Shown here: one piece after another, positions 1-64,000 of the stretch
Layout of the letters: each line of letters starts with the position of its first letter
Position numbering within the stretch: position 1 is the stretch's first letter
DNA from: Bacillota bacterium
GTDB taxonomy: Bacteria; Bacillota; Clostridia; Lachnospirales; Bianqueaceae
NCBI GenBank assembly: GCA_017442535.1
Contig: JAFRZL010000027.1
Location: 1 to 64,000, forward strand
Direction: 5' to 3'
DNA: 64,000 nt
Translations under genes and position numbers: made by a program
Notes under the pieces: model-generated
The model's database searches: none
The model's input: only the letters and a program-made list of their open reading frames with translations
Told to the model about the DNA's origin: nothing

Positions 1-317
1 TCACAGACACGCAGATCAGTTCCCGCAAAAAACTCTGTAATGAAATACTCCTGCCCGTTATAATGGCAGGCGCCGAAAAAAGATGGAATGTATGGCTGCC
101 TGTCGCTGAAGAAACAGCGATAAGCTTCGATCTCATAGGCTTTTGCCTGTTTCAGAACATATTTCGTGCATCCGTTATCAACCAACCAGACCAAATATTC
201 GTTCCCGCCTTCTTCTGAAACGAACGCCTTGACGGATGAATCACACACTCCCGGAATCTCGAATTGGGTCAGTATCGCTTTAATTTCAGATAATGATGGT
301 CGCTGTTTTTCTTCCAT
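1..317 (-). CDS. APH/choline-kinase-like phosphotransferase, N-terminal part
   Basis: The reading frame is open from an ATG at 317 to the window edge, so only about the first 105 residues are present. The translation starts MEEKQRPSLSEIKAIL and later reads YVLKQAKAYEIEAYRCF and FFGACHYNGQEYFITEFF. This resembles the N-lobe of aminoglycoside phosphotransferase-like kinases: an invariant-lysine strand (VLK), a Glu-rich helix (YEIEAYRC) and a hinge strand (FITEFF). The substrate cannot be told, since the family covers antibiotics, sugars, choline and small metabolites, and the catalytic HGD region lies outside the window. There is no strong ribosome binding site directly before the ATG. Confidence 0.6.
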   Translation of the reverse strand, partial: MEEKQRPSLSEIKAILTQFEIPGVCDSSVKAFVSEEGGNEYLVWLVDNGCTKYVLKQAKAYEIEAYRCFFSDRQPYIPSFFGACHYNGQEYFITEFFAGTDLRVC

Positions 318-422
318 ACCTCAGTCCCTCTGTAAAAATGCGGTTTGTTGAGACAATTATACCATCCCTTTTCGGCAAATTCAATTTCATCTGAAAATCA
401 ATCGTTAGGATCAAAACATCCC

Positions 423-456
423 GAGGGAGGCAACTTCCTTACGAAGTGCCTCCCTC
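423..456 (-). terminator. Rho-independent terminator after the esterase gene
   Basis: A near-perfect inverted repeat with arms GAGGGAGGCA and TGCCTCCCTC has an inner CTTC/GAAG stem. On the minus strand it is followed by GGGATGTTTTG. It lies 25 bases beyond the esterase stop and would end the ATP-grasp/esterase transcript. Confidence 0.7.
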
Positions 457-480
457 CGGACAGTCCTTCGTTTTGACCCG

Positions 481-1242
481 TTACAGATACCCGATCCGTG
501 CCAGGTGCCCCAGGAAATACGGGAACTGCTTCTGCCACCAGTCCCAGTTATGGTTCACGTCATAGCCCCAGTAATCGGCCCAGTGGGGAATGCCTTTGGC
601 CGTCAGGACCGCATCCAGCTCGCGGGTGCCTTTGAGCAGCTCCTCCTCCCAGGCCCCCTGGCCGCAGCAGAGGATGATCTGGCTCTGCCGGTACAGATCC
701 ATCCAGGGATGATCCTGCGGCATATTGGGCAGGAAATGAACGGGTGAGTTCTCATATACCAACTCATTCATCCCGTGGAAGAAAAACTCGGCGTTAAAAG
801 TACCGCTCATGCTGATCATGCCGTCAAACAGATCCGGCCTGCGGAAGAAAAAGACGCCTGCATGCACTCCTCCCATGCTGCATCCGCAGACGAGTGCCTT
901 CTCGCCTTCCCGCACATACTTCGGCCGCAGTTCATCCGTAATGTAGCGGAACCATTTTTCCTGCATTGAAGCCCGGGTCCACAGATCCGTTCCGTCCGCC
1001 GACCAGCTCTCCCCGTCGATACCGTCGGGGCAGACGATGATCATTTGTCCCGCGTCGATCCAGGGCCTCGCCACTTCCGCCATGCCGAAATTGCCGAAAT
1101 CATAAAAGCGGCCGTTCTGCGGCGGAAACGCGAAACAGATCTTACCCCCCGTGCTCAAAGCGGGATCGTCCGGCAAATAGACCTTCCATTCCATCTGCCT
1201 CTCCATGATCCGGCTGTATTGGCTGTGATACTCTTCTCTCAT
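481..1242 (-). CDS. alpha/beta-hydrolase esterase (esterase D-like fold)
   Basis: Encodes 253 residues. The nucleophile elbow GCSMGG (GxSxG type) lies near residue 120, and a His in VNHNWDWW near the C-terminus is the likely catalytic base. There is no signal peptide, so it is probably cytoplasmic. It most resembles the putative esterase families related to esterase D or enterochelin esterase; the acyl substrate is unknown. The ATG overlaps the TGA of the upstream ATP-grasp gene in an ATGA arrangement, so the two are translationally coupled and probably act in one pathway, for example an ATP-grasp ligase making a conjugate that the esterase trims. That pathway is inference. Confidence 0.75.
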   Translation of the reverse strand: MREEYHSQYSRIMERQMEWKVYLPDDPALSTGGKICFAFPPQNGRFYDFGNFGMAEVARPWIDAGQMIIVCPDGIDGESWSADGTDLWTRASMQEKWFRYITDELRPKYVREGEKALVCGCSMGGVHAGVFFFRRPDLFDGMISMSGTFNAEFFFHGMNELVYENSPVHFLPNMPQDHPWMDLYRQSQIILCCGQGAWEEELLKGTRELDAVLTAKGIPHWADYWGYDVNHNWDWWQKQFPYFLGHLARIGYL

Positions 1243-2444
1243 TTACGGTCTCCCCTGGTTGTGACCATCCGGATAAATTCCTGAACTTCTTCTTCGCTGT
1301 AGGCGTGAATCGTATAGCTGCGGCTCCCCATCGTCGCCCACATCAGCTCGGGCATCTCTTCGCACATCGCCATGCGGCTGCCATATTTGGCCATGATCTC
1401 CTCATGTGAATAAGCATAGTGGAACAGCCACTCCTTGCGGCCGGCGTAGACGCACCAGTGATCATCGCCGCTCTCCGGCAGCAGCCGTTTGTCGGCCGTC
1501 ACCATATCGGCCCAGATGCGGTAGACGTCCGTAGAATGCGCATAATTCATCATATCCGGGGTATAGCCGCCGGCAGGGCGCATATTAACCTCGAGCGCCA
1601 CAAAATCGCCGACATCGCCCAGGCCCTCTCTTGCTTCGGTCAGCTGGAAGAATTCCAGATGCACAAAGCGGCTGCGCACTTCAAAGGCCTTTAAGGCCGC
1701 CCGGCCGAGCCGGCGAAGCTGATCGGGCATGTCGCGGCTGACGTAGTAGGACAGATCCAGATCCTTGTTCACAATGTCCGCGATCGACGGCGGCCAGGCC
1801 GTCATCGATTCAAAGAGCGGTTCACCCTTTGAATCCGTAATGGCGTCATAGGAGCGGATATCGCCCACCACGAATTCTTCGATCAGGTAAGGAACGTCAG
1901 GCTTCTCGCGGAAGAACGCGGCGAGCTGGTCATCGTTTTCGAGTTTCCATGTATTGGCCGCGCCGACGCCCACATCCGGTTTGGCAATCACGGGATAGCC
2001 CCCATTTGCTGCAACAAATTCGCGTGCGGCCGCCTCGGTGCTCACCTTATGGCAGCGGGCCGTCGGAATGCCGGCCTTCTGATATACCGGCTTCATGCCT
2101 GATTTATGCTTCCAGGAATCGATCTGATCGTATTGCACACCCGTAGTGATGTGGAACTCCGTGCGCAACCTGGCATCCTGCTCCAGCCAATATTCATTAT
2201 TGGATTCGATCCAGTCCGGCTTGCCGTAACGGAACGCGAAAAAGGCAACCGCCCGGTAGACCTGGTCATAATTCTCCAGTGAATCCACCCGGTAATACTC
2301 TGTCAGCGCATTCTTTAATCCCGGCTCCAGCGAATCATAGGGTGCATCGCCTATCCCCAGAACATTCACCCCGTTCTGATACAGACGGTCGCAGAACTGC
2401 CAGTATGTATGCGGAAAATATGGTGAAATAAAAATAAAGTTCAT
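1239..2444 (-). CDS. ATP-grasp domain protein (carboxylate-amine ligase type)
   Basis: Encodes 401 residues starting MNFIFISPYFPHTYWQFC. The ATG at 2444 was chosen because GGAAGGGG lies 7 bases upstream; a longer frame to 2507 has no such site. The central part has ATP-grasp hallmarks: VIAKPDVGVGAANTWK (phosphate-binding loop), YLIEEFVVGDIRSYDA (adenine hinge) and ALEVNMRPAGGYTPDM (metal-binding E-x-N-x-R). The family joins a carboxylate to an amine or thiol through an acyl-phosphate. The substrate cannot be read from sequence. It forms a two-gene operon with the esterase, overlapping by four bases. Confidence 0.85.
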   Translation of the reverse strand: MNFIFISPYFPHTYWQFCDRLYQNGVNVLGIGDAPYDSLEPGLKNALTEYYRVDSLENYDQVYRAVAFFAFRYGKPDWIESNNEYWLEQDARLRTEFHITTGVQYDQIDSWKHKSGMKPVYQKAGIPTARCHKVSTEAAAREFVAANGGYPVIAKPDVGVGAANTWKLENDDQLAAFFREKPDVPYLIEEFVVGDIRSYDAITDSKGEPLFESMTAWPPSIADIVNKDLDLSYYVSRDMPDQLRRLGRAALKAFEVRSRFVHLEFFQLTEAREGLGDVGDFVALEVNMRPAGGYTPDMMNYAHSTDVYRIWADMVTADKRLLPESGDDHWCVYAGRKEWLFHYAYSHEEIMAKYGSRMAMCEEMPELMWATMGSRSYTIHAYSEEEVQEFIRMVTTRGDRK

Positions 2445-2573
2445 ATAAATCCCCTTCCATTTTGAATCGGACATTCCAATTATAACTGCTGAATTTTGCT
2501 CTGTCAATCTGTTTTTTCAGGAGCCGGACCCGCGGTGCAGGGACACGGATTCATTATCTCTGTAGAAAAAGTC

Positions 2574-2611
2574 AAAAAACTTCCCCGCGGCCGGTCAGGG
2601 CCGTGGGGAAG
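2574..2611 (-). terminator. Rho-independent terminator after the PP2C gene
   Basis: On the minus strand a 13-bp stem (CTTCCCCACGGCC against GGCCGCGGGGAAG) is followed by six T. It lies about 100 bases beyond the stop of the phosphatase gene and separates it from the ATP-grasp operon. Confidence 0.85.
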
Positions 2612-2712
2612 CAGGTAGGCAGATTATTCAGGATGCTTTAACGGAGGACTGACGGCCCGGAAGATACGGCGACGTTTAAGGCATTTGCCCTCACTGCCGT
2701 CCTCTAAAATAC

Positions 2713-4569
2713 TCAGGCCTTCCCCCGGTACTCGAGGCAGAGCATCGTCAGGTCGTCGAACTGCTCGCCCTCTCCCACGAAGGCATCCACGGATTCATGG
2801 ACATGCTGCAGGATCTCGCGGGGCGTGCCGTCCGCGCATTCATTGAGGGCCGCAGCCAGCCGGTTGATGCCGTAAAATTCCTCATTTGCGTTACTGGCTT
2901 CAGGAACGCCGTCCGTGTAGACAAAGAGTCTGGAACCGGGCTCCAGCTGCAGCTCATAATCCTGATACTTCATGCCCGGCATGGAGCCGATCACAAAACC
3001 GTGTTTGTCCTTGTAGAGTCTGAAGGCATCACCCGGCTGCTTCAGCATCGGATATTCGTGCGCCGCATTGGCGGCTATCAGTCTGCCGGTAGAGATCTCC
3101 AGGATTCCCAGCCAGACCGTAACGAACATATCCTTCCGGTTATTGGCCAGGATCTGCTGATTCACCGCCTCGAGCACTCCGGCGGGTGTCAGGCCTGTTG
3201 AAGTATTATTCTGAATGACGATCATGGAGATCATCATAAACAGGGCTGCGGGAATCCCTTTGCCGGAGACGTCCGCGATCACCAGGGCCAGATGATCCTC
3301 ATCGATCAGGAAGAAGTCATAGAAATCGCCGCCCACCGCTTTGGCCGGAGTCATGGACGCGTAAACATCAAACTCATGACGGTCCGGGAAGGCCGGGAAG
3401 TCGTTCGGCAGCATTTCCGCCTGGATCTGGTTGGCCAGTTCCAGCTCCGTGGAAATACGCTCTTTTTCGGCGGACATACGGGCGATATGCTCCGTATTGT
3501 CGATGATACGTGTCTGCATGGACCGGATCTCCTGATAGAGCGTCCCGATCTCGTCATTTGACTTAATGTCCAGGTTTGCAATATCTTCCTTACTGTAGCC
3601 CTCATCTCCCGCGGCAAAAGAGATCGCTGCCTGTGTCAGTTCCTGCAGCGGCCGTGTGGCCATATGACGCAGACTCTGCAGACAGATGAATACCGCGGCA
3701 GCCGTCATGAGCCCCATCAGCGTCAGATTCCGGATCAAAAAGGATTTCTGTCCGTTCACAATTTCGGTAACATCTTTGCTGTAAACGGCATAGAGACGCA
3801 CTCCGCCGCTCTCGCCCGAAAAAACATTGACAAGCTGCGGGCCCTTTCCCGAGTTCAGCCGGAATGCCTCCTCCCCTTCCCGCTCCTGATACTTCTTAAT
3901 CGCTTCGACCTGTTTCAGGCGGTTGCCATAGTCTACATAGGTCCATGGGCTCAAGGAGTCGTTATCTATCTTGTTCGCCTCTGAATAAATATTGATGCAG
4001 TTCATGATCTCCAGGTACCCGTCCGGCATCTCCGCGTACACCTGGATCCGGTCGCATCCCGTGCTGACGCACGTGGCTATAATGGTGCCGAGACTGCGAT
4101 AATGGTCCGACGCAGTGAAGTAGTAGGTGGAAAGCCTGGGTTCATGCGCATACATCCATCCCGAGATATCTTCTTCGGCTACACCGGCAGCAATTGCTTC
4201 CTGCCGGGTCTTTTCCATAAGTGCGTCGTATTCTTCCACGGTCATGATGGCATCCGCCCCGGATCCGACCTTAAACTGCGAAAGCCAGTTTCCCATGTCG
4301 CCGCCGTGAGGGTTGTTTACTGCAGCGGTATGTGCTTCTTCAAAGCCGTCATAGCTTGTGAGGCGATAGGCTGCGGCGGCATCGGCCATCCAGGAAGGCG
4401 CATACGATTCGAGCTGTTCCGCGACATATGCCAAATCCTTACGTAACGGATAGTACGCTGTCCGGGTATAGGAGCCGTAACTGATAATGATCAGGACCAT
4501 CGAAACGATCAGCAGGATTGCCGTGATCAGAATATTGAGTTTGGCAGTCAGCGAGAAACTCTTTTTCAT
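2713..4569 (-). CDS. membrane PP2C/SpoIIE-type serine phosphatase with HAMP domain
   Basis: Encodes 618 residues. The ATG at 4569 has GGAGG 8 bases upstream; the longer frame to 4602 lacks one. Order: membrane segment about 12-35, an extracytoplasmic region of about 240 residues, a second membrane segment about 278-300, a HAMP linker about 303-357, a short coiled coil, then a SpoIIE/RsbU-type PP2C domain to the end. Metal-binding acidic residues are visible in VGGDFYDF (near 411-418) and DVSGKG (near 433). Such proteins dephosphorylate STAS anti-anti-sigma factors in response to an outside signal. A STAS/ATPase pair lies about 6 kb away and is a possible but unproven target. Confidence 0.88.
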   Translation of the reverse strand: MKKSFSLTAKLNILITAILLIVSMVLIIISYGSYTRTAYYPLRKDLAYVAEQLESYAPSWMADAAAAYRLTSYDGFEEAHTAAVNNPHGGDMGNWLSQFKVGSGADAIMTVEEYDALMEKTRQEAIAAGVAEEDISGWMYAHEPRLSTYYFTASDHYRSLGTIIATCVSTGCDRIQVYAEMPDGYLEIMNCINIYSEANKIDNDSLSPWTYVDYGNRLKQVEAIKKYQEREGEEAFRLNSGKGPQLVNVFSGESGGVRLYAVYSKDVTEIVNGQKSFLIRNLTLMGLMTAAAVFICLQSLRHMATRPLQELTQAAISFAAGDEGYSKEDIANLDIKSNDEIGTLYQEIRSMQTRIIDNTEHIARMSAEKERISTELELANQIQAEMLPNDFPAFPDRHEFDVYASMTPAKAVGGDFYDFFLIDEDHLALVIADVSGKGIPAALFMMISMIVIQNNTSTGLTPAGVLEAVNQQILANNRKDMFVTVWLGILEISTGRLIAANAAHEYPMLKQPGDAFRLYKDKHGFVIGSMPGMKYQDYELQLEPGSRLFVYTDGVPEASNANEEFYGINRLAAALNECADGTPREILQHVHESVDAFVGEGEQFDDLTMLCLEYRGKA

Positions 4570-4627
4570 CGCATACACCTCCTTTCCGGGAGAAATACTC
4601 ATTAGAATTTGGCAGGGCCGGGGTGCT

Positions 4628-5389
4628 TTATTTCACCAGATAGCCGCCGTCCACGGGAATAATGGCTCCGCCCAGATAATCGCTTGCGTGAGAGGCCAGG
4701 AAGATGCAGGGACCTTTCATGTCTTCGCCGGTGCCCCAGCGGTGGGCCGGGATCCGGTCCGTGATCTGCTGATACCGCGGATTGCTGCGGTCCAGCAGGG
4801 CCTCATTCATGTCCGTAGCCATGTAGCCGGGAGCGAGGGCATTGACATTGATACCTTTGGCGAGCCAGTCATTGCTGAGCGCCTTGGTCAGCTGCGCCAC
4901 GCCGCCCTTGGCAGCGGCATAGGCGGGAATCGTCTGTCCTCCAAAGAATGAAATCATCGAAGCGACGTTAATGATTTTGCCATAGCCTTTGGGCAGCATC
5001 AGGCGGCCGGCTTCCCGGCACAGCAGAAAAACGGCGTGGAGGTTGACATCGATCACCTGATCCCACTCCTCGACGGGGAAATCTTCGGGCATGTGGCGGC
5101 GCTGGATGCCGTGGGCGTTGACTAGGATATCCAGATCACCGCCCAGTTTGTCCACCGACTCGTGAAAGGCCCTTAAAACTTCTTCTCTATGGCTGAAATC
5201 GGCTTTGACGCCGTGGCAGCGGAATCCTCTCTGCCGAAAGGATTCCGCCACCTCAAATACCCGGTCGGTCGTACCGACGATCGCCACTTCACAGCCCGCT
5301 TCCATCAGGCCTTCGGCCATGCCGCAGCCCAGGCCGCGGGTACCGCCGGTCACCAGGGCTTTTTTGCCCTGAATATCAAACAGATTCAT
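4628..5389 (-). CDS. kduD: SDR oxidoreductase, KduD-like 2-dehydro-3-deoxy-D-gluconate 5-dehydrogenase
   Basis: Encodes 253 residues, the usual size for a classical short-chain dehydrogenase. Visible motifs: cofactor loop TGGTRGLG at 14-21, NAHG at 91-94, catalytic Ser144 (NVAS), and YxxxK with Tyr157 and Lys161. The C-terminal VDGGYLV ending and the IQRR segment after NAHG recall KduD and gluconate 5-dehydrogenases. KduD interconverts diketogluconate and KDG in pectin and glycosaminoglycan breakdown. The start has AGGAGAAGG just upstream. The gene begins 12 bases after the stop of the M16C peptidase gene, so they are probably co-transcribed. Substrate assignment is by resemblance only. Confidence 0.75.
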   Translation of the reverse strand: MNLFDIQGKKALVTGGTRGLGCGMAEGLMEAGCEVAIVGTTDRVFEVAESFRQRGFRCHGVKADFSHREEVLRAFHESVDKLGGDLDILVNAHGIQRRHMPEDFPVEEWDQVIDVNLHAVFLLCREAGRLMLPKGYGKIINVASMISFFGGQTIPAYAAAKGGVAQLTKALSNDWLAKGINVNALAPGYMATDMNEALLDRSNPRYQQITDRIPAHRWGTGEDMKGPCIFLASHASDYLGGAIIPVDGGYLVK

Positions 5390-5401
5390 TACCTTCTCCT
5401 A

Positions 5402-8284
5402 TTACAGTTCTACGATCTGCAGACCGTATTCACTACAGGCCTCCAGCGCGCCGGTATGACCGACAACGCAGATGCTGCCTTCATTGGTGAGTTTGCGAAG
5501 CGGCTCAGCCCATTTGGCCAGGCTTTCCTTGGTCGTCTCGAGCATTTCGATCCGTCTCCGCTTCATATCTTCATAGGTATAGCCTGCCATATACAGGGTA
5601 TCGGCCTGCATGCTCTTCTCGAGGGGAGCTGCGAGGCGGTCGGTCGATCCGACCGTTGAAATAATATACTTCACCAGGTCATCATCGCCCTTGCAGTAGG
5701 CCTCCAGAACCTCTCCCATCCTGGCATATTCGCCGAGTGAACGGGCAGGAGTAGGATCACGGTAGGAGAATACGCTCATCATGCCTGACATGCCGGCGCT
5801 GACACCTGTACCGTAGGCGCCGCCCTGGACGCGGATCGTATTCCAGAGATAGTCCAGACGCAGCAGCGTGCAGGCTACCTGAAGGCTTCCGTCCGCTTTG
5901 CAGCCCATCGTATCCAGATGATTGGCGCGTACGGCAAAGCCGATCTGGGCAGGAATCGTGATCCCGAGCTTGTCCGGCACGGTCGTCGTATAAGCGGCCT
6001 GTTCGGGGACGGGTGTGCCCTCTTCAAAGCGGGCGAACAGATCGCCCAGCTCAGCCTTGTCGGAAGCCGCCATCGACGTAAAGAGGCGGGCGCGGCAGAC
6101 GGACTGTCCCATCACGCGCTCCACGAGCGCTTTGAAATCATCGAACCGCTCGTCAAAATGATCCGCGAAATCATGCAGGTACTGCAGATTGGTGTATCCG
6201 TTCAGTGCTTCTCCCACGGCCGCGCCGGCGGAATAATGCGCCTTGGCAACCGTCTGCGCCAAAGCGTTGCCCGCCATGATGGCATACTGCTTGGCCGACT
6301 CATTGTTCTGCAGAACGATCTTGCGGATGCTGTCCTTCGCGTCAAAAACAGTCTCGGTCAGGACTTCGTACAACAGTTCCTTGGCGTACGCCAGGTTCTT
6401 ATCCAGGACGCTGCAGCTGGCAACCAGCCAAGGCGTGCAGTGTACGCGGTCGCCTGCGCGCGTGGAGGTATCCAGCATGAAGGCCATCTCGCCCAAATAG
6501 GTCTTGACCGCGAGCTGCAGATCCGCGGTATCGGGATGCGTCTTGGTCGGAAGGTTCCCGAGGAGCCTGGGCAGGATCGAGATGTTAGTCAGTTCTTCCA
6601 GGGACAGATCGGACAGGTTGAAATACAGGGTCAGATAGGTGATGCCGTTGCTGGAAACCGGGTGGAAGATGCCCTTTACACCTTCCTCACAGAATTCCTG
6701 CGACTCAGTCCATTCGGGATCAGGCCCGACTTCGGACAGGTCAAGCTTGGGCAGGGTCGCGGCGAGCTCGGGCGAATCGGGGGCCTGCTGCCAGGCGGCA
6801 AGTTCGGCGTTTTTGCGGATGATCTCGGCCTTTTCCTCTTCCGTCCAGGAAGCCTGGAGCTCGGCCAGGCGCTCGGCCTCACGCTCGCGCTTCTCATCGC
6901 CAAGCGTGGTGGACGGCAGCAGATGCAGTTTGACCCATTCGCCCTCGTCCAGGAAGATCTCTTTGTACAGGGCTTCAAAGCCGCCGTTATCCAGCATCGC
7001 GCGCAGTTCTTCGAACGTTCCGTTCTGCAGCAGATACTGCAGGACATCGCCGCCGTAGAGCCAGCTGTCCAGCGAGCGGATATTGCGGACCAGACCGGCG
7101 GGCTCACGGAGCGTGCGGAGCTTGAATTCGATCATATTCAGGGAAGCGGTCAGCGCCTCTTTGTTAAGGCCTTCTTCCGCCACACGACGAAGCGTGTCCT
7201 TCACCAGCTGCTGCAGTTCGCCGGAGCGGGCGTCGTCCATATTGTGGGCGGCCAGTACCGTGAAGGACTGCGCCGTGCCGTCCGAAATATCCAGGTCAAA
7301 GTCCTGGGCCAGCCCGGCTTCGAGCACCGCCTTCTTGAGGGGAGCCTCATTGCTGCCCGCCAGCATATCGCAGAGCGTCATCGCGGCATAGATCCTGGTC
7401 TTGTCGGACCAGTCGGTCAGGATCCTGGCCATGGCAAAATGCGCCTTATCCCCTTCCGCGTCCTCCGGGGAGATCTCATAATAGCGGGTCTCCTCTGCGG
7501 CGACCGGCTGCTGCATGGTAATCTCGGGCAGATTGTCGGAGCGGTCATACTCCGCCAGATAGCTGTCGATCAGCGCAAGCGTTCTCTCGATCGGCACGGT
7601 ACCATCCAGATAGAAGCGCGCGTTCGACGGATGATAGAATCGATGATAGAACTCCAGATATTTCTCATAGGTCAGCTCCGGAATATGCTCCGGCTCGCCG
7701 CCCGAATTGTACTGGTAGCAGCTGTCCGGGAAGAGCATCTCGCGCAGGTCCTGATCGATCACTTCGTAGACATTAGCCATCGCGCCCTTCATCTCGTTAA
7801 AGACAACGCCCTTATAGACGGCATTGCCCTGCTCGTCAAGCTCGGGATGCCACCCTTCCTGCCAGAAAATATTCCAGCCGACCAGCGGCGCGAACACGGC
7901 GTCCAGATATACCTCCGTCAGATTCAGGAAATCCTGCTCATTACGGCTGGATACCGGGTAGATCGTCTTGTCATTAAAGGTCATCGCGTTCAGGAAGGTC
8001 TGCATGGACCCTTTCAGCAGATCCAGAAAGGGCTCTTTGACCGGGAATTTCCGGGATCCGCCAAGCACAGAGTGCTCCAGAATGTGGAAAACGCCCGTAT
8101 GATCCTCGGGCAGGGTCTTGAACGCGACCGAGAAGAGCTTGTTGCTGTCCCCGTTATCCATCCAGGCGAGCTGGGCCCCCGTCTTGTCATGCTGCATTTC
8201 CACCAGCGTGGACTTAAGTTCTTCCACACTGCGCACTCTCACTACAGTAAATCCGTTCAGTTTCTGTCCAACTGATAATTGCAT
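5402..8284 (-). CDS. M16C metallopeptidase (presequence-protease/Cym1-like insulinase family)
   Basis: Encodes 960 residues, the full length of the PreP/Cym1 M16C group. The inverted zinc motif HxxEH is HILEH at 67-71, and the third ligand is likely Glu164 in NEMKGAM. The sequence after the motif (SVLGGSRKFPVKEPF) is characteristic of the group. These enzymes enclose and degrade unfolded peptides in a two-half chamber, usually in the cytoplasm of bacteria. No signal peptide is visible. AAGGAG lies 9 bases before the ATG. A promoter with an overlapping palindrome lies upstream, and the KduD-like gene follows after 12 bases. Confidence 0.92.
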   Translation of the reverse strand: MQLSVGQKLNGFTVVRVRSVEELKSTLVEMQHDKTGAQLAWMDNGDSNKLFSVAFKTLPEDHTGVFHILEHSVLGGSRKFPVKEPFLDLLKGSMQTFLNAMTFNDKTIYPVSSRNEQDFLNLTEVYLDAVFAPLVGWNIFWQEGWHPELDEQGNAVYKGVVFNEMKGAMANVYEVIDQDLREMLFPDSCYQYNSGGEPEHIPELTYEKYLEFYHRFYHPSNARFYLDGTVPIERTLALIDSYLAEYDRSDNLPEITMQQPVAAEETRYYEISPEDAEGDKAHFAMARILTDWSDKTRIYAAMTLCDMLAGSNEAPLKKAVLEAGLAQDFDLDISDGTAQSFTVLAAHNMDDARSGELQQLVKDTLRRVAEEGLNKEALTASLNMIEFKLRTLREPAGLVRNIRSLDSWLYGGDVLQYLLQNGTFEELRAMLDNGGFEALYKEIFLDEGEWVKLHLLPSTTLGDEKREREAERLAELQASWTEEEKAEIIRKNAELAAWQQAPDSPELAATLPKLDLSEVGPDPEWTESQEFCEEGVKGIFHPVSSNGITYLTLYFNLSDLSLEELTNISILPRLLGNLPTKTHPDTADLQLAVKTYLGEMAFMLDTSTRAGDRVHCTPWLVASCSVLDKNLAYAKELLYEVLTETVFDAKDSIRKIVLQNNESAKQYAIMAGNALAQTVAKAHYSAGAAVGEALNGYTNLQYLHDFADHFDERFDDFKALVERVMGQSVCRARLFTSMAASDKAELGDLFARFEEGTPVPEQAAYTTTVPDKLGITIPAQIGFAVRANHLDTMGCKADGSLQVACTLLRLDYLWNTIRVQGGAYGTGVSAGMSGMMSVFSYRDPTPARSLGEYARMGEVLEAYCKGDDDLVKYIISTVGSTDRLAAPLEKSMQADTLYMAGYTYEDMKRRRIEMLETTKESLAKWAEPLRKLTNEGSICVVGHTGALEACSEYGLQIVEL

Positions 8285-8335
8285 GCGTTAATCTCCTTTC
8301 CGTGCCGGTTTCTGTCCCGGCCATCATCGCTTTAC

Positions 8336-8370
8336 CGGTAAATTATATCACATATTTACCGTGAGTACAA
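8336..8370 (-). promoter_or_regulatory. Promoter of the M16C gene with overlapping palindromic operator
   Basis: On the minus strand TTGTAC (8365-8370), a 17-base spacer and TATAAT (8342-8347) form a promoter. A palindrome with arms CGGTAAAT and ATTTACCG, separated by 10 bases (8336-8361), covers the -10 box and most of the spacer. A protein bound there would block RNA polymerase, so it is a candidate repressor operator. The regulator is not known. Confidence 0.6.
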
Positions 8371-8418
8371 CTGTCCGCGTAGAATTGCCTCAAAGCGGGA
8401 AGAAATCCCCTCTTTCGC

Positions 8419-8447
8419 TTGCATTCCCCGCGGCCATCCGTTATAAT
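8419..8447 (+). promoter_or_regulatory. Sigma-A-type promoter of the AAC(3)-like gene
   Basis: TTGCAT at 8419-8424 and TATAAT at 8442-8447 are separated by exactly 17 bases. They stand 33 bases before the ATG of the acetyltransferase gene. Confidence 0.7.
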
Positions 8448-8479
8448 GAAAACAGCATTATTCTTCCAAGGAGGACCTT

Positions 8480-9253
8480 ATGATCACGATCCGCGATTTG
8501 CAGCAGGACCTGGAGGCCATGGGCATCCGGCCGTCCGATACCGTCTGTATCCATACATCTCTGCGCTCCGTCGGCCCGGTAGAGGGCGGGGCGGAGGCTT
8601 TTATCCGGGCTTTTACGGATTATCTGCGGAACGGGCTGCTGGTGGTGCCGACGCATACCTGGGCCAGTGTGCGTCCTGAGTCCCCCGTCTATGATGTGCG
8701 CCGCACGGAGCCCTGCATCGGTGTTGTGCCGAAGATCGCGGCCTTCCATCCGGACGGTGTCCGCTCCATGCATGCCACGCACTCCGTTGCTGTTTTCGGT
8801 AGACGGGCTGCAGAATATGCGCAGCTTGACAACCACGCCGCGACCCCCACGCCCGCTGAAGGCTGCTTCGGGCACCTGTATGACGAGCACGCCAAAATAC
8901 TCCTGATCGGCGTCGGTCAGGAGCGGCATACATTTATCCATGTGACGGAAGAGATCGTGGACGTGCCCCTGCGCCTCTCCGAGCCCTTTGAAGTTACCCT
9001 GATCGACCGGGAAGGCCGCGCCGAAAAGCGCATGATTCAGCGGCATTTTAACCCTTATTGCGCCCACATTTCCGAGAATTTCGTCAAATTCGATCCGATT
9101 TTTGCCGCGAAAGGAGCGGTAACCATGCAGCGTCTCGGCAATGCCAGCGTGCAGCTCTGTGACGCTGTACGCTGCCAGGACATCACCGTCCGCCTGTGGC
9201 GCGAAGCGCTCGCCGCCGGCCGCGACCTGACGGTGGATATGAGGGCGGTATAG
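8480..9253 (+). CDS. AAC(3)-family N-acetyltransferase
   Basis: Encodes 257 residues. It starts MITIRDLQQDLEAMGIRPSD and continues with VCIHTSLRSVGPVEGG, the strand and loop typical of aminoglycoside 3-N-acetyltransferase (Antibiotic_NAT family, YokD-like). Later VVPTHTWASV, MHATHSVAVFG and VGQERHTFIHVTEE match conserved segments, including the His-bearing catalytic region. The family transfers acetyl from acetyl-CoA to an amine; many chromosomal members are not resistance enzymes. AAGGAGG precedes the ATG by 6 bases. The gene has its own promoter and is divergent from the M16C gene. Confidence 0.88.
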   Translation: MITIRDLQQDLEAMGIRPSDTVCIHTSLRSVGPVEGGAEAFIRAFTDYLRNGLLVVPTHTWASVRPESPVYDVRRTEPCIGVVPKIAAFHPDGVRSMHATHSVAVFGRRAAEYAQLDNHAATPTPAEGCFGHLYDEHAKILLIGVGQERHTFIHVTEEIVDVPLRLSEPFEVTLIDREGRAEKRMIQRHFNPYCAHISENFVKFDPIFAAKGAVTMQRLGNASVQLCDAVRCQDITVRLWREALAAGRDLTVDMRAV

Positions 9254-9280
9254 AATTACGATTCATGAAAGGAGATTACC

Positions 9281-9580
9281 CTGGCCTTTAACTATAACAG
9301 TGTTATTGCCCAACAATTCTCCCGTTTTGAGGAGCTTGAGTCGCTGCGGATTCAGCAGCTGGAGTATTTGTCACGCATGAAAAGTGTTCTGACAGACATT
9401 CGCGGTTATGACCGCACCGACAATACCGACATGCTTCTCGAGAGGTTTTCTGAAATGGAGTATTCCGCACGAAACTTTGATGCTGCTCTGCAGAATTATC
9501 TGGAACTTGTGCATGTCTTTCGGGAGATGACAGAGAATATGGACGATCCAGATAGTCAGATATCGACTCATTTGAAATAA
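9281..9580 (+). CDS. small helical protein of unknown function, probable non-ATG start
   Basis: From a CTG at 9281 the frame encodes 99 residues, beginning AFNYNSVIAQQFSRFEEL after the initiator. AAAGGAG lies 6 bases upstream of this CTG, while the first in-frame ATG (9377, Met in LSRMKSV) has no ribosome binding site, so the CTG start is favoured. The protein is rich in Glu, Leu, Gln and Arg and looks all-helical, possibly a coiled coil. It follows the AAC(3)-like gene after 27 bases and is closed by a terminator, so it is probably its operon partner. No family was recognised. Confidence 0.55.
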   Translation: MAFNYNSVIAQQFSRFEELESLRIQQLEYLSRMKSVLTDIRGYDRTDNTDMLLERFSEMEYSARNFDAALQNYLELVHVFREMTENMDDPDSQISTHLK

Positions 9581-9600
9581 TTTGACTGATTTCTTAAATG

Positions 9601-9640
9601 AAAATGGCCTCCGGTCGGCAGGGACTCGGAGGTCATTTTA
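9601..9640 (+). terminator. Bidirectional-looking terminator hairpin
   Basis: Arms AAAATGGCCTCCG and CGGAGGTCATTTT form a 13-bp stem with one wobble pair and a 13-base loop. It follows the small helical gene and ends in ATTTTA on the plus strand. Confidence 0.75.
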
Positions 9641-9664
9641 AAGTTATAGGACAAACATCGTACC

Positions 9665-9797
9665 TTATTTCAGTAGCCGCATGATAGATCTTTGAGCCTT
9701 TATTAGCCGTTCGTGTGTCGGTCTGGCATTACCATGGTCATCATAGTGTCAATTTCTCGCCGCAGGCCACCTGCGTAAAGAAAGTATTTTGACGAGC
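9665..9797 (-). pseudogene. possible decayed coding relic
   Basis: The 310-base gap 9591-9897 holds no intact gene. On the minus strand two overlapping frames look protein-like: KYFLYAGGLRREIDTMM, then in another frame DDHGNARPTHERLIK followed by AQRSIMRLLK and a TAA at 9665-9667. Joined by one frameshift they would make a plausible basic C-terminus. There is no start codon with a ribosome binding site. The original family is not identified, and chance is possible. Confidence 0.25.
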
Positions 9798-9811
9798 CCA
9801 GATACAAACTT

Positions 9812-9838
9812 GCGGCACAGTCATCATGACTGTGCCGC
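9812..9838 (-). terminator. Perfect hairpin after the STAS/ATPase operon
   Basis: An 11-bp perfect stem GCGGCACAGTC/GACTGTGCCGC has a 5-base loop. It lies 60 bases beyond the ATPase stop. The minus-strand tail AAGTTTGT is only weakly T-rich, so it may be an inefficient terminator or an mRNA end-protecting structure. Confidence 0.5.
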
Positions 9839-9897
9839 CGCTGGAAATAAATACAACCATATAGCTTTGCCCTTGCCCAAGGGCATGCTTGACGTCC

Positions 9898-10491
9898 TCA
9901 GAACTTCTTGTACACCACCAGTTCGACCTGGTTGCCTTTGATATAGATTCTGACTTCGTCGGCTACTTTGGCGATGATGGATTTCTCCAGCTCATCCCAT
10001 TTTTCTTTCTGCTCGTTCGCAGTCTCACGGTAGCGGTTAAGTGACCACTCCATCATGGTGGCGCGCATGGACATCATTTCAGTCGACGCATCCGGCTCGT
10101 CATAGAGGAAGAAGCCGTCATCGTAAGGGAACTCGTCGCGGGCCTCAAGGGCCTTCTCGAACGCGTCGCGGATCTTGCCGATGATGCCCACCGCGGCGTC
10201 ATTATGTCCGGTAGTGGTGGCGGCAAGCAGCTGCTCGCGCTTCTCCGCATTCATGATGGTCTCGGTCGTCAGGTGCAGACCGTAGACATTGTCCTTATCC
10301 TCGATCCAGAATTTGTAATCGTGCTCACCGGTAACCGCACGCACCAGACCCATCATTTCCTCGATCAGGAGACGCAGATGCAGCCCCTGTTTGTTGTTCA
10401 AGCCTTTATAAAGCGCAACGGCATTTGCCTGATTCAGCGCATCCTCAACCCCGTTGCCTCTGGTATTGATAATGATAACATCTGATCTCAT
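9898..10491 (-). CDS. anti-sigma-factor-like ATPase partner of the STAS protein
   Basis: Encodes 197 residues. The ATG at 10491 was chosen because AAGGAAAAAG lies just upstream, inside the end of the STAS gene. The N-terminal half contains LHLRLLIEEMMGLVRAVTG, which matches the N-box helix of GHKL ATPases of the RsbW/SpoIIAB kind, though the usual E-x-x-x-N is altered to E-E-M-M-G. The C-terminus contains VRIYIKGNQVELVVYK. By position, 10 bases after a STAS anti-anti-sigma gene, it may be the kinase/anti-sigma member of a partner-switching pair. The altered N-box makes kinase activity uncertain. Confidence 0.6.
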   Translation of the reverse strand: MRSDVIIINTRGNGVEDALNQANAVALYKGLNNKQGLHLRLLIEEMMGLVRAVTGEHDYKFWIEDKDNVYGLHLTTETIMNAEKREQLLAATTTGHNDAAVGIIGKIRDAFEKALEARDEFPYDDGFFLYDEPDASTEMMSMRATMMEWSLNRYRETANEQKEKWDELEKSIIAKVADEVRIYIKGNQVELVVYKKF

Positions 10492-10501
10492 GGCTTTTTC
10501 C

Positions 10502-10798
10502 TTATTCGATGTCCAGAATGGTTGTGAAACCGGTAATCTCAAAAATCTCCATGATTATCTCATTCACGTGAACAACCTTCATGCCGCCCTTCTGCATCAT
10601 ATACTTCTGCATCACCAGCATCGCGCGCAGACCGGCGGAAGACATATATTCCAGCTTCTCCAGGTCAATGACAAGCTCGGAAACACTCTCACGAACATCC
10701 ATCCACTCCGCTTCCAGTTCGGGAGCCGTTGTGGTGTCAAGCTTGCCTTCCAATGCAATCGTCATCTTATCGCCATCGCGAAACTTCTCAATCGTCAT
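10502..10798 (-). CDS. STAS-domain anti-sigma factor antagonist (RsbV/SpoIIAA-like)
   Basis: Encodes 98 residues, the usual size of a single STAS domain. LVIDLEKLEYMSSAGLRAM contains the conserved Asp-Leu strand and the Ser-Ser site where RsbV/SpoIIAA proteins are phosphorylated. The family binds an anti-sigma ATPase when unphosphorylated and so releases the sigma factor. It is first in a two-gene operon under a strong promoter (10866-10895). A membrane PP2C phosphatase at 2713-4569 could be its activator; no sigma factor gene is in the window. Confidence 0.9.
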   Translation of the reverse strand: MTIEKFRDGDKMTIALEGKLDTTTAPELEAEWMDVRESVSELVIDLEKLEYMSSAGLRAMLVMQKYMMQKGGMKVVHVNEIIMEIFEITGFTTILDIE

Positions 10799-10865
10799 CC
10801 TTCATTCCTCCTCAAAAGACTGTTCTCCGGAAATAATTCCTCGCATTTAATCTGAATGCGGCTAG

Positions 10866-10895
10866 ATTATACACCATACATCCGCTTTTTGTCAA
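10866..10895 (-). promoter_or_regulatory. Consensus sigma-A promoter of the STAS operon
   Basis: On the minus strand TTGACA (10890-10895), an 18-base spacer and TATAAT (10866-10871) are both exact consensus hexamers. They lie 67 bases before the STAS start codon and just downstream of the alpha-CTD gene. Confidence 0.8.
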
Positions 10896-10936
10896 TCCGT
10901 TGTCCGCAAAAGTTATGAATTGATATGCAGCCTGCA

Positions 10937-11179
10937 TTAAGTCAACTGATACCCGTACTCCTTCACCTTATCTTTCAGCTCCTGTATGCTCTTCTCTCCC
11001 AGATTGCGGACCGTGCGGAGTTTTGCCTCACCCATGTCCAGAATCTGCTTCAGCGTAAAAAGGCCGTAACGCTTCAGACAGTTGTAGGTACGGATGCTCA
11101 GGTCCATTTCATCGAGCGTTGTACCCAGGACATCTCCCTGAGCAACGCCTATCCGGTCATAATAATTCATCGTCCGCAT
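10937..11179 (-). CDS. free-standing RNA polymerase alpha C-terminal domain-like protein
   Basis: Encodes 80 residues. The segment LDLSIRTYNCLKRYGLFT and VRNLGEKSIQELKDKVKEYG match the alpha-CTD of RpoA almost position for position: the helix with the DNA-contacting Arg (SIRTYNCLKR) and the NLGxKS helix-hairpin-helix. The N-terminal assembly domain of RpoA is absent, and about 20 residues of unique sequence precede the CTD. A lone alpha-CTD could bind UP elements or activators, or modulate transcription. Its role here is inference; no RpoA neighbours (rplQ, rpsD) are present. Confidence 0.85.
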   Translation of the reverse strand: MRTMNYYDRIGVAQGDVLGTTLDEMDLSIRTYNCLKRYGLFTLKQILDMGEAKLRTVRNLGEKSIQELKDKVKEYGYQLT

Positions 11180-11278
11180 ACTCCTTTCACTTGGAATAAG
11201 GCCATTTTATCACAGAAAAAGGATAAAGTCCATCAACCGCCGGTTGAATGTGCGGCCTGTTCCGCGGCCGCATGCCGA

Positions 11279-11327
11279 CAAAAAAGCAGCCTGCAGAACG
11301 CCTTGCCGGCATCCGGACTGCTTTTGA
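11279..11327 (-). terminator. Terminator after the CHAP-domain gene
   Basis: On the minus strand AAAAGCAG and CTGCTTTTTT form the outer stem around a GC-rich loop containing TGCCGGCA. The hairpin ends in six T and lies about 40 bases beyond the stop. Confidence 0.65.
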
Positions 11328-11362
11328 CTTTTATGCCAATTTGCGATTGCTCGTCGGTGCTG

Positions 11363-12646
11363 TCAGTTCAGAATCACATATCCCGCATCCATCCCTGCCG
11401 AGAAAAAGATACCGGTATTCTCTGGCTTCGGGATCGGCAGATGACGGCTCAGCATGCCGGGATCCATGTGGAGGGTCTTCATGACCTCTTTAAGCACGGA
11501 AATACTGTAATTGCTTCTGGATTTAAGCCAGTAACCGGGAATGGTCGTTGCTTGGATGACAGGCAGAGTTCTGTCGCCGCCGATGATGGCGCCGCCATCC
11601 GTCATCTCAGGGGCTTCAACGGATTCCATCGCGTCGATCCGGGCCTGGACTGCGGCAAGCGGTTTGATGTCTACCTTGGGGATGGAAATGATCGGCATGG
11701 GCTCCGCGTGTTTAACCGCGGGTTCCGCTGCAGCCGGCTGGGCCTTAACAGCAGGGCTGCCGGATTTGGTGACTGCCTGCTGGGATACCGTTGTCGTCTG
11801 GGCAGGCTTCGCGGCGGGCTCAGGCTTTTTCTCCTCCGTCTTGGGAGCAGCGGGCGCCGGGCTGTAATACACGCAGTTACCGTTGCGAAGCGCTGTCAGC
11901 GTCTGATTGCCGGCATAGCCGTCCACCACCAATCCGTTGGTGCGCTGGAAAAGCCGCAGGGCCTGGTCCGTCTGGTTGCCGAAATAACCGTCCGCAGGGC
12001 CGCAGCTATAGCCGTACTTATTCAAAAGCTGCTGCAGCTCCGTCACTTTGTCGCCACGGTCGCCCAGCATCAGATAATTGCGGGCAGCCTGCGTGGAAGC
12101 AGAAGACGTGGATGCGGCCGCGCTCGGGACTGCGTAAATATAGCCGAGGAAACGGTAACTGGTCATATAATCGGAGCCGTCGGCGGACATCCGGATATTC
12201 TCAAACATCGTGCCGCCCCAGTTGGATTCGGAAAGCGTCACCGTGCCGTCGCCGTTAATGCTCTCCACAACGGCGACATGGCCGTTCTCTTCATCCCAGC
12301 GATCCCAGCAGGCCACTGCGCCGAGCCTCGGCGTGCTGCCGTAATTATAGATGCCATTGCGTTTGTTGTAGAACCACCACTCGCCCGCGTTACCGGTGCT
12401 GAGAGCGGGCATGCTGCCCCGGATCTCATAAACACGTCCCCACGCATAAGCTGTACAATTGGGCATGCCGTAGCCACAGGCATAGAAGATATTCATGGAA
12501 CTGAAATAATAGGGATTATCGTAACCCGGGCAGCTGTAGCGGGGCGTAAACGAATCCGCCGCCTGTACACGCGCAGCCGGTACAGCCGGTATCAGAAGGC
12601 AAATCGCCAGTATTATCGCAGTCAGAGCCCGCAGAATACGCTTCAT
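11363..12646 (-). CDS. secreted CHAP-domain cell-wall protein with peptidoglycan-binding domain
   Basis: From ATG 12646 it encodes 427 residues; a TTG at 12667 with GGGAG 9 bases upstream is an alternative start, and the ATG has GGAGG only 2 bases away. A signal peptide is evident (KRILRALTAIILAICLLIPA then AARVQAAD). A CHAP domain follows: catalytic Cys in NCTAYAWGR, His in NGHVAVVES, and ESNWGG. Next come a PG_binding_1 domain (LMLGDRGDKVTELQQLL, DGYFGNQTDQALRLFQ), a Pro/Ala/Lys linker and a C-terminal region of unknown type. It probably cleaves peptidoglycan cross-bridges or amide bonds outside the cell. A consensus promoter lies upstream. Confidence 0.85.
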   Translation of the reverse strand: MKRILRALTAIILAICLLIPAVPAARVQAADSFTPRYSCPGYDNPYYFSSMNIFYACGYGMPNCTAYAWGRVYEIRGSMPALSTGNAGEWWFYNKRNGIYNYGSTPRLGAVACWDRWDEENGHVAVVESINGDGTVTLSESNWGGTMFENIRMSADGSDYMTSYRFLGYIYAVPSAAASTSSASTQAARNYLMLGDRGDKVTELQQLLNKYGYSCGPADGYFGNQTDQALRLFQRTNGLVVDGYAGNQTLTALRNGNCVYYSPAPAAPKTEEKKPEPAAKPAQTTTVSQQAVTKSGSPAVKAQPAAAEPAVKHAEPMPIISIPKVDIKPLAAVQARIDAMESVEAPEMTDGGAIIGGDRTLPVIQATTIPGYWLKSRSNYSISVLKEVMKTLHMDPGMLSRHLPIPKPENTGIFFSAGMDAGYVILN

Positions 12647-12701
12647 TTCCTCCGAATCCTTTCCCAATCATATAATCTCCCATATAATGGACAGTATAAG
12701 C

Positions 12702-12730
12702 ATTATAACACTTTGCAATGCATATGTCAA
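12702..12730 (-). promoter_or_regulatory. Perfect consensus sigma-A promoter of the CHAP gene
   Basis: On the minus strand TTGACA (12725-12730) and TATAAT (12702-12707) are separated by 17 bases, so hexamers and spacing are all ideal. Confidence 0.88.
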
Positions 12731-12752
12731 CCATTTTTTAACATTTTTACTT

Positions 12753-12770
12753 CAAAACGTAACTGTTTTG
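12753..12770 (-). promoter_or_regulatory. Palindrome upstream of the CHAP promoter
   Basis: CAAAAC and GTTTTG are separated by AGTTAC, forming a dyad 23 bases upstream of the -35 box. Its position suits a regulator-binding site. No known regulator consensus was matched. Confidence 0.35.
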
Positions 12771-12801
12771 TAATAATGGACCGGTTTTGAGGGCAAAATA
12801 A

Positions 12802-12877
12802 GACGGTGCTTTTCAAAATACTGAATATGTCCACGCCGGAAGCGGCAGAACATGCATGTATTATTTAAAGCACCGTC
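12802..12877 (-). terminator. Long imperfect terminator hairpin after lgt
   Basis: A 76-base structure has outer arms GACGGTGCTTT and AAAGCACCGTC, and inner pairs AATAC/GTATT, ATGT/ACAT and GCC/GGC. On the minus strand it is followed by TTATTTTG. It would end the trmH-lgt transcript; the unusual length suggests a multi-stem cruciform-like element. Confidence 0.6.
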
Positions 12878-12920
12878 ATTGTATTGATCCGGCTGCGGGA
12901 AGGATCTTGAGGCAAGAGCC

Positions 12921-13973
12921 TTATTCCTCCGTCTTGGGAGCCTCGGAAATAGCTTCGGTCACAGATTCTTCGACATCGGCTGCCACGTTCTCCACGGCTT
13001 CTGCTGTTTCGGCTGCCGCTTCCTTCACCGTCTCCTCTGCTGCGTCAACCGCTTCGGACACTTCTGCCACGGCCTCTTCGGCCGCGATATCATTTTCCAG
13101 CCGTGCAAAAGCCTCTCCCAGCGGGGACAGATCATTCGCGTGGTCATCCCGGGCCTGTTTCTCCGCGGCAAGCTCGGCATCGACCTTCGCCTCGACCTCG
13201 CGCGCCAACGCTTCCTTTCTGTCGCGGCGGATAATGATCAGCCAGCCGATCGCGAAAATGCAGACAAAGATCGAAATGAACTGCGACGTCGAGAAGGGGC
13301 CGACGGTCCCTCGGGGGTCGCCTCGCAGGAACTCCACCAGAAAACGGCCGATCGAATACAGGAGCATATAGCACGCCGAAGGCACGCCGTCCTGTGGCTT
13401 GCGCTTCGCGCCCACTCTGGTCAGCCAGAAGAGGAATCCGGCCAGCAGGAAGTCCAGCAGGCTCGAAATCAGCTGCGTCGGGATCAGCGGCACGCCCGCC
13501 GGCGCCAGTCCGCTCTCGGGGAAAGTCACTGCGAACCAGGAATGATTCTCCAGGCCGTAGCAGCAGCCCGCGCAGAAGCATCCCAGGCGGCCGAAGCCCT
13601 GTGCCATCGGGATCGTGGGGATCGCCGTGTCCAGATACTCCAGGAACGAGATCTTTTTCTTGCGGCAGTAGAAAATGGGTGCCACAATGCCAAGGATGAC
13701 GCCGCCGTAGAGGACAAAGCCGTTGGTAATGTCAAGCAGCAGGGACGGATCTTTGATAATGGCGGGGAGTTCAACAATATAGTACGCCAGCTTGGCGCCG
13801 ATGACGCCCGCGATGATCCCGACCAGTCCGATATTGAACATATGATCCGGATCCAGTCCGCGCGGCTTGCACCGCTTCATGCTGATGATAACCGCCAGGA
13901 TCATACCGATGGCGATCATCAGTCCATAGCTGTAAAACGAAATCGGTCCGATTGAAAACAGCTTGATATGCAT
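12921..13973 (-). CDS. lgt: prolipoprotein diacylglyceryl transferase with long acidic tail
   Basis: Encodes 350 residues. The ATG at 13973 has AGGAGG 7 bases upstream; that site lies within the last codons of the TrmH gene. The first about 255 residues are a complete Lgt: multiple membrane segments, NGFVLYGGVILGIV, and the signature region AQGFGRLGCFCAGCCYG with the essential Arg. Lgt attaches diacylglycerol from phosphatidylglycerol to the lipobox Cys of prelipoproteins. The last about 90 residues form a charged, Ala/Glu/Val-rich, probably helical cytoplasmic tail not found in the core family. Lipoproteins encoded at 28-30 kb and 42 kb would be substrates. Confidence 0.95.
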   Translation of the reverse strand: MHIKLFSIGPISFYSYGLMIAIGMILAVIISMKRCKPRGLDPDHMFNIGLVGIIAGVIGAKLAYYIVELPAIIKDPSLLLDITNGFVLYGGVILGIVAPIFYCRKKKISFLEYLDTAIPTIPMAQGFGRLGCFCAGCCYGLENHSWFAVTFPESGLAPAGVPLIPTQLISSLLDFLLAGFLFWLTRVGAKRKPQDGVPSACYMLLYSIGRFLVEFLRGDPRGTVGPFSTSQFISIFVCIFAIGWLIIIRRDRKEALAREVEAKVDAELAAEKQARDDHANDLSPLGEAFARLENDIAAEEAVAEVSEAVDAAEETVKEAAAETAEAVENVAADVEESVTEAISEAPKTEE

Positions 13974-13974
13974 A

Positions 13975-14790
13975 TTATCTTCCTCCTGTTCGCTGACGAA
14001 GCGTTTCATAAATGATAATTGCGGCAGCCGTTAAAGCGTTCAGCGACTCCGCCCGGCCGGGCTGCGGGATCCTGACCCTGTCCCGGCAAAGCGCCGTGAT
14101 CTGCGGCGTCAGTCCGTTGCCCTCATTGCCGATCAGTACGGCCGCGGGCCCTGTCAGATCCGTATCGTACAGTGACCGGCTGCCCTCCAGATGCGCGGCG
14201 ATCAGATGGATCCCCCGGCCGCTCCACCCGGCAAGCACCCCCGGCAAATCATCGGTATATGCAACCGGCAGATGGAAGAGGGATCCCATCGAGGCCCTGA
14301 CGGCCTTGGGGCTGTAGATATCCACCGTCCCACGGCTGCAGAGCAGCCCGCTCATACCGGCGGCGTCCATCGTCCGGAGCATCCCGCCGGCATTGCCCGG
14401 ATCCTGCAGATTCTCGAGCACCAACACAAACGGCTCGGGCCCGCCGGTCAGATCCTCCGGCGTAAAAAACCTCTGCTCCACGACCGCCATGATCCCCTGC
14501 GGATTCTTGGTGTCCGCAAGCGAGGCAAAAAGCCCCTCGGGAACCACTGTGATCCCGGCCTCCGGGAATCGCCCGGCAACAGGCTGCCAGTCCTCAGGCC
14601 TTTCCTGATAAAAACGATCCGACAGCACCAGCTGCCGCAGCACCCAGGGCTCTGTGATCTCACGGACCAGCCTGAGCCCCTCCGCGGTAAAAAGCCCCGT
14701 GGCCTTGCGCCCTTTACCCGTCTGCAGCGCATGCCAATCCTTGATCTGCGGATTCCGGGCGCTGGTAATCCATTGAATTTGATTGTTCAT
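13975..14790 (-). CDS. TrmH/SpoU-family RNA 2'-O-methyltransferase
   Basis: Encodes 271 residues from the ATG at 14790 (MNNQIQWITSARNPQIKDW), which matches usual starts of the family. The longer frame to 14811 begins inside the rpsR terminator hairpin, so it is rejected. SpoU motifs are clear: VLENLQDPGNAGGMLRT, LIGNEGNGL and RIPQPGRAESLNA, which build the knotted SAM-binding fold. The target is probably a 23S rRNA or tRNA ribose. There is no clear ribosome binding site, and the gene starts directly at the T-run of the upstream terminator. It is coupled to lgt, whose start lies one base after its stop codon. Confidence 0.88.
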   Translation of the reverse strand: MNNQIQWITSARNPQIKDWHALQTGKGRKATGLFTAEGLRLVREITEPWVLRQLVLSDRFYQERPEDWQPVAGRFPEAGITVVPEGLFASLADTKNPQGIMAVVEQRFFTPEDLTGGPEPFVLVLENLQDPGNAGGMLRTMDAAGMSGLLCSRGTVDIYSPKAVRASMGSLFHLPVAYTDDLPGVLAGWSGRGIHLIAAHLEGSRSLYDTDLTGPAAVLIGNEGNGLTPQITALCRDRVRIPQPGRAESLNALTAAAIIIYETLRQRTGGR

Positions 14791-14794
14791 ACGG

Positions 14795-14837
14795 TAAAAA
14801 AAAGCGCTCAATGGTTGGATGTCATTGAAGCGCTTTT
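14795..14837 (-). terminator. Rho-independent terminator of the rpsF-ssb-rpsR operon
   Basis: On the minus strand AAAAGCGCTTCAATG pairs with CATTGAGCGCTTTT (one bulge), followed by a run of eight T. It lies 8 bases after the rpsR stop. The T-run ends only 5 bases before the TrmH-family start codon. Confidence 0.88.
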
Positions 14838-14844
14838 CCTCTCA

Positions 14845-15084
14845 TTAATCTGCCACGTAGGGCATCAGAGCCAGATGTCTGGCACGCTTTACGGCAATCG
14901 TCAGCTCACGCTGATGCTTGGCGCAATTACCGTTGATGCGGCGGGGAAGGATCTTACCGCGCTCGGAAACATACTTCCTGAGCTTGGCGACATCCTTGTA
15001 ATCCAGAGTACTGCCTTTTTCCGCACAGAATGTGCAGACACGCTTCTTATGATGAATAGCGGGTTTCTTTCTCTGAGGAACCAT
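14845..15084 (-). CDS. rpsR: 30S ribosomal protein S18
   Basis: Encodes 79 residues with the typical S18 core [20 protein letters not shown] and [10 protein letters not shown] at the C-terminus. It carries VCTFCAEKG near the N-terminus and NCAKHQREL later, giving the Cys-rich, potentially zinc-binding form of S18. S18 binds S6 and the 16S rRNA platform. AGGAGG precedes the ATG by 8 bases. It is last in the rpsF-ssb-rpsR operon and is followed by a strong terminator. Confidence 0.98.
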
Positions 15085-15115
15085 CTCACTAACCTCCTGT
15101 TCTGATTATCAAATC

Positions 15116-15712
15116 TTAGAAGGGCAGATCTTCGTCGCCCTCCAGCGTCGCATCCACAGGAGTAAAACCTTCGGGTCCGGCAGGAGCCGGATTCTGCGGG
15201 GCATTGCCCCCCTGCGGAGCGAAATTATTCTGCATGCCGGAATCAGCATATCCGCCGAAATTGCCATAGCCGCCGGCGTAATTACCATTAGGCGCTGCCG
15301 GGGCAAAATTGGGATTGCCGCCGCCATAGCCGCCGTTATTGTAATTATTGTTGTAGCCGCCCTGGCCGCCACTCTGGCGGTTCTCAGAGGAGGCTTTGCT
15401 CTCGGCAAAGAACTGTTCCGAAATCACAACATCCGTGGAATAACGCCTGTTGCCGTCATTGCCGGTAAAGCTGCTGACGCGCAGCTCGCCGACGACCGCT
15501 ACCATCATGCCCTTGCGGAAATACTTGCCCGCGAACTCTCCGCGCTGGCCGAATGCCACGCAGCGGATGAAATCAGCGGTCTCCTCGCCTTCGCGGGGAC
15601 GGTAGGAACGATTGACTGCAAGCGTATATGTGCATGTTGCGCTGCCCGACTGCGAACCATAACGCAGTTCGGGATCACGGGCCAGGCGGCCCATCAAAAT
15701 AACCTTATTCAT
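15116..15712 (-). CDS. ssb: single-stranded DNA-binding protein
   Basis: Encodes 198 residues. The N-terminal OB fold begins MNKVILMGRLARDPELRYG and includes ADFIRCVAFGQRGEFAGKYF. A Gly/Asn-rich flexible linker follows, and the C-terminal tip DEDLPF is the conserved acidic peptide that recruits replication and repair partners. It protects single-stranded DNA during replication, repair and recombination. It lies between rpsF and rpsR as in most Firmicutes, with AAGGAGG upstream of the ATG. Confidence 0.98.
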   Translation of the reverse strand: MNKVILMGRLARDPELRYGSQSGSATCTYTLAVNRSYRPREGEETADFIRCVAFGQRGEFAGKYFRKGMMVAVVGELRVSSFTGNDGNRRYSTDVVISEQFFAESKASSENRQSGGQGGYNNNYNNGGYGGGNPNFAPAAPNGNYAGGYGNFGGYADSGMQNNFAPQGGNAPQNPAPAGPEGFTPVDATLEGDEDLPF

Positions 15713-15739
15713 TGAAAACCCTCCTTGGCTTCAATGCTA

Positions 15740-16027
15740 TCACTCGTCTGCTCTGAAAATCAGATAACGAAGCAGATTCTCCATGATTCGCAGATCCTTC
15801 TCCAGATCAACGGCCATGGCCGGCTCGGCATCCACCTGCATGAAGTAGTAGTAGCCCTCCGTCTGATGGGCGATCTCGTAAGCAAGACGGCGCTTGCCCC
15901 ACTCGTCCACATTCGTGATGGTACCACCGCGGCGTGCGATGTAATCCTTCACCTGCTCCACATAGGCAGCCCGCTCCTCATCATTCAGCACGGGAGTCAC
16001 TACCAATGCGACTTCGTATTTGTTCAT
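15740..16027 (-). CDS. rpsF: 30S ribosomal protein S6
   Basis: Encodes 95 residues. The ATG at 16027 (MNKYEVALVVTPVL) has AAAGGAGG 9 bases upstream; a longer frame to 16111 would start within the promoter region and is rejected. GKRRLAYEI and GYYYFMQVDAEP are family hallmarks. S6 forms a heterodimer with S18 on the small subunit. It is the first gene of the rpsF-ssb-rpsR operon, driven by the promoter at 16100-16128. Confidence 0.97.
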   Translation of the reverse strand: MNKYEVALVVTPVLNDEERAAYVEQVKDYIARRGGTITNVDEWGKRRLAYEIAHQTEGYYYFMQVDAEPAMAVDLEKDLRIMENLLRYLIFRADE

Positions 16028-16092
16028 CTTCTGCACCTCCTTTTGGACTAATGGCCCCCGCACAATGGCGGAAGCAAGGAATAAATCACTCA
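16028..16092 (-). promoter_or_regulatory. rpsF mRNA leader, possible S6:S18-type autoregulatory RNA
   Basis: The leader between the predicted transcription start and rpsF holds a hairpin with arms CCGC/GCGG around CATTGT, followed by GGGCC. S6:S18 complexes bind a CCG-containing leader motif in many bacteria. The short leader and the CCGCC segment fit that idea, but the full conserved structure was not confirmed. Confidence 0.35.
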
Positions 16093-16099
16093 GAGACAG

Positions 16100-16128
16100 A
16101 TTATACACCAATCCGGAGTGAATAGCAA
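16100..16128 (-). promoter_or_regulatory. Promoter of the rpsF-ssb-rpsR operon
   Basis: On the minus strand TTGCTA (16123-16128) and TATAAT (16100-16105) are separated by 17 bases. A run of nine A just upstream on the same strand (about 16131-16139) could act as an UP element. Confidence 0.8.
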
Positions 16129-16146
16129 GTATTTTTTTTTAAATTT

Positions 16147-16208
16147 TTGAAATCCGCGGGCCGTTCCCCCTGCGTCCGCGGTCCGGCCGGCCCGGCCGGC
16201 CATTTCAA
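16147..16208. repeat. GC-rich palindromic structure between aroB and the rpsF promoter
   Basis: Outer arms TTGAAAT and ATTTCAA enclose an extremely GC-rich segment containing CCGCGG twice and the palindrome GGCCGGCCCGGCCGGCC. Neither strand shows a T-run after the stem, so it is not a standard terminator. A second hairpin with arms GAGCCGG/CCGGCTC lies next to it at 16218-16248, between it and aroB. Confidence 0.5.
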
Positions 16209-16217
16209 GTATAACAT

Positions 16218-16248
16218 GAGCCGGGACATTTGCGCAATGCTCCGGCTC
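16218..16248 (-). terminator. Hairpin directly after aroB
   Basis: GAGCCGG and CCGGCTC form a stem with inner CATT/AATG pairing, 10 bases beyond the aroB stop. The T-rich tract precedes rather than follows the stem on the minus strand, so termination is uncertain; it may stabilise the mRNA end. Confidence 0.4.
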
Positions 16249-16258
16249 AAAATAAAAA

Positions 16259-17386
16259 TCAGAAAATCCTGCGGAATTCTTTGACAGTTTCGAGAATCGT
16301 CCCTTCCGTCACAGGTATACCGTAGTCCCCGTCGCCGCGCGTCACAGGATGTCCCGGAGCGTCGAGCAGGATAAACTCGATCCTGCCGTCCCGGACTTTT
16401 TTGTCCCGGCGCATGGCCGCGAGGATGGTCTCCCCGTCCAGATCTTCGGGGATCCGGCAGTCCTGGCCGTATTCTCGCAGCATCCGAATCTGGTATTCGG
16501 CATATTCCCGCGTGCCGTATCCCAGCTTGTAGGAAAGCCATGCCGCGTAGGCGATGCCGATGGCGACGCATTCTCCGTGGATCAGCCGGAAGCCGCTTGC
16601 CAACTCCACGCCGTGGCCCAGAGTGTGGCCGTAGTTCAGGATCTTGCGCAGGTTGGACTCCTTCTGGTCTGCACTCACGACCTCGTTTTTGACGGCGCTG
16701 TTGGTGATCCACAGCTTCTCCATGACTCTGCCGTAGTCCGCACCCTGCCGGCCCACGATGATATCGCGGTGCTCTTCCAGGTAATCCGCGAGTTCCGGCC
16801 GGCGGATAAAGCTGTGTTTGATCAGCTCCACCAGTCCTGCGAAATAATTCCTCCGGTCCAGTGTCTCCAGTGTGCGAACGTCGATATATACGGCTTCGGG
16901 GCTGTGAAAAGCACCGATCAGATTCTTGCCCTGCGGCACGTCCACCGCCGTTTTGCTGCCGATCGCGGAATCCGCCATGGCAAGTGTCGAGGTGGGCACC
17001 TGGATCACCGGGATGCCGCGCATATAGGTCGCGGCGACAAAGCCGGCCAGATCTCCGGTGACGCCGCCGCCCAGGGCAATTACTGCACTGTCGCGGCCGT
17101 AGCCCGCGTCAAGCATCGCGTCCTCCAGAAGCTCCTTCTGATGCCTGTTTTTGCTGGCCTCTCCCTCCGGAAAGGTAAAAAGCTGCCAGCGGATGCCCGC
17201 GCGTATGAGCTCCGCGCCGAGCCGTTCGCCGAATAATCCGCCCGTCCGGCTGTCCGCGATGACCGCGTACCGTGAGGCAAGGGGACGCTCCCGCAGGTCG
17301 TCCGCGATCTGTCCGAACAGATCCGTCCCGACCATCACTTCATAACTCTGCGGCTGAACCGCCACGTCTACATGAATCCTTTCCAT
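16259..17386 (-). CDS. aroB: 3-dehydroquinate synthase
   Basis: Encodes 375 residues from the ATG at 17386 (MERIHVDVAVQPQSYEV), with GGAAGG 9 bases upstream; a longer frame to 17557 lacks a good site and overlaps yfhO. Family motifs: FPEGEASKN, ALGGGVTGDLAGFVAATYMRG (NAD-binding), VPTSTLAMADSAIGSKTAVD and NYGHTLGHGVE with zinc-ligand His residues. AroB converts DAHP to 3-dehydroquinate in the shikimate pathway, in the cytoplasm. It lies 14 bases after the YfhO-family gene and is last in the pfkA-yfhO-aroB series. Confidence 0.97.
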   Translation of the reverse strand: MERIHVDVAVQPQSYEVMVGTDLFGQIADDLRERPLASRYAVIADSRTGGLFGERLGAELIRAGIRWQLFTFPEGEASKNRHQKELLEDAMLDAGYGRDSAVIALGGGVTGDLAGFVAATYMRGIPVIQVPTSTLAMADSAIGSKTAVDVPQGKNLIGAFHSPEAVYIDVRTLETLDRRNYFAGLVELIKHSFIRRPELADYLEEHRDIIVGRQGADYGRVMEKLWITNSAVKNEVVSADQKESNLRKILNYGHTLGHGVELASGFRLIHGECVAIGIAYAAWLSYKLGYGTREYAEYQIRMLREYGQDCRIPEDLDGETILAAMRRDKKVRDGRIEFILLDAPGHPVTRGDGDYGIPVTEGTILETVKEFRRIF

Positions 17387-17400
17387 CCCGGACCTTCCTT

Positions 17401-20064
17401 CTACGTCAGGTGGCCGATGATCATGATGGCCATCGGCAGCAGATAGATGACAGCCACCATAACAGGCAGCCAAATATACGGTAGTGCGGCGATTGCACGG
17501 GCCATTCCCCCGGCGGGCTTTACCCGGTGCGATAGGCGTCTGCCCAAGGTGATCCACACCAGCACCGCGGCGAGGCCTGCCAGTCCGAGGATCAGGCCGG
17601 TCTTCAGCCCGGGCGTCATGTACCGGATCTCCACCACGTTATCACCCTGCTGCAGCTCCACCATCAGGAAACCGCCCATAGCACGTTTTACGGCAGCCTC
17701 CCGGCCGTTTACTCTGGCCGAATAGCCATCCCGGTAGGGCAGCATGATCACGAGCCCGGCGCCCTCGGCCGCACTCACTTCCGTGCGGATCAGATTGCCT
17801 TCCACCTGCAGGCCGGCTCCTTCGGCCTCCTCACACAGCTCCCTCATCAGATCGTCCCGCAGGCCGTAAACGCCGAACGAGACCGCGTGCGAAAGGTCTT
17901 TACGCAGGATCACCCGGATATGCACCGATCTGTCACGGAAAACGCCCAGGTCATACAGTCCGTTCACCTTCTGCAGGGGGTAGCTGTCCGCCATCATCCG
18001 CTCGTTCACCCAGATCTCGCAGGATTTATTCTCCGGTTCGTTCAGGCGGATGTCGTAACGTCCGCCGAAGCAGTCAAAATACAGATGCTGCTCTCCGGTG
18101 ACCTCGATCTCCCACTCGATGATACCGGAGGCCGCGTCGCCGGTGCGTCTGACGCGGGCGCCGCTGATCTCCACACCTCTCAGTTCGGTGGGTTCATAGC
18201 GGATCATCAGGTCCTCGGTTTTGCCGAAAAGTGTTCTGTACAGGGCATTCTGGGCCTCCGCGCGGTTGCCTTCGGGCAGTTCCGCAAGCTCCCCTGAGGG
18301 AGCGTAGGTGACCAATGCCGGCGGCAGCTCATAAGGATTGCGGACGATCGAATAATAATCGCCGCGGACAGCCACCACATCCTCGGAGCGGAGCTTTCCG
18401 GTGCGTACGAGGGTATATCGGTTGGACAGGAGCGCGTCCGTAAAGACCGTGCCGCCCTGTGAATCGGCTTCCATCCAGTATGTCGAATAGCCGAGCTTGC
18501 GCAGCGAGAACATATAGTCCTCTCCCGTAAGCGATGTGTAATGCGACAGTGTCGGCAGTCCGGAAGCGCCGGGCCAGTTGGCGCCGACCTCATTGGTCCG
18601 CATTTTGATGCGGTAGAAGTCCGCGTCATGCAGCTCCCCGGCTAGCGCCGGAAGCCGCAGGAAATGGCTCTGGTCTGACGCGGGATAGCCCATGTAGACG
18701 CCGCCCTGAAAGAAAGATTCCACCGCGAAGAGCCCGAGCAGCAGCCATGCCGCGGCGCGTCCGCCGATTCTGCCGCCCGTGCGCATCAGCAGGCAGAAAA
18801 GATAGCCGCCCATCATGATCAGCCAGGCCAGACTCAGATGCAGGAATGACTCCTCCGTCCCCCAAAGTGTCGTCGGATAAGCTCGCAGTACCTCCTTGTC
18901 TCCCCGAACCAGGAAATACGCGCCTGCAGCCAGCATCACCGTTACGGCGAGCACCGTCAGAACACCGAATGCGGACCGGCGGCTTTCTTCCTCAGGAGCG
19001 CGTGATTCGATCGCCTCAAGCCCTTCCGCCGTCACCAGCAGCATCATCATGACCGTCATATAGCCGTAACGGGCCGGGAAGCACTGGTAATCTCCCGTAT
19101 GCCAGATCTTATTAACAGGCTCCAGGAACAGCGGCAGGATCAGCAACAGCGTCATTACAAGGAGCGATACCTGTCTGCGGTCGGCTTTTTTCCACGGGAA
19201 AAAAGCCAGTGCCGGGATGAAAATACCCGTGCAGTACAGGAACGGGATCGTCGTCGCCAGCGAAGGCGCCAGAGCGCTGTTCATCAGATTGGTAATCAGG
19301 CCCCGTCCCCTGGCCGAACCGCCAAAGGCTTTGAGGCAAGGCAGCCACACGGGTGCCGTCAGCAGCGCTGCGGTCAGGCTTGCCATCACAAAGCGGATCG
19401 TCCCCCGCGCCCTCTTCTCCCGGTCGGTGATGAGCGACAGCTGCATCCCGACATAGAGGAGCAGGAAGATGACGACCATATAACTCAGGTAATAATTGAC
19501 ATATAATTCGGCCACCAGCACCGCCATATACAGGCCCGGCTTGCCCTCATCGAGCATCCTGTCGAGCCCCACCATCAACAGCGGGAAGAGGTAGGCCGCG
19601 TCCAGCCAGACGATGTTCTGATAGAACATTAGAATATAGCCGGAGAAGGCATACATACACGCAAGCGCTGTGACCGCCGCCGCCCGCATCCGGGGATAAC
19701 GACGGCGCAGGAAATAATAGGCGGTCAGTGAACAGAGCATCATTTTGACCAGGATCAGCAGCTGGAAAAACTGAAAGATCCAGGTCTTCGGCACGAAAAC
19801 GACCAGCAGATGCAGCGGACTTGAGACAAAGAAAAACAAAACCGACCATAGATCCATGCCGCCCGCGTTCTGCAGATTCAGCATCACACTCTGCCGACCC
19901 TCCAGGATGTCCTTGAGGTCAAGCAGCAGCGGAACCACCTGCTGATACGCGTCGCACCATGCGATCGTCAGTTTACCGTAAGGAAAGATGTTAAAAGCCA
20001 AAAATACCAAAAACGTCATGATGCCGGTTACCAGAACCGGCATCAGTAATTCTCTCTTTTTCAT
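17401..20064 (-). CDS. YfhO-family membrane glycosyltransferase-like protein
   Basis: Encodes 887 residues. The ATG at 20064 has GGGAGGA upstream; a longer frame overlaps pfkA. The N-terminal half has about a dozen membrane segments, an early loop with WCDAYQQVVPLLLDLKD (acidic residues typical of GT-C-like enzymes) and YMYAFSGYILMFYQNIVWLDA. A soluble extracytoplasmic domain follows, then terminal membrane segments. YfhO proteins of Firmicutes are linked to glycosylation of teichoic acids or lipids. Its place between pfkA and aroB looks like operon convenience rather than shared function. Confidence 0.85.
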   Translation of the reverse strand: MKKRELLMPVLVTGIMTFLVFLAFNIFPYGKLTIAWCDAYQQVVPLLLDLKDILEGRQSVMLNLQNAGGMDLWSVLFFFVSSPLHLLVVFVPKTWIFQFFQLLILVKMMLCSLTAYYFLRRRYPRMRAAAVTALACMYAFSGYILMFYQNIVWLDAAYLFPLLMVGLDRMLDEGKPGLYMAVLVAELYVNYYLSYMVVIFLLLYVGMQLSLITDREKRARGTIRFVMASLTAALLTAPVWLPCLKAFGGSARGRGLITNLMNSALAPSLATTIPFLYCTGIFIPALAFFPWKKADRRQVSLLVMTLLLILPLFLEPVNKIWHTGDYQCFPARYGYMTVMMMLLVTAEGLEAIESRAPEEESRRSAFGVLTVLAVTVMLAAGAYFLVRGDKEVLRAYPTTLWGTEESFLHLSLAWLIMMGGYLFCLLMRTGGRIGGRAAAWLLLGLFAVESFFQGGVYMGYPASDQSHFLRLPALAGELHDADFYRIKMRTNEVGANWPGASGLPTLSHYTSLTGEDYMFSLRKLGYSTYWMEADSQGGTVFTDALLSNRYTLVRTGKLRSEDVVAVRGDYYSIVRNPYELPPALVTYAPSGELAELPEGNRAEAQNALYRTLFGKTEDLMIRYEPTELRGVEISGARVRRTGDAASGIIEWEIEVTGEQHLYFDCFGGRYDIRLNEPENKSCEIWVNERMMADSYPLQKVNGLYDLGVFRDRSVHIRVILRKDLSHAVSFGVYGLRDDLMRELCEEAEGAGLQVEGNLIRTEVSAAEGAGLVIMLPYRDGYSARVNGREAAVKRAMGGFLMVELQQGDNVVEIRYMTPGLKTGLILGLAGLAAVLVWITLGRRLSHRVKPAGGMARAIAALPYIWLPVMVAVIYLLPMAIMIIGHLT

Positions 20065-20102
20065 AGTCCTCCCGCCGAACGCTTCCCGGGATACCGTTAT
20101 GC

Positions 20103-21083
20103 TCAATAAGTCGAGATCTGCAGATTAGCCTTCCAGATGTCCAGCGAAGGCTCACGCTTCATGGCCAGTCCTTCATCGATGTCGATATTGACATACTTGC
20201 CGTTCTGCACGCAGATCAGACGGTTGGTTTCGCCGCTGTAGAGCGCCTCCACCGCCAGATAACCCATCATCGAAGCATGCTTGATATCGAGCGCCGTGGG
20301 ACTGCCGCCGCGCTGGATATGGCCCAGAATGGTGCAGCGGGACTCGACACCGGTCGCGTCATGAATCTTCTTGGAAAGCTCCTGGGCGTTGCCCACGCCT
20401 TCCGCCACAATTACGATGTTATGGCTCTTGCCGCGGGCACGGTTCTCCATAATGACCCGCACCAGATGATCAAAGCCCTGGGACTCCTCATCCTCGGGGA
20501 TCATGATGGCATCCGCGCCGGTCGCGATGCCTGACCAGAGCGCCAGCTCGCCGCAGTTGCGGCCCATAACTTCAACAACCGAGCAGCGCTCATGCGAAGC
20601 GGAGGTGTCGCGCAGACGCGCGATCGAATCCACTACGATGTTGACCGCCGAATCGAATCCGATGGTGTACTCCGAGCAGGCAATATCTCGGTCGATCGTA
20701 CCGGGAACGCCTACCACACTGATTCCTCTCTGCGAAAGCTTCTGCGCGCCGCGGAACGATCCGTCGCCGCCGATCACCACAAGGCCGTCAATACCGAAAA
20801 TCCGGCACATCTCCGCCGCCCGGTCCTGATACTCCACCTGGAAGAATTCGGGGCAGCGCGCCGTATATAATACAGTACCGCCGCGATGAATGATGTCAGC
20901 CACACTGCTGGCATGCATCTCCATCACATCACCTCTCAGGAGTCCCACATAACCCTTGCGGATCCCCATCACACGCAGACCTTTATTCAAAGCACTTCTC
21001 ACAACCGCACGAATGCAGGCATTCATGCCCGGCGCATCTCCGCCGCTCGTCAAAACTCCGATCGTTCTCAGGCTGCTATCCAT
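20103..21083 (-). CDS. pfkA: 6-phosphofructokinase
   Basis: Encodes 326 residues. The ATG at 21083 is preceded by AAAGGAG; the longer frame to 21122 has none. Motifs: GVLTSGGDAPGMNACIRAVV (phosphate loop), VVIGGDGSFRGA, which has the Gly of ATP-using rather than PPi-using enzymes, and GRNCGELALWSGIATGAD. The catalytic loop reads PGTIDRDI where PGTIDNDI is usual, so Asn is replaced by Arg next to the catalytic Asp. The enzyme phosphorylates fructose 6-phosphate in glycolysis. A near-ideal promoter lies at 21146-21174. Confidence 0.96.
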   Translation of the reverse strand: MDSSLRTIGVLTSGGDAPGMNACIRAVVRSALNKGLRVMGIRKGYVGLLRGDVMEMHASSVADIIHRGGTVLYTARCPEFFQVEYQDRAAEMCRIFGIDGLVVIGGDGSFRGAQKLSQRGISVVGVPGTIDRDIACSEYTIGFDSAVNIVVDSIARLRDTSASHERCSVVEVMGRNCGELALWSGIATGADAIMIPEDEESQGFDHLVRVIMENRARGKSHNIVIVAEGVGNAQELSKKIHDATGVESRCTILGHIQRGGSPTALDIKHASMMGYLAVEALYSGETNRLICVQNGKYVNIDIDEGLAMKREPSLDIWKANLQISTY

Positions 21084-21145
21084 ATTAAAACTGCTCCTTT
21101 TACTCACAAATCTGACAGTCAATGGGGCTCTATACCCACTCTTAT

Positions 21146-21174
21146 ATCATAACGGGGAAAAGCCCTCTTGTCAA
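21146..21174 (-). promoter_or_regulatory. Sigma-A promoter of pfkA
   Basis: On the minus strand TTGACA (21169-21174) and TATGAT (21146-21151) are separated by 17 bases, about 63 bases before the pfkA start codon. Confidence 0.85.
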
Positions 21175-21242
21175 GAGAAAAGATGGCGTCACTTCAGCAA
21201 AAAATCGACTCCGTCTTTAATAAATTCGGTCAAAACGCATGC

Positions 21243-22211
21243 TCAGATTCCCCAGCATTCACGGTATGTCAGGCTGAGCGTATGATCCTCATGAAAATCC
21301 ACCGGCAGCCATATGTAGGAGCAATGCAGGAAGGACTGCGTATTGTGCCTCTCCGACATCAGGATCACCCGTCCGGTCTTCCTCTCCGTAAACGCGTAGG
21401 TGCTCTGGGAACGGAAGGTATTGTGTTCCGCATCGTCCACACAGGGGTCCCCCATGTCCTCCCATTCACCCATCAGATCCGTGGTCCGGTAATACCTCGC
21501 CTCGTTGGGCGCCCATCCGGAAAGCCCGGACGTTATCAGATAATAATACCCGTCACGCTTGATCACTGCGGGCGCTTCCCGGTGAAACGCCGCGCCGATC
21601 CTGCGGTACTCTCCGGTAAAGGAGCAGTAATCATCACTCAGCCGGACGATGTGCAGGCAGCGCTCCTGCTCCGAGGTCTTGCGGTCATAGATAAAATACG
21701 CACTGCCGTCCTCATCCTGATAGACGGTGCAATCCTTTACCGCGCCTTTTTCATCGATCGGGCGGTAAGCCCCGATCCATTTATAAGGCCCGTTCACCCT
21801 GTCACTGACGGCAAGCCCCGCCTCCGCGGTGCCCGGATCCGTCCCATGGACGCCCGGATACTTCACATAATGGCACCAGAGTACGTATTTTCCCGTCCCG
21901 ACGTTATAGATGATCTTGGACCGTTCGAACCGCAGCGGCGCCTTCAGATCTCCTTCGGCTTCCGTGCTGCATGCCAGGATGATCCCTTCGTATTCCCAGT
22001 GCTCCAGATCCTCTGATCCATACATGGCGATCCCCTGCAACGTCGCGGAGCTGCTCGTGAAGCCTTTTCCCTCGCCTAGATCCTGCATGACCTGGCCATA
22101 CCAGTGATACCGCCCGTCCGCAAAGATCATGCCGCCATCGCTCACATTAATGATATGTCCCTCCGTATCCGTCCAGTCAATATACTCCGATGTTGACCCG
22201 TTGATAATCAT
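21243..22211 (-). CDS. glycoside hydrolase family 43-like enzyme
   Basis: Encodes 322 residues. The ATG at 22211 has GGGGGAGGG upstream; no signal peptide is seen, so it is probably intracellular. The N-terminal NVSDGGMIFADGRYHWYGQ resembles the first blade of the five-bladed propeller in exo-beta-1,3-galactanase-like GH43 enzymes. Later segments fit the fold: KDCTVYQDEDGSAYFIYD, REAPAVIKRDGYYYLITSG, and YGSEDLEHWEYEG. Acidic residues of these blades would be catalytic. The substrate is probably a plant or host glycan oligosaccharide; the subfamily is not certain. It is a single-gene unit. Confidence 0.78.
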   Translation of the reverse strand: MIINGSTSEYIDWTDTEGHIINVSDGGMIFADGRYHWYGQVMQDLGEGKGFTSSSATLQGIAMYGSEDLEHWEYEGIILACSTEAEGDLKAPLRFERSKIIYNVGTGKYVLWCHYVKYPGVHGTDPGTAEAGLAVSDRVNGPYKWIGAYRPIDEKGAVKDCTVYQDEDGSAYFIYDRKTSEQERCLHIVRLSDDYCSFTGEYRRIGAAFHREAPAVIKRDGYYYLITSGLSGWAPNEARYYRTTDLMGEWEDMGDPCVDDAEHNTFRSQSTYAFTERKTGRVILMSERHNTQSFLHCSYIWLPVDFHEDHTLSLTYRECWGI

Positions 22212-22244
22212 TCGAATGCCCTCCCCCTTGTGTTCAGTAAGATC

Positions 22245-22273
22245 AGTATATATCATGTCGGAAAGGATGTCAA
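22245..22273 (-). promoter_or_regulatory. Promoter of the GH43 gene
   Basis: On the minus strand TTGACA (22268-22273), 17 bases, TATACT (22245-22250). It is divergent from the plus-strand promoter at 22354-22382. Confidence 0.72.
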
Positions 22274-22353
22274 TCCGGAGCACAGGCCTGTCGGGTCGCA
22301 GCTTCATTATTGATATTTTTTCGACAATCTATGACAATAAGCCGTCCTTTCTC

Positions 22354-22382
22354 TTGACTTAAGCAACCATTTGTGCTATTCT
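22354..22382 (+). promoter_or_regulatory. Promoter of the flavoprotein/hypBA operon
   Basis: TTGACT (22354-22359) and TATTCT (22377-22382) are separated by 17 bases, about 50 bases before the first start codon. Confidence 0.65.
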
Positions 22383-22433
22383 ATACATAAATTTGCGTTC
22401 GATTATCGCTGCGCGCACAATTAAGGAGGATCT

Positions 22434-23843
22434 ATGAATATTTCGGATCGTATCTGTATTATCGGCGGAGGCCCCGCCGGCATTTCTGCGGCTATGTACC
22501 TGCAGAAAAAGGGTTATGATAACTATGTTGTTTTTGAGCGTCTGAACAAAATCGGCGGCAAGTCCTATTCTCCCCGCATCGAGGTGAATGGTGAGTCCCG
22601 TTCTTACGAGACCGGCGCCATCATGGGCGCGATCACCTATCACGCCGTGCATGAGGTCGAGGAATTCGCGGGTGTTACTCACGCGGATGGCCCCAATATG
22701 CGCCGCATGTACCGGGATAAGACCGGCAAAGAAATCTACCCGTTTGATCCCAAGCAGGACTTCTCCATCCGCAAGATGCTGGGGCTGCTCAAGCTCAAGC
22801 GCCAGATGAAGAAGCTTGTCCAGATCATGGAGACCAAGTACAAGGGCTATGACTGCTACGGCCACCGCGGCGTGGCGCAGGGACGGTATTCCGGCCTTTC
22901 CAAGGGCCTGGATGACGCTCTGCAGCATATCGAGGGCGTGAACCCCAATCTGAAAGACCTGGCGCTGCCCTTTGACCAGTTCTGCAAGCTGAACGGTGTC
23001 GAGGAAGTCATGCGCATCTGGCTCGGCCCCTATACCTCTTTCGGTTACGGCTATTTTGACGAGATCCCCGCGGCCTACGTGATGAAATATCTGGATACGA
23101 CGACCGCAATCGAGTTCATCAATATGCGTCTCTGGACCTGGAAGGACGGCACCCAGTCCATTTACGAAGCGGCCAACAAGCGTCTGGCGCATCCCGCCCT
23201 TCTGAATACCGAGGTTGTCAAGGTAGAACGTCCCGCCGAGGGCACCGAGGGCAAGATCAAAGTCACCGTCCGCCACGAGGGCGAGGAGCGGGTCGAGGAA
23301 TTCGACAAGCTGATCGTCACCACGCCGCTGGATTATTTTGCCAACTACGCGGATGCCCGCGAGGAGGAGAAGGAGCTCTTCGGCAAGATCATCCACGAGA
23401 AATATGTCGACTTTATCGCCACCTTCGAGAAGGACGCCGGCCCCACGATCTCCGGCTACATTTTCGACAATATGACCTACGACAGGCTGGGCCACGCGAT
23501 GGTGTACTATCATCGCTGGGAGGATCTGCAGGGCAACTGCCCGAGCTCCGTCTACGCGCTGCGCAACCATATGGGCAGCGAGGATGTTTCGTATGACGAG
23601 ACCATCCGGAAGATGCTGGAAGACATGAAGCTCTGCGGTTATCCGGTGAAGGAGCGCCTGTATGAGCAGGAAACCTATTACTGTCCGCATGTCAGCCCCG
23701 CCGATTACGCGGCCGGCTGGTATGACAAGCTGGAAGCCATCCAGGGCAAGCAGAATACCTACTATGGCGGCGAAATCATCAGCTTCGGCGACATGGAAGA
23801 TACCTGCGCTGCCTCCAAGGATCTGGTCGAGAGGTTCTTTTAA
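22434..23843 (+). CDS. FAD-dependent oxidoreductase (amine-oxidase/NAD(P)-binding Rossmann type)
   Basis: Encodes 469 residues with AAGGAGG before the ATG. The N-terminus IICIIGGGPAGISAAMYL-like segment (CIIGGGPAGISAAMYLQ) is a dinucleotide-binding loop, followed by VFERLNKIGGKSYSP, the second FAD motif (GG near the flavin). The C-terminal part includes YYGGEIISFGDMEDTC. Overall architecture resembles flavin amine oxidase or protoporphyrinogen-oxidase-like enzymes. The substrate is unknown. It is first in a plus-strand operon with hypB, hypA and an iron-sulfur flavoprotein, only 3 bases before hypB. Confidence 0.75.
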   Translation: MNISDRICIIGGGPAGISAAMYLQKKGYDNYVVFERLNKIGGKSYSPRIEVNGESRSYETGAIMGAITYHAVHEVEEFAGVTHADGPNMRRMYRDKTGKEIYPFDPKQDFSIRKMLGLLKLKRQMKKLVQIMETKYKGYDCYGHRGVAQGRYSGLSKGLDDALQHIEGVNPNLKDLALPFDQFCKLNGVEEVMRIWLGPYTSFGYGYFDEIPAAYVMKYLDTTTAIEFINMRLWTWKDGTQSIYEAANKRLAHPALLNTEVVKVERPAEGTEGKIKVTVRHEGEERVEEFDKLIVTTPLDYFANYADAREEEKELFGKIIHEKYVDFIATFEKDAGPTISGYIFDNMTYDRLGHAMVYYHRWEDLQGNCPSSVYALRNHMGSEDVSYDETIRKMLEDMKLCGYPVKERLYEQETYYCPHVSPADYAAGWYDKLEAIQGKQNTYYGGEIISFGDMEDTCAASKDLVERFF

Positions 23844-23846
23844 GTC

Positions 23847-24506
23847 ATGAAAATCATCGAGCTGAAAGAAACCATTACTGCTTCCAACGACCGCGACGCC
23901 GCAGCGCTGCGTGAAGAGCTGCGGCAGAATCACACCTTGCTGATCAACCTGATGGCTTCTCCCGGTGCCGGCAAGACGACGCTGCTCGACCGGACGATCC
24001 GTGATCTGAAAAACGATTACAGGATCGGTGTGATCGAGGCGGATATCGACTCGGACGTGGATGCCCGCAAGCTGGAGCAGCTGGGCGTCAAGGCCGTGCA
24101 GGCGCATACCAACGGCATGTGCCACATGGATGCGGGCATGACGCGGACTGCGCTTAATGAGCTGGGCTTTGAAGAACCGGATCTGATTTTCCTGGAGAAC
24201 GTGGGCAACCTCATCTGCCCTGCCGAATTCGATACCGGCGCGGGACGCAATGTCATGATCCTGAGCGTTCCGGAGGGTGACGACAAACCGCTTAAATACC
24301 CGCTGATGTTCACGACGAGCGACGTCCTTCTGATCACCAAAATCGACACGATGTCCGTATTTGACTTTGATCCGGAGCTATGTGCCGAACGGGCCCGCAA
24401 GCTGAATCCGTCCATCCGCATCTTCCTGCTTTCCGCCAAGACGGGCGAAGGCATGGAAGCCTGGGAGGAATGGCTTCGCGGTGAAGCGGACAAGTGGCGC
24501 GGGTGA
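23847..24506 (+). CDS. hypB: HypB-type nickel-insertion GTPase
   Basis: Encodes 219 residues. The P-loop ASPGAGKTTLLD, the GVIEADIDSDVDA switch region, LIFLENVGNLICPAEFD and LLITKIDTM (NKxD-like) are typical of HypB. The His-rich N-terminal nickel store of some HypB proteins is absent. HypB uses GTP hydrolysis with HypA to deliver nickel to [NiFe]-hydrogenase or another nickel enzyme. No hypCDEF or hydrogenase structural genes are in the window, so the client enzyme is unknown. The gene lies between the first flavoprotein (3 bases upstream) and hypA (6 bases downstream). Confidence 0.95.
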   Translation: MKIIELKETITASNDRDAAALREELRQNHTLLINLMASPGAGKTTLLDRTIRDLKNDYRIGVIEADIDSDVDARKLEQLGVKAVQAHTNGMCHMDAGMTRTALNELGFEEPDLIFLENVGNLICPAEFDTGAGRNVMILSVPEGDDKPLKYPLMFTTSDVLLITKIDTMSVFDFDPELCAERARKLNPSIRIFLLSAKTGEGMEAWEEWLRGEADKWRG

Positions 24507-24512
24507 GTGCCG

Positions 24513-24893
24513 ATGCACGAAATGGGGATCGTCATTCATCTGGCGAAAACTTTGGATCAGATTGCCGTGGAGCACCATGTGACCCGGCTCGGGTCCGTCA
24601 CGCTTTCTGTTGGGGAAGTCTCGGGGATCGTCACGGATCTTTTTCAGGATGCCTGGAGGTACTTCAGTAATAAAAATCCGCTGCTCGCGGGTTCTGAGCT
24701 AAAGCTCGAAGTCATCCCCGCCATCACCTACTGTGACAACTGCCACAAGACTTACGAAACCGTCAAATACGGGCGCACCTGCCCGCACTGCGGCAGCGGA
24801 GAGACGTGGCTGGTGCAGGGAAACGAATGTATTATCAAAGAAATCGAAGCCGAAACCGCACCGGATCCCTCCGGTGCGGATCAAGAAGTATAA
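24513..24893 (+). CDS. hypA: HypA nickel metallochaperone
   Basis: Encodes 126 residues from the ATG at 24513, chosen because HypA needs the N-terminal Met-His-Glu for nickel binding (MHEMGIVIHLAKTLDQIA); a GTG two codons upstream is rejected. The zinc site has two CxxC pairs, CDNC and CPHC, as in the family. It ends with an acidic tail (EAETAPDPSGADQEV). It works with HypB in nickel insertion. The order hypB-hypA and close spacing point to one transcript. Confidence 0.95.
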   Translation: MHEMGIVIHLAKTLDQIAVEHHVTRLGSVTLSVGEVSGIVTDLFQDAWRYFSNKNPLLAGSELKLEVIPAITYCDNCHKTYETVKYGRTCPHCGSGETWLVQGNECIIKEIEAETAPDPSGADQEV

Positions 24894-24905
24894 GGAGGCG
24901 AAGAA

Positions 24906-27815
24906 ATGCCGGAAATTTTTAACAGCAGACCGGAAACCATTTCCAAGTACAACGGCGAGGCGGAGCTCAAAAAGAAGTATGCCGCTTTCGGCCGCAAAAT
25001 CACCGACAATGTCCTGACCAAGCTGCGTGGCGTACGCGCGGAAGATCCGGAATATTGGGGCCTGCGAGAGGTTCTGACTGAGGACGAGGTCGATATCGGC
25101 CTCACCATGAAGCTCCGCAAATTCTACACCTTCGAGGAATTGTTCGAGAAGAATAAAAAGCAGTTCACCGAGGAAAAGTTCCGCGAGACACTAAACCTGA
25201 TGTGTGTCCATGGCATCGTGGAGTACGATTACGGTGATCATTATGATGATAACGGGCCGACGCAGACCGAACGCGGAGAGCGCCGCTACCGCCTGTCCTT
25301 CTTCGTGCCGGGCAGCGCCGAGCTCTTTAACTCCTCGGTGGACCGGATCGAGGCGCATCCTCCCGTGGCCTCTTTCTTTGAGCGCATGACCTTCCTGCCT
25401 CTGGAGAATATCACCTCCATGGTGCGTCCCGGCGGCGACGGTATCGGCATGCATGTCATTCCGGTCGAGAAAGAAGTCCGCATGCATCCGGAAGCCAACA
25501 AAATCGAGAAGATCTCGTACTGGCTGCAGAAATATGACGGCCACATCTCCGCGGGCATCTGTTCCTGCCGTGCTTCCCGCGCGATTCTGGGCGAAGGCTG
25601 CACCGATGACGAGAACGACTGGTGCATCCAGGTCGGCGACATGGCCGATTATACGGTAGAAACCGGCCGTGCCCATTACATCACCAAGGAGAGAGCTCTG
25701 GAGATCCTGCAGAAGGCAGAAGAGAACGGTTATGTCCACCAGACCACCAATATCGACGGCGCGGACCATATCTTCGATATCTGCAACTGTAATGTGCAGA
25801 TCTGCAACGCGCTCCGCACCTCGCTCCTCTACAATACGCGCAACCTGTCCAAGAGTGCCTATACGGCAGAAGTCGATAAGGAAAAATGCGTAGCCTGCAA
25901 CCGCTGCGTGGAAGTCTGCCCTGCCGGCGCCCTTAAGCTCGGTCAGAAGCTCTGCACCGCGGACGGCAAAGAAGTTCAGTACCCCAAGCAGATTCTGCCG
26001 GACAAGATCCGCTGGGGTAAATACGCCTGGGATGAAAACTACCGCGATACGGCCCGTGTGAACACCCACAAGACCGGTTCTTCGCCCTGTAAGGCTGCCT
26101 GCCCGGCCCATGTACCGGTTCAGGGCTACCTCCAGATGGCCAAGGAAGGCCGCTATGATGAGGCTCTGGCCCTGATCAAGCGTGAGAATCCTTTCCCCGC
26201 GATCTGCGGCCGTGTCTGCAACAAGCTCTGCGAAGCTGCCTGCACCCGCGGCAAGGTCGATGCCCCCGTCTCCATCGACGAGGTCAAGAAATTCCTGGCC
26301 GAGCGCGATCTGCACGCGGAGACCCGCTATGTCCCCAAGAAGCTTATCAATAACCTGACAGGCGAATGGCCTCAGAAGATCGCGATCATCGGCGCCGGCC
26401 CCGCGGGACTTTCCTGCGCCTACTATCTGGCCGCGCAGGGCTATCGTCCCACGGTCTTTGAGAAGCACGAGAAGCCCGGCGGCATGATGACCTACGGTAT
26501 TCCTTCCTACAAGCTGGCCAAGGATGTCATCGACGCAGAAATCGACATCATCCGTGAACTCGGTGTCGAGATCCGCTGCGGCGTCGAGGTCGGTAAGGAC
26601 ATCACCATCGAAGAGCTGAAGCGCCAGGGCTACCAGGCCTTTTATATCGCGATCGGCTGCCAGGGCGGGAGACTGCCCGGTGTCCCGAATGAGACGGCTC
26701 CCGGTACCGATTACGCGGTGCATTTCCTGGAAGAAGCCCTCAGCAACCAGACGCAGAAGCTTGACGGCAAGGTCGTCGTCGTAGGCGGAGGCAATGTCGC
26801 CATCGACTGCGCCCGCACCGCGCACCGCTTCTATCCGGAAAGCGTCGGCATGTACTGCCTGGAGTCCGCGGACACCATGCCCGCCTCCCCGCAGGAGATC
26901 GCCGAGGCCAAAGAAGAAGACGTGCAGATCAATCCTGGCTGGGGTCCCAAGGAAGTCCTTGTGAACGAATCCGGCCATGTCTGCGGCATCGTCTTCAAGA
27001 AATGCCTTTCCACGATCGATCCCGCGACGGGCGCCTTCTCGCCGAAGTATGACGAGTCCGAAACCATCACGGTAGAAGCCGACCATATCATCTTCGCGAT
27101 CGGCCAGGCCATCGAATGGGGCGGCCTGCTGGAAGGCACCGGCGTTACCTTCTCCAAGGGAAAATATCCCGCGGCTGATTCCTTTACCTACCAGACGGAT
27201 GATCCCGCGATCTTTGTGGGCGGCGACGTGTTCACCGGCCCCAAGTTCGTGATCAACGCGATCGGCCAGGGCCACGAGGCCGCCGAATCGCTGATCCGCT
27301 TCGTCTCCGAGCATCATGTTCCTCAGACGCTCGGCCGCGACCGCCGTTATTTCAAGGCTTTGGATACGGATAATATCACGCTGCCCTCTTATGATACGGC
27401 CGGCCGCCAGGAGCCCGCCTGTGAAGCCCTTAAGGATCCGGGCCACTCCTTCTTCGATCCACGCAAGGTCCTGACAGAGGAGCAGGTCAAGATCGAAGCT
27501 TCCCGCTGTCTGTCCTGCGGTGCCACGATCGTGGACGAGAACCGCTGCATCGGCTGCGGCCTCTGCACCACCCGCTGCGAATTCGACGCGATCCACCTGA
27601 AGCGCGACCATCCGGAGATGTCGGATTACCGCCGCGCCGAAGATAAGGTCGGCGGCCTCCTCTCCTACGCTGTGCCGCGCGCCATCAAGATGGTTCTGCA
27701 CAGCGGTTCCGCCGAGGCCCGCGAGATGGCCGCCAAGCGCAAAGCCTACAAGCAGGGTCCTTCCAAGCCGCACACCGGCAACGCCATCAACGTCGAAGAC
27801 CTGATGCGTGACTAA
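24906..27815 (+). CDS. multidomain iron-sulfur FAD/NAD(P) oxidoreductase (GltD/NfnB-like core)
   Basis: Encodes 969 residues. In order: an N-terminal domain of about 320 residues with Cys clusters CSCRASRAILGEGC and CNCNVQIC; a ferredoxin 4Fe-4S motif KCVACNRCVEVCP; a GltD-type N-terminal iron-sulfur domain (SPCKAACPAHVPVQGYL, CGRVCNKLCEAAC); FAD loop IAIIGAGPAGLSCAYYL; NAD(P) loop VVVVGGGNVAIDCARTA; and C-terminal clusters CLSCG and CIGCGLCTTRC. Such cores transfer electrons between NAD(P)H and ferredoxin or a partner enzyme. The fused N-terminal domain is unusual and may bind a partner. It is the last gene of the hypBA operon, 12 bases after hypA. Confidence 0.85.
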   Translation: MPEIFNSRPETISKYNGEAELKKKYAAFGRKITDNVLTKLRGVRAEDPEYWGLREVLTEDEVDIGLTMKLRKFYTFEELFEKNKKQFTEEKFRETLNLMCVHGIVEYDYGDHYDDNGPTQTERGERRYRLSFFVPGSAELFNSSVDRIEAHPPVASFFERMTFLPLENITSMVRPGGDGIGMHVIPVEKEVRMHPEANKIEKISYWLQKYDGHISAGICSCRASRAILGEGCTDDENDWCIQVGDMADYTVETGRAHYITKERALEILQKAEENGYVHQTTNIDGADHIFDICNCNVQICNALRTSLLYNTRNLSKSAYTAEVDKEKCVACNRCVEVCPAGALKLGQKLCTADGKEVQYPKQILPDKIRWGKYAWDENYRDTARVNTHKTGSSPCKAACPAHVPVQGYLQMAKEGRYDEALALIKRENPFPAICGRVCNKLCEAACTRGKVDAPVSIDEVKKFLAERDLHAETRYVPKKLINNLTGEWPQKIAIIGAGPAGLSCAYYLAAQGYRPTVFEKHEKPGGMMTYGIPSYKLAKDVIDAEIDIIRELGVEIRCGVEVGKDITIEELKRQGYQAFYIAIGCQGGRLPGVPNETAPGTDYAVHFLEEALSNQTQKLDGKVVVVGGGNVAIDCARTAHRFYPESVGMYCLESADTMPASPQEIAEAKEEDVQINPGWGPKEVLVNESGHVCGIVFKKCLSTIDPATGAFSPKYDESETITVEADHIIFAIGQAIEWGGLLEGTGVTFSKGKYPAADSFTYQTDDPAIFVGGDVFTGPKFVINAIGQGHEAAESLIRFVSEHHVPQTLGRDRRYFKALDTDNITLPSYDTAGRQEPACEALKDPGHSFFDPRKVLTEEQVKIEASRCLSCGATIVDENRCIGCGLCTTRCEFDAIHLKRDHPEMSDYRRAEDKVGGLLSYAVPRAIKMVLHSGSAEAREMAAKRKAYKQGPSKPHTGNAINVEDLMRD

Positions 27816-27846
27816 GCATTTTTAGATGGATTGAATACACAACTGA

Positions 27847-27872
27847 AACCGCCGGCTAAGCCGGCGGTTTTG
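27847..27872 (+). terminator. Rho-independent terminator of the hypBA operon
   Basis: AACCGCCGGC and GCCGGCGGTT form a 10-bp GC-rich stem with a short loop, followed by TTTTGG. It lies about 35 bases after the last stop. Confidence 0.85.
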
Positions 27873-27894
27873 GTTTCCGTGATTACTATGCAGC

Positions 27895-27966
27895 GGCATA
27901 GACTTTTGGCGATTCTCTATGACGGTGGCATAGACTTTTGGCGATTCTCTATGACGGTGGCATAGA
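27895..27966. repeat. Tandem 32-bp repeat, two full copies and a partial third
   Basis: Two identical 32-base units occupy 27895-27926 and 27927-27958, and a third begins GGCATAGA before diverging. Each junction contains the dyad CTATG-ACGGTGG-CATAG, so units could form small hairpins. The tract lies between two terminators in a gap without a gene (27816-28077). No function is known. Confidence 0.75.
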
Positions 27967-27985
27967 GATTGACGTGATTGCCAAC

Positions 27986-28029
27986 TAAAAAGGGCTGCGA
28001 AAACCCGAATAATCCGTTTTCGCAACCCT
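27986..28029 (-). terminator. Terminator after the DUF6273-type lipoprotein gene
   Basis: On the minus strand AGGGTTGCGAAAAC pairs with GTTTTCGCAGCCCT (one mismatch), followed by TTTTTAG. Confidence 0.8.
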
Positions 28030-28077
28030 CATTATTGACTATCACCCAAGACAGCGGCCGCGTTTTTTACGACGAGA

Positions 28078-29445
28078 TCACATCAGCGGCTGGTGCCCGT
28101 CGTCGGCGAGTGCGTCCACGTCCACCCACAGGGCCGGGCGGATACCGATATTGGCCTGATTCAGTTTCGTTTCTGCGTTGATATGCAGGTCAAAGCTGCC
28201 GTCCGCGGCAACCGGTGTAAAGTAGATGGTGCCGAATCCCATATAGCTGCTTCTCGAAAGAGAATCTTTGTTGCCCGTCCGTGTCCACCACCAGACATAG
28301 ATCTCGTCATACGGATAGGTCCCCTGATTCATGGCATAGGGGGACGGATGCGCCATTCTCGCGTCATTATCCGCAAAATACCGCAGCACTTCCTTCTGGC
28401 TGAGCAGGAAGATCTTGTCATCGGTAGCATTTCCCTGGTCTCCGTCGTAGATCTCATGAGGATCCGGCGTCACATGCGTGACCGCGATCATGGACTGCTC
28501 TTTTTCATTAAAGGCGACCTTCATGAAATCATTGTTCAGCCATATGCGCATGTAAGAGTCTTCCCATGTCCAGGGCATTTTGTAGGGGCCGTCCTTCTCG
28601 ATGACCGCCTCATCCAGCATCGGCCCTTTATCCAGCACGTATTTGCTGATCAGCAAGGCTTTCCCGTCCGCCAGATCCAGCACGTACCACTCAAGATCAT
28701 TCTCAAAGGTGACGTAGCCGCCGTCGATCTCATATCTGCCGAAAACGACTTCGTCTCCGATACTGAGGCCGCTCTTTTCGATCTTGATCTGGCCGCGGAC
28801 CTCTTCCGCCAGTTCCTTGCTGTCTTTGTAGTCGCCGAGTCTCTCAAAGAACCCGAGAGCGGCCTCAAAAGAGCCTTCCATGAACAGATCATGGGCCCAG
28901 TAATACCTTCTCTCGAGACAGTCTTTGTAGTCTCCCAGAGATTCGATGATCGCCATGGCTTCGTTATAATTCCCCTCAGCCATCAGCGCAAGCGCTTTCT
29001 GATAGTCCTCTTCGCGGGTGTCCGCCGCCTTGGAGGATTCTTCAGCCTTGGAAGACTCTTCTGCCTTGGAGGACTCTTCCGCGGCTTTGGAAGATTCTTC
29101 CGATGTCTTGGAGGATTCCTCGGCTGTCTGGGAGGATTCGCCCCCTGAATTCTTCAATGCATCGTTACAGACCTTGATCATCACTTCGCTGTCCTTATAT
29201 CCATTAAGCGATTCAAAGATAATGATCGCAGCCGAATACTCGCCCTTCCCCATCAGGGCAATCGCGGATTGATACTGTGCTTCCCTGGCCGTATCGACAG
29301 ACGTTTCTTCCGTTTTACTGCTTTCCGGGTTCTTCTCGGGATGGCAGGATGACAAGAACGTCGTCATCAAAAATACTGCTGCCATCAGAACCGTCACCAT
29401 TTTTCTTCTTGTAGAAGAGGAAGAAAATAAAAACTTACTACTCAT
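28078..29445 (-). CDS. surface lipoprotein with TPR-like repeats and DUF6273-like C-terminal domain
   Basis: Encodes 455 residues, ATG with AGGAGGG 8 bases upstream. A signal peptide ends in a lipobox LSSC (Cys34). Three related helical repeats follow, each ending in YKDS or YKDC (near 60-85, 150-175 and 185-210). The first two are separated by a Ser/Glu/Lys repeat linker (EESSKAEESSKAEESSKAA). The C-terminal about 230 residues (WYVLDLADGKALLISKYVLD, WEDSYMRIWLNNDFMKVAF, NIGIRPALWVD) match the DUF6273 type found in many clostridial surface proteins. The role is unknown, possibly ligand binding at the cell surface. A promoter lies at 29529-29557. Confidence 0.78.
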   Translation of the reverse strand: MSSKFLFSSSSTRRKMVTVLMAAVFLMTTFLSSCHPEKNPESSKTEETSVDTAREAQYQSAIALMGKGEYSAAIIIFESLNGYKDSEVMIKVCNDALKNSGGESSQTAEESSKTSEESSKAAEESSKAEESSKAEESSKAADTREEDYQKALALMAEGNYNEAMAIIESLGDYKDCLERRYYWAHDLFMEGSFEAALGFFERLGDYKDSKELAEEVRGQIKIEKSGLSIGDEVVFGRYEIDGGYVTFENDLEWYVLDLADGKALLISKYVLDKGPMLDEAVIEKDGPYKMPWTWEDSYMRIWLNNDFMKVAFNEKEQSMIAVTHVTPDPHEIYDGDQGNATDDKIFLLSQKEVLRYFADNDARMAHPSPYAMNQGTYPYDEIYVWWWTRTGNKDSLSRSSYMGFGTIYFTPVAADGSFDLHINAETKLNQANIGIRPALWVDVDALADDGHQPLM

Positions 29446-29528
29446 GACTCTTTCCCTCCTGTAGAAAATCAGATAATCTGCAGCTGCCGGCGCCTTGCCG
29501 CACCAGCGTATACTGCTTGCTTATCTTA

Positions 29529-29557
29529 AGTCTACCATGTTTTTAGAGAATATTCAA
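29529..29557 (-). promoter_or_regulatory. Promoter of the DUF6273-type lipoprotein gene
   Basis: On the minus strand TTGAAT (29552-29557), a 17-base spacer, TAGACT (29529-29534), about 84 bases upstream of the start codon. Confidence 0.5.
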
Positions 29558-29651
29558 TAGGTATACGGTAAATTCCTTTGGCTATTCTCTGCAGGAGGCT
29601 CTTGCCTGAACGACTGTCGATCGGTAATAACTGCGCCGGCCTGCGGACAAG

Positions 29652-29722
29652 GCAGCTTCAGTATCACTTCTCATCGGAATCGAAATTGATAAATAATCAA
29701 TCAAGGTCAAGAGGCTGCCATC
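29652..29722 (-). pseudogene. decayed duplicate of the 3' end of the gene at 31158-31889
   Basis: The stretch from 29652 matches 31181 onward: both begin GCAGCTTCAG and share CATCGGAATCGAAA, with few substitutions over about 38 bases and weaker similarity beyond. One base is missing relative to the intact copy. Translated, the relic shows NFDSDEK then stops, where the intact gene has SFDSDEKVILKLL; the preceding part reads YLSISI in place of WLYVSF, in another frame. No start or long frame remains. The rest of the gap 29446-29828 holds only a promoter and a terminator. Confidence 0.65.
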
Positions 29723-29740
29723 TTTCTGTCAAGATCAAAA

Positions 29741-29778
29741 ACGAGTGGTCATTTTTCCGCTTTTTTTGACCACTCGTT
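29741..29778 (-). terminator. Terminator palindrome, left copy
   Basis: An 11-bp perfect stem ACGAGTGGTCA/TGACCACTCGT with A- and T-rich flanks on both sides. On the minus strand it ends the lipoprotein gene at 29829 and is followed by TTTTTGATC. A near-identical palindrome lies at 35377-35412. Confidence 0.85.
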
Positions 29779-29828
29779 TTACTAATAACTCAAAAAAACT
29801 TTTTATAGAGCTTCTCTTCCCTTGCCTC

Positions 29829-30728
29829 TTAGCCGATCAGCTCTAACTCATACCAGTAAACAACCTGCTGCCAGTAATGTGTTTCTGCATCACAGGGATA
29901 ATCATGCCCGCTCGCGCAGGTAGCCACGATACATAGCTTATAATCAAATGCTTTCTTTTTTTGATTCCACTGATGCAGATATACTAAGCGTACACCCGGT
30001 TGTTCCTCAAACCACATTGGTTTAAGCCTTACTGCCTCCTCTACGACCGCTCGTACATCCTCCTCCGTGATCGTGACCGTCTCTTCGGAAGGAACGATTT
30101 CTTTCCAGGTATTGGATATCCTCAGTTTGTCAAACCTATCGTAGCCCCCGATATATAGGCTGCAATCATAAATTTGAACTCCCTGACACGTTCCATAGAA
30201 GCATTTCCCTTTTTTGCCATACGGCAGCAATTCCATGGCATCTTCCAGCTTGTCATACCGGTCGATCTGATCCAATATTCCTTTCAGTATTTCTTCCTGT
30301 TCGCTCTCCGTTGGATATCCGAAGCTCTTGGGCTTGGGTAGGCTGTCTATGTCGATCTGCGCGATCTGATTAGCCATATCCTCATCTTCTTTCAGCTCCA
30401 CATACAGCGGGAACGTTCCGAATACCGGCTCCTTAATTTCGATTTTGTCCAGATCAAACTCCCAGGGCTCCGGGTTGATGATCTCAGCAGAGCTCTCCTG
30501 TGGATCCGGAATGCTTTCCTCGATCGCTGATGATTCATCAGGCTCCGACTCTTCTTGGGACGATATACTTTCTTCTATGCTTGTTTCTTCTGCTTTGCTT
30601 TCGCTAATGCTTTCATTTTGAACAGAAGACTTCTCCGAAGCATGAGATTCATTAGATATCCTCAGACAGCCAAGTGCAAACAGCAGGCAAACCAATAATA
30701 GTAGTAATATCGTAAATCTTTTCTTCAT
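29829..30728 (-). CDS. lipoprotein with Ser/Glu-rich linker, function unknown
   Basis: Encodes 299 residues. The ATG at 30728 has GAGGAGG 8 bases upstream, so the longer frame to 30752 is rejected. The signal peptide (KKRFTILLLLLVCLLFALGC) ends in lipobox LFALGC. About 60 residues rich in Ser and Glu follow, like the linker of the neighbouring lipoprotein. The C-terminal domain of about 200 residues holds four Cys (CFYGTCQG, YDCSLYIGG, CIVATCASGHDYPCD) and several Trp; no family was recognised. It ends at a palindromic terminator and is AT-richer than the core genes. Confidence 0.75.
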   Translation of the reverse strand: MKKRFTILLLLLVCLLFALGCLRISNESHASEKSSVQNESISESKAEETSIEESISSQEESEPDESSAIEESIPDPQESSAEIINPEPWEFDLDKIEIKEPVFGTFPLYVELKEDEDMANQIAQIDIDSLPKPKSFGYPTESEQEEILKGILDQIDRYDKLEDAMELLPYGKKGKCFYGTCQGVQIYDCSLYIGGYDRFDKLRISNTWKEIVPSEETVTITEEDVRAVVEEAVRLKPMWFEEQPGVRLVYLHQWNQKKKAFDYKLCIVATCASGHDYPCDAETHYWQQVVYWYELELIG

Positions 30729-30767
30729 AAAACAGACCTCCTCGTTCTGCAAATCTCCACTTGAAGA

Positions 30768-30962
30768 CTATGATATCACATTGCCAGACTCAACATCAAT
30801 AAACAATGATCCATTTGTACCGCTTACTTCAATGCAGAGCTTGCACGTATCATTATCAATTCTTCTGTAAACCAGGGTAGCTGTTGCCTCTTCAAAGCCT
30901 TCATATCCATATTCCTGATCCGTAAAAATCGATTGTTCCATTCACATGCTTTTCTTGTCCAT
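30768..30962 (-). pseudogene. small ORF interrupted by an early in-frame TGA, or leader plus reinitiating ORF
   Basis: A strong site GGAGGGAGG precedes an ATG at 30962 that encodes MDKKSM and then TGA (30942-30944). The very next codon is ATG (30941), and the same frame continues for 57 codons: MEQSIFTDQEYGYEGFEEAT, then ATLVYRRIDNDTCKLCIEVS and GTNGSLFIDVESGNVIS, stop TAG at 30768-30770. This could be a nonsense-mutated gene or translation restart at TGAATG. The product resembles the edge of a small beta protein; no family was recognised. Confidence 0.5.
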
Positions 30963-31050
30963 TTTACCTCCCTCCTTCATCCATTAGATAAGGTATAATA
31001 AGTTGCGCAAATTCATCAACGCTTGTGTCGGCGGATAAAAGAGCATACAT

Positions 31051-31157
31051 AGTTCAGACCAATTGGTAAAATAAAGTTACCACACTCTTATTTCCAGGAG
31101 GTCAGAACTATGCCTGACAACATTGTACTACTCAACACGGAATTAATCCATGCCTAC
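31051..31157 (+). other. nested inverted repeats followed by a strong RBS and a truncated ORF
   Basis: AGTTCAGACC (31051-31060) and GGTCAGAACT (31100-31109) are inverted with one mismatch. Inside them TGGTAA (31064-31069) and TTACCA (31077-31082) form a perfect inner dyad. AGGAGG then stands 8 bases before an ATG at 31110 coding MPDNIVLLNTELIHAYL, after which the frame runs antisense into the 31158-31889 gene. It looks like the start of a plus-strand gene cut off by rearrangement. Confidence 0.4.
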
Positions 31158-31889
31158 CTATGCTTCCAAATCCTGCATGAGCAGCTTCAGAATCACTTTT
31201 TCATCGGAATCGAAACTGACGTACAGCCAGTCCAGATCGGGAGGAAGCCCGTCATCCTGATATCCCAGCAGAAATCCCAGTGTATACTGAATGGTTTCTC
31301 CCGGGCGCAGTTCAAATGCCAGCGGATGAATCTCCAGAGCATCTTTTAGGCTATAATAGAGCGGATTCATTCGTAAAGACTCCTTCTGCCCCTCGCGTTT
31401 CTGCAGCAGCAGGAATCCGGAATCTGCCCGGAAATAATATGGTTCCGTAAAAAAGCCATACGGTGGTTCGCCGTCTTTTTTAGTCCTGTTTCTGGCTCCT
31501 GTACTGTGGATGGTAATATCGATCAATATCAGATAGCAATTGCGTGGCAAATATCCCTTTTCATCCAAATAATCCGGATATGACCGGGACGTAATGATCC
31601 CATGATCCTCATAAAGCAATGTGGTGTCTTGGGTAAACATTCCTTTGTTAAAGGCTTCTATGTCTGCAATCTGATTCATTGCCCTTACATCTGATATCGC
31701 GTAAACCAGATTTCCCTCTGCCCATTCGTTTGAAATTCGTGTATAAGACTCCCCCCATGACAATTGAGTTTGACTCTTCACAAAATTACCTAGAATGATC
31801 TGTATGACAAATACAACTCCGGCAATTCCCAACCCCGCCAGGATCAGGATCTCAATGATACTACCTAGATGATTATCTCTCGTTTTCAT
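31158..31889 (-). CDS. membrane-anchored accessory protein of the ABC operon, unknown family
   Basis: Encodes 243 residues. One membrane segment (IIEILILAGLGIAGVVFVIQ) lies near the N-terminus, and the rest is probably extracytoplasmic. The ATG overlaps the stop of the preceding gene (ATGA), so it is translationally coupled. The C-terminal domain holds LEIHPLAFELRPGETIQYTL and DLDWLYVSFDSDEKVILKLL, which suggest a beta-sandwich. It is last in the ABC operon and may act in immunity, export or sensing; this is inference. A frameshifted relic of its 3' end lies at 29652-29722. Confidence 0.7.
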   Translation of the reverse strand: MKTRDNHLGSIIEILILAGLGIAGVVFVIQIILGNFVKSQTQLSWGESYTRISNEWAEGNLVYAISDVRAMNQIADIEAFNKGMFTQDTTLLYEDHGIITSRSYPDYLDEKGYLPRNCYLILIDITIHSTGARNRTKKDGEPPYGFFTEPYYFRADSGFLLLQKREGQKESLRMNPLYYSLKDALEIHPLAFELRPGETIQYTLGFLLGYQDDGLPPDLDWLYVSFDSDEKVILKLLMQDLEA

Positions 31890-32491
31890 TGCACCTTAAT
31901 ATCTTTTTCCTCTGGACGTGATGTTAAATGGAGGAAAAACTCATACTGCTCCAGTTTGTCCCAAACATTAATATGCATGTGACGCTGGATATCAAAAGGG
32001 ACAATCAGTTCACATTTGCTATGTGGTGGAAGCATAATCCCGGCATATCCCTCCAGAACCGGATTCAGCGCAATAAGAAGCCACCGGTTCACCCCGGCAA
32101 AAGTGTCAAACCCATGCAGCCTCATGTCTGTCGGAGCAAACCCTTCTGTTTCATTATCTTCATTATAGATCGTTATTTTAACAATAGCCAATTTTGACGA
32201 CGACGGATAGTAGATATCTTCGGATATGTTTTTTTCTGCCAGATAGTCCTCGTATTCTGTTATCTCAAAGCTGTTCACCTGCACATAATACCCGTCAAGA
32301 ATTCTGCCATTGATTTGATCTTTTTCCAAAGGGACCATCTCGCCTAACTGATAGATTTCACGAACCGGCAAAGGATTCTGTTGTCTCCATTTGGCGTTAA
32401 AAGTGACATAACGGATTATCCATAGTGCAATCAAAACGCAGCTGATTCCTATTATCAAAATGGTCCTCTTAGGATTCCTCTTCGCAAACAT
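31886..32491 (-). CDS. membrane-anchored accessory protein of the ABC operon (second)
   Basis: Encodes 201 residues from an ATG at 32491 with GTGGAGAAG just upstream; the longer frame to 32533 lacks a better site. One N-terminal membrane segment (RTILIIGISCVLIALWIIRY) is followed by an extracytoplasmic domain with VQVNSFEITEYEDYL and PPHSKCELIVPFDIQ. Its plan matches the next gene (single anchor plus beta-rich domain with a polar late segment), so the two may be distant paralogues. It overlaps the ATPase gene by 23 bases. The family was not recognised with confidence. Confidence 0.7.
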   Translation of the reverse strand: MFAKRNPKRTILIIGISCVLIALWIIRYVTFNAKWRQQNPLPVREIYQLGEMVPLEKDQINGRILDGYYVQVNSFEITEYEDYLAEKNISEDIYYPSSSKLAIVKITIYNEDNETEGFAPTDMRLHGFDTFAGVNRWLLIALNPVLEGYAGIMLPPHSKCELIVPFDIQRHMHINVWDKLEQYEFFLHLTSRPEEKDIKVQ

Positions 32492-33128
32492 TTCTCTTCT
32501 CCACTTTTCCCTCTGTAACATAATACAGCTCATCTGCCAGACTCCTCAGAAAAAGGCCGTCATGGCTTGCAATAACAATCAGAGCGCCTCGTTCTTTCTC
32601 TTTCAGGATGATATTGCAAATCAGTGCTACTCCCACTTCATCCAAGGCATTGGTTGGCTCATCCAATAACAATAAGGCAGGCTGTTCCATGATAGCCGCC
32701 GCAATACCTAGCCTTTGTTTCATTCCAAGAGAATACTTATAGTATTTACGTCTATCATTTGGATCCAAACCAATCTTTTGAAGGGTTTGAATGATTTGGT
32801 CCTTTTGAATGACCTGTTTGATATCCGCAAGAAGTTCCAGGTTTCTTAAGCCGGTATATGCGTCAATGAAAGCTGGTGCTTCTATAAGGATGCCCATCGA
32901 AGGCGGAAAATCCATGTCGATGCCCAGTTCTTTATCATCAATCAAAACATGTCCTGAGGTTGGTTTAATCAATCCGCTGATCAGGCGCAGCAGCATAGTC
33001 TTGCCTGATCCATTCGGTCCCTGAAGTCCATAAATCTTTCCGCTCTGTAAAGAAACCGAGACATGGTTCAATATCAAAGCCTTGCGAATATATTTCGTTG
33101 CGTCTTTAATCTCAATCTTCATCGCCAT
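32469..33128 (-). CDS. ABC transporter ATP-binding protein
   Basis: Encodes 219 residues. The ATG at 33128 was chosen because it overlaps the upstream stop as TGATG and has GGAGAG 6 bases before it. Walker A GPNGSGKT, signature YSLGMKQRLGIAAAI and Walker B ALLLLDEPTNALD are intact, followed by the switch His in VIASHDG. The short Q-loop region and single domain match ABC-2 exporters of the bacteriocin-immunity or peptide-export kind. It pairs with the two permeases encoded just upstream. Confidence 0.93.
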   Translation of the reverse strand: MAMKIEIKDATKYIRKALILNHVSVSLQSGKIYGLQGPNGSGKTMLLRLISGLIKPTSGHVLIDDKELGIDMDFPPSMGILIEAPAFIDAYTGLRNLELLADIKQVIQKDQIIQTLQKIGLDPNDRRKYYKYSLGMKQRLGIAAAIMEQPALLLLDEPTNALDEVGVALICNIILKEKERGALIVIASHDGLFLRSLADELYYVTEGKVEKRNVCEEES

Positions 33129-33946
33129 CACTCTCTCCATTTGATAATATCTTTTCTCCGAAACCCTATCGCACCCATTACGATGCTTCCAACCATCACC
33201 ACTGTATTTGCCAATATTTCCATCCCCACATTCATAAAACCAGGATGAAGTATCCCGCTTCTGATTGCCATCGCAGCGTTGCCCATCAAAACAGGGAACG
33301 GTAAAAGAACCGATAATTCCATAATCATAAACACGAAAAAAAAACTAAAGACAGGTGGGATGAAGATGCAAAGCGCCATTTGCAGAAGAGACGCCGCCGC
33401 AAGTGTAAAAAATGGCATCAGAATGGCGGCAAAAGCCAGTTTTCCCCCATCCTGAAGTGTGATCTCTGCTACATTATAGGTGCCTACCGAAACCTCCGAT
33501 ATTTGGGTCAGGGTACTTTCCCCTCCTTTGATTACGCAAAAGAACCAAGCAACCACTGCCATTTCTATGAAATAAACCATTGTACTTGCAATATTCCACA
33601 TGCATTTTGAAATGAACCATTGTGTTCGGCTTGCACTGCGAACAATAATCTGCTGCCCTGCATTGTCAAGATCATAAAGCAAATAATCCAGATTGACCAG
33701 TAATAATCCCCCCACCAATGAAAGCCATTGTACAGGCAATATTACTTTATCAAGCGAATTCAGATAAATTGGTTCACACCCAAAAAAGAAAAAACACAGA
33801 TAATCCAGCCATGTACCAGGCATTCCCAGTGCTGTTGTGATCCTGCTACTGATATAACACGGAATAATAAAGAGCAAAGGGAGCCATAAATATCTTTTTC
33901 TTAATAATCCTGTCCTAAAGTCATGCTGCAGCAGTTTATAATTCAT
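33128..33946 (-). CDS. ABC-2-type permease subunit
   Basis: Encodes 272 residues with about six hydrophobic segments, for example YLWLPLLFIIPCYISS and WLSLVGGLLLVNLDYLLYD. The N-terminus MNYKLLQHDFRTGLLRKRY resembles the cytoplasmic start of ABC-2 permeases. It overlaps the preceding permease gene by 11 bases and shares TGATG with the ATPase gene, so all three are translated together. Substrate unknown; peptide export or self-protection is suggested by context. Confidence 0.82.
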   Translation of the reverse strand: MNYKLLQHDFRTGLLRKRYLWLPLLFIIPCYISSRITTALGMPGTWLDYLCFFFFGCEPIYLNSLDKVILPVQWLSLVGGLLLVNLDYLLYDLDNAGQQIIVRSASRTQWFISKCMWNIASTMVYFIEMAVVAWFFCVIKGGESTLTQISEVSVGTYNVAEITLQDGGKLAFAAILMPFFTLAAASLLQMALCIFIPPVFSFFFVFMIMELSVLLPFPVLMGNAAMAIRSGILHPGFMNVGMEILANTVVMVGSIVMGAIGFRRKDIIKWRE

Positions 33947-34721
33947 GCTTTACCACCTGCCAGTATCCCAGGCCAATATCCAATGCTGCAAATAATCCCA
34001 TCTCTGAAAAAATGATCCAGCCAGGATTAGCGGAAAGGGTACCTGCCTTTGCCAGTTCCATCGGACATACCTCATAAAGCGTAAAATTGGGACCATATAA
34101 AAAAGTATTTAATATGATCTCTAATGCAAGCAGCACCAAATAAGGCGTCAGAATAACCATGACCTGAAAAGTTGGTTTCGAGCCTACAACCAAACAAAAA
34201 CAGGCAATCACGCCTCCCCACAGAAAATCCACCAAGCACCAGATGAATAGAAACAACCATAGATTCGAGTGATAAAGCGAAGATAAAAAATAACCATTCA
34301 CGAGAGCATTCATTCCACTTAAAACATGTGGCATTTCATACGGATGAAACAATGCTAAAATGAGTATGTTCAGCAATATTGGAATGCTCATTACAATCCC
34401 GCCGGAAATAAAAACAGCCATAAATTTAGCCCAAAAGAATTCTTTCCGGCAAACTCGTGCCTCTATCTGAATATAGGATTGATCTTTTTTCTCTTTCCAA
34501 AAGGACCAACCGTAGGGAAGCGCCACCAGGATCGGCCAGAAAAAGAAAAAGAGTGCTGACCCCAGGTTTGTAGGAGAAACAATCATACAAACACCATACA
34601 GAGGCCCATTACCGGTTAATATCGCATCCAAAACGGCAAAAAGAACGCCTGCAGTAAGTGCAATGTAAAACTTAATGTTATGCGTTGCTTTCCACAACTC
34701 TACTCTAAGTATGCTCTGCAT
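33936..34721 (-). CDS. ABC-2-type permease subunit
   Basis: Encodes 261 residues, starting MQSILRVELWKATHNIKFYI with GGGAGG 6 bases upstream. About six hydrophobic segments are visible. KATHNIKFYIAL followed by a hydrophobic stretch, and the Lys/Trp-rich loop LPYGWSFWKEKKDQSY, are typical of lantibiotic-immunity-like ABC-2 permeases. It is the first of five overlapping genes (two permeases, ATPase, two anchored proteins). A terminator-like hairpin at 34746-34788 separates it from the secreted-protein gene upstream. Confidence 0.82.
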   Translation of the reverse strand: MQSILRVELWKATHNIKFYIALTAGVLFAVLDAILTGNGPLYGVCMIVSPTNLGSALFFFFWPILVALPYGWSFWKEKKDQSYIQIEARVCRKEFFWAKFMAVFISGGIVMSIPILLNILILALFHPYEMPHVLSGMNALVNGYFLSSLYHSNLWLFLFIWCLVDFLWGGVIACFCLVVGSKPTFQVMVILTPYLVLLALEIILNTFLYGPNFTLYEVCPMELAKAGTLSANPGWIIFSEMGLFAALDIGLGYWQVVKHEL

Positions 34722-34745
34722 GATATCCTCCCAAAAAGAATAATT

Positions 34746-34788
34746 CAGGGAGAAGGGAACAACAAATATACTAGTTCCTTTCTCCCTG
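34746..34788 (-). terminator. Attenuator-like terminator between the secreted-protein gene and the ABC operon
   Basis: On the minus strand CAGGGAGAA and TTCTCCCTG, extended by GGAAC/GTTCC with a one-base slip, form a strong hairpin. The tail AATTATTC then CTTTTTG is only partly T-rich. Partial read-through would give much secreted protein and less transporter from one promoter. Confidence 0.65.
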
Positions 34789-34798
34789 GTTCTAACTT

Positions 34799-35278
34799 TT
34801 ACATATGAGCATCAGTATGGGTAAGTGCACTATCTGGACTCCACCACCCGGAAATCTCATCTCCTAAAACATTAGGACAGCGGAATCCTAGAAGGGCAAA
34901 ATCATAATCATCCTCATAAATATAGGAATGAACACTATGTTCTATTCCACGATAACAGGTAACATGATCCACCGGATACGACGAGATATCAGGGTCAACT
35001 GTTTCATTGACTTTTGTCGATGCAGAAATATTATTTGTGCCGTAGGCACGCACATAAACCCGATCTCGTTTCCCATCAGTAATATACACATAAACTGGAG
35101 ACCAATCCTGTTTCAATCTGGCTGGAGTATGATATGTGTAATAGAAAAAACTTGCCCCAAATTGTGTGATTGCAGTGTCCGTAGTATTCGCCGCGTTTGC
35201 TGATGTGGAAAAACCCCATACGGAAATCAATGTGATGAGGGCCAACACCAGCGAGAGAACCTTCTTGCTTTTGATCAT
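34799..35278 (-). CDS. secreted small protein (resembles DUF2712)
   Basis: Encodes 159 residues with AGGAGG upstream of the ATG. A clear signal peptide (KKVLSLVLALITLISVWGFS, then ANAANTTD) gives a mature protein of about 130 residues. The mature part has many Tyr and Thr, two Cys (VTCYRGIE and GFRCPNV) that might pair, and the C-terminal phrase SGWWSPDSA. From memory, small secreted Firmicutes proteins of the DUF2712 type share this ending and are often beside ABC transporters; this was not searched. It may be the exported effector or bacteriocin-like product of the island. Its own promoter lies at 35338-35366. Confidence 0.65.
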   Translation of the reverse strand: MIKSKKVLSLVLALITLISVWGFSTSANAANTTDTAITQFGASFFYYTYHTPARLKQDWSPVYVYITDGKRDRVYVRAYGTNNISASTKVNETVDPDISSYPVDHVTCYRGIEHSVHSYIYEDDYDFALLGFRCPNVLGDEISGWWSPDSALTHTDAHM

Positions 35279-35337
35279 AGTAATTACCTCCTGTTTGTTT
35301 CACCGCACCACTCAATGCGGCTTAAAAATCTGGTCAT

Positions 35338-35366
35338 ATTTTATATCGTTTCCTCAACGCAATCAA
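35338..35366 (-). promoter_or_regulatory. Probable promoter of the secreted-protein gene
   Basis: On the minus strand TTGATT (35361-35366), 17 bases, TAAAAT (35338-35343). The direct repeat GTTGA-N4-GTTGA lies across the -35 box and might be a regulator site. A leader hairpin CCGCA/TGCGG lies between promoter and start codon. Confidence 0.5.
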
Positions 35367-35376
35367 CACACAATAA

Positions 35377-35412
35377 ACGAGCGGTCATTTTTCTCAAAAA
35401 TTGACCACTCGT
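35377..35412 (-). terminator. Terminator palindrome, right copy
   Basis: Stem ACGAGCGGTCA/TGACCACTCGT, one wobble pair, nearly identical to the palindrome at 29741-29778. It lies 27 bases beyond the stop of the GHKL kinase gene and just upstream of the promoter of the secreted-protein gene. Confidence 0.75.
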
Positions 35413-35438
35413 AAAATTAATAACCAATTATTGCACGC

Positions 35439-36581
35439 TTATAGTATAATAATAGACGTAAACATATCTTCTGTTTTCTCAGCTCTTACCGAATATCCAT
35501 ACTTCCTTGCAACATTCTGAGATCGTCTGAGGCCATATCCGTGTCCTTCTTTTTTATCAGTCTTCTGTGAAAGGTCGTACTTGTTTTGAATTCGGATAAA
35601 TGGTTCTTCTCCACACAACTCAACATTTATCACCCGATTGCTTTGCAGCATTTGTACCGCGTTCATGGCATTCTCCAGCAGATTCCCCACAATGGTGCTT
35701 GTGTCTTTTTCATCCGGTTTCCATGGAGGCAACTGAGGTGTTGCAGAAATTCTCAAATCAATCTCCCTTTTCTGACACTCTTGCGCATACTGCCTCAGTA
35801 CGCTCTCCAGTGCGAAATCCAGCCCTTCCAAAATCTGTTCCTGTTGATCTTGCTCGGATGCGAACTCGCCCTGATTCGTCCTGGAAAGTCGGATCCACTT
35901 GTCAAAATCGTGCTGACGATAATCCCGCTCCGCCAACTTAATGCTGTACTCATCCTGCATTTTCGTAAGCTGTTTGTTTCGTTCTACACTATATAAAATC
36001 AACGTCACAAATTGTGTAAGAATCATGAGGCCGGATACCCACTTTGCAATGTCCCAATAGTTGCCGCGTATTTCTGTCCTGAACCGCTGGCAAACATATA
36101 GCATTGCAGCTGCGGCAATTAAGACTACCCAGAAAAATGGTTTTTTCTTGAGAATACTAGTATCAAGCTTGACGGCTTTTCGAACAAACCATATCCCTGC
36201 TGTGCAAATAAAGAACACCATACAATTCATTAATAATCCATTATGATCTACTGCAACAAACACAAACCATTTCTGCGGTATCCAAATGATAATAAAAGCC
36301 TGAAGATACAGCAGAACAACAGCATATCCAAGAATCCCGCACCACAATGTTTCTTTCAGAGATCTATGTGCATAAAAGCATTTGATCCACAGGCACATTA
36401 TGAGCAGCTGAATCCAAACGGGAATATCCAAATTCCAGATATTAGTTGCTGCAATCTGGGCTGCTATCAGAGCTGCTCCTAATAGTAAAGCCCAAGTTCT
36501 GTCCCACTTTCCTTCCTGGTCATACCCTACAGCTAAAACCGTGCACATCTCCATAAGAGTTGAAAACGCATGAACTAACAT
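35439..36581 (-). CDS. GHKL-domain sensor histidine kinase (AgrC-like)
   Basis: Encodes 380 residues. The ATG at 36581 has AGGAGG 9 bases upstream; a GTG three codons earlier is rejected because it overlaps that site. The N-terminal about 200 residues hold six or seven membrane segments with short loops, as in AgrC-type peptide receptors. The phospho-acceptor region is RQHDFDKW (His near 224). The GHKL ATPase part has NLLENAMNAV (N-box) and EGHGYGLRRS (G-box). It is divergent from agrB-agrD, with only 32 bases between start codons, so it is the likely receptor for the AgrD-derived peptide. Confidence 0.88.
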   Translation of the reverse strand: MLVHAFSTLMEMCTVLAVGYDQEGKWDRTWALLLGAALIAAQIAATNIWNLDIPVWIQLLIMCLWIKCFYAHRSLKETLWCGILGYAVVLLYLQAFIIIWIPQKWFVFVAVDHNGLLMNCMVFFICTAGIWFVRKAVKLDTSILKKKPFFWVVLIAAAAMLYVCQRFRTEIRGNYWDIAKWVSGLMILTQFVTLILYSVERNKQLTKMQDEYSIKLAERDYRQHDFDKWIRLSRTNQGEFASEQDQQEQILEGLDFALESVLRQYAQECQKREIDLRISATPQLPPWKPDEKDTSTIVGNLLENAMNAVQMLQSNRVINVELCGEEPFIRIQNKYDLSQKTDKKEGHGYGLRRSQNVARKYGYSVRAEKTEDMFTSIIIL

Positions 36582-36613
36582 AAATATCACCTCCTAAAGG
36601 ACATTCGATTACC

Positions 36614-37204
36614 ATGAAAACACATTCTCTCTTATCACCCTTTGCCAAATCCGGGCAGTTTTCAGAAGAAGAACTACAATACATCAATTATGCCCTGTTC
36701 GCATTGACAAACGAACTTTCAAAAACACTGGTGTATGGAATCCTCTTTTATTTCCTAGGCAAACTGCGCGGGTTCTTGTTCCTATGTATCATCATTCTAC
36801 CGCTTCGATGGTTCTGCGGCGGATTTCACTGCAAAACACTGATACGCTGTTTCGTATGCAGTCTTATTTGGATAACAGCTCTACTCTATCTTCCTCTGCT
36901 GATGACTGCTAATAGCATTGACATCCTAGGCCTTTTTAATCTGGCAATGGCTCCTCTTATCTTGTCTCGAATCCCCTATACTCCTCCTATACGTCAAATT
37001 AAAAATCCTCGAAAAATAAAACGTCTTCGCATTTTTGCTGTAATCGACATCCTACTATGTGTCACTCTTTGCCTCTGTTTGAAAGTATATCATGCAGATT
37101 ATTCTTTGATAGGCCTTTCCGCTCTTGCCAGCGTTCAAATACAATTATTCATACCAAAGAGAAAGGAGGCGAAACCGTTATGCAGAAAATCATCTATATT
37201 ATAG
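36614..37204 (+). CDS. agrB: AgrB-like peptide-processing membrane endopeptidase
   Basis: Encodes 196 residues, the usual AgrB size, with about five hydrophobic segments. The catalytic pair is visible: LRWFCGGFHCKT with His72, and Cys79 seven residues later, the same spacing as His77/Cys84 of Staphylococcus AgrB; the conserved Arg and GG before the His are also present. AgrB cuts the C-terminal tail of AgrD and forms a thiolactone or lactone ring. The 3' end overlaps the agrD-like ORF by 25 bases. Only a weak AAAGGA precedes the ATG. Confidence 0.9.
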   Translation: MKTHSLLSPFAKSGQFSEEELQYINYALFALTNELSKTLVYGILFYFLGKLRGFLFLCIIILPLRWFCGGFHCKTLIRCFVCSLIWITALLYLPLLMTANSIDILGLFNLAMAPLILSRIPYTPPIRQIKNPRKIKRLRIFAVIDILLCVTLCLCLKVYHADYSLIGLSALASVQIQLFIPKRKEAKPLCRKSSIL

Positions 37205-37302
37205 GCAAGCTGTTAGGCAAACTAGCCTATCTCTTTGCTAACACTGCCACAACAGGATGGAACGGAGAAGTGAATATCCCTGACACTTTACGCGATCAGT
37301 AA
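37180..37302 (+). CDS. agrD: AgrD-like signalling peptide precursor without Cys or Ser
   Basis: Encodes 40 residues with AAAGGAGG 10 bases before the ATG, inside the end of agrB. The layout fits AgrD: an amphipathic N-terminal helix (MQKIIYIIGKLLGKLAYLF), a short middle segment (ANTATTGWNGEVN) and an acidic C-terminal tail (IPDTLRDQ) resembling the conserved P-E/D-x-L recruitment motif. Usual precursors have a Cys, or rarely Ser, for ring closure. Here the candidate nucleophiles are only Thr22, Thr24 and Thr25. A terminator follows at once. Confidence 0.75.
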   Translation: MQKIIYIIGKLLGKLAYLFANTATTGWNGEVNIPDTLRDQ

Positions 37303-37326
37303 CAACATCTTTCAAACCCAGCATGA

Positions 37327-37357
37327 AAATAGCTATGGAAATCTTCCATAGCTATTT
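37327..37357. terminator. Bidirectional terminator between agrD and the response regulator gene
   Basis: AAATAGCTATGGAA and TTCCATAGCTATTT form a perfect 14-bp stem with a 3-base loop. A-rich and T-rich flanks on both sides serve the convergent transcripts. Confidence 0.88.
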
Positions 37358-37417
37358 TATCATAGAGAATATGCTATTTCAAGCCCACTGCAGAAAAAGA
37401 CAAAAATGGATTTGGAA

Positions 37418-38227
37418 TTATTGATTGTTTATGTATTTCTTCTTCAACAAGGACGCTCTTCTTCGGCTGGCATGAAATGATCTGACAGTCTGTCTCATAA
37501 TCACTTCCACACCATTATCATCATTTATGGATATGTCCTCCATCATCCACGGATTAATATACACTTTCCGGTCTATCTCGAATAGCCGGCCGGACTCGGC
37601 AAGGGTCAGGATATCCTTTTGGATGCTCTTAAAAGCTTCATGATATCGTGGGATCAGATGCTGGCAGTCCGGATCATCCATTATCTCGCTATCCGAAAAG
37701 ACCTTCAGATTAATCCCTTTATCATCAATAGTTACCCAAATGATCCGCTCAGCGCCGATCCGGTTCTGGTCCCAGCATAGGTGGATCGGGCTCCTGGGCG
37801 GCTGCGCGCGGTAGCGGCCCAGGAAAGTGCCAAGCTCCTGCTTAAATGCAGTCAATTCTTTCTTGGTGAAAAACCGATCGATAGAGTATTCCGCCTTGAT
37901 CGCAGCAGAGAGGAAGCCCAGGCTACTCAGGCACCAGACACGCCTGGCAGGATCTTCCTTTAATTCGTTCAGAACTGCATAACCGCCCTCTGCCGAATGA
38001 TAAATCATTATGTCGATCAGATACAGATCATAGGCTTCGGTTTTGGTTTTATGGAGTGCTTCCGGGGCGTTGTCCACCCAGTCTATATTGTGCTGGGCCA
38101 GATACTGGAAGACTTCTACTTTGTCCGCTGCAGGGGCGTCTTCTTCAAAGATTTCCGCCACCAGCCGTGTAAAAATACAGACATCCAGCCACTCGTCTTC
38201 CAGATACAGGATTCTTTTCTCTCTCAT
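37418..38227 (-). CDS. response regulator-like protein with possible LytTR-type output
   Basis: Encodes 269 residues from an ATG at 38227 that overlaps the dnaE stop (ATGA). A receiver domain is visible: ILYLEDEW (acidic pair), phospho-acceptor Asp72 in YLIDIMI, Ser near 101 (WCLSSLG) and Lys in FFTKKEL. A linker leads to a C-terminal region with IIWVTIDDKGINLKVFSD, LFEIDRKVYINPWMMEDI and a basic end RRRASLLKKKY, which resembles a divergent LytTR DNA-binding domain. LytTR regulators serve Agr-type kinases, and the agr-like genes lie just beyond the terminator, so it is a candidate AgrA counterpart. The pairing is inference. Confidence 0.65.
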   Translation of the reverse strand: MREKRILYLEDEWLDVCIFTRLVAEIFEEDAPAADKVEVFQYLAQHNIDWVDNAPEALHKTKTEAYDLYLIDIMIYHSAEGGYAVLNELKEDPARRVWCLSSLGFLSAAIKAEYSIDRFFTKKELTAFKQELGTFLGRYRAQPPRSPIHLCWDQNRIGAERIIWVTIDDKGINLKVFSDSEIMDDPDCQHLIPRYHEAFKSIQKDILTLAESGRLFEIDRKVYINPWMMEDISINDDNGVEVIMRQTVRSFHASRRRASLLKKKYINNQ

Positions 38228-41200
38228 CGCCATACCACCGAATCCTCTCCCAGCATCTGCTGCAGGATCGTCACAAGCTCGCTGCTGCGCGAGACACGGT
38301 AGCGGGCAGGGGCGCGGAGACGCTGTTTTTCAGCAGCGAGATAGAGGTAGAGGTCATTGGGACCCGGGTAGTGCGAGAGAATGTCCAGGACGGCGGGCTG
38401 CAGATGCTGCCATTCGGCATCGCTCCGGAAACGCAGCCAGAGGACGCGGCGCGGCTCCTGCGGGGCCGCTGCGGCCTGTCCGGGGGCCTGAAGTGGACGG
38501 CCTCCACCGGCCTGTGGTGCGATGGGGGCGCGGTCCTGGTACATGCGGCGGTAGACGCCCTGGCCGGCGTCCAGAGCTCCCTCCTGTCCAAACGGAGCGA
38601 TGGTCTGGGCGATCAGCTTGGCGTCTTCGTCGTCCGAGCCGCTGACGCGCCCGCGCACAAAGATCTTGGCGTCCTCCACCAGGCTATCCTTTACATCCTC
38701 ATAGGTCTGCGGGAAGCAAAGGACTTCCACGGTGCCGAACAGATCCTCGATGGTCAGGAAGGCCATCATTTTGTTGGACTTGGTGATCTTGCGCTGGACA
38801 TGGGTCAGTATGCCGCCGATGGTGGCCGTCTCGCCATCCGTCACATTGCAGCGTTCCTCTTCCTCATCCCATACAAAGTCGGCCGAGGTGCGGCTGATGG
38901 TGCGGCGCCATTTGTCCTCGTATTCCTCCAGGGGATGGCCGGTCAGGTAGATGCCGAGCACTTCCTTTTCCAGGGCGAGTTTCTCTTCCTTCTCGTACTC
39001 CTCCGTACCGGGCAGACGGTCCTTCAAATCATCGTTGTTTTCCTCCAGGCCAAAGAGATCCACCTGGCCGCTCATGGCATTCTTGTACCACTGAATAGCG
39101 GCTCCCATGATGATATTGCAGTTGTCGAGGTATTCTTTACGGGTGCCGCCGAGCGAATCAAAGGCGCCAGCCTTGATCAGGCTCTCCAGTACCTTGCGGT
39201 TCATATCGGCGCCCTGCATGCGGCGGCAGAAATCGGTCAGGCTGATGAAACGGCCGTTCTTCTTCCGCTCCTCCACGATGCGGTCCACGATCGTCTGGCC
39301 CACACCCTTGATGCTGGATAGTCCGTAGCGGATCCGGTGATCCGAAGACACCGAAAAACCGGTGTATCCTTCGTTGATATCCGGGGAGGTGAGCTCGATA
39401 TTCATGGATTTCAGGCTCTCGATGTAGCCCGCCACTTTGCCGGGATGATCGATCACGGAGGTCAGCAGGGCCGCCATGAATTCCACCGGATAATGCACCT
39501 TGAGCCAGGCGGTCTGCAGGGCGACCACGGCGTAGCAGGTCGCGTGCGCCTTGTTAAAGGCATATTTGGCAAAGTCCGTCATCTCGTCAAAGATCTTGAC
39601 GGCGGCCTCTTCGCTGACACCGCGCTTCACGCAGCCCTCGACGCCCTCGGCCTCATTGCCGTGCACAAAGTACTCCTGTTCCTTGGCCATGACATCGGCC
39701 TTTTTCTTGGACATGGCGCGGCGCACCAGGTCCGAACGGCCCATGGTATAGCCGGCCAGATCCCGTACGATCTGCATGACCTGCTCCTGGTAGACAATGC
39801 AGCCATAGGTGCTCTTCAGAATGGGTTCCAGCTGCGGCGTTGTATACTGAATGGCATCCGCGTTGCGCTTGCCCGCGATATATTTGGGGATAAAGTCCAT
39901 CGGGCCCGGCCGGTACAGGCTGATGCCTGCAATGATATCTTCGATATTGTTCGGATGCAGCTCCTTCATGAAGGAGGTCATGCCCGCGCTTTCCAGCTGG
40001 AAGACGCCCACAGTGCGGCCGGACGAGATCATCTGGTAGACTTCCGGATCATCCATCGGAATATCGTCCGCCTTGATATCGATCCCGTACTGCTCCTTCA
40101 CCAGGTCCAGTGTATCGCGGATGACGGTCAGGGTGCGCAGCCCCAGGAAGTCCATTTTGAGGAGGCCAAGCTCCTCGATGGTGGTCATGGTGAACTGGGT
40201 GACGGGGACGCCGTCATTGGTGGCGAGCGGCACATAATCCATGACCGGGCGCTTCGCGATCACGACACCCGCCGCGTGCGTGGAAGTATGCCGGGGCAGA
40301 CCTTCCAGACGTTTGGAAGTGTCGATCAGGCGGTGTACATTCTCATCATTCTGATAAAGTGCGGACAGCTCGGAATTGACCTCCAGCGCGCGGTCGATCG
40401 TGATGCCCAGGTCTCTGGGGATCATCTTGGCGATCTTGTCCGCTTCTGCGTAGGGCAGATCCAGCGCGCGCCCTACGTCACGGATCACCAGCCTGGCCGC
40501 CATTGTACCGAAGGTGATGATCTGGGAGACGCAGTCCTCGCCGTACTTGCGGGTCACGTAGTCGATGACCTCCTGGCGGCGCCGGTAGCAGAAATCCACG
40601 TCAAAATCGGGCATGCTGACGCGCTCCGGATTCAGGAATCTTTCAAAGACCAGCTGATACCGGATCGGGTCGATGTCCGTAATACGAATGGCGTAGGCAA
40701 TAATACTGCCCGCGCCGGAACCGCGGCCGGGCCCCACCATGATGCCGACGGATTTGGCATAGTGGATGAAATCCCAGACGATCAGATAATAATCCACATA
40801 CCCCATGTTCTCGATGACGCTGAGCTCGTATTCGGCACGTTCGCGGATCTCGGGGGTAATTTCGGCATAGCGCTCCTTAAGGCCCTGCTCGGTCAGATGA
40901 CGCAGATAGCTCGGGGAGGTAAAGCCCTCCGGCACTTCAAAATGCGGCAGCTTCAGCTCGTGGAAGCGGAATTCCACCTGGCAGCGCTCCGCGATCTTAC
41001 AGGTATTCTCCAGCGCCTGGGGCGCGTAGGGGAACCGGTCCGACATTTCGTCGGGGGATTTCAGGTAGTACTGGCCTCCCTCGTAGCGCATGCGGTCCTC
41101 ATCCGTCACCTTTTTGCCGGTCTGGATGCAGAGCAGGATATCGTGCGCTTCCGCGTCTTCTTTATACGTATAGTGAACGTCATTGGTGCAGACAAGCTCA

Positions 41201-41793
41201 AGCCCCGTCTCGCGGCTCATGCGGAGCAGCGCCTGGTTGACCTGTTTCTGCTCGGGGATCCCGTGATCCTGCAGCTCCAGATAAAAATGATCGGGGCCGA
41301 AAAGGGCAGAATACTCCAGTGCTTTTTCCTTGGCGGCCTCGTAGCCCTCATTCAGAATCGCCTGCGGCACCGCGCCGGCCAGGCAGGCGGACAGCGCAAT
41401 GATTCCTTCGTGATATTGTTCGAGCAGTTCCCAGTCAATACGGGGCTTGTAGTAGAACCCCTCGGTAAAGCCCTTGCTGACCATCTTGATCAGGTTGTCG
41501 TAGCCGGTCTGCGTCTCCGCCAGAAGCACCAGATGATTGTACTCCGCGTCCGAACGGCCTTCTTTCTGAAAGCGGCTCTTCTGCGCGACATAAACCTCGC
41601 AGCCGATCACCGGATGGATCCCCTGCGCCAGACACTCCTTATAAAAATCCACCACGCCGTACATCGCGCCGTGGTCAGTGATGGCCAGACTCTTCATACC
41701 CAGTTCCCTGGCCTGCGCCACGATCTCACTGATCTTGGACGACCCGTCCAGCAAGCTGTATTCGGTATGCACATGCAAATGGGTAAAATCCAT
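38224..41793 (-). CDS. dnaE: DNA polymerase III subunit alpha
   Basis: Encodes 1189 residues, full length for DnaE. The PHP domain begins FTHLHVHTEYSLLDGSSKIS with intact metal-binding His. The palm includes GPGRGSGAGSIIAYAI and the catalytic MPDFDVDFCYRRR. The finger and tandem helix-hairpin-helix regions and an OB fold near the C-terminus (TIGGILTHVQRKITKSNKMM) follow. It is the replicative polymerase or its partner to PolC. AGGGAG lies before the ATG. The stop overlaps the start of the response regulator gene, an unusual coupling. Confidence 0.97.
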   Translation of the reverse strand: MDFTHLHVHTEYSLLDGSSKISEIVAQARELGMKSLAITDHGAMYGVVDFYKECLAQGIHPVIGCEVYVAQKSRFQKEGRSDAEYNHLVLLAETQTGYDNLIKMVSKGFTEGFYYKPRIDWELLEQYHEGIIALSACLAGAVPQAILNEGYEAAKEKALEYSALFGPDHFYLELQDHGIPEQKQVNQALLRMSRETGLELVCTNDVHYTYKEDAEAHDILLCIQTGKKVTDEDRMRYEGGQYYLKSPDEMSDRFPYAPQALENTCKIAERCQVEFRFHELKLPHFEVPEGFTSPSYLRHLTEQGLKERYAEITPEIRERAEYELSVIENMGYVDYYLIVWDFIHYAKSVGIMVGPGRGSGAGSIIAYAIRITDIDPIRYQLVFERFLNPERVSMPDFDVDFCYRRRQEVIDYVTRKYGEDCVSQIITFGTMAARLVIRDVGRALDLPYAEADKIAKMIPRDLGITIDRALEVNSELSALYQNDENVHRLIDTSKRLEGLPRHTSTHAAGVVIAKRPVMDYVPLATNDGVPVTQFTMTTIEELGLLKMDFLGLRTLTVIRDTLDLVKEQYGIDIKADDIPMDDPEVYQMISSGRTVGVFQLESAGMTSFMKELHPNNIEDIIAGISLYRPGPMDFIPKYIAGKRNADAIQYTTPQLEPILKSTYGCIVYQEQVMQIVRDLAGYTMGRSDLVRRAMSKKKADVMAKEQEYFVHGNEAEGVEGCVKRGVSEEAAVKIFDEMTDFAKYAFNKAHATCYAVVALQTAWLKVHYPVEFMAALLTSVIDHPGKVAGYIESLKSMNIELTSPDINEGYTGFSVSSDHRIRYGLSSIKGVGQTIVDRIVEERKKNGRFISLTDFCRRMQGADMNRKVLESLIKAGAFDSLGGTRKEYLDNCNIIMGAAIQWYKNAMSGQVDLFGLEENNDDLKDRLPGTEEYEKEEKLALEKEVLGIYLTGHPLEEYEDKWRRTISRTSADFVWDEEEERCNVTDGETATIGGILTHVQRKITKSNKMMAFLTIEDLFGTVEVLCFPQTYEDVKDSLVEDAKIFVRGRVSGSDDEDAKLIAQTIAPFGQEGALDAGQGVYRRMYQDRAPIAPQAGGGRPLQAPGQAAAAPQEPRRVLWLRFRSDAEWQHLQPAVLDILSHYPGPNDLYLYLAAEKQRLRAPARYRVSRSSELVTILQQMLGEDSVVWR

Positions 41794-41823
41794 GGTCTCC
41801 GCTCCCTTCTGATTAACTCCCGG

Positions 41824-41854
41824 GAAAAAAAGCGGGCTGGGGAACCCAGTCCGC
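41824..41854 (-). terminator. Terminator between the lipoprotein hydrolase gene and dnaE
   Basis: On the minus strand GCGGACTGGG and CCAGCCCGC form a stem followed by seven T. Confidence 0.85.
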
Positions 41855-41861
41855 CTGATTC

Positions 41862-43259
41862 TTATTTCTGCTGCAGTACCAGTTCGGCGATCTCGTCGAT
41901 CACCTTCTGATCCACTCTGAGCGGCCGCTCATACTGTTTAAGCACATCGGTAAAAAGGCCGTCCATTTTGAGCATCATGTGGTTGATGCCCTCTACCACG
42001 ACAACTTCATGCGGCGCTGAACTCGCTGCCAGTGCATTCTCCCAAAGCTCAACCTCTCCCTCGGCGGGGATCTGATAATCGTCTTTGCCGAGGATGACTA
42101 AGACAGGTTTGCCGCTGGATGCCGCCATTGCGGGATAATCGTAGGACAGCAAATCTCTCCAGAAATAGCCGTATTGATACAGATAAACGCTTGTAAGCTC
42201 GTCCTCCGTATAAGTTTCTTTCTTTTCCAGCTCCTCGTACTCGCCCTTGATCATCGGCTTCAGGAAACGCATGGTCTCATTCTCGACACCGTTGAATCCG
42301 TACCGGACCAGCTGATCGTAGGCCACATAATTCCATCTGTGCGCGGGCGCGCCGAGCATGATCATGCCGGCAAAATCCGCCTCCAGATCGATCCGGGGAG
42401 CCAGTACGCCGCCAAGATCGTGCCCCGCGATATACACCTTTTCGGGGTCGATCATGGGCTGCTCCTTAAGGAGCTTCGCCGCCAGGACCGCGTCATCGAT
42501 GGTCTGATAAGGCACCATCAGCTCCTCCGGCTCGGTGACGCTGAGCTCCTTGGGATAAGTCCTGCCGCGCTTGTCGTAGCGGAGCACCGCAATGCCCTTC
42601 TCGGCCAGCATATAGGCCAAATCCCGGAACATGTAGGTATTCATGGCCTGCTCGTCGCGGTTATTATTGCCGATGCCGTGCACCAGCAGCACAGCGGGCA
42701 GGTCGCTCCCGCCTTCAGGATAAGTCAGGACACCTTCCAAAGGATACTGTGTCCCCTCTCCGATCACGACCGTCTGCTCGGTTACACCCTCGGGCAGCGT
42801 CAGATCTTTCCACACACTCTCGGCATGCTCGTAGAAATCCAGATACACTGCGTTGTACTTGCTGGTAAAAAGCATATCCGCCGCGTAGATCTTATCCTGG
42901 AAAGAGATTTTCGCGACGACCGCTCCGGCATAGTGATACAGGAACACATCCGTGACCTCGCTGGAACCGGGCTGCCCGTTATCGGCCAGAATCTTCTCCC
43001 ACTGGGCCCAGCCGCTGCGCAGATACCCTTCCTGCTCTTCCGTGTGGTCACTGGGCAGCAGACCCAGCAGCTGGTCAAGTGTCCCTGTTTTAAGGACCTT
43101 GATCAGCTTATTGGCCGCATCGGTCAGCTGCGCCTTCTCGGAGTCGTCCACCTCCAGCACCGCGACACTGCCGTTATAATACTTCTCGGTGCACCCGGCC
43201 AAACCCATTACAGCGATCACAACTATCAGGAAAATCGCTGCCAGGCGTTTCTTATACAT
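41862..43259 (-). CDS. lipoprotein alpha/beta hydrolase with N-terminal DUF3887-like domain
   Basis: Encodes 465 residues; the ATG at 43259 has GGAGGGAGG 8 bases upstream. The signal peptide ends in lipobox LAGC. About 120 residues then resemble DUF3887 (KAQLTDAANKLIKVLKTGTL, VFLYHYAGAVVAKISF). The hydrolase domain has the oxyanion region VLLVHGIGNNNRDEQ, the elbow GHDLGG, acidic residue in ILGKDDYQIP and His in GINHMML. The elbow carries Asp where Ser is normal for this group. It sits outside the membrane and may process a cell-surface ester or amide. Confidence 0.85.
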   Translation of the reverse strand: MYKKRLAAIFLIVVIAVMGLAGCTEKYYNGSVAVLEVDDSEKAQLTDAANKLIKVLKTGTLDQLLGLLPSDHTEEQEGYLRSGWAQWEKILADNGQPGSSEVTDVFLYHYAGAVVAKISFQDKIYAADMLFTSKYNAVYLDFYEHAESVWKDLTLPEGVTEQTVVIGEGTQYPLEGVLTYPEGGSDLPAVLLVHGIGNNNRDEQAMNTYMFRDLAYMLAEKGIAVLRYDKRGRTYPKELSVTEPEELMVPYQTIDDAVLAAKLLKEQPMIDPEKVYIAGHDLGGVLAPRIDLEADFAGMIMLGAPAHRWNYVAYDQLVRYGFNGVENETMRFLKPMIKGEYEELEKKETYTEDELTSVYLYQYGYFWRDLLSYDYPAMAASSGKPVLVILGKDDYQIPAEGEVELWENALAASSAPHEVVVVEGINHMMLKMDGLFTDVLKQYERPLRVDQKVIDEIAELVLQQK

Positions 43260-43293
43260 GCTCGTACCTCCCTCCCGCTTGTTGCCAAACGGT

Positions 43294-44425
43294 TCAATAC
43301 TCTTCGTTTCTGCCCGACTCACGGTCACTCTTCCACATGAGATAGGCATTCATAAACGGCATCAGATCGCCATCCATCACGCCCTGGATATCGGACGTTT
43401 CCTCTCCGGTCCTCAGGTCTTTCACCATCGTATACGGACAGAAAACATAGGAGCGGATCTGGCTGCCCCAGGCATTGTCTTTGACTTCGCCGCGGATATC
43501 GGCGAATTTCTCGCGCTGCTTCTCCTGCTCGATCTCGTAGAGCTTGGCCTTAAGCATCTGCATGGCCTTGTCCTTGTTCTGATACTGGGAGCGCTCATTC
43601 TGGCACTGCACCACGATACCGGTCGGCATATGCGTAATACGGATCGCCGAACTGGTCTTATTGACCTTCTGTCCGCCCGCACCGCTGGAACGGAAAATAT
43701 CGATCCGGATATCATCCGGATTGATGTCCACCTTGATGGAATCATCCAGCTCCGGCATCAAATCACACGAAGCAAAGGACGTATGTCTGCGTCCCGACGA
43801 ATCAAAAGGCGAAATCCTGACCAGGCGGTGAATCCCCTTCTCGGACTGCAGATATCCATAGGCATTCAGTCCGTTGACCTGGAATGTCACGGACTTGATC
43901 CCGGCTTCATCGCCCTCCTGATAGTCCAGCACTTCCGTCTTAAAGCCCTGCTGCTCACACCAGCGCGAATACATCCGGTACAGCATCTCCGTCCAGTCAC
44001 AAGCCTCCGTACCGCCCGCACCCGCATGCAGCGTCACAATCGCATTATGCGAATCAAACTCACCCGAAAGAAGCGTCTGCAGCCGGTATTTCTGATAGCT
44101 TTCCTTGAAATCGGCGATCCCCGCGGCAACCTCATCCGCCAGAGAATCATCATCCTCCTCGATCGCCATCTCAAGCAGCGTACAAGCATCCTCATAGCTG
44201 CTCACCACACGCTCATAATCAGCGAGCTTATTCTTAAGCGCCCCGGCCTCAGACAAAATACGCTGACTACGCTCACTATCATTCCAGAAATCCGGCTCAG
44301 AAGCCATCAAATCATACTCCTGAATTTTATTCCTGATTTGAGCGGGGTTAAAGTGAATCACCCAACTCAGCAACAGCACTCTTGTACTTCTCGAGCTCCT
44401 GCTTAAACTCCTCATACACAAGCAT
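43294..44425 (-). CDS. prfB: peptide chain release factor 2, expressed by +1 frameshift
   Basis: The product needs two frames. Frame 1 starts at ATG 44425 (GAGGGTGA upstream), encodes MLVYEEFKQELEKYKSAVAE then LGDSL, and stops at TAA 44348-44350. Frame 2 continues after skipping the T at 44350, reading NPAQIRNKIQEYDLMASEPD and on to the stop at 43294. Total is about 376 residues, normal for RF2. The SPF motif (ISPFDSSGRRHTS) that reads stop codons and GAGGQKVNKT (GGQ, peptide release) are intact. RF2 ends translation at UGA and UAA. Frameshifting normally autoregulates it. Confidence 0.93.
44345..44366 (-). promoter_or_regulatory. prfB programmed +1 frameshift site with TAA stop
   Basis: The slippery codon and stop read CTT TAA C, where nearly all known bacterial sites read CTT TGA C. 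GGGTGAT, which can pair with the 3' end of 16S rRNA, lies 4 bases before CTT and may act as the stimulatory Shine-Dalgarno-like element. Confidence 0.85.
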
Positions 44426-44493
44426 CTGAAAATCACCCTCTCTGTTGTAAAAGTATAATATAGAATCCCCAAAAAAGGACTCAAACGATATGA

Positions 44494-44658
44494 GATATCG
44501 GGTTTCATAATACGGAGACGCACGTGCTCGCACGGGCGGAGCCGGATTTGAAACCCGTATGACACGAGTGGTGCAAGCCACTCGTGTCAGAGCCGCGCTG
44601 CAAGCGCGGCGAATATCGGCCTGATCAAAGCATTTACCCACTGCCTATGGCTGATCCG
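44494..44658. repeat. 165-bp structured repeat, copy A
   Basis: It begins GATATCGGGTTTCATAA and ends GCCTATGGCTGATCCG. Inside are an 8-bp stem GGGTTTCA/TGAAACCC enclosing a CGTGC/GCACG hairpin, a 12-bp hairpin with arms TGACACGAGTGG and CCACTCGTGTCA (44560-44589), and the hairpin GCCGCGCT/AGCGCGGC. Copy B at 44933-45097 has the same length and about 89 percent identity by eye. Confidence 0.85.
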
Positions 44659-44932
44659 TCCATAAAACGGTTTAACAGGGGCGGCGGATTTACATGCATC
44701 AATGCACGACGTAAGACGATTCAAGCCCGAGCTCGAGCAGACAACCGTCAATGTTGCATGTGTCGCCCCCACACGAGCGGCGAAGGACGCAGTCCGAAAG
44801 CCGCGAGTGCCACAGCCGCACAAGAGCGCGCAGCGCGGGTGCGGCGTGAACCCACGATAAATCCCGGGGGCAAATCCATGTCTATCTGTAATATCATAGC
44901 CAAATATCAGTACTGTTATAGGCTTTGACTTA
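44659..44932. other. non-coding spacer between the repeats with its own dyads
   Basis: No credible gene is seen. GGGGCG/CGCCCC and ACATGCA/TGCATGT pair as nested arms across about 100 bases (44681-44770), and GCCGCAC/GTGCGGC flank another stem near 44814-44843. The phrase GGCGGATTT near its start resembles part of the flanking repeats, so this may be a diverged relative. Confidence 0.4.
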
Positions 44933-45097
44933 GATATCGGGTTTCATAAGCCGGAAACAGCCGTGCTCGCACGGGCGGAGCCGGATTTGAAACCCGTCTG
45001 ACACTCGCGCCGGCAGGCGCGAGTGTCAGAGCCGCGCTGCAAGCGCGGCGAATATCGGCCTGATCAAAGCATTTACCCACTGCCTATGGCTGATCCG
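44933..45097. repeat. 165-bp structured repeat, copy B
   Basis: Direct repeat of copy A, 439 bases away start to start and 30 bases beyond the secA stop. The middle hairpin (44999-45028) has arms TGACACTCGCGC and GCGCGAGTGTCA: the outer six pairs equal copy A, while four of the six inner pairs differ on both sides so that pairing is kept. The last about 70 bases are identical to copy A. Confidence 0.85.
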
Positions 45098-45126
45098 CCG
45101 CCTGCGCACCGTTTATAGCTTCACCC

Positions 45127-47718
45127 TCACCCCTGGTTTTTCCCGTGGCAGTTCTTGTACTTCAGACCACTTCCGCACGGACAGGGATCATTGCGCCCGA
45201 CTTTAACCGTCACGCGCTTCACAGGCTTACGCGCACGCGTCTGGTCATCGCCGCGGTTCGTCGAAATATCCTTGGCGACCTCCTTACGCTCCACCTCCTG
45301 ATTCTGCGCCACATGCACATGATACAGGAGCTTCAGCGTATCTTCCTGAATATTCATGGACAGCTCCTCGAACATATCGTAGGAAACCATCCGATACTCA
45401 TCCAGCGGATTCTTCTGGCCATAAGCCTGCAGGCCGATACCCTGACGCATCTGGTCCATGATATCGATATGCTCGGTCCAGTGCTGATCCACCGCCTGCA
45501 GCATCAGCACACGCTCGATCTCACGCATACGCTCGGGCGGAGCGAGTTCTTCTTCCTTCTGCTCGTACATCGCGATCGCGGCATCCAGAATACGGCTCTC
45601 AAAGTCCTCCGGCGAGATCTTATCCTGCTCTTCCGGCGGGATCACGATCGGCTCGCGGAAAGGAATGATACGGCGGATCTCGTCATTGAAATGCTGCAGA
45701 TTCCAGTCGCCCGAGAACTCGGACTCCTTGGTCATGTCGGTCACGTAATAATGCACCACATCCTCCAGCATCTTCATGATGGTCGGGCGCAGATTCTGAC
45801 CCTCCAGCACCTGCTGGCGCTGCTCGTAAATCAGCTCACGCTGATCATTCATCACGCGGTCATACTCCAGCAAACGCTTACGGATACCAAAGTTATTTTC
45901 CTCCACGCGCTTCTGCGAACGCTCGATCGCGCCAGAAAGCGTCTTATCGCTGATCGGCTGACCCTCCGGCAGACGCATTGTCTCCAGCAGGTTCTTCATA
46001 CGATCCCCGCCGAAAATACGCATCAAATCGTCTTCCATCGAGATATAGAAGCGGGACTCACCGGGATCTCCCTGACGTCCGCTTCGGCCGCGCAGCTGGT
46101 TATCGATACGGCGGGCTTCATGACGCTCGGTACCGATGATCTTGAGGCCGCCCAGTGCGGCGACGCCCTCTCCCAGCTTGATATCCGTACCACGGCCGGC
46201 CATGTTGGTCGCGATGGTAACCGCGCCCTTCTGTCCGGCCAGCGCGACGATCTCTGCTTCACGCTCGTGGAACTTGGCGTTCAGGACATTATGAGGGATA
46301 CCGCGGCGCTTCAGCATGGCGCTGACCAGCTCGGAATCCTCGATCGTAATGGTACCCACCAGCACCGGCTGGCCCTTGGCATGGGACTCGATGATATCGT
46401 CGATCGCGGCCAGATACTTCTCCTTCTTGGTCTTGAAGACCACATCGGGATGATCCTTACGGATGACCGGACGGTTGGTCGGGATCTCCACAACGTCCAT
46501 GCTGTAGATATCCTGGAACTCGCCCTCTTCCGTCTTGGCGGTACCGGTCATACCGGCCTTCTTCTCGTATTTGTTAAAGTAATTCTGGAAGGTGATCGTA
46601 GCGAGCGTCCGGCTCTCACGCTTGACCTCGACTTTCTCCTTGGCCTCGATGGCCTGGTGCAGGCCGTCCGAATAGCGGCGTCCGGGCATCAGACGTCCGG
46701 TAAATTCATCAACGATGATGATCTGGTCGTCCTTGACCACGTAATCTTTGTCACGCGCCATCAGGTAATGCGCCTTCAGCGCGGTATTGATGTGGTGCAG
46801 GATCTCCGCGTTCTCGGGATCGCCCAGATTGTCCTTCTTGAAATACTGCTCGGCCTTGCGCACGCCTTCGGCCGTCAGCGAACAGGACTTCTCCTTCTCG
46901 TCCACGATGAAGTCGCCTTCCTCCTGGACTTCCTCCTGCATGATCATGGCAAGCTTGGACTGATCGCCGATCACACGGCCCTTCTTAAGGCGGGAAGCCA
47001 GCAGATCCGCCTGCTGATACAGGCTCGTGGACTTGCTGCTGCGTCCGGAAATGATCAGCGGCGTACGGGCCTCATCGATCAGGACCGAGTCGACCTCGTC
47101 GATGATGGCATAATGCAGCCCGCGCTGCACCATTTTCTCTTTGTAGACGACCATGTTGTCACGCAGATAGTCAAAACCGAACTCATTATTGGTACCATAG
47201 GTGATATCGCAGTTATAAGCCTCACGGCGCGCATCGTTATCCATATCATTCAGGATGCAGCCGACGGTCAGACCCAGGAAGCGGTGCACCTGGCCCATCC
47301 ACTCCGCGTCACGGCTGGCCAGATAGTCATTGACGGTCACGACATGTACGCCCTTGCCCTCCAGCGCGTTCAGATAAGCCGGAAGCAAAGCCACCTGCGT
47401 CTTGCCTTCACCTGTCTTCATTTCAGCAATACGGCCCTGATGCAGGACCACACCGCCGATCAGCTGTACGTGGAAATGCTTGGTATGCAGTACACGGTCC
47501 GTCGCCTCACGCACCACCGCATAAGCCTCGGGCAGGATATCATCCAGCGTCTCGCCCTCCGCCAGGCGGCGTTTGAATTCATCCGTCTTGGCTGCGAGCT
47601 CGGCGTCGGACAAAGCCTGCATCGCCTGATCATAGCTCTCGATCTGCTTAATGATCGGATTGATCCGCTTGATCTCTTTATCGCTCGTATTTCCGAACAA
47701 TCTCTGTAGTAATCCCAT
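45127..47718 (-). CDS. secA: protein translocase ATPase SecA
   Basis: Encodes 863 residues with AAGGAGG upstream. The nucleotide-binding motor begins early with [20 protein letters not shown] (Walker A) and contains [17 protein letters not shown] (Walker B). Later [17 protein letters not shown]-like sequence reads [20 protein letters not shown]. The C-terminal zinc-binding motif is [19 protein letters not shown]. SecA drives preproteins through SecYEG and would export the many secreted proteins of this window. It is followed by the structured repeats and then prfB, an arrangement seen in many Firmicutes (secA-prfB). Confidence 0.98.
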
Positions 47719-47961
47719 AAATCCTCCTTGAATCTATCCATATTCACCGGGAACCCGTTCCCGGACCCTAAAACCACCCTGCGGCGCTCAAAAACGCCAA
47801 GATGCCGCGGCCGGATACAGACTGCCGCCAGCTTAATTATTGTAGCACGAATCGGCCTTTCCCGCAACATCTATTTTGTAAACAATCTTTTAGCGATCTG
47901 TGGCCTGCTGCCCGCGGCCGGTAAAAGCATAAGCCGGATCACCGGATTTGTCTGGAATATG

Positions 47962-47995
47962 AAAAAGCCCTGCAAATCAGCCTTGATTTGCAGGA
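47962..47995 (-). terminator. Terminator after the P-type ATPase gene
   Basis: On the minus strand CCTGCAAATCA and TGATTTGCAGG form a perfect 11-bp stem followed by GCTTTTTC. Confidence 0.82.
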
Positions 47996-48043
47996 CTTTA
48001 AGGGTTAACGGACATATAATTCCTGCGGGATTGTTCCCATTCA

Positions 48044-48247
48044 TTACGCCCGCAGGACATCCCGGTCCAACAGTCCCAGGCGGTCTGCCTGCAGGGCCAG
48101 TTCCATGTGAAGGATCGCGATTCGGGAGCTGGTGCAGAAAAAATCCATGAACATGGCACGGGCGACTCCGATCGCCAGGCCCTCCGCGAGGATATGCAGC
48201 TGCAGCATCAAGACCGACAGACCGGGAATAAATCCACCGGCTTCACA
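48044..48247 (-). pseudogene. possible decayed helical-protein gene
   Basis: The gap 47719-48266 holds no intact gene. On the minus strand a stop-to-stop frame of 67 codons reads like protein: LMLQLHILAEGLAIGVARAM, then FMDFFCTSSRIAILHMELAL and QADRLGLLDRDVLRA before TAA. It has no start codon with a ribosome binding site, and a stop codon lies at its 5' edge. It could be the end of a lost gene or a small ORF from an internal ATG. No family was recognised. Confidence 0.3.
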
Positions 48248-48266
48248 TTAAGTACCAGGCATGTCA

Positions 48267-50816
48267 CTATATGTTTTTTTTACCTTTGCCCCGGTTCCGG
48301 CGCTTGGCTTCACGCACGGCAGCACGGCGCTCACGCAGCTTCTTTGCCTCGGCCTTGGCTTCCGTGCGCTGCTCAATGTACTCGGTGTAGTGCCGTTTAC
48401 CCTCCTGCACGATGGGTTCCCAATCCTGGAACACGCGGAACATCAGGGTGAACAGGCCATAACCGGCAGCAAGGAACATCAGGACAAAAACGATCAGCTC
48501 GCCGCTGAAAGGATGCAGTGAGAAGAAGTTCGGGAAGATCAGGATGCCGCCCCAGAATGCGATATTCATGGTGGCGAAAACTGCTGCGCGCAGCGGATTC
48601 ATCGGCAGGCTGATCCGGCGGAGGACCAGCAGCCCGGTAAAGCCGGCGGCGATCACGCAGAGGGTGGACATGAGGTTTTCGGGCAGGCCGAATCGTCCCG
48701 CAAGGAACAGGATAAAGCAGAGGTTAAAGAAGACCGAAAGTCCGCCCGGGATCGCGAGCATCATGACGTTCTTGAGGAAGCGGCCCTTGACGCGGTCGTG
48801 GTTGGGCTGCAGCGCCAGGAAGAAAGCCGGGACGCCGATGCAGCAGGTGCTGATCAGGCTCATCTGGATCGGAATAAACGGATAGCGGATATCCATGAAG
48901 ACAAAGAGCACGGCCAACAGGAAGGCGTAAACGGTCTTGGTCAGGAAAAGTGACGCGGAGCGCTGCACATTGTTGATACAGCGGCGGCCCTCGTCTACCA
49001 CATGGGGCAGCGCGTCAAAATTCGACTCCATCAGGACCAGTTCGGCCACGTTGCGGGCCGCGTCGGTACCGGAAGCCATCGCGATCGAGCAGTCCGCGGC
49101 CTTGAGCGCGAGGACGTCGTTGACGCCGTCGCCCGTCATCGCGACGGTATGCCCGGCGGCCTGCATGGCCAGCACCAGCTGACGCTTCTGCTGCGGCGTC
49201 ACGCGGCCGAAAATCGTATATTTGGTCGCGGCCTCCGCCACTTCTTCTTCGGTCTGAAGCGTGCTGGCATCGACCATGTTCTCCCAGTTTTCAACCCCGG
49301 CGTAGCGCGCAATGCCTGCCACCGTCTGGGGGCTGTCGCCGCTGATGACCTTGATATCGACACCCTGCTGTTTGAAGTATTCGAGCGTGGGCTTGGCTTC
49401 CTTGCGGACTTTATCGCGCAGCAGCACCAGTCCGATGGGTTCCATGGACTCTGCCGGGGGCAGGCCCTCTCCGTCAAAAGGTTTGTCGGAATGGATCATC
49501 AGTAGCACGCGGTACTGCATGGCCAGCTTCTCGATCGTGGCACGCAGGGTATCGGACATGGACGGATAAAGGAACTCGGCCGCGCCCAGGCAGAAGGTCC
49601 CGTGGTTTTCGAAGCTCGCGCCGGACCATTTGGTTTTGCTGGAGAAGGAGATCGCTTTGGTGCAGCGCCATGTGATGTCGCCCTCCTCCGCATATTTGGC
49701 TAGGATCGCCTGCGAGGTCTGGTTGCGGTCGGGGATCGCGAGTACCATCGAGACAAGTGCTTTGGGGATCCATTTGGCATACTGCTCGCCCAGCATCAGG
49801 ATGTCAACGACTTCCATCGAACCCTCGGTCAGGGTGCCTGTTTTATCCAGGCAGAGGGTATCCACGCGTGCGAGTGTCTCGATGCAGTACAGCTGCTGTA
49901 CCAGGACTTTGTACTGCGACAGGCGGATGACGCTCACTGCGAGCGCGGTGCTGGTCAGGAGCATCAACCCTTCGGGGATCATGCCGATCAGGGACGCGGT
50001 CGTCGCCACAACGGCCGACTGGATCGTCGCGCTTGGCAGCGAAATCTGCTTCCAGAAAATCAGTGCGCCGATCGGTACGATCAGGATCGAAACAATGCGG
50101 ACGATCCACTGCAGCGAGATCATGATCTCGGAACGGATCTCCTTGGCAAGCTTGGCCCCGCTCGAGATCGAAGAAACGTATTTGTTTTTGCCGACGGCCG
50201 TCACCTGCGCCATGCAGTGGCCGCTGTTCAGGAAAGACCCCGCCATCAGCGGATCGTCCTTGACCTTGTGGATCGCGTCGGGCTCGCCGGTGATAAAGGA
50301 TTCATCCACCTGGCAGGATCCTTCCACCACAAAAGCATCGGCCTGGATCTGATTGCCGGCCTCCAGCATCATGAGGTCGTCCACGACCACCTGCTCGGAA
50401 GTCACTTCCAGCATCTTGCCATCACGGAGCACCCGGACCTTGCTGGCAGAGAGGAAGCTCAGCCTGTCCATCGCGCGCTTGGAGCGGATCTCCTGGAAAA
50501 TACCGATCAGGGTGTTCGCGATAATAACACCCATGAACATGACATTCTTGTACGAACCTACCAGAATGACGGCAATGGCCAACACAAAGTTGACCAGGTT
50601 GAAAAGGGTGCAGATATGTCCTACGACTATCTGCCGGATCGTCTTGGTCTTGCCGACGTCATCCACATTGACGAAGCCCGCGCCGACGCGGTCCTCAACT
50701 TCCTGTCCGGTGAGGCCCCATTCGGGATCAGTGCGGTGATCGGGATCCCGCTGGAACACAGACTCCGGTTCGGGCATGTTTTCCGTGCTCTGCCTGACTT
50801 CCTGTTCCTTAGCCAT
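48267..50816 (-). CDS. P-type cation-transporting ATPase (CtpE/HAD-IC type)
   Basis: Encodes 849 residues with AAGGAG 6 bases before the ATG. Actuator motif VDESFITGEPDAI, membrane motif MIPEGLMLL, phosphorylation site LCLDKTGTLTEG and hinge AMTGDGVNDVLALKAADC are all present. About ten membrane segments are visible. The PEGL motif and overall length recall the cation-transporting ATPase E subgroup (calcium-type in mycobacteria), so Ca, Mg or Mn transport is likely but not proven. The C-terminus is a very basic tail (RERRAAVREAKRRNRGKGKK). It lies 31 bases after the glutamine synthetase gene. Confidence 0.9.
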   Translation of the reverse strand: MAKEQEVRQSTENMPEPESVFQRDPDHRTDPEWGLTGQEVEDRVGAGFVNVDDVGKTKTIRQIVVGHICTLFNLVNFVLAIAVILVGSYKNVMFMGVIIANTLIGIFQEIRSKRAMDRLSFLSASKVRVLRDGKMLEVTSEQVVVDDLMMLEAGNQIQADAFVVEGSCQVDESFITGEPDAIHKVKDDPLMAGSFLNSGHCMAQVTAVGKNKYVSSISSGAKLAKEIRSEIMISLQWIVRIVSILIVPIGALIFWKQISLPSATIQSAVVATTASLIGMIPEGLMLLTSTALAVSVIRLSQYKVLVQQLYCIETLARVDTLCLDKTGTLTEGSMEVVDILMLGEQYAKWIPKALVSMVLAIPDRNQTSQAILAKYAEEGDITWRCTKAISFSSKTKWSGASFENHGTFCLGAAEFLYPSMSDTLRATIEKLAMQYRVLLMIHSDKPFDGEGLPPAESMEPIGLVLLRDKVRKEAKPTLEYFKQQGVDIKVISGDSPQTVAGIARYAGVENWENMVDASTLQTEEEVAEAATKYTIFGRVTPQQKRQLVLAMQAAGHTVAMTGDGVNDVLALKAADCSIAMASGTDAARNVAELVLMESNFDALPHVVDEGRRCINNVQRSASLFLTKTVYAFLLAVLFVFMDIRYPFIPIQMSLISTCCIGVPAFFLALQPNHDRVKGRFLKNVMMLAIPGGLSVFFNLCFILFLAGRFGLPENLMSTLCVIAAGFTGLLVLRRISLPMNPLRAAVFATMNIAFWGGILIFPNFFSLHPFSGELIVFVLMFLAAGYGLFTLMFRVFQDWEPIVQEGKRHYTEYIEQRTEAKAEAKKLRERRAAVREAKRRNRGKGKKNI

Positions 50817-50847
50817 GGCTTACTCCTTATTGATGATAACTATACTC

Positions 50848-52929
50848 TCAGATGCGGAACAGCAGATCGCTGTAGACCGGGAAAGGCCAGTAGCGGGCAT
50901 CCACCCGCTCTTCCAGCTGATCCGCGACCTTGCGCAGGGCCTCCATCGCGGGGATCACCTGATCCCTGTAATATTCGGCTTCCTGCTGATGGTCCTCGTT
51001 TCCGGGCTGCTGCATCAGGCCGTTCAGGCGGTCGATCGCGCCGTCCAGCTCCTCGACAAGATCCGCCAGCCGGGTGATGCAGCGGCAGTCATAGGCTGCC
51101 GAGAGCCCGAGTTTCTGTTTATCCACCGCCAGGCCGGAAAGCTCCTTAAGATAGGCCTGGACGGCCGGCAGGATCTCGCGCCGGGCCATGTCCACCATGG
51201 TCAGCCCTTCGATCCGCAGTACTTTGCAGTAATTGGTCAGATAGATTTCATTGCGCGCGATGAGTTCCTGCGCCGTGAAAATATGGTGCCGCCCGAAGAG
51301 GTCAACACTTTTCTCCGAGACAAAATACGGTGCGGCATCGGGCAGCGTCCGCAGATCCATCAGGCCGCGGCGGCGGGCCTCACGCGGCCACTCTTCGCCA
51401 TAACCGTTGCCGCTGAAAATGATCCGCTGATGTGCGGTCAGCTCCTCACGGATCAGCTGATTCAGCTCGGAAGTAAAGTCCTCCGCCTGCTCCAGACGAT
51501 CCGCGTAACGCCGCAGGATCTCGGCCACGGATGTGTTCAGGACGATATTGGGCTCCGAAATGGACTGGGATGCCCCAGGCATACGGAATTCGAATTTATT
51601 ACCGGTAAAGGCTACCGGCGACGTGCGGTTGCGGTCCGTCGTATCCCGCGGGAAGCGCGGCAGAATGTGCACGCCGATCTTCATCTCTTCTTTGGTGCGC
51701 GGGTCGTAGACCGCGCCCGTGATGATCGAGGTCACGATCTCTTCCAGTTCGTTCCCGAGAAAAACCGATACCACGGCAGGAGGCGCTTCGTTCGCGCCGA
51801 GCCGGTGATCGTTCGCGGCGCTCGCCACGGACATGCGGAGCAGCTCCTGATACTCATCCACCGCGGCCACGACCGCCGTCATAAAGAGCAGGAACTGCGC
51901 GTTTTCGTTGGGCGAATCGCCCGGATCAAACAGATTGATCCCCGTATCTGTCGAAATGGACCAGTTATCGTGCTTGCCGCTGCCGTTTACGCCCTCGAAG
52001 GGCTTCTCGTGCAGCAGGCAGACCAGCCCGTGGCGCAGCGCTATCTTCTGCATCAGCTCCATCGTGATCTGGTTATGGTCCGTCGCCTGAATCGCGTTGG
52101 TATAGATCGGGGCCAGCTCGTGCTGCGCGGGGGCGGCCTCGTTATGCTCGGTCTTGGCGAGCACTCCGAGCTTCCAGAGCTCCTCGTTCAGGTCGCTCAT
52201 ATAGGCTTCCACACGGGGCTTGATCGCACCGTAATAATGGTCGCCGAGCTCCTGTCCCTTGGGCGGCTTCGCGCCGAAAAGCGTCCGGCCGCAGAGCCGC
52301 AGATCCAACCGATGATCATACAGCGACTTGTCCACCAGGAAATATTCCTGCTCCGGCCCCACCATGGCCTGCGCGTGACTGGCCTGCGTCCCGAAAAGCT
52401 TCAGGATCCGCATGGTCTGCTCATTTAAGGTCTCCATCGAGGCAAGGAGCGGTGCTTTTTTGTCCAGTGCCTCTCCGTTATAGGAATAAAAAACGGTGGG
52501 AATGCACAGCACTCCGTCCTTGATAAAGGCATATGAGCTGGGATCCCAGGCCGTATATCCGCGCGCCTCAAAGGTGGCGCGCAAGCCGCCGGAGGGGAAG
52601 CTGGATGCGTCGGATTCACCCTTTAGGAGCTCCTTGCCGGAAAACTCCATCATAACCTTGCCGTCTCCGGACGGGCTGATAAAACTGTCATGTTTCTCGG
52701 CCGTAACGCCTGTCATGGGCTGGAACCAGTGCGTGAAATGCGTCACGCCCTTCTCCACCGCCCAGTCTTTCATGGCGGCGGCCACCGTGTCCGCGATAGA
52801 AGGATCCAGGCCTTTGCCCAGCTCCATCGTACGCTTCAGCGTCCGGTATACGTTCTCGGGAAGCCGGCTCTGCATCACCGCGTCGTTAAAGACCATCGAG
52901 CCGAACACTTCTTCCATTCTTCTATCCAT
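50848..52929 (-). CDS. glnN: glutamine synthetase type III
   Basis: Encodes 693 residues, the length of the large GSIII family. The ATG at 52929 has GGGAG upstream; a longer frame to 53031 overlaps the next gene and is rejected. GSIII-specific segments: FTHWFQPMTGVTAEKHDSF, VGPEQEYFLVDK, AKTEHNEAAPAQHELAPIYT and HEKPFEGVNGSGKHDNWS, which carry the metal- and glutamate-binding residues. It makes glutamine from glutamate, ammonia and ATP in the cytoplasm. No other nitrogen-assimilation genes are adjacent. It may share a transcript with the YiaK-like gene 52 bases upstream. Confidence 0.96.
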   Translation of the reverse strand: MDRRMEEVFGSMVFNDAVMQSRLPENVYRTLKRTMELGKGLDPSIADTVAAAMKDWAVEKGVTHFTHWFQPMTGVTAEKHDSFISPSGDGKVMMEFSGKELLKGESDASSFPSGGLRATFEARGYTAWDPSSYAFIKDGVLCIPTVFYSYNGEALDKKAPLLASMETLNEQTMRILKLFGTQASHAQAMVGPEQEYFLVDKSLYDHRLDLRLCGRTLFGAKPPKGQELGDHYYGAIKPRVEAYMSDLNEELWKLGVLAKTEHNEAAPAQHELAPIYTNAIQATDHNQITMELMQKIALRHGLVCLLHEKPFEGVNGSGKHDNWSISTDTGINLFDPGDSPNENAQFLLFMTAVVAAVDEYQELLRMSVASAANDHRLGANEAPPAVVSVFLGNELEEIVTSIITGAVYDPRTKEEMKIGVHILPRFPRDTTDRNRTSPVAFTGNKFEFRMPGASQSISEPNIVLNTSVAEILRRYADRLEQAEDFTSELNQLIREELTAHQRIIFSGNGYGEEWPREARRRGLMDLRTLPDAAPYFVSEKSVDLFGRHHIFTAQELIARNEIYLTNYCKVLRIEGLTMVDMARREILPAVQAYLKELSGLAVDKQKLGLSAAYDCRCITRLADLVEELDGAIDRLNGLMQQPGNEDHQQEAEYYRDQVIPAMEALRKVADQLEERVDARYWPFPVYSDLLFRI

Positions 52930-52981
52930 TGGTATGCACTCCCGCGTTAATCTGTCTGTTTTCCGGGCTGAGCCGGACTGA

Positions 52982-53980
52982 TTACATGGCCAGGACCTTG
53001 TTCCAGATCTCGTCATCCACCAGGACGCCAAGCTCCATGCTCTCGGCGCGCACGCGCTTCATGCCCTCACCGGGCCAGCGCACGGCCACGCCCTCTTTCA
53101 TGGGAGTCGCGGTCTTCATATCCGCGAGCGTCGCGTCGATCTTATCAAGCATCGTCTCCTGATCCCCGAAGATATCCGTGCGGATCATCAGGAACATCTG
53201 GCAGAGCTCGCTTTCCAGCGGCACCGTGCCGACTTCACGCACCGTAAAGCCACCCGAAAGCGTTGATACGATCAGGTCCAGCATCAGCGACATGCCCGAG
53301 CCCTTCCAGAAGCCGATCGGCAGCGCCTGCGAAGTCTTGAAAATCTCGGCCGCGTTGCGGGTGATATTGCCGTTTGAATCAAATCCGCCGTCCACCGGCA
53401 GCTCCTTACCCGCCCGCATGTAGGACTCGATTTTGCCGTAGGAGAACATGGACATGGCCGCGTCCAGCAGCACCACGCCCTGGCGGCTCGGCACCGCGAA
53501 AACGATCGGATTGTTGCCGAGCTTGGGCTCTTTGCCGCCCCAGGCCGGCAGATTCGGCGTCGTATTGGTCCACAGGATCGCGATATAGCCCTTCTCGGCC
53601 GCCTGAATGCCGTACGAACCGGGCCTCAGCCAGTGATTGGTATGACCGAGTGCCACGCAGCCGATGCCGTACTGGTCGGCCAGCTCCATCGCCTTCTGCG
53701 CGCAGATCTCCGCGTTCAGGTTGCCGGGCCCCTTGTGTCCGTCATACCGGGCAATGGCCCCGAACTGCTGCACCAGCTCCGGCTCCGCGTCCAGATCGAT
53801 CGCTCCGGCCTCAATGTATTCAATATATCTGGGGAAACGGTTCAGTCCATGTGTATAGACACCGTCCCGGCTCGCATCCGCAAACAGATGCGCCGCACGG
53901 TCCGCCTTGTCCTCCCGCATCCCGTACTTCAGCAAAACTCTCTTAAATACCGCAACCATCTCATCATATGGAACTCTCAT
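52982..53980 (-). CDS. yiaK: Ldh2/YiaK-family oxidoreductase (3-dehydro-L-gulonate 2-dehydrogenase-like)
   Basis: Encodes 332 residues, starting MRVPYDEMVAVFKRVLLKYG with AAAGGCGG upstream. Family features: ASRDGVYTHGLNRFPRYIEY with a catalytic His, ALGHTNHWLRPGSYG, and NNPIVFAVPSRQGVVLLD. The GFWKGSGMSLMLDLIVSTLSGG segment is typical of the malate/L-sulfolactate/L-lactate dehydrogenase type 2 fold, and the details fit YiaK best. YiaK reduces 2,3-diketo-L-gulonate with NADH. With the SDRs and GH105 in the window it suggests uronate or ascorbate-like sugar acid use. Confidence 0.85.
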   Translation of the reverse strand: MRVPYDEMVAVFKRVLLKYGMREDKADRAAHLFADASRDGVYTHGLNRFPRYIEYIEAGAIDLDAEPELVQQFGAIARYDGHKGPGNLNAEICAQKAMELADQYGIGCVALGHTNHWLRPGSYGIQAAEKGYIAILWTNTTPNLPAWGGKEPKLGNNPIVFAVPSRQGVVLLDAAMSMFSYGKIESYMRAGKELPVDGGFDSNGNITRNAAEIFKTSQALPIGFWKGSGMSLMLDLIVSTLSGGFTVREVGTVPLESELCQMFLMIRTDIFGDQETMLDKIDATLADMKTATPMKEGVAVRWPGEGMKRVRAESMELGVLVDDEIWNKVLAM

Positions 53981-54094
53981 GCTACTACCGCCTTTCCGCC
54001 GGACGTCCGGCCAGATTATACCTAGGATACACTGGTATTATAGCACAAGACCAGTCTTTTGGGAATAGAATGTTTGAAATCATTTATGGATACA

Positions 54095-54120
54095 CAAAAA
54101 AGGAACCCCGAAGGGCTCCT
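54095..54120 (-). terminator. Rho-independent terminator
   Basis: On the minus strand AGGAGCCC and GGGTTCCT around TTC, followed by six T, 24 bases after the stop of the gene at 54145. Confidence 0.85.
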
Positions 54121-54144
54121 TTAACCTTAATTCTATCATTCCGT

Positions 54145-54627
54145 TCATCCTGCGTCGTCCAGAAATCCCCTCAAGGTCTCCATCGTTTCATCCTGCAGAT
54201 TATCCCCTGTGGCCAGAACGTATTCATACAATTTTGACTTCTGCATGACCCGCAGCACCAGATGGTCCATGCGGTCATCTCCGTAGCCATAAAGGTGGCG
54301 GAAAGACGTCTTGATAATCGGATCATACCACATGAACTGTACCAGCCGGAAAGTTGCCTGATCATTGGAGAAGCTGACTTCGCCATAACTCTCCATGTCG
54401 TAGATGACCGTGTCTGCGCCTGTCGTGATGCTGATCCGTCCTCTGGCCTTGTGGCCAAAAAGCAGAAAATCAAATGTCCAGTAATCCAGATCGGCAGATA
54501 CTTCCTGTTCACTTACATCCGTTGTTACGATTCCCTGATATTCGCGATGGATATGCCTCGGAATCGGCGCGAACAGGACAAGCAGCAGAATCACCAGCAA
54601 CGAAACAGCTATTCTCGTCTTTTTCAT
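54145..54627 (-). CDS. membrane-anchored or secreted protein of unknown function
   Basis: Encodes 160 residues with AAGGAGC 9 bases before the ATG. One hydrophobic segment lies at the N-terminus (TRIAVSLLVILLLVLFAP), acting as anchor or signal. The outer part has WTFDFLLFGHKARGRISI and LYGYGDDRMDHLVLRVM, rich in aromatic and charged residues. No family was recognised. It is a single-gene unit with its own terminator, beside an AT-rich gap. Confidence 0.7.
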   Translation of the reverse strand: MKKTRIAVSLLVILLLVLFAPIPRHIHREYQGIVTTDVSEQEVSADLDYWTFDFLLFGHKARGRISITTGADTVIYDMESYGEVSFSNDQATFRLVQFMWYDPIIKTSFRHLYGYGDDRMDHLVLRVMQKSKLYEYVLATGDNLQDETMETLRGFLDDAG

Positions 54628-54649
54628 AATAATAGCTCCTTAAAAGTTC

Positions 54650-55231
54650 TCGTTATGAGTAACTTTAAGAAAAGAATACTAAGCACCTTTTTCATAAAAA
54701 GACCTCCAGATTATAGTAGTTTAAAACCCATTGCAAAATGTGGCGAAATAATATACGTTCTATCTTACTTATTTGCCACGTTGCTCTCTATTCCATACCA
54801 ACCACTCCTTTCTTTATGTTCTTGTGTCTTGTTTGTAAGTATAGCATGCCCACCGTTATCTGTCAATCTTTTTTATTTCTTTTATAGTGAAAATGTAGCT
54901 TTCGAATATCATATATTTGAGGGAAATGTCTTTTCTATTTGCGGTTGCCAGATAACAAGCAAATTCTGCCGTAGATCATTGGATAATTTGATAAAAGCAT
55001 TCAACACTCTTCGTATAGAACAGTCTTCCCTTCATCTGAAAATATGTGATATTATATTTGGCGTTTGCAATAGCTCGCATATATTTCTAGCAGCAGACCT
55101 CCTTCTCCTTCATCCATCCCATCAAAGCTGTTCTATTAAATCCAAAACTCGTCACAGCCATGATCGATTTTCTGTTCGAGACATATTCAAATCTTATCAA
55201 ACCCTGTTTGGTTAGTAAATATTATATAAAA
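54650..55231. other. AT-rich gap without a recognisable gene
   Basis: About 580 bases, much richer in A and T than the core genes. One plus-strand frame stays open to 55215 (for example NVAFEYHIFEGNVFSICG and SLDNLIKAFNTLRIEQ) but has no start with a ribosome binding site. It may be a relic of an acquired gene or chance in AT-rich DNA. No repeat or RNA gene was seen. Confidence 0.4.
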
Positions 55232-55269
55232 AGATGGCCCTCTTAGGTCTTCTTTCTAAGTTGCCATCT
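55232..55269 (-). terminator. Terminator after the P-loop kinase gene
   Basis: On the minus strand AGATGGCAACTTAG pairs imperfectly with CTAAGAGGGCCATCT, followed by TTTTATA, about 90 bases beyond the stop. Confidence 0.7.
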
Positions 55270-55362
55270 ATAATCAGCACTTATTCTTTAATGCCAGAAT
55301 AATCAGTAGCAAAAATCCATCTAATTAGCAGAAAAGCATATTAAATCATTTTTCTCTTTTTC

Positions 55363-55965
55363 CTACACCCCGAACCGGTATTCTTTTTCTTCTTTATCGT
55401 TCGCCGTCAGACCGAAGGCTTTGATGACCATGTCCGCGACCTGATCGGGCGCCAGGTCGGTATTGTCGATCTTGAGGTGGTGCTTAAACCAGACCTCGCC
55501 TTCCTCCGAGTTCAGCCGGTGGTGCTCCGCGTCGTGCAGCAGGTTGGCCTTGCTCCACGCCACGTCGCGCTTGGAGGCTTTGCGCTCCATCCGGTGGGGC
55601 GTCTCGTTCCTGACAAGCCGGGCCTCCAGGCTCGCGCTCAGCTCGACAAAATAGAACTCGCCGCCGTTTTGTGTGAACAGATCATGGAGGCCGTCCAGAT
55701 AATCACGCTCCTCCTGCATCTCAAAGGCGCAGACATAGGTGAAAATCATGTCCACATCGTGTTTGACGGCCAGTTCGAAGGCTATCTCGCGGAAAGCCGC
55801 GTTGAATTCACGCTGGGCCGGCGTCCCGAAGCCGAAGATTTTATCCGACATTTCGATACTGTCATGATTCATCATCATGTTGTAGCGGAGCTTGTCCCGG
55901 AGGCTCTCGGCGACGGTCATCTTGCCAACGGCCTGGGGCCCGCAGACGACGATCAAATTAGCCAT
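55363..55965 (-). CDS. P-loop kinase-like ATPase
   Basis: Encodes 200 residues. The start LIVVCGPQAVGKMTVAESL is a Walker A loop; GKM-T replaces the usual GKS or GKT but keeps a Thr one place later. NHDSIEM and LVRNETPHRMERKASKR (lid-like Arg/Lys region) suggest a small-molecule kinase of the shikimate/adenylate-kinase superfamily. The substrate is unknown. The ATG overlaps the end of the VanS-like kinase gene by 8 bases, so the three genes (regulator, kinase, ATPase) form one operon. Confidence 0.75.
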   Translation of the reverse strand: MANLIVVCGPQAVGKMTVAESLRDKLRYNMMMNHDSIEMSDKIFGFGTPAQREFNAAFREIAFELAVKHDVDMIFTYVCAFEMQEERDYLDGLHDLFTQNGGEFYFVELSASLEARLVRNETPHRMERKASKRDVAWSKANLLHDAEHHRLNSEEGEVWFKHHLKIDNTDLAPDQVADMVIKAFGLTANDKEEKEYRFGV

Positions 55966-57085
55966 TACTGCCCTCCCTTGGCTCAGCTGCCTCCGAAAGC
56001 GGCAGGCGGACGGTCAGCCGGATCGTTTCTTCCAGGCTTTCGGCCGTCACGCTGCCACCGTGAAGCTCGGCGATTTCTTTGGCGATCGCAAGGCCAAGCC
56101 CCGCGCCGCCGGTCTGTGTCCCGCGGGACGAATCCAGGCGGTAAAACTGGTCAAACAGATGCTCCAGCTTCTCACGCGGGATGGTTGGGCCGCGGTTTTC
56201 GACATAAATCTCGATCGATTCCATCTCCACCGTCCTCATCCGCACAAAAATCACGGAATCGGGATAGCCATAGCTCACCGCATTCCGGAACAGGTTGTCA
56301 AACAGGCGCTGCAGCTTGTCGGGGTCGCAGCAATACGAAAAATCAGGCAACAGGTCGGACTGCCAGGTCATGTGCTTGTCGGCCAGAACCGGGTCAAACT
56401 CACTCATCATCTGCTCTAAGAGCCGGGTCAGGTTGATCGTGGATTTTTCCAGCGTGATATGTGTCAGATTCAGCCTGGCAATGTCAAAGAATTCATTGAT
56501 CAGGTCTTCCAGCCGGTAGGCTTTTTCGAGGGTAATCCCCGTGTAGCGGGCGCGGGTCTCCACACTCAGATCGGGCTCCTGCTGCAGCAGCTGCAGGTAG
56601 CCGATGATACTGGTGAGAGGCGTCTTGAGGTCGTGGGCCAGATAGACGATCAGATCGTCTTTTCTCTGCTCCGCTTCCCGGGCAGCGCGGGCCACATACA
56701 GCCCGTGCTCGCGCAGACGATTCAGTTCGGTCTCGGCATCGTTCAGGTGATCCGGCAGCAGGATTTCCTCTTCGTGCGGCTCCGCCAGCGTAGCGGCGGC
56801 GTTCATGATCCGCTCCAGATCCTTGTAAGGCCGGTACATCAGGATCGGGGACAGAATCACCCAGCCCAGGAGCGCCCACGCAAGCACCCCCTGCCTGATA
56901 TAGATCAGGATCACATAGCCGGGATCCGTCGGCTCCCAGACATGCTGGCCTGCCAGATATTCAACAGCCGTATAAAGCAATACACACAGAATACAGTACA
57001 GCAGGAACCACATCAGATACCGCAGCAGGAAGCGGAAATAAAGTCTGGTGCTGTGAAAGGTCCTGCGGTTTCCTTTTTTAGTCAA
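55958..57085 (-). CDS. VanS-like sensor histidine kinase
   Basis: Encodes 375 residues from a TTG at 57085 that overlaps the regulator stop; no better ATG exists nearby. Two membrane segments near the N-terminus (RYLMWFLLYCILCVLLYTAV, GVLAWALLGWVILSPI) flank a short outer loop of about 30 residues. The H-box LAHDLKTPLTSIIGYLQLL and DKLQRLFDNLFRNAVSYG (N-box) are close to VanS. GGAGLGLAIAKEI completes the ATPase. VanS kinases sense glycopeptides or wall stress and phosphorylate VanR; no vanHAX genes are in the window. Confidence 0.9.
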   Translation of the reverse strand: MTKKGNRRTFHSTRLYFRFLLRYLMWFLLYCILCVLLYTAVEYLAGQHVWEPTDPGYVILIYIRQGVLAWALLGWVILSPILMYRPYKDLERIMNAAATLAEPHEEEILLPDHLNDAETELNRLREHGLYVARAAREAEQRKDDLIVYLAHDLKTPLTSIIGYLQLLQQEPDLSVETRARYTGITLEKAYRLEDLINEFFDIARLNLTHITLEKSTINLTRLLEQMMSEFDPVLADKHMTWQSDLLPDFSYCCDPDKLQRLFDNLFRNAVSYGYPDSVIFVRMRTVEMESIEIYVENRGPTIPREKLEHLFDQFYRLDSSRGTQTGGAGLGLAIAKEIAELHGGSVTAESLEETIRLTVRLPLSEAAEPREGSNG

Positions 57086-57761
57086 TGGTGTAACCCACCC
57101 CCCAGACGGTGCGGATATACTTGGGCCGGCGCCCCGTATCCTGCATCTTGGCGCGCAGCTTGGAGATATGCGCCATCACGGTATTATTGTCATCAAAATA
57201 ATGCACTTTCCACACGGCTTCAAAGAGCTCCTCCGTCGACACTACGGTTCCCTGCTTCTCGCACAGATACTGCAGAATATTGAATTCGGTGGGCGTCAGC
57301 TCCAGCGGCTGTCCGTTCAGCGTGCATCGGTGCGCCTCCGGCTCCACGACCAGGCCGCGGATCTCCAGCTGTTTCTCCCGTGCAGGCTCGGCCGCGTTAT
57401 AGCTGGTATAGCGGCGCAGCTGGGTGCGGACACGGGCCACGACCTCGAGCATATTAAAGGGCTTGGTGATATAATCATCGGCCCCGATCGTCAGACCGCG
57501 GATCTTGTCCACATCTTCCACACGGGCCGTCAGCATAATGATCGGAAACATAAAGCCCTGCTCACGGATCTGCTGACACATCGTAAAGCCGTCCATATCC
57601 GGCATCATGACATCCAGAATGGCAAGATCCACCACTTTGGTCCGGATATAGTCAAGCGCCTCCGTGGCTCTGTAGAACTTGCAGACGTCAAAGCCGGAAT
57701 TCTGCAGATACACTTCTACCAGGTCCGCGATTTCACGCTCGTCGTCCACTACCAGAATCAT
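57078..57761 (-). CDS. VanR-like OmpR-family response regulator
   Basis: Encodes 227 residues from the ATG at 57761 (MILVVDDEREIADLVEVYLQ), with GGAAGG 10 bases upstream; a GTG six codons earlier is an alternative. The receiver has Asp-Asp-Glu, phospho-acceptor Asp in LAILDVMMPDMDG, Thr in MLTAR and Lys in YITKPF. The winged-helix output has LTPTEFNILQYLCEKQGTVV and YIRTVWGVGYTID. The match to VanR across both domains is strong. It forms an operon with the VanS-like kinase and the P-loop ATPase. It is separated from ilvE by a terminator. Confidence 0.92.
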   Translation of the reverse strand: MILVVDDEREIADLVEVYLQNSGFDVCKFYRATEALDYIRTKVVDLAILDVMMPDMDGFTMCQQIREQGFMFPIIMLTARVEDVDKIRGLTIGADDYITKPFNMLEVVARVRTQLRRYTSYNAAEPAREKQLEIRGLVVEPEAHRCTLNGQPLELTPTEFNILQYLCEKQGTVVSTEELFEAVWKVHYFDDNNTVMAHISKLRAKMQDTGRRPKYIRTVWGVGYTID

Positions 57762-57796
57762 ATTGTTCAATCCTTCCACCTCTCCTTATGGATAAA

Positions 57797-57831
57797 GGGG
57801 GAGCATCGCACCGCCGTGCACATGCTCCCCC
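57797..57831 (-). terminator. Terminator after ilvE
   Basis: On the minus strand GGGGGAGCAT and ATGCTCCCCC form a 10-bp stem followed by TTTATCC. Confidence 0.8.
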
Positions 57832-57852
57832 CTGTAAACCCTCTGAAACACT

Positions 57853-58878
57853 TTAGTCGATGACGTGGATCCATCCTTCGGGCGCTTCGATCCGGCCCAT
57901 CTGGATGCCGGTCAGCGTATCATACAGCTGCTGCGTCACCGGGCCCATATGGTCCATGCCGCTCGGCAGCAGGATCTCATGGCCGTGATCCACGATCTTG
58001 CCCACCGGGCTGATGACCGCCGCGGTGCCGCAGAGTCCGCATTCCGCGAAATCCTTGACCTCATCGAAGTACACCTCTCGCTCCTCCACCGGCAGGCCCA
58101 GATAATGTTCGGCCACGTACAGCAGCGAACGGCGCGTGATGGAAGGCAGAATGCTGGCGGACTTGGGCGTCACCACGTGCTTGTCCTTCGTCACAAAGAG
58201 GAAGTTGGCTCCGCCGGTCTCCTCCACCTTGGTGCGGGTCCCCGCGTCCAGATACATGTTCTCGTCAAAGCCGGCCTTGTGAGCCGATACGATTGCGTGC
58301 AGACTCATGGCATAATTGAGGCCCGCCTTGATATGGCCGGTCCCATGGGGGGCCGCCCGGTCAAAATCGCTGACACAGATGGTAAGCGGCTTGGCGCCGC
58401 CCTTGAAATACGGTCCAACGGGGGTCGTAAAGATGCGGAACTGGTACTCGTCCGCGGGCTTCACGCCGATAACGGGGTTGGATCCGAACATATACGGGCG
58501 GATATAAAGCGTCGCACCCGTCCCGTAGGGGGGCACGTAGGCCGCGTTGGCGCGTACCGTCTGCACGACCGCGTCGATAAACCTCTCCTTGGGGAAAGGA
58601 GGCATTTCCAGCCTGGCGGCCGAATCCATCATGCGCTCCGCGTTCAGGTCGGGGCGGAAGGTCACGATCTGTCCCTGCTCGGTGGTATACGCTTTCAGCC
58701 CCTCAAAAACTGACTGCGAATACTGCAGCACGCCGGCGCATTCGCTGATCACAACCTTATCGTCATCCGTCAGAACCCCTTCGTCCCAGGCGCCGTCACG
58801 GTAATTGGACACATATCGCTTATCGGTTTTGATATAGCCAAAGCCGAGATTGCCCCAGTCGATATCCTTTTTCTGCAT
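57853..58878 (-). CDS. ilvE: branched-chain amino acid aminotransferase
   Basis: Encodes 341 residues, the size of the longer IlvE type. The PLP lysine lies in GTGHIKAGLNYAMSLHA, and YLDAGTRTKVEETGGANFLFV and TRRSLLYVAEHYLGLPVEER are diagnostic segments. It transfers the amino group between glutamate and the keto acids of Leu, Ile and Val in the cytoplasm. It lies 34 bases after the gluconate 5-dehydrogenase-like gene and ends at a terminator. No other branched-chain genes are nearby. Confidence 0.95.
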   Translation of the reverse strand: MQKKDIDWGNLGFGYIKTDKRYVSNYRDGAWDEGVLTDDDKVVISECAGVLQYSQSVFEGLKAYTTEQGQIVTFRPDLNAERMMDSAARLEMPPFPKERFIDAVVQTVRANAAYVPPYGTGATLYIRPYMFGSNPVIGVKPADEYQFRIFTTPVGPYFKGGAKPLTICVSDFDRAAPHGTGHIKAGLNYAMSLHAIVSAHKAGFDENMYLDAGTRTKVEETGGANFLFVTKDKHVVTPKSASILPSITRRSLLYVAEHYLGLPVEEREVYFDEVKDFAECGLCGTAAVISPVGKIVDHGHEILLPSGMDHMGPVTQQLYDTLTGIQMGRIEAPEGWIHVID

Positions 58879-58912
58879 GGTCTGACACCTTCTTTGTTAG
58901 TTTAGAGTGAGA

Positions 58913-59713
58913 TTACGGCTGCTTGCCGATGTAGGCCAGAATACCTCCGTCCACATACAGGATGTGTCCGTTTACGAAATTGGAGGCATCGGAAGCCAGG
59001 AAAACGGCCGGGCCCATCAGATCTTCCGTTTCGCCCCAGCGCGCGGCCGGAGTCTTGGCGATGATGAACTGATCAAAGGGATGGCGGGAGCCGTCCGGCT
59101 GCTTCTCGCGCAGCGGCGCGGTCTGCGGGGTCGCAATGTAGCCCGGGCCGATGCCGTTGCACTGAATATTGAATTCGCCGTACTCGGAGCAGATATTGCG
59201 GGTCAGCATCTTGAGTCCGCCCTTGGCTGCCGCGTAAGCGGAAACCGTCTCGCGGCCCAGTTCACTCATCATCGAGCAGATGTTAATGATCTTGCCGTGG
59301 CCCTTCTTGATCATGCTGGGGATAACCGCCTTGGAAACGATGAACGGAGCATTCAGATCGACGTCGACAACCTTACGGAATTCGGCGGCGCTCATATCGC
59401 ACATCGGAATGCGGCGGATAATGCCGGCATTATTGACCAGAATATCGATCACGCCAACCTCGGCCTCGACCTTCTGCACCAGCTCATTCACCTGATCCTC
59501 ATTCGTCACATCGCATACATAGCCATGGGCAGGAATACCCGCTTCAGCATAAGACGCCAGACCGCGGTTAACCAGATCCTGGTTGATATCATTAAAAACA
59601 ATCGTGGCTCCGGCCTGATGGAAAGCCGTCGCGATTGCAAAACCGATGCCATAGGATGCGCCCGTAATCAGAGCGATCTTACCTTCCAGCGAAAAACTCT
59701 TCGGAAATTCCAT
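58913..59713 (-). CDS. SDR oxidoreductase, gluconate 5-dehydrogenase-like
   Basis: Encodes 266 residues with GGGAGG upstream. Cofactor loop TGASYGIG at 18-25, NNAG, Ser in NICSMMSE, and YAAAKGG (Tyr/Lys) are intact; the C-terminus has YVDGGILAYIG. The longer insert TPQTAPLREKQPDGSRHPFD before the last strands is typical of gluconate 5-dehydrogenases of anaerobes. It probably interconverts 5-keto-D-gluconate and D-gluconate or a related uronate intermediate. It is a close functional parallel to the KduD-like SDR at 4628-5389. Confidence 0.82.
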   Translation of the reverse strand: MEFPKSFSLEGKIALITGASYGIGFAIATAFHQAGATIVFNDINQDLVNRGLASYAEAGIPAHGYVCDVTNEDQVNELVQKVEAEVGVIDILVNNAGIIRRIPMCDMSAAEFRKVVDVDLNAPFIVSKAVIPSMIKKGHGKIINICSMMSELGRETVSAYAAAKGGLKMLTRNICSEYGEFNIQCNGIGPGYIATPQTAPLREKQPDGSRHPFDQFIIAKTPAARWGETEDLMGPAVFLASDASNFVNGHILYVDGGILAYIGKQP

Positions 59714-59755
59714 GTCTTACATCCTCCCTGTTATTATTCAGTTAGTTCAGTTAAT

Positions 59756-59764
59756 AGTATAACA
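59756..59764 (-). promoter_or_regulatory. Extended -10 promoter element of the gluconate 5-dehydrogenase-like gene
   Basis: On the minus strand TGTTATACT is an extended -10 box; no good -35 hexamer is seen at the right distance. The repeat AACTGAACTAACTGAA follows in the leader. Confidence 0.4.
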
Positions 59765-59826
59765 CAAAAAATGCATAAAGAAAAGCTGTTTTTGACCCGG
59801 AATGCGATTTTTTATGGCCGCGTCCG

Positions 59827-60801
59827 CTAAGCGCCTGTATCCGGCGCCAGCCAGGGGTCTCTCTGCTGATAGCGGGGATTCTCAGTATTGGTCATCAATA
59901 TCGTATACCGCCGCGGATAAACGCGCCGAAGCTCCATGAGTGCCGCCCGCGCCGCATCGCCATCGCGGAAAAGGCCGTATACCGTGGGCCCGCTCCCGCT
60001 CATCGAGGCCGCGTCCGCGCCGAGCGCCAGGAGCCGGCCTTTGATCTCGGGGATCTCGGGATGTTCCCGCGAGACGGGCCGTTCCAGCATATTGATCATC
60101 TCCGGCTGCAGTGACTCGATCCTGCGGCTCTCCACCGCTTTCAGGAAACGGTCCACATCCGGGGCAGGCTGCGGTCCCTCCAGATCGAATTGCTGATACG
60201 CCCAGGGCGTCGAAACACTGAAATCAGGTTTCACGAGGATGACGCAGGTCATCGGAAATGCCCGGAGGGGTGTCACGATTTCGCCACGGCCGGTCGCGAG
60301 AGCCGTCCCGCCCAGGAGGCAGAAGGGCACGTCTGACCCGATCTCCGCGCCGATCTTCATCAGCTCATCCGTGGACAGCCGCAGGCTGAAGAGTTTATTC
60401 ATTGCTCTGAGCGCCGCGGCGGCGTCCGCACTCCCTCCGGCCAGGCCGGAAGCAATGGGGATTTTCTTGCGGATCTGCATGAAGACGGGCTGTTTCAGCC
60501 CGAAACGTTCCTCCATCAGCAAAACCGCGCGGTAGGCCAGGTTGCGTGTATCCGCTTTGAGGAAGGGAATATTGCACTCCACACGGTTCTCCCCGTCCTT
60601 CAGCAGCTCGATCTCCACATCGTCCCACAGGCGCAGGCTTTGCATAATCATACTGACGGTGTGATATCCGTCCCCGCGTGCACGGCCGACTTCCAGTGTC
60701 AGATTGATCTTGGCATGCGCTTTGGCATAGGCCGTTCTGCCCCGTGGTTCGCCGTAACCGCTCATATACGCTTTGGAATAATCCGTATTCCCCATGAACA
60801 T
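59827..60801 (-). CDS. ispE: 4-diphosphocytidyl-2-C-methyl-D-erythritol kinase
   Basis: Encodes 324 residues from the ATG at 60801, which overlaps the upstream stop as TAATG and has AAGGAG 8 bases before it. The family signature AKINLTLEVGRARGDGYH occurs near residue 30, the GHMP ATP loop IPIASGLAGGSADAAAALRA follows, and SGSGPTVYGLF is near the C-terminus. IspE phosphorylates CDP-methylerythritol in the MEP isoprenoid pathway. The N-terminus is about 25 residues longer than usual, so an internal start is possible, though the coupling supports the longer form. Confidence 0.93.
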   Translation of the reverse strand: MFMGNTDYSKAYMSGYGEPRGRTAYAKAHAKINLTLEVGRARGDGYHTVSMIMQSLRLWDDVEIELLKDGENRVECNIPFLKADTRNLAYRAVLLMEERFGLKQPVFMQIRKKIPIASGLAGGSADAAAALRAMNKLFSLRLSTDELMKIGAEIGSDVPFCLLGGTALATGRGEIVTPLRAFPMTCVILVKPDFSVSTPWAYQQFDLEGPQPAPDVDRFLKAVESRRIESLQPEMINMLERPVSREHPEIPEIKGRLLALGADAASMSGSGPTVYGLFRDGDAARAALMELRRVYPRRYTILMTNTENPRYQQRDPWLAPDTGA

Positions 60802-61667
60802 TATAGTGACTCCTTCTGATCGATACTCTCCAGAAAAGCAAGCAGTGCCGCCCGATAGCCTTCAGGATCGGCCGGGAAAGCCTGTCCCGCCCCACCTTCT
60901 TCACACAGCAGGATCGTTTTGGGCCCCTGCTTGGCATCGGCGAGCGCCTCGGTCATCCGGGGCGGCATGGCCGGATCATGCGCCGGACCGATCAGCATCA
61001 GGGGGACCGTCATCAGGCCTCCCCGTCCGGCAAGCGCCTGCCGGGGAGAAACCTTTGAATACCGGACGCCTCTCAGCCACTTTGCCTGCGCACGGGCCAT
61101 CCCCAGGATCGGCCAGGACGGAAGCGCGTGCATTGCCAGCTGACAGCGGACCCAGTCATCCGGATCGGGCCAGGCCGCCTCGGCCGCGACAAAGCGAATC
61201 CGGTCATCCGCGCAGGCGCAGAGGATCCCGGCCGCAGCGCCAACCCCTACGCCATAGATACCGGCCTCCGTCCCTTCCGGGAGACGATCCCGCACCACAG
61301 TCCAGATGCGGCTGAGATCACGGCTCTCCCTAAGGCCCAGCGTCCCTCGAAACTTCGTCTTCATGCCGCGGACCGGCGCCGTAATCACATAACAGCCTTG
61401 TCTGCGGAAAAAATCCGCCATGTCCCGTGCATTCTCCGGCCCGGCAAGGATAACGGCCCGGTGCCTCTCAGGTCCCCGGGGCGCCAGCACACGGATTCGA
61501 AAGCTGAATCCATCCGGAGCTTTGTCCCGGATCGCAATCTCGCCTTCTTCCACAGGTATCGTCTGCCCGCGCCTTTCCTGCAGCAGGTACGCCCCTGCCG
61601 ACCGCGCGGCGGCCCAGATCAGCACCAGCAGGACGATGACCAGGACCAGAAAAGCGATCAGCCACAT
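60801..61667 (-). CDS. membrane-anchored alpha/beta-hydrolase-like protein lacking the nucleophile Ser
   Basis: Encodes 288 residues. An N-terminal membrane segment (WLIAFLVLVIVLLVLIWAAA) is followed by a domain with VILAGPENARDMADFF, YVITAPVRGMKTKFRG and MLIGPAHDPAMPP, which fits an alpha/beta-hydrolase. At the expected elbow it reads GVGVGAAAG, so the GxSxG serine is replaced by Val. It is probably inactive as an esterase and may bind a ligand or partner. It is coupled to ispE (TAATG) and lies 28 bases after the phosphoribosyltransferase-like gene. Confidence 0.65.
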   Translation of the reverse strand: MWLIAFLVLVIVLLVLIWAAARSAGAYLLQERRGQTIPVEEGEIAIRDKAPDGFSFRIRVLAPRGPERHRAVILAGPENARDMADFFRRQGCYVITAPVRGMKTKFRGTLGLRESRDLSRIWTVVRDRLPEGTEAGIYGVGVGAAAGILCACADDRIRFVAAEAAWPDPDDWVRCQLAMHALPSWPILGMARAQAKWLRGVRYSKVSPRQALAGRGGLMTVPLMLIGPAHDPAMPPRMTEALADAKQGPKTILLCEEGGAGQAFPADPEGYRAALLAFLESIDQKESL

Positions 61668-61695
61668 CGGCTCAAATTCCCGCGGCTATGAGGGA

Positions 61696-62337
61696 TCAGA
61701 AGCTCGATATGCCATGGGTGTTGACCATGGCATCCAGCTTGAAGCCCGCTTTGCAAAGGGGGCATTCGCGTGAGGGTTTGCTCTCGTAATCGCTCAGAAC
61801 ACCCTTTGTGTTGAAGATCGAGATGATCGGATGTCCTTCGTATTCGTCCAGGCAGGAAAAGATCGAGCAAATGCCTTCCGTAATGCCGCCGTAGTACTTG
61901 ATCGCTTCGAGCGCACCAGCGACCGTAAAGCCCGTGGTCACCGAAGCCGCCAGAATAATCACATGCTTACCCACAATCATGGGCGCCGTATTCTCCCGGA
62001 AAATCAGCTGGCTGCCGGTGGTATGCTCCGGCGTCACCACGTAGATGGTCCGGTGAGCGTTCAGGCTGGTAAAACCGACGCGGGTCAGTTCGCTGGCCAT
62101 GCAGGCTCCCACCACTTCGGTGCCGTCCAGACAGAGGATCGTATCGATGATGGTCGAGCTCTTGAATTTGGCCGCGAGCTCGGCCGCGGCAAGTCTCGCC
62201 TCGGAAAGCCTGTGTTTGGTCATGGTCAGATCCACATAGTAATTGATGTGGCTGTGGCTGGTCGCAAAATGTCCCCTAGCGAAGCGCAGCGGCAGTTTGC
62301 TGCTGGCATACGGGTAGTTCACAATATTAATTGCCAT
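61696..62337 (-). CDS. phosphoribosyltransferase-like protein (orotate PRTase type)
   Basis: Encodes 213 residues. IDTILCLDGTEVVGACMASEL matches the strand-helix before the PRPP site of type I phosphoribosyltransferases, and VIILAASVTTGFTVAGALEA stands where the PRPP loop (usually DDxxTTGxT) is expected; the two acidic residues are replaced by Ala-Ala. The C-terminus adds CPLCKAGFKLD, a possible zinc finger half. It may act on a base or be a regulator; activity is uncertain. It lies in an operon after the GH105 gene. Confidence 0.7.
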   Translation of the reverse strand: MAINIVNYPYASSKLPLRFARGHFATSHSHINYYVDLTMTKHRLSEARLAAAELAAKFKSSTIIDTILCLDGTEVVGACMASELTRVGFTSLNAHRTIYVVTPEHTTGSQLIFRENTAPMIVGKHVIILAASVTTGFTVAGALEAIKYYGGITEGICSIFSCLDEYEGHPIISIFNTKGVLSDYESKPSRECPLCKAGFKLDAMVNTHGISSF

Positions 62338-62363
62338 CCCTGTACCTCCTTATATTGGATTTG

Positions 62364-63557
62364 TCAGATCTTGATCATCTCAGAATAGGCCATGATGAAC
62401 GGGCCCGCTCCCTTTCCTTCATTAGTCTTGTAATAATCCGGAATTTCGTAATTATTGGTATTATTGGCGGCGGCCATCAGGTAGATATCCGCGAGCCCCT
62501 TGTCGGAAAGCTCCCTCTCTACCGTGCCTACAAAGGCGCGCACAGCTGCTTCGCGGTAGCACGGATCCAGGTATCCCAGCCGGATGGCTTTCAGGATCAT
62601 GTAAACGATCATGACGGTGCCGCTGGTCTCAAGCCGGTTGGTCTCGGTTACGGGCCAGTTCACCACATTGGGCCACATGCCGCTCGGATCCTGGAATTTA
62701 AGCATTCCGTCCGCCAGGAGTTTGATATTAGGCGCGATCTCTGCGGCCAGATCATCCGGCAGATATTCGATCGCGTCCGCCATGGCCATGGCGTACCAGC
62801 CGATGGCGCGGAGCCAGTGATAGGGGCATATATCCTCGGCGCTGTTGCCGGCGTGATAATACAGGCCATTGGGCGCCAGCAGATTCTTGGCCACCCACTG
62901 GAGCCTGCGCGCGATCTTTTCCTGCTGCGCACGGTCGCCGATCTTGGCCGCATAGCGGGCCAGGAAGGGCTGCACCATGTAGATGCCGTCCAGCCAGACC
63001 TTGTATTTAGGCGGCTTGCCGCCTGCCCAGGAATGCCAGTAATTTCCGCCGAGCGCCTCTTCGGAATACTCGCGCGCGATGCAGTTGCCCTTGGAATTGA
63101 TATGGTTTTCGTCCGTCAGATCCCGGTACAGATCCGCGGCAAGCTTGCCGTAACGTTCATCACGGTCCATCAGGAGCGCCACCAGCGAAGCCGTTTTGTA
63201 GCAATCCACGCCATGATAATCGACATAGCCCGCGGTCCGGCGGTTCAGACTGATCTTGCCGTCCTCTTCCACCAGCATGGCGTTCAGGTAGGATATCGCG
63301 TAATCCAGATATTTCTGCCCCGCTTCCGGATTCTGCTGATAAATATAATACAGGCCCTCGGTGATCACACCGTTGTAATAGCTCCAGTTAAAGAGATAGG
63401 GCTTCTCTTCCGGGTTGCGGTGCTCATTATCCCAGGAAAAATACCGGTTCTCATTGGTAACGACCTCCGCGGGGACATTTACCTCTGAATCCACCGTCAG
63501 CGCATCGATAAAATGTTTTGCCCGGCTCAGGGCTTCTTTGACTCTCTGTTCGTTCAT
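62364..63557 (-). CDS. GH105-like unsaturated rhamnogalacturonyl/uronyl hydrolase
   Basis: Encodes 397 residues, the usual size of the (alpha/alpha)6 barrel of GH105/GH88. Visible are WSYYNGVITEGLYYIYQQ, KYKVWLDGIYMVQPFLARYA with the likely catalytic Asp in WLDG, HWLRAIGWYAMAMAD and LETSGTVMIVYMILKA. These enzymes hydrate and open unsaturated uronic acid ends left by pectate or rhamnogalacturonan lyases. There is no signal peptide, so it acts on imported oligosaccharides. The products could feed the KduD-like and gluconate dehydrogenase-like enzymes. Confidence 0.85.
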   Translation of the reverse strand: MNEQRVKEALSRAKHFIDALTVDSEVNVPAEVVTNENRYFSWDNEHRNPEEKPYLFNWSYYNGVITEGLYYIYQQNPEAGQKYLDYAISYLNAMLVEEDGKISLNRRTAGYVDYHGVDCYKTASLVALLMDRDERYGKLAADLYRDLTDENHINSKGNCIAREYSEEALGGNYWHSWAGGKPPKYKVWLDGIYMVQPFLARYAAKIGDRAQQEKIARRLQWVAKNLLAPNGLYYHAGNSAEDICPYHWLRAIGWYAMAMADAIEYLPDDLAAEIAPNIKLLADGMLKFQDPSGMWPNVVNWPVTETNRLETSGTVMIVYMILKAIRLGYLDPCYREAAVRAFVGTVERELSDKGLADIYLMAAANNTNNYEIPDYYKTNEGKGAGPFIMAYSEMIKI

Positions 63558-63604
63558 TCGTTCCGGACCTCCTATAATTATTTTGATATTGCTGCAGGCG
63601 CCCC

Positions 63605-64000
63605 TTACAGGAACAGCAGGACTGCGCAGGCAATGGCAAGAATCACGCGGATCACAATGCCGGTTTTGTACGTATAAAGCTTTCTGGTCTTGTCAAGTAC
63701 CTGGAAAGAAAGCATCTCCACATAGGGAGTAGGCGATCTGCGGAACCATCCCTTGACATAGACATCCTGACCGATATACCGTTCCGCGCGGAAGAGCGCG
63801 AAGATTTTATTCAAGGTTTTGAGCGGCTGATTATAGTTCAGCAGCACAATACCCGTCTGATCGCGCAGCACAAAATTCTCGCTGAAGATGCATCCCGGAT
63901 CGCCGCGGCCGATCAGCTGACCCGTCATCTCACAGGGGATGGCCGTAATGCCGGAGACATTGACCTCGGCCATCAGGTCCTCCACCGTATGGTGGGTGAA
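63605..64000 (-). CDS. C-terminal part of a membrane protein, possibly M48-family protease
   Basis: The frame is open to the window edge, so only the last 131 residues are seen. It includes IPCEMTGQLIGRGDPGCIFS, NFVLRDQTGIVLLNYNQPLK and YIGQDVYVKGWFRRSPTPYV, a beta-rich OB-like domain, and ends in a membrane segment IVIRVILAIACAVLLFL. From memory, a similar domain ends some clostridial M48 metalloproteases, but the HExxH part would lie outside the window. It precedes the GH105 gene by 47 bases. Confidence 0.5.
   Translation of the reverse strand, partial: FTHHTVEDLMAEVNVSGITAIPCEMTGQLIGRGDPGCIFSENFVLRDQTGIVLLNYNQPLKTLNKIFALFRAERYIGQDVYVKGWFRRSPTPYVEMLSFQVLDKTRKLYTYKTGIVIRVILAIACAVLLFL

Follow-up and report, generated by a model that had tools for sequence, protein, structure and literature searches.

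AgrB closes the ring of the agr signal peptide while removing the C-terminal part of its precursor, AgrD (PMC10885120). Ring closure on Ser as a lactone is described for Staphylococcus pseudintermedius, at the same position as Thr24 of the precursor reported here (PMC3673130; PMC12312760, accessible part). In Clostridium thermocellum the AgrD ring spans Ser25-Phe29, with the cut before Tyr30 and a conserved Pro35 (PMC5322536). Cys and Ser are the sole ring residues named in the accessible part of a primer from 2025 (PMC12312760). In the partly accessible literature searched by full text and judged by title and abstract, no paper reporting a Thr-closed agr peptide was found; subscription papers lie largely outside the scope of that search, and absence is not proof. 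Threonine is not mentioned in PMC3673130 or PMC5322536, and appears in PMC13220807 only in other contexts.

The locus studied here lies in a stretch of 64,000 nucleotides, referred to as the window. As read from its sequence, it is a complete four-gene agr-type quorum-sensing system, comprising a precursor, AgrB, a GHKL kinase and a response regulator. Its features are as follows.

35439..36581, minus strand: agrC-like GHKL sensor kinase (PF14501, E 2e-12), divergent neighbour of agrB in four genomes.
36614..37204, plus strand: agrB, membrane protease cutting and cyclising AgrD (PF04647, E 5e-24; H72/C79 invariant).
37164..37169, plus strand: agrD ribosome binding site (AGGAGG), read from the sequence, 10 nt ahead of the start codon.
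37180..37302, plus strand: agrD, signal precursor of 40 aa; an ORF matching TIGR04223 under cut-off, best match of the leave-family-out AgrD profile and conserved beside AgrB in the window's family.
37323..37363, unstranded: strong hairpin in the agrD-agrA interval, probably a terminator acting in both directions (-19.1 kcal/mol, z -5.9).
37418..38233, minus strand: agrA-like gene for a response regulator of a divergent LytTR type, facing agrD convergently in four genomes.

AgrB scores 85 bits against PF04647 (cut-off 23), and the agrC-like kinase 47 bits against PF14501 (cut-off 22). The agrA-like regulator of the window is under cut-off for both Response_reg (E 7e-6) and LytTR (E 0.16); its syntenic counterparts in two relatives (G004 and G007) are above cut-off for LytTR. 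A single AgrB was found in the window's own genome, the assembly of which is about 80% complete, and a search of the PDB by sequence found no solved AgrB relative. The preliminary description held that AgrB retains its His/Cys pair with the standard spacing, for which AgrB of S. aureus serves as the reference, and this is borne out: H72 and C79 are seven apart and invariant across the four family AgrBs.

The kinase gene has an ATG at 36581, preceded by AGGAGG (36595-36590); its reading frame stays open as far as a GTG at 36590. As agrC and agrB diverge with their start codons only 32 bases apart (36582-36613), there is no room for ordinary promoters between them, and the 5' ends of the two genes may overlap as antisense transcripts. 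A promoter scan gave signal no higher than in shuffles, and a search for paired regulator sites found none that was convincing. On the 3' side of agrC (32469-35278, minus strand) are a secreted protein of 159 aa with a weak DUF2712 match and an ABC transporter, the ATPase of which is closest to lantibiotic-protection ABC proteins (TIGR03740); together these are a candidate target of the agr system. The secreted proteins encoded near agr in G007 showed no detectable relatedness to those of the window. CPBP/Rce1-like membrane proteases are found on the contig that contains the window, beyond the window itself (C7 96209-96466), and adjoining agrA in G007 (L033 8421-9356), and are candidates for a leader-trimming, MroQ-like step. 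Elsewhere in the window, two minus-strand ORFs (44348-44641 and 44916-45080) open with an almost identical stretch (MGKCFDQADIRRACSAALT...), and thus carry repeated sequence.

The agrD ORF overlaps agrB at its 3' end: the ATG of agrD, at 37180, lies among the final codons of agrB but in a different frame, and the agrD stop codon ends at 37302. The product is MQKIIYIIGKLLGKLAYLFANTATTGWNGEVNIPDTLRDQ. Cys and Ser are absent from all 40 residues, and the core is also without Lys. It has been described before as a 40-residue ORF behind agrB with a strong ribosome binding site and the AgrD layout, which agrees with the AGGAGG noted above and with the leader, core and Glu/Pro tail found beside agrB. 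Among NCBIfam models its best match is TIGR04223 (quorum_AgrD), over residues 3-37 (E 0.0064, 16.6 bits), under the curated cut-off of 19. The window AgrD thus departs from the classical type both in its score and in carrying Thr24 where Cys or Ser is expected. With a profile made from 139 AgrD sequences, all from outside the window's taxonomic family, the ORF scores best of 1717 open segments in the window (E 0.0019, against 0.51 for the runner-up), with T24 aligned to the consensus Cys column. By profile match and layout, this ORF is a genuine AgrD that lacks Cys and Ser.

Rings were placed with an anchor in the tail, where position +2 after the AgrB cut is Glu or Gln and position +6 is Pro; in S. 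aureus AgrD the tail after the cut is DEVEVP. In the window precursor this alignment (x-E-x-x-x-P) gives T24-T25-G26-W27-N28 followed by G29-E30-V-N-I-P34, with Thr24 at position -5 from the predicted cut. As the anchor puts the cut after N28, Thr24 would be the direct stand-in for the ring Cys.

37249..37263, plus strand: predicted ring T24-T25-G26-W27-N28, with predicted ring-closing Thr24 at 37249-37251 and predicted cut after Asn28 (placed by the Glu and Pro of the tail; T24 aligns with the ring Cys).

The earlier suggestion that Thr is the sole ring-forming option is supported. Two further Thr residues, T22 and T25, are possible ring residues.

AgrB is present in 4 of the 19 genomes of the window's family. 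Within the genus of the window, neither of the two other genomes has it, which makes the distribution of the system patchy. The gene order is the same in all four AgrB-bearing genomes, with agrC divergent, agrB followed by agrD, and the agrA-like regulator convergent. AgrD lies directly behind every AgrB, including that of a second pair in G004. The cores and tails of the other four family AgrDs, separated by a slash at the predicted cut, are given below.

G004, syntenic AgrD: TIGII/GEIELP.
G007 AgrD: TFGLV/GEIEPP.
G005 AgrD: SIGLI/GEVVPP.
G004, second AgrB-AgrD pair: SWGLN/YEPELP.

Across the five family AgrDs, that of the window included, position -5 is Thr in three and Ser in two, position -3 is Gly in all five, and the remaining ring positions vary. 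None has a Cys in the core; the syntenic precursor of G004 carries two Cys, both in the leader. The AIP core of S. pseudintermedius/intermedius also has the form hydroxyl-x-Gly-x-x. Of the two features singled out beforehand as possibly conserved in homologous pairs, Thr or Gly-Trp, a hydroxyl residue at -5 and the Gly persist in all five AgrDs, and the Trp does not. It had also been proposed that relatives with Cys at the Thr position, or an ORF not conserved beside AgrB, would speak against the interpretation; no relative has Cys there, and the ORF is conserved in 4/4 AgrB-bearing family genomes. TIGR04223 misses the other three Thr/Ser-Gly AgrDs of syntenic loci entirely, and thus this subgroup can escape routine annotation. 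The agr locus of G004 (L032 53-3173) adjoins a radical SAM/SPASM peptide maturase, a subtilisin-like protease and a LoaP-like antiterminator, which suggests control of a modified-peptide cluster.

The wider survey took in AgrB neighbourhoods from 392 genomes of the order and 391 of the class. AgrD was detectable beside 145 of 211 distinct AgrB copies, with a profile detection that may miss odd types. Thirty AgrD loci from across the phylum, chosen by a Cys-favouring model, were added. Among 168 distinct AgrDs from outside the family, the ring residue is Cys in 130, Ser in 34 and Thr in none. The anchor left 4 unplaced, of which three have a Cys and one (L160) has Ser and Thr, spaced differently. 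The family differs from the outside set in Thr (Fisher, p 1e-5) and in Gly at ring position 3 (p 6e-6), values uncorrected for shared descent. The family AgrD profile found no further Thr-type AgrD over the 392 genomes of the order, and a regular-expression scan of the 66 AgrB neighbourhoods lacking a detected AgrD found no Thr at -5. An AgrB pattern search of genome contigs found no relative with the window protein alone as query; with an alignment it recovered the three known family loci and one distant locus from a termite gut. The same type of search found none in viral contigs.

A distant AgrD-like ORF from a termite gut (L095, about 2499-2657) has KPALW/GEEICP, with Lys at -5 instead of Cys, Ser or Thr; its product may be a lactam, or the ring may be larger.

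The four window-like AgrBs group as a single clade in the AgrB tree (SH-aLRT 99), and the closest AgrB to this clade is paired with an AgrD that carries the Ser ring SFGLV. Thus, Thr may have arisen among hydroxyl-closing systems.

The signal of the window is probably a cyclic lactone made by AgrB, closed on the Thr24 hydroxyl and sensed by the adjacent kinase. AgrB would cut AgrD after Asn28 and hold the peptide as a thioester on Cys79, which the side-chain hydroxyl of Thr24 would attack, giving the five-residue ring Thr-Thr-Gly-Trp-Asn with a Thr ester. The conserved Gly at ring position 3 probably aids a backbone turn that brings the hydroxyl, a weaker nucleophile, within reach. The leader would be trimmed by a second protease to a short tail from ...ANTA, and the secreted peptide would be sensed by the kinase, which in turn would signal to the adjacent regulator. 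An ester ring on Thr24 is the simplest reading because His72 and Cys79 are kept and so is Thr or Ser at the ring-closing position. It is further favoured by the position of T24 in the ring-Cys column of an independent profile, by the Gly at -3, by the four-gene arrangement shared by four genomes and by the nearness of the AgrB clade to a Ser-ring AgrB, Ser lactones being known elsewhere. Against it count the greater hindrance of the Thr hydroxyl relative to Ser or Cys, the window regulator and AgrD being under curated cut-offs, the alternatives T22 and T25 (in the window alone) and the small number of Thr-type sequences (three in this analysis). We know of no agr precedent for a Thr-closed ring.

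Three options had been raised for the signal, a Thr lactone, a linear peptide or a different modification, and given Thr (three) or Ser (two) at -5 together with an invariant Gly at -3 in the five family AgrDs, the first is clearly favoured over the other two. A linear peptide, cut by AgrB without ring closure, would suit an AgrD without Cys or Ser, and hydrolysis of the AgrB thioester would yield one; but it needs no Thr or Ser at -5, yet one is kept in five divergent AgrDs while most core residues vary, and we consider it quite unlikely. The conservation pattern bears equally on closure at another Thr of the window precursor, T25 (a four-residue ring) or T22 (a seven-residue ring). Both are present, and some surveyed AgrDs do have Cys one or two places further away, but at neither position does the family conserve a hydroxyl or thiol; only position 24 and Gly26 are conserved, making such a ring very unlikely. 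That the locus is decayed and its ring Cys lost by mutation would accord with the patchiness of agr in the family (AgrB in 4/19 genomes), but is scarcely credible with all four window genes open and the hydroxyl and Gly pattern kept by other family genomes. A mutated precursor was accordingly rejected as a reading, the Thr/Ser and Gly pattern being conserved in the family with no Cys at the Thr position.

A different end product from the same chemistry is the cyclic pentapeptide amide cyclo(TTGWN). AgrB would first make the Thr ester; trimming of the tail would then free the Thr amine, and an O-to-N acyl shift would convert the ester to the amide. Rearrangement to such rings is described for tail-free agr peptides of Listeria and similarly for Ruminiclostridium cellulolyticum, and was also seen with a lactone analogue (48% in 22 h; PMC11297923). 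The shift is, however, far slower for a lactone than for a thiolactone, and trimming would have to end exactly before Thr24, to which nothing points. By analogy, the shift would be plausible if the tail were fully trimmed, but as the final signal the amide is unlikely.

Returning to the Thr24 lactone, we find it reasonably likely that an AgrB lineage closing the ring on a secondary alcohol makes Thr-lactone AIPs with a conserved (Thr/Ser)-x-Gly-x-x ring, which is undescribed for agr in the literature searched. If true, agr signal chemistry would widen from Cys and Ser to Thr, and AgrB acyl transfer would tolerate a secondary alcohol. The Thr/Ser-Gly AgrDs point to a precursor group missed by the standard AgrD model.

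By gene content and conservation in the family, the agr system of the window is real and conserved, with Thr replacing the ring Cys/Ser. Its closest counterparts differ in several respects. The agr system of Staphylococcus pseudintermedius/intermedius shares the AgrB-AgrD pair, a hydroxyl residue in the Cys position and the lactone, which is predicted here (PMC3673130; PMC12312760, accessible part), but it uses Ser rather than Thr, is arranged as one agrBDCA operon and belongs to a distant host. AgrD of C. thermocellum (Clo1313_2818) is likewise clostridial, with a hydroxyl-closed five-residue ring, as predicted here, and an equal distance from cut to Pro, but it has Ser and no neighbouring agr genes were recognised; its product has been observed by LC-MS/MS (PMC5322536). 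GBAP of the Enterococcus faecalis fsr system is also a Ser lactone made by an AgrB relative (PMC12312760, accessible part), but has a nine-residue ring and a precursor inside the fsrB sequence (PMC3673130).
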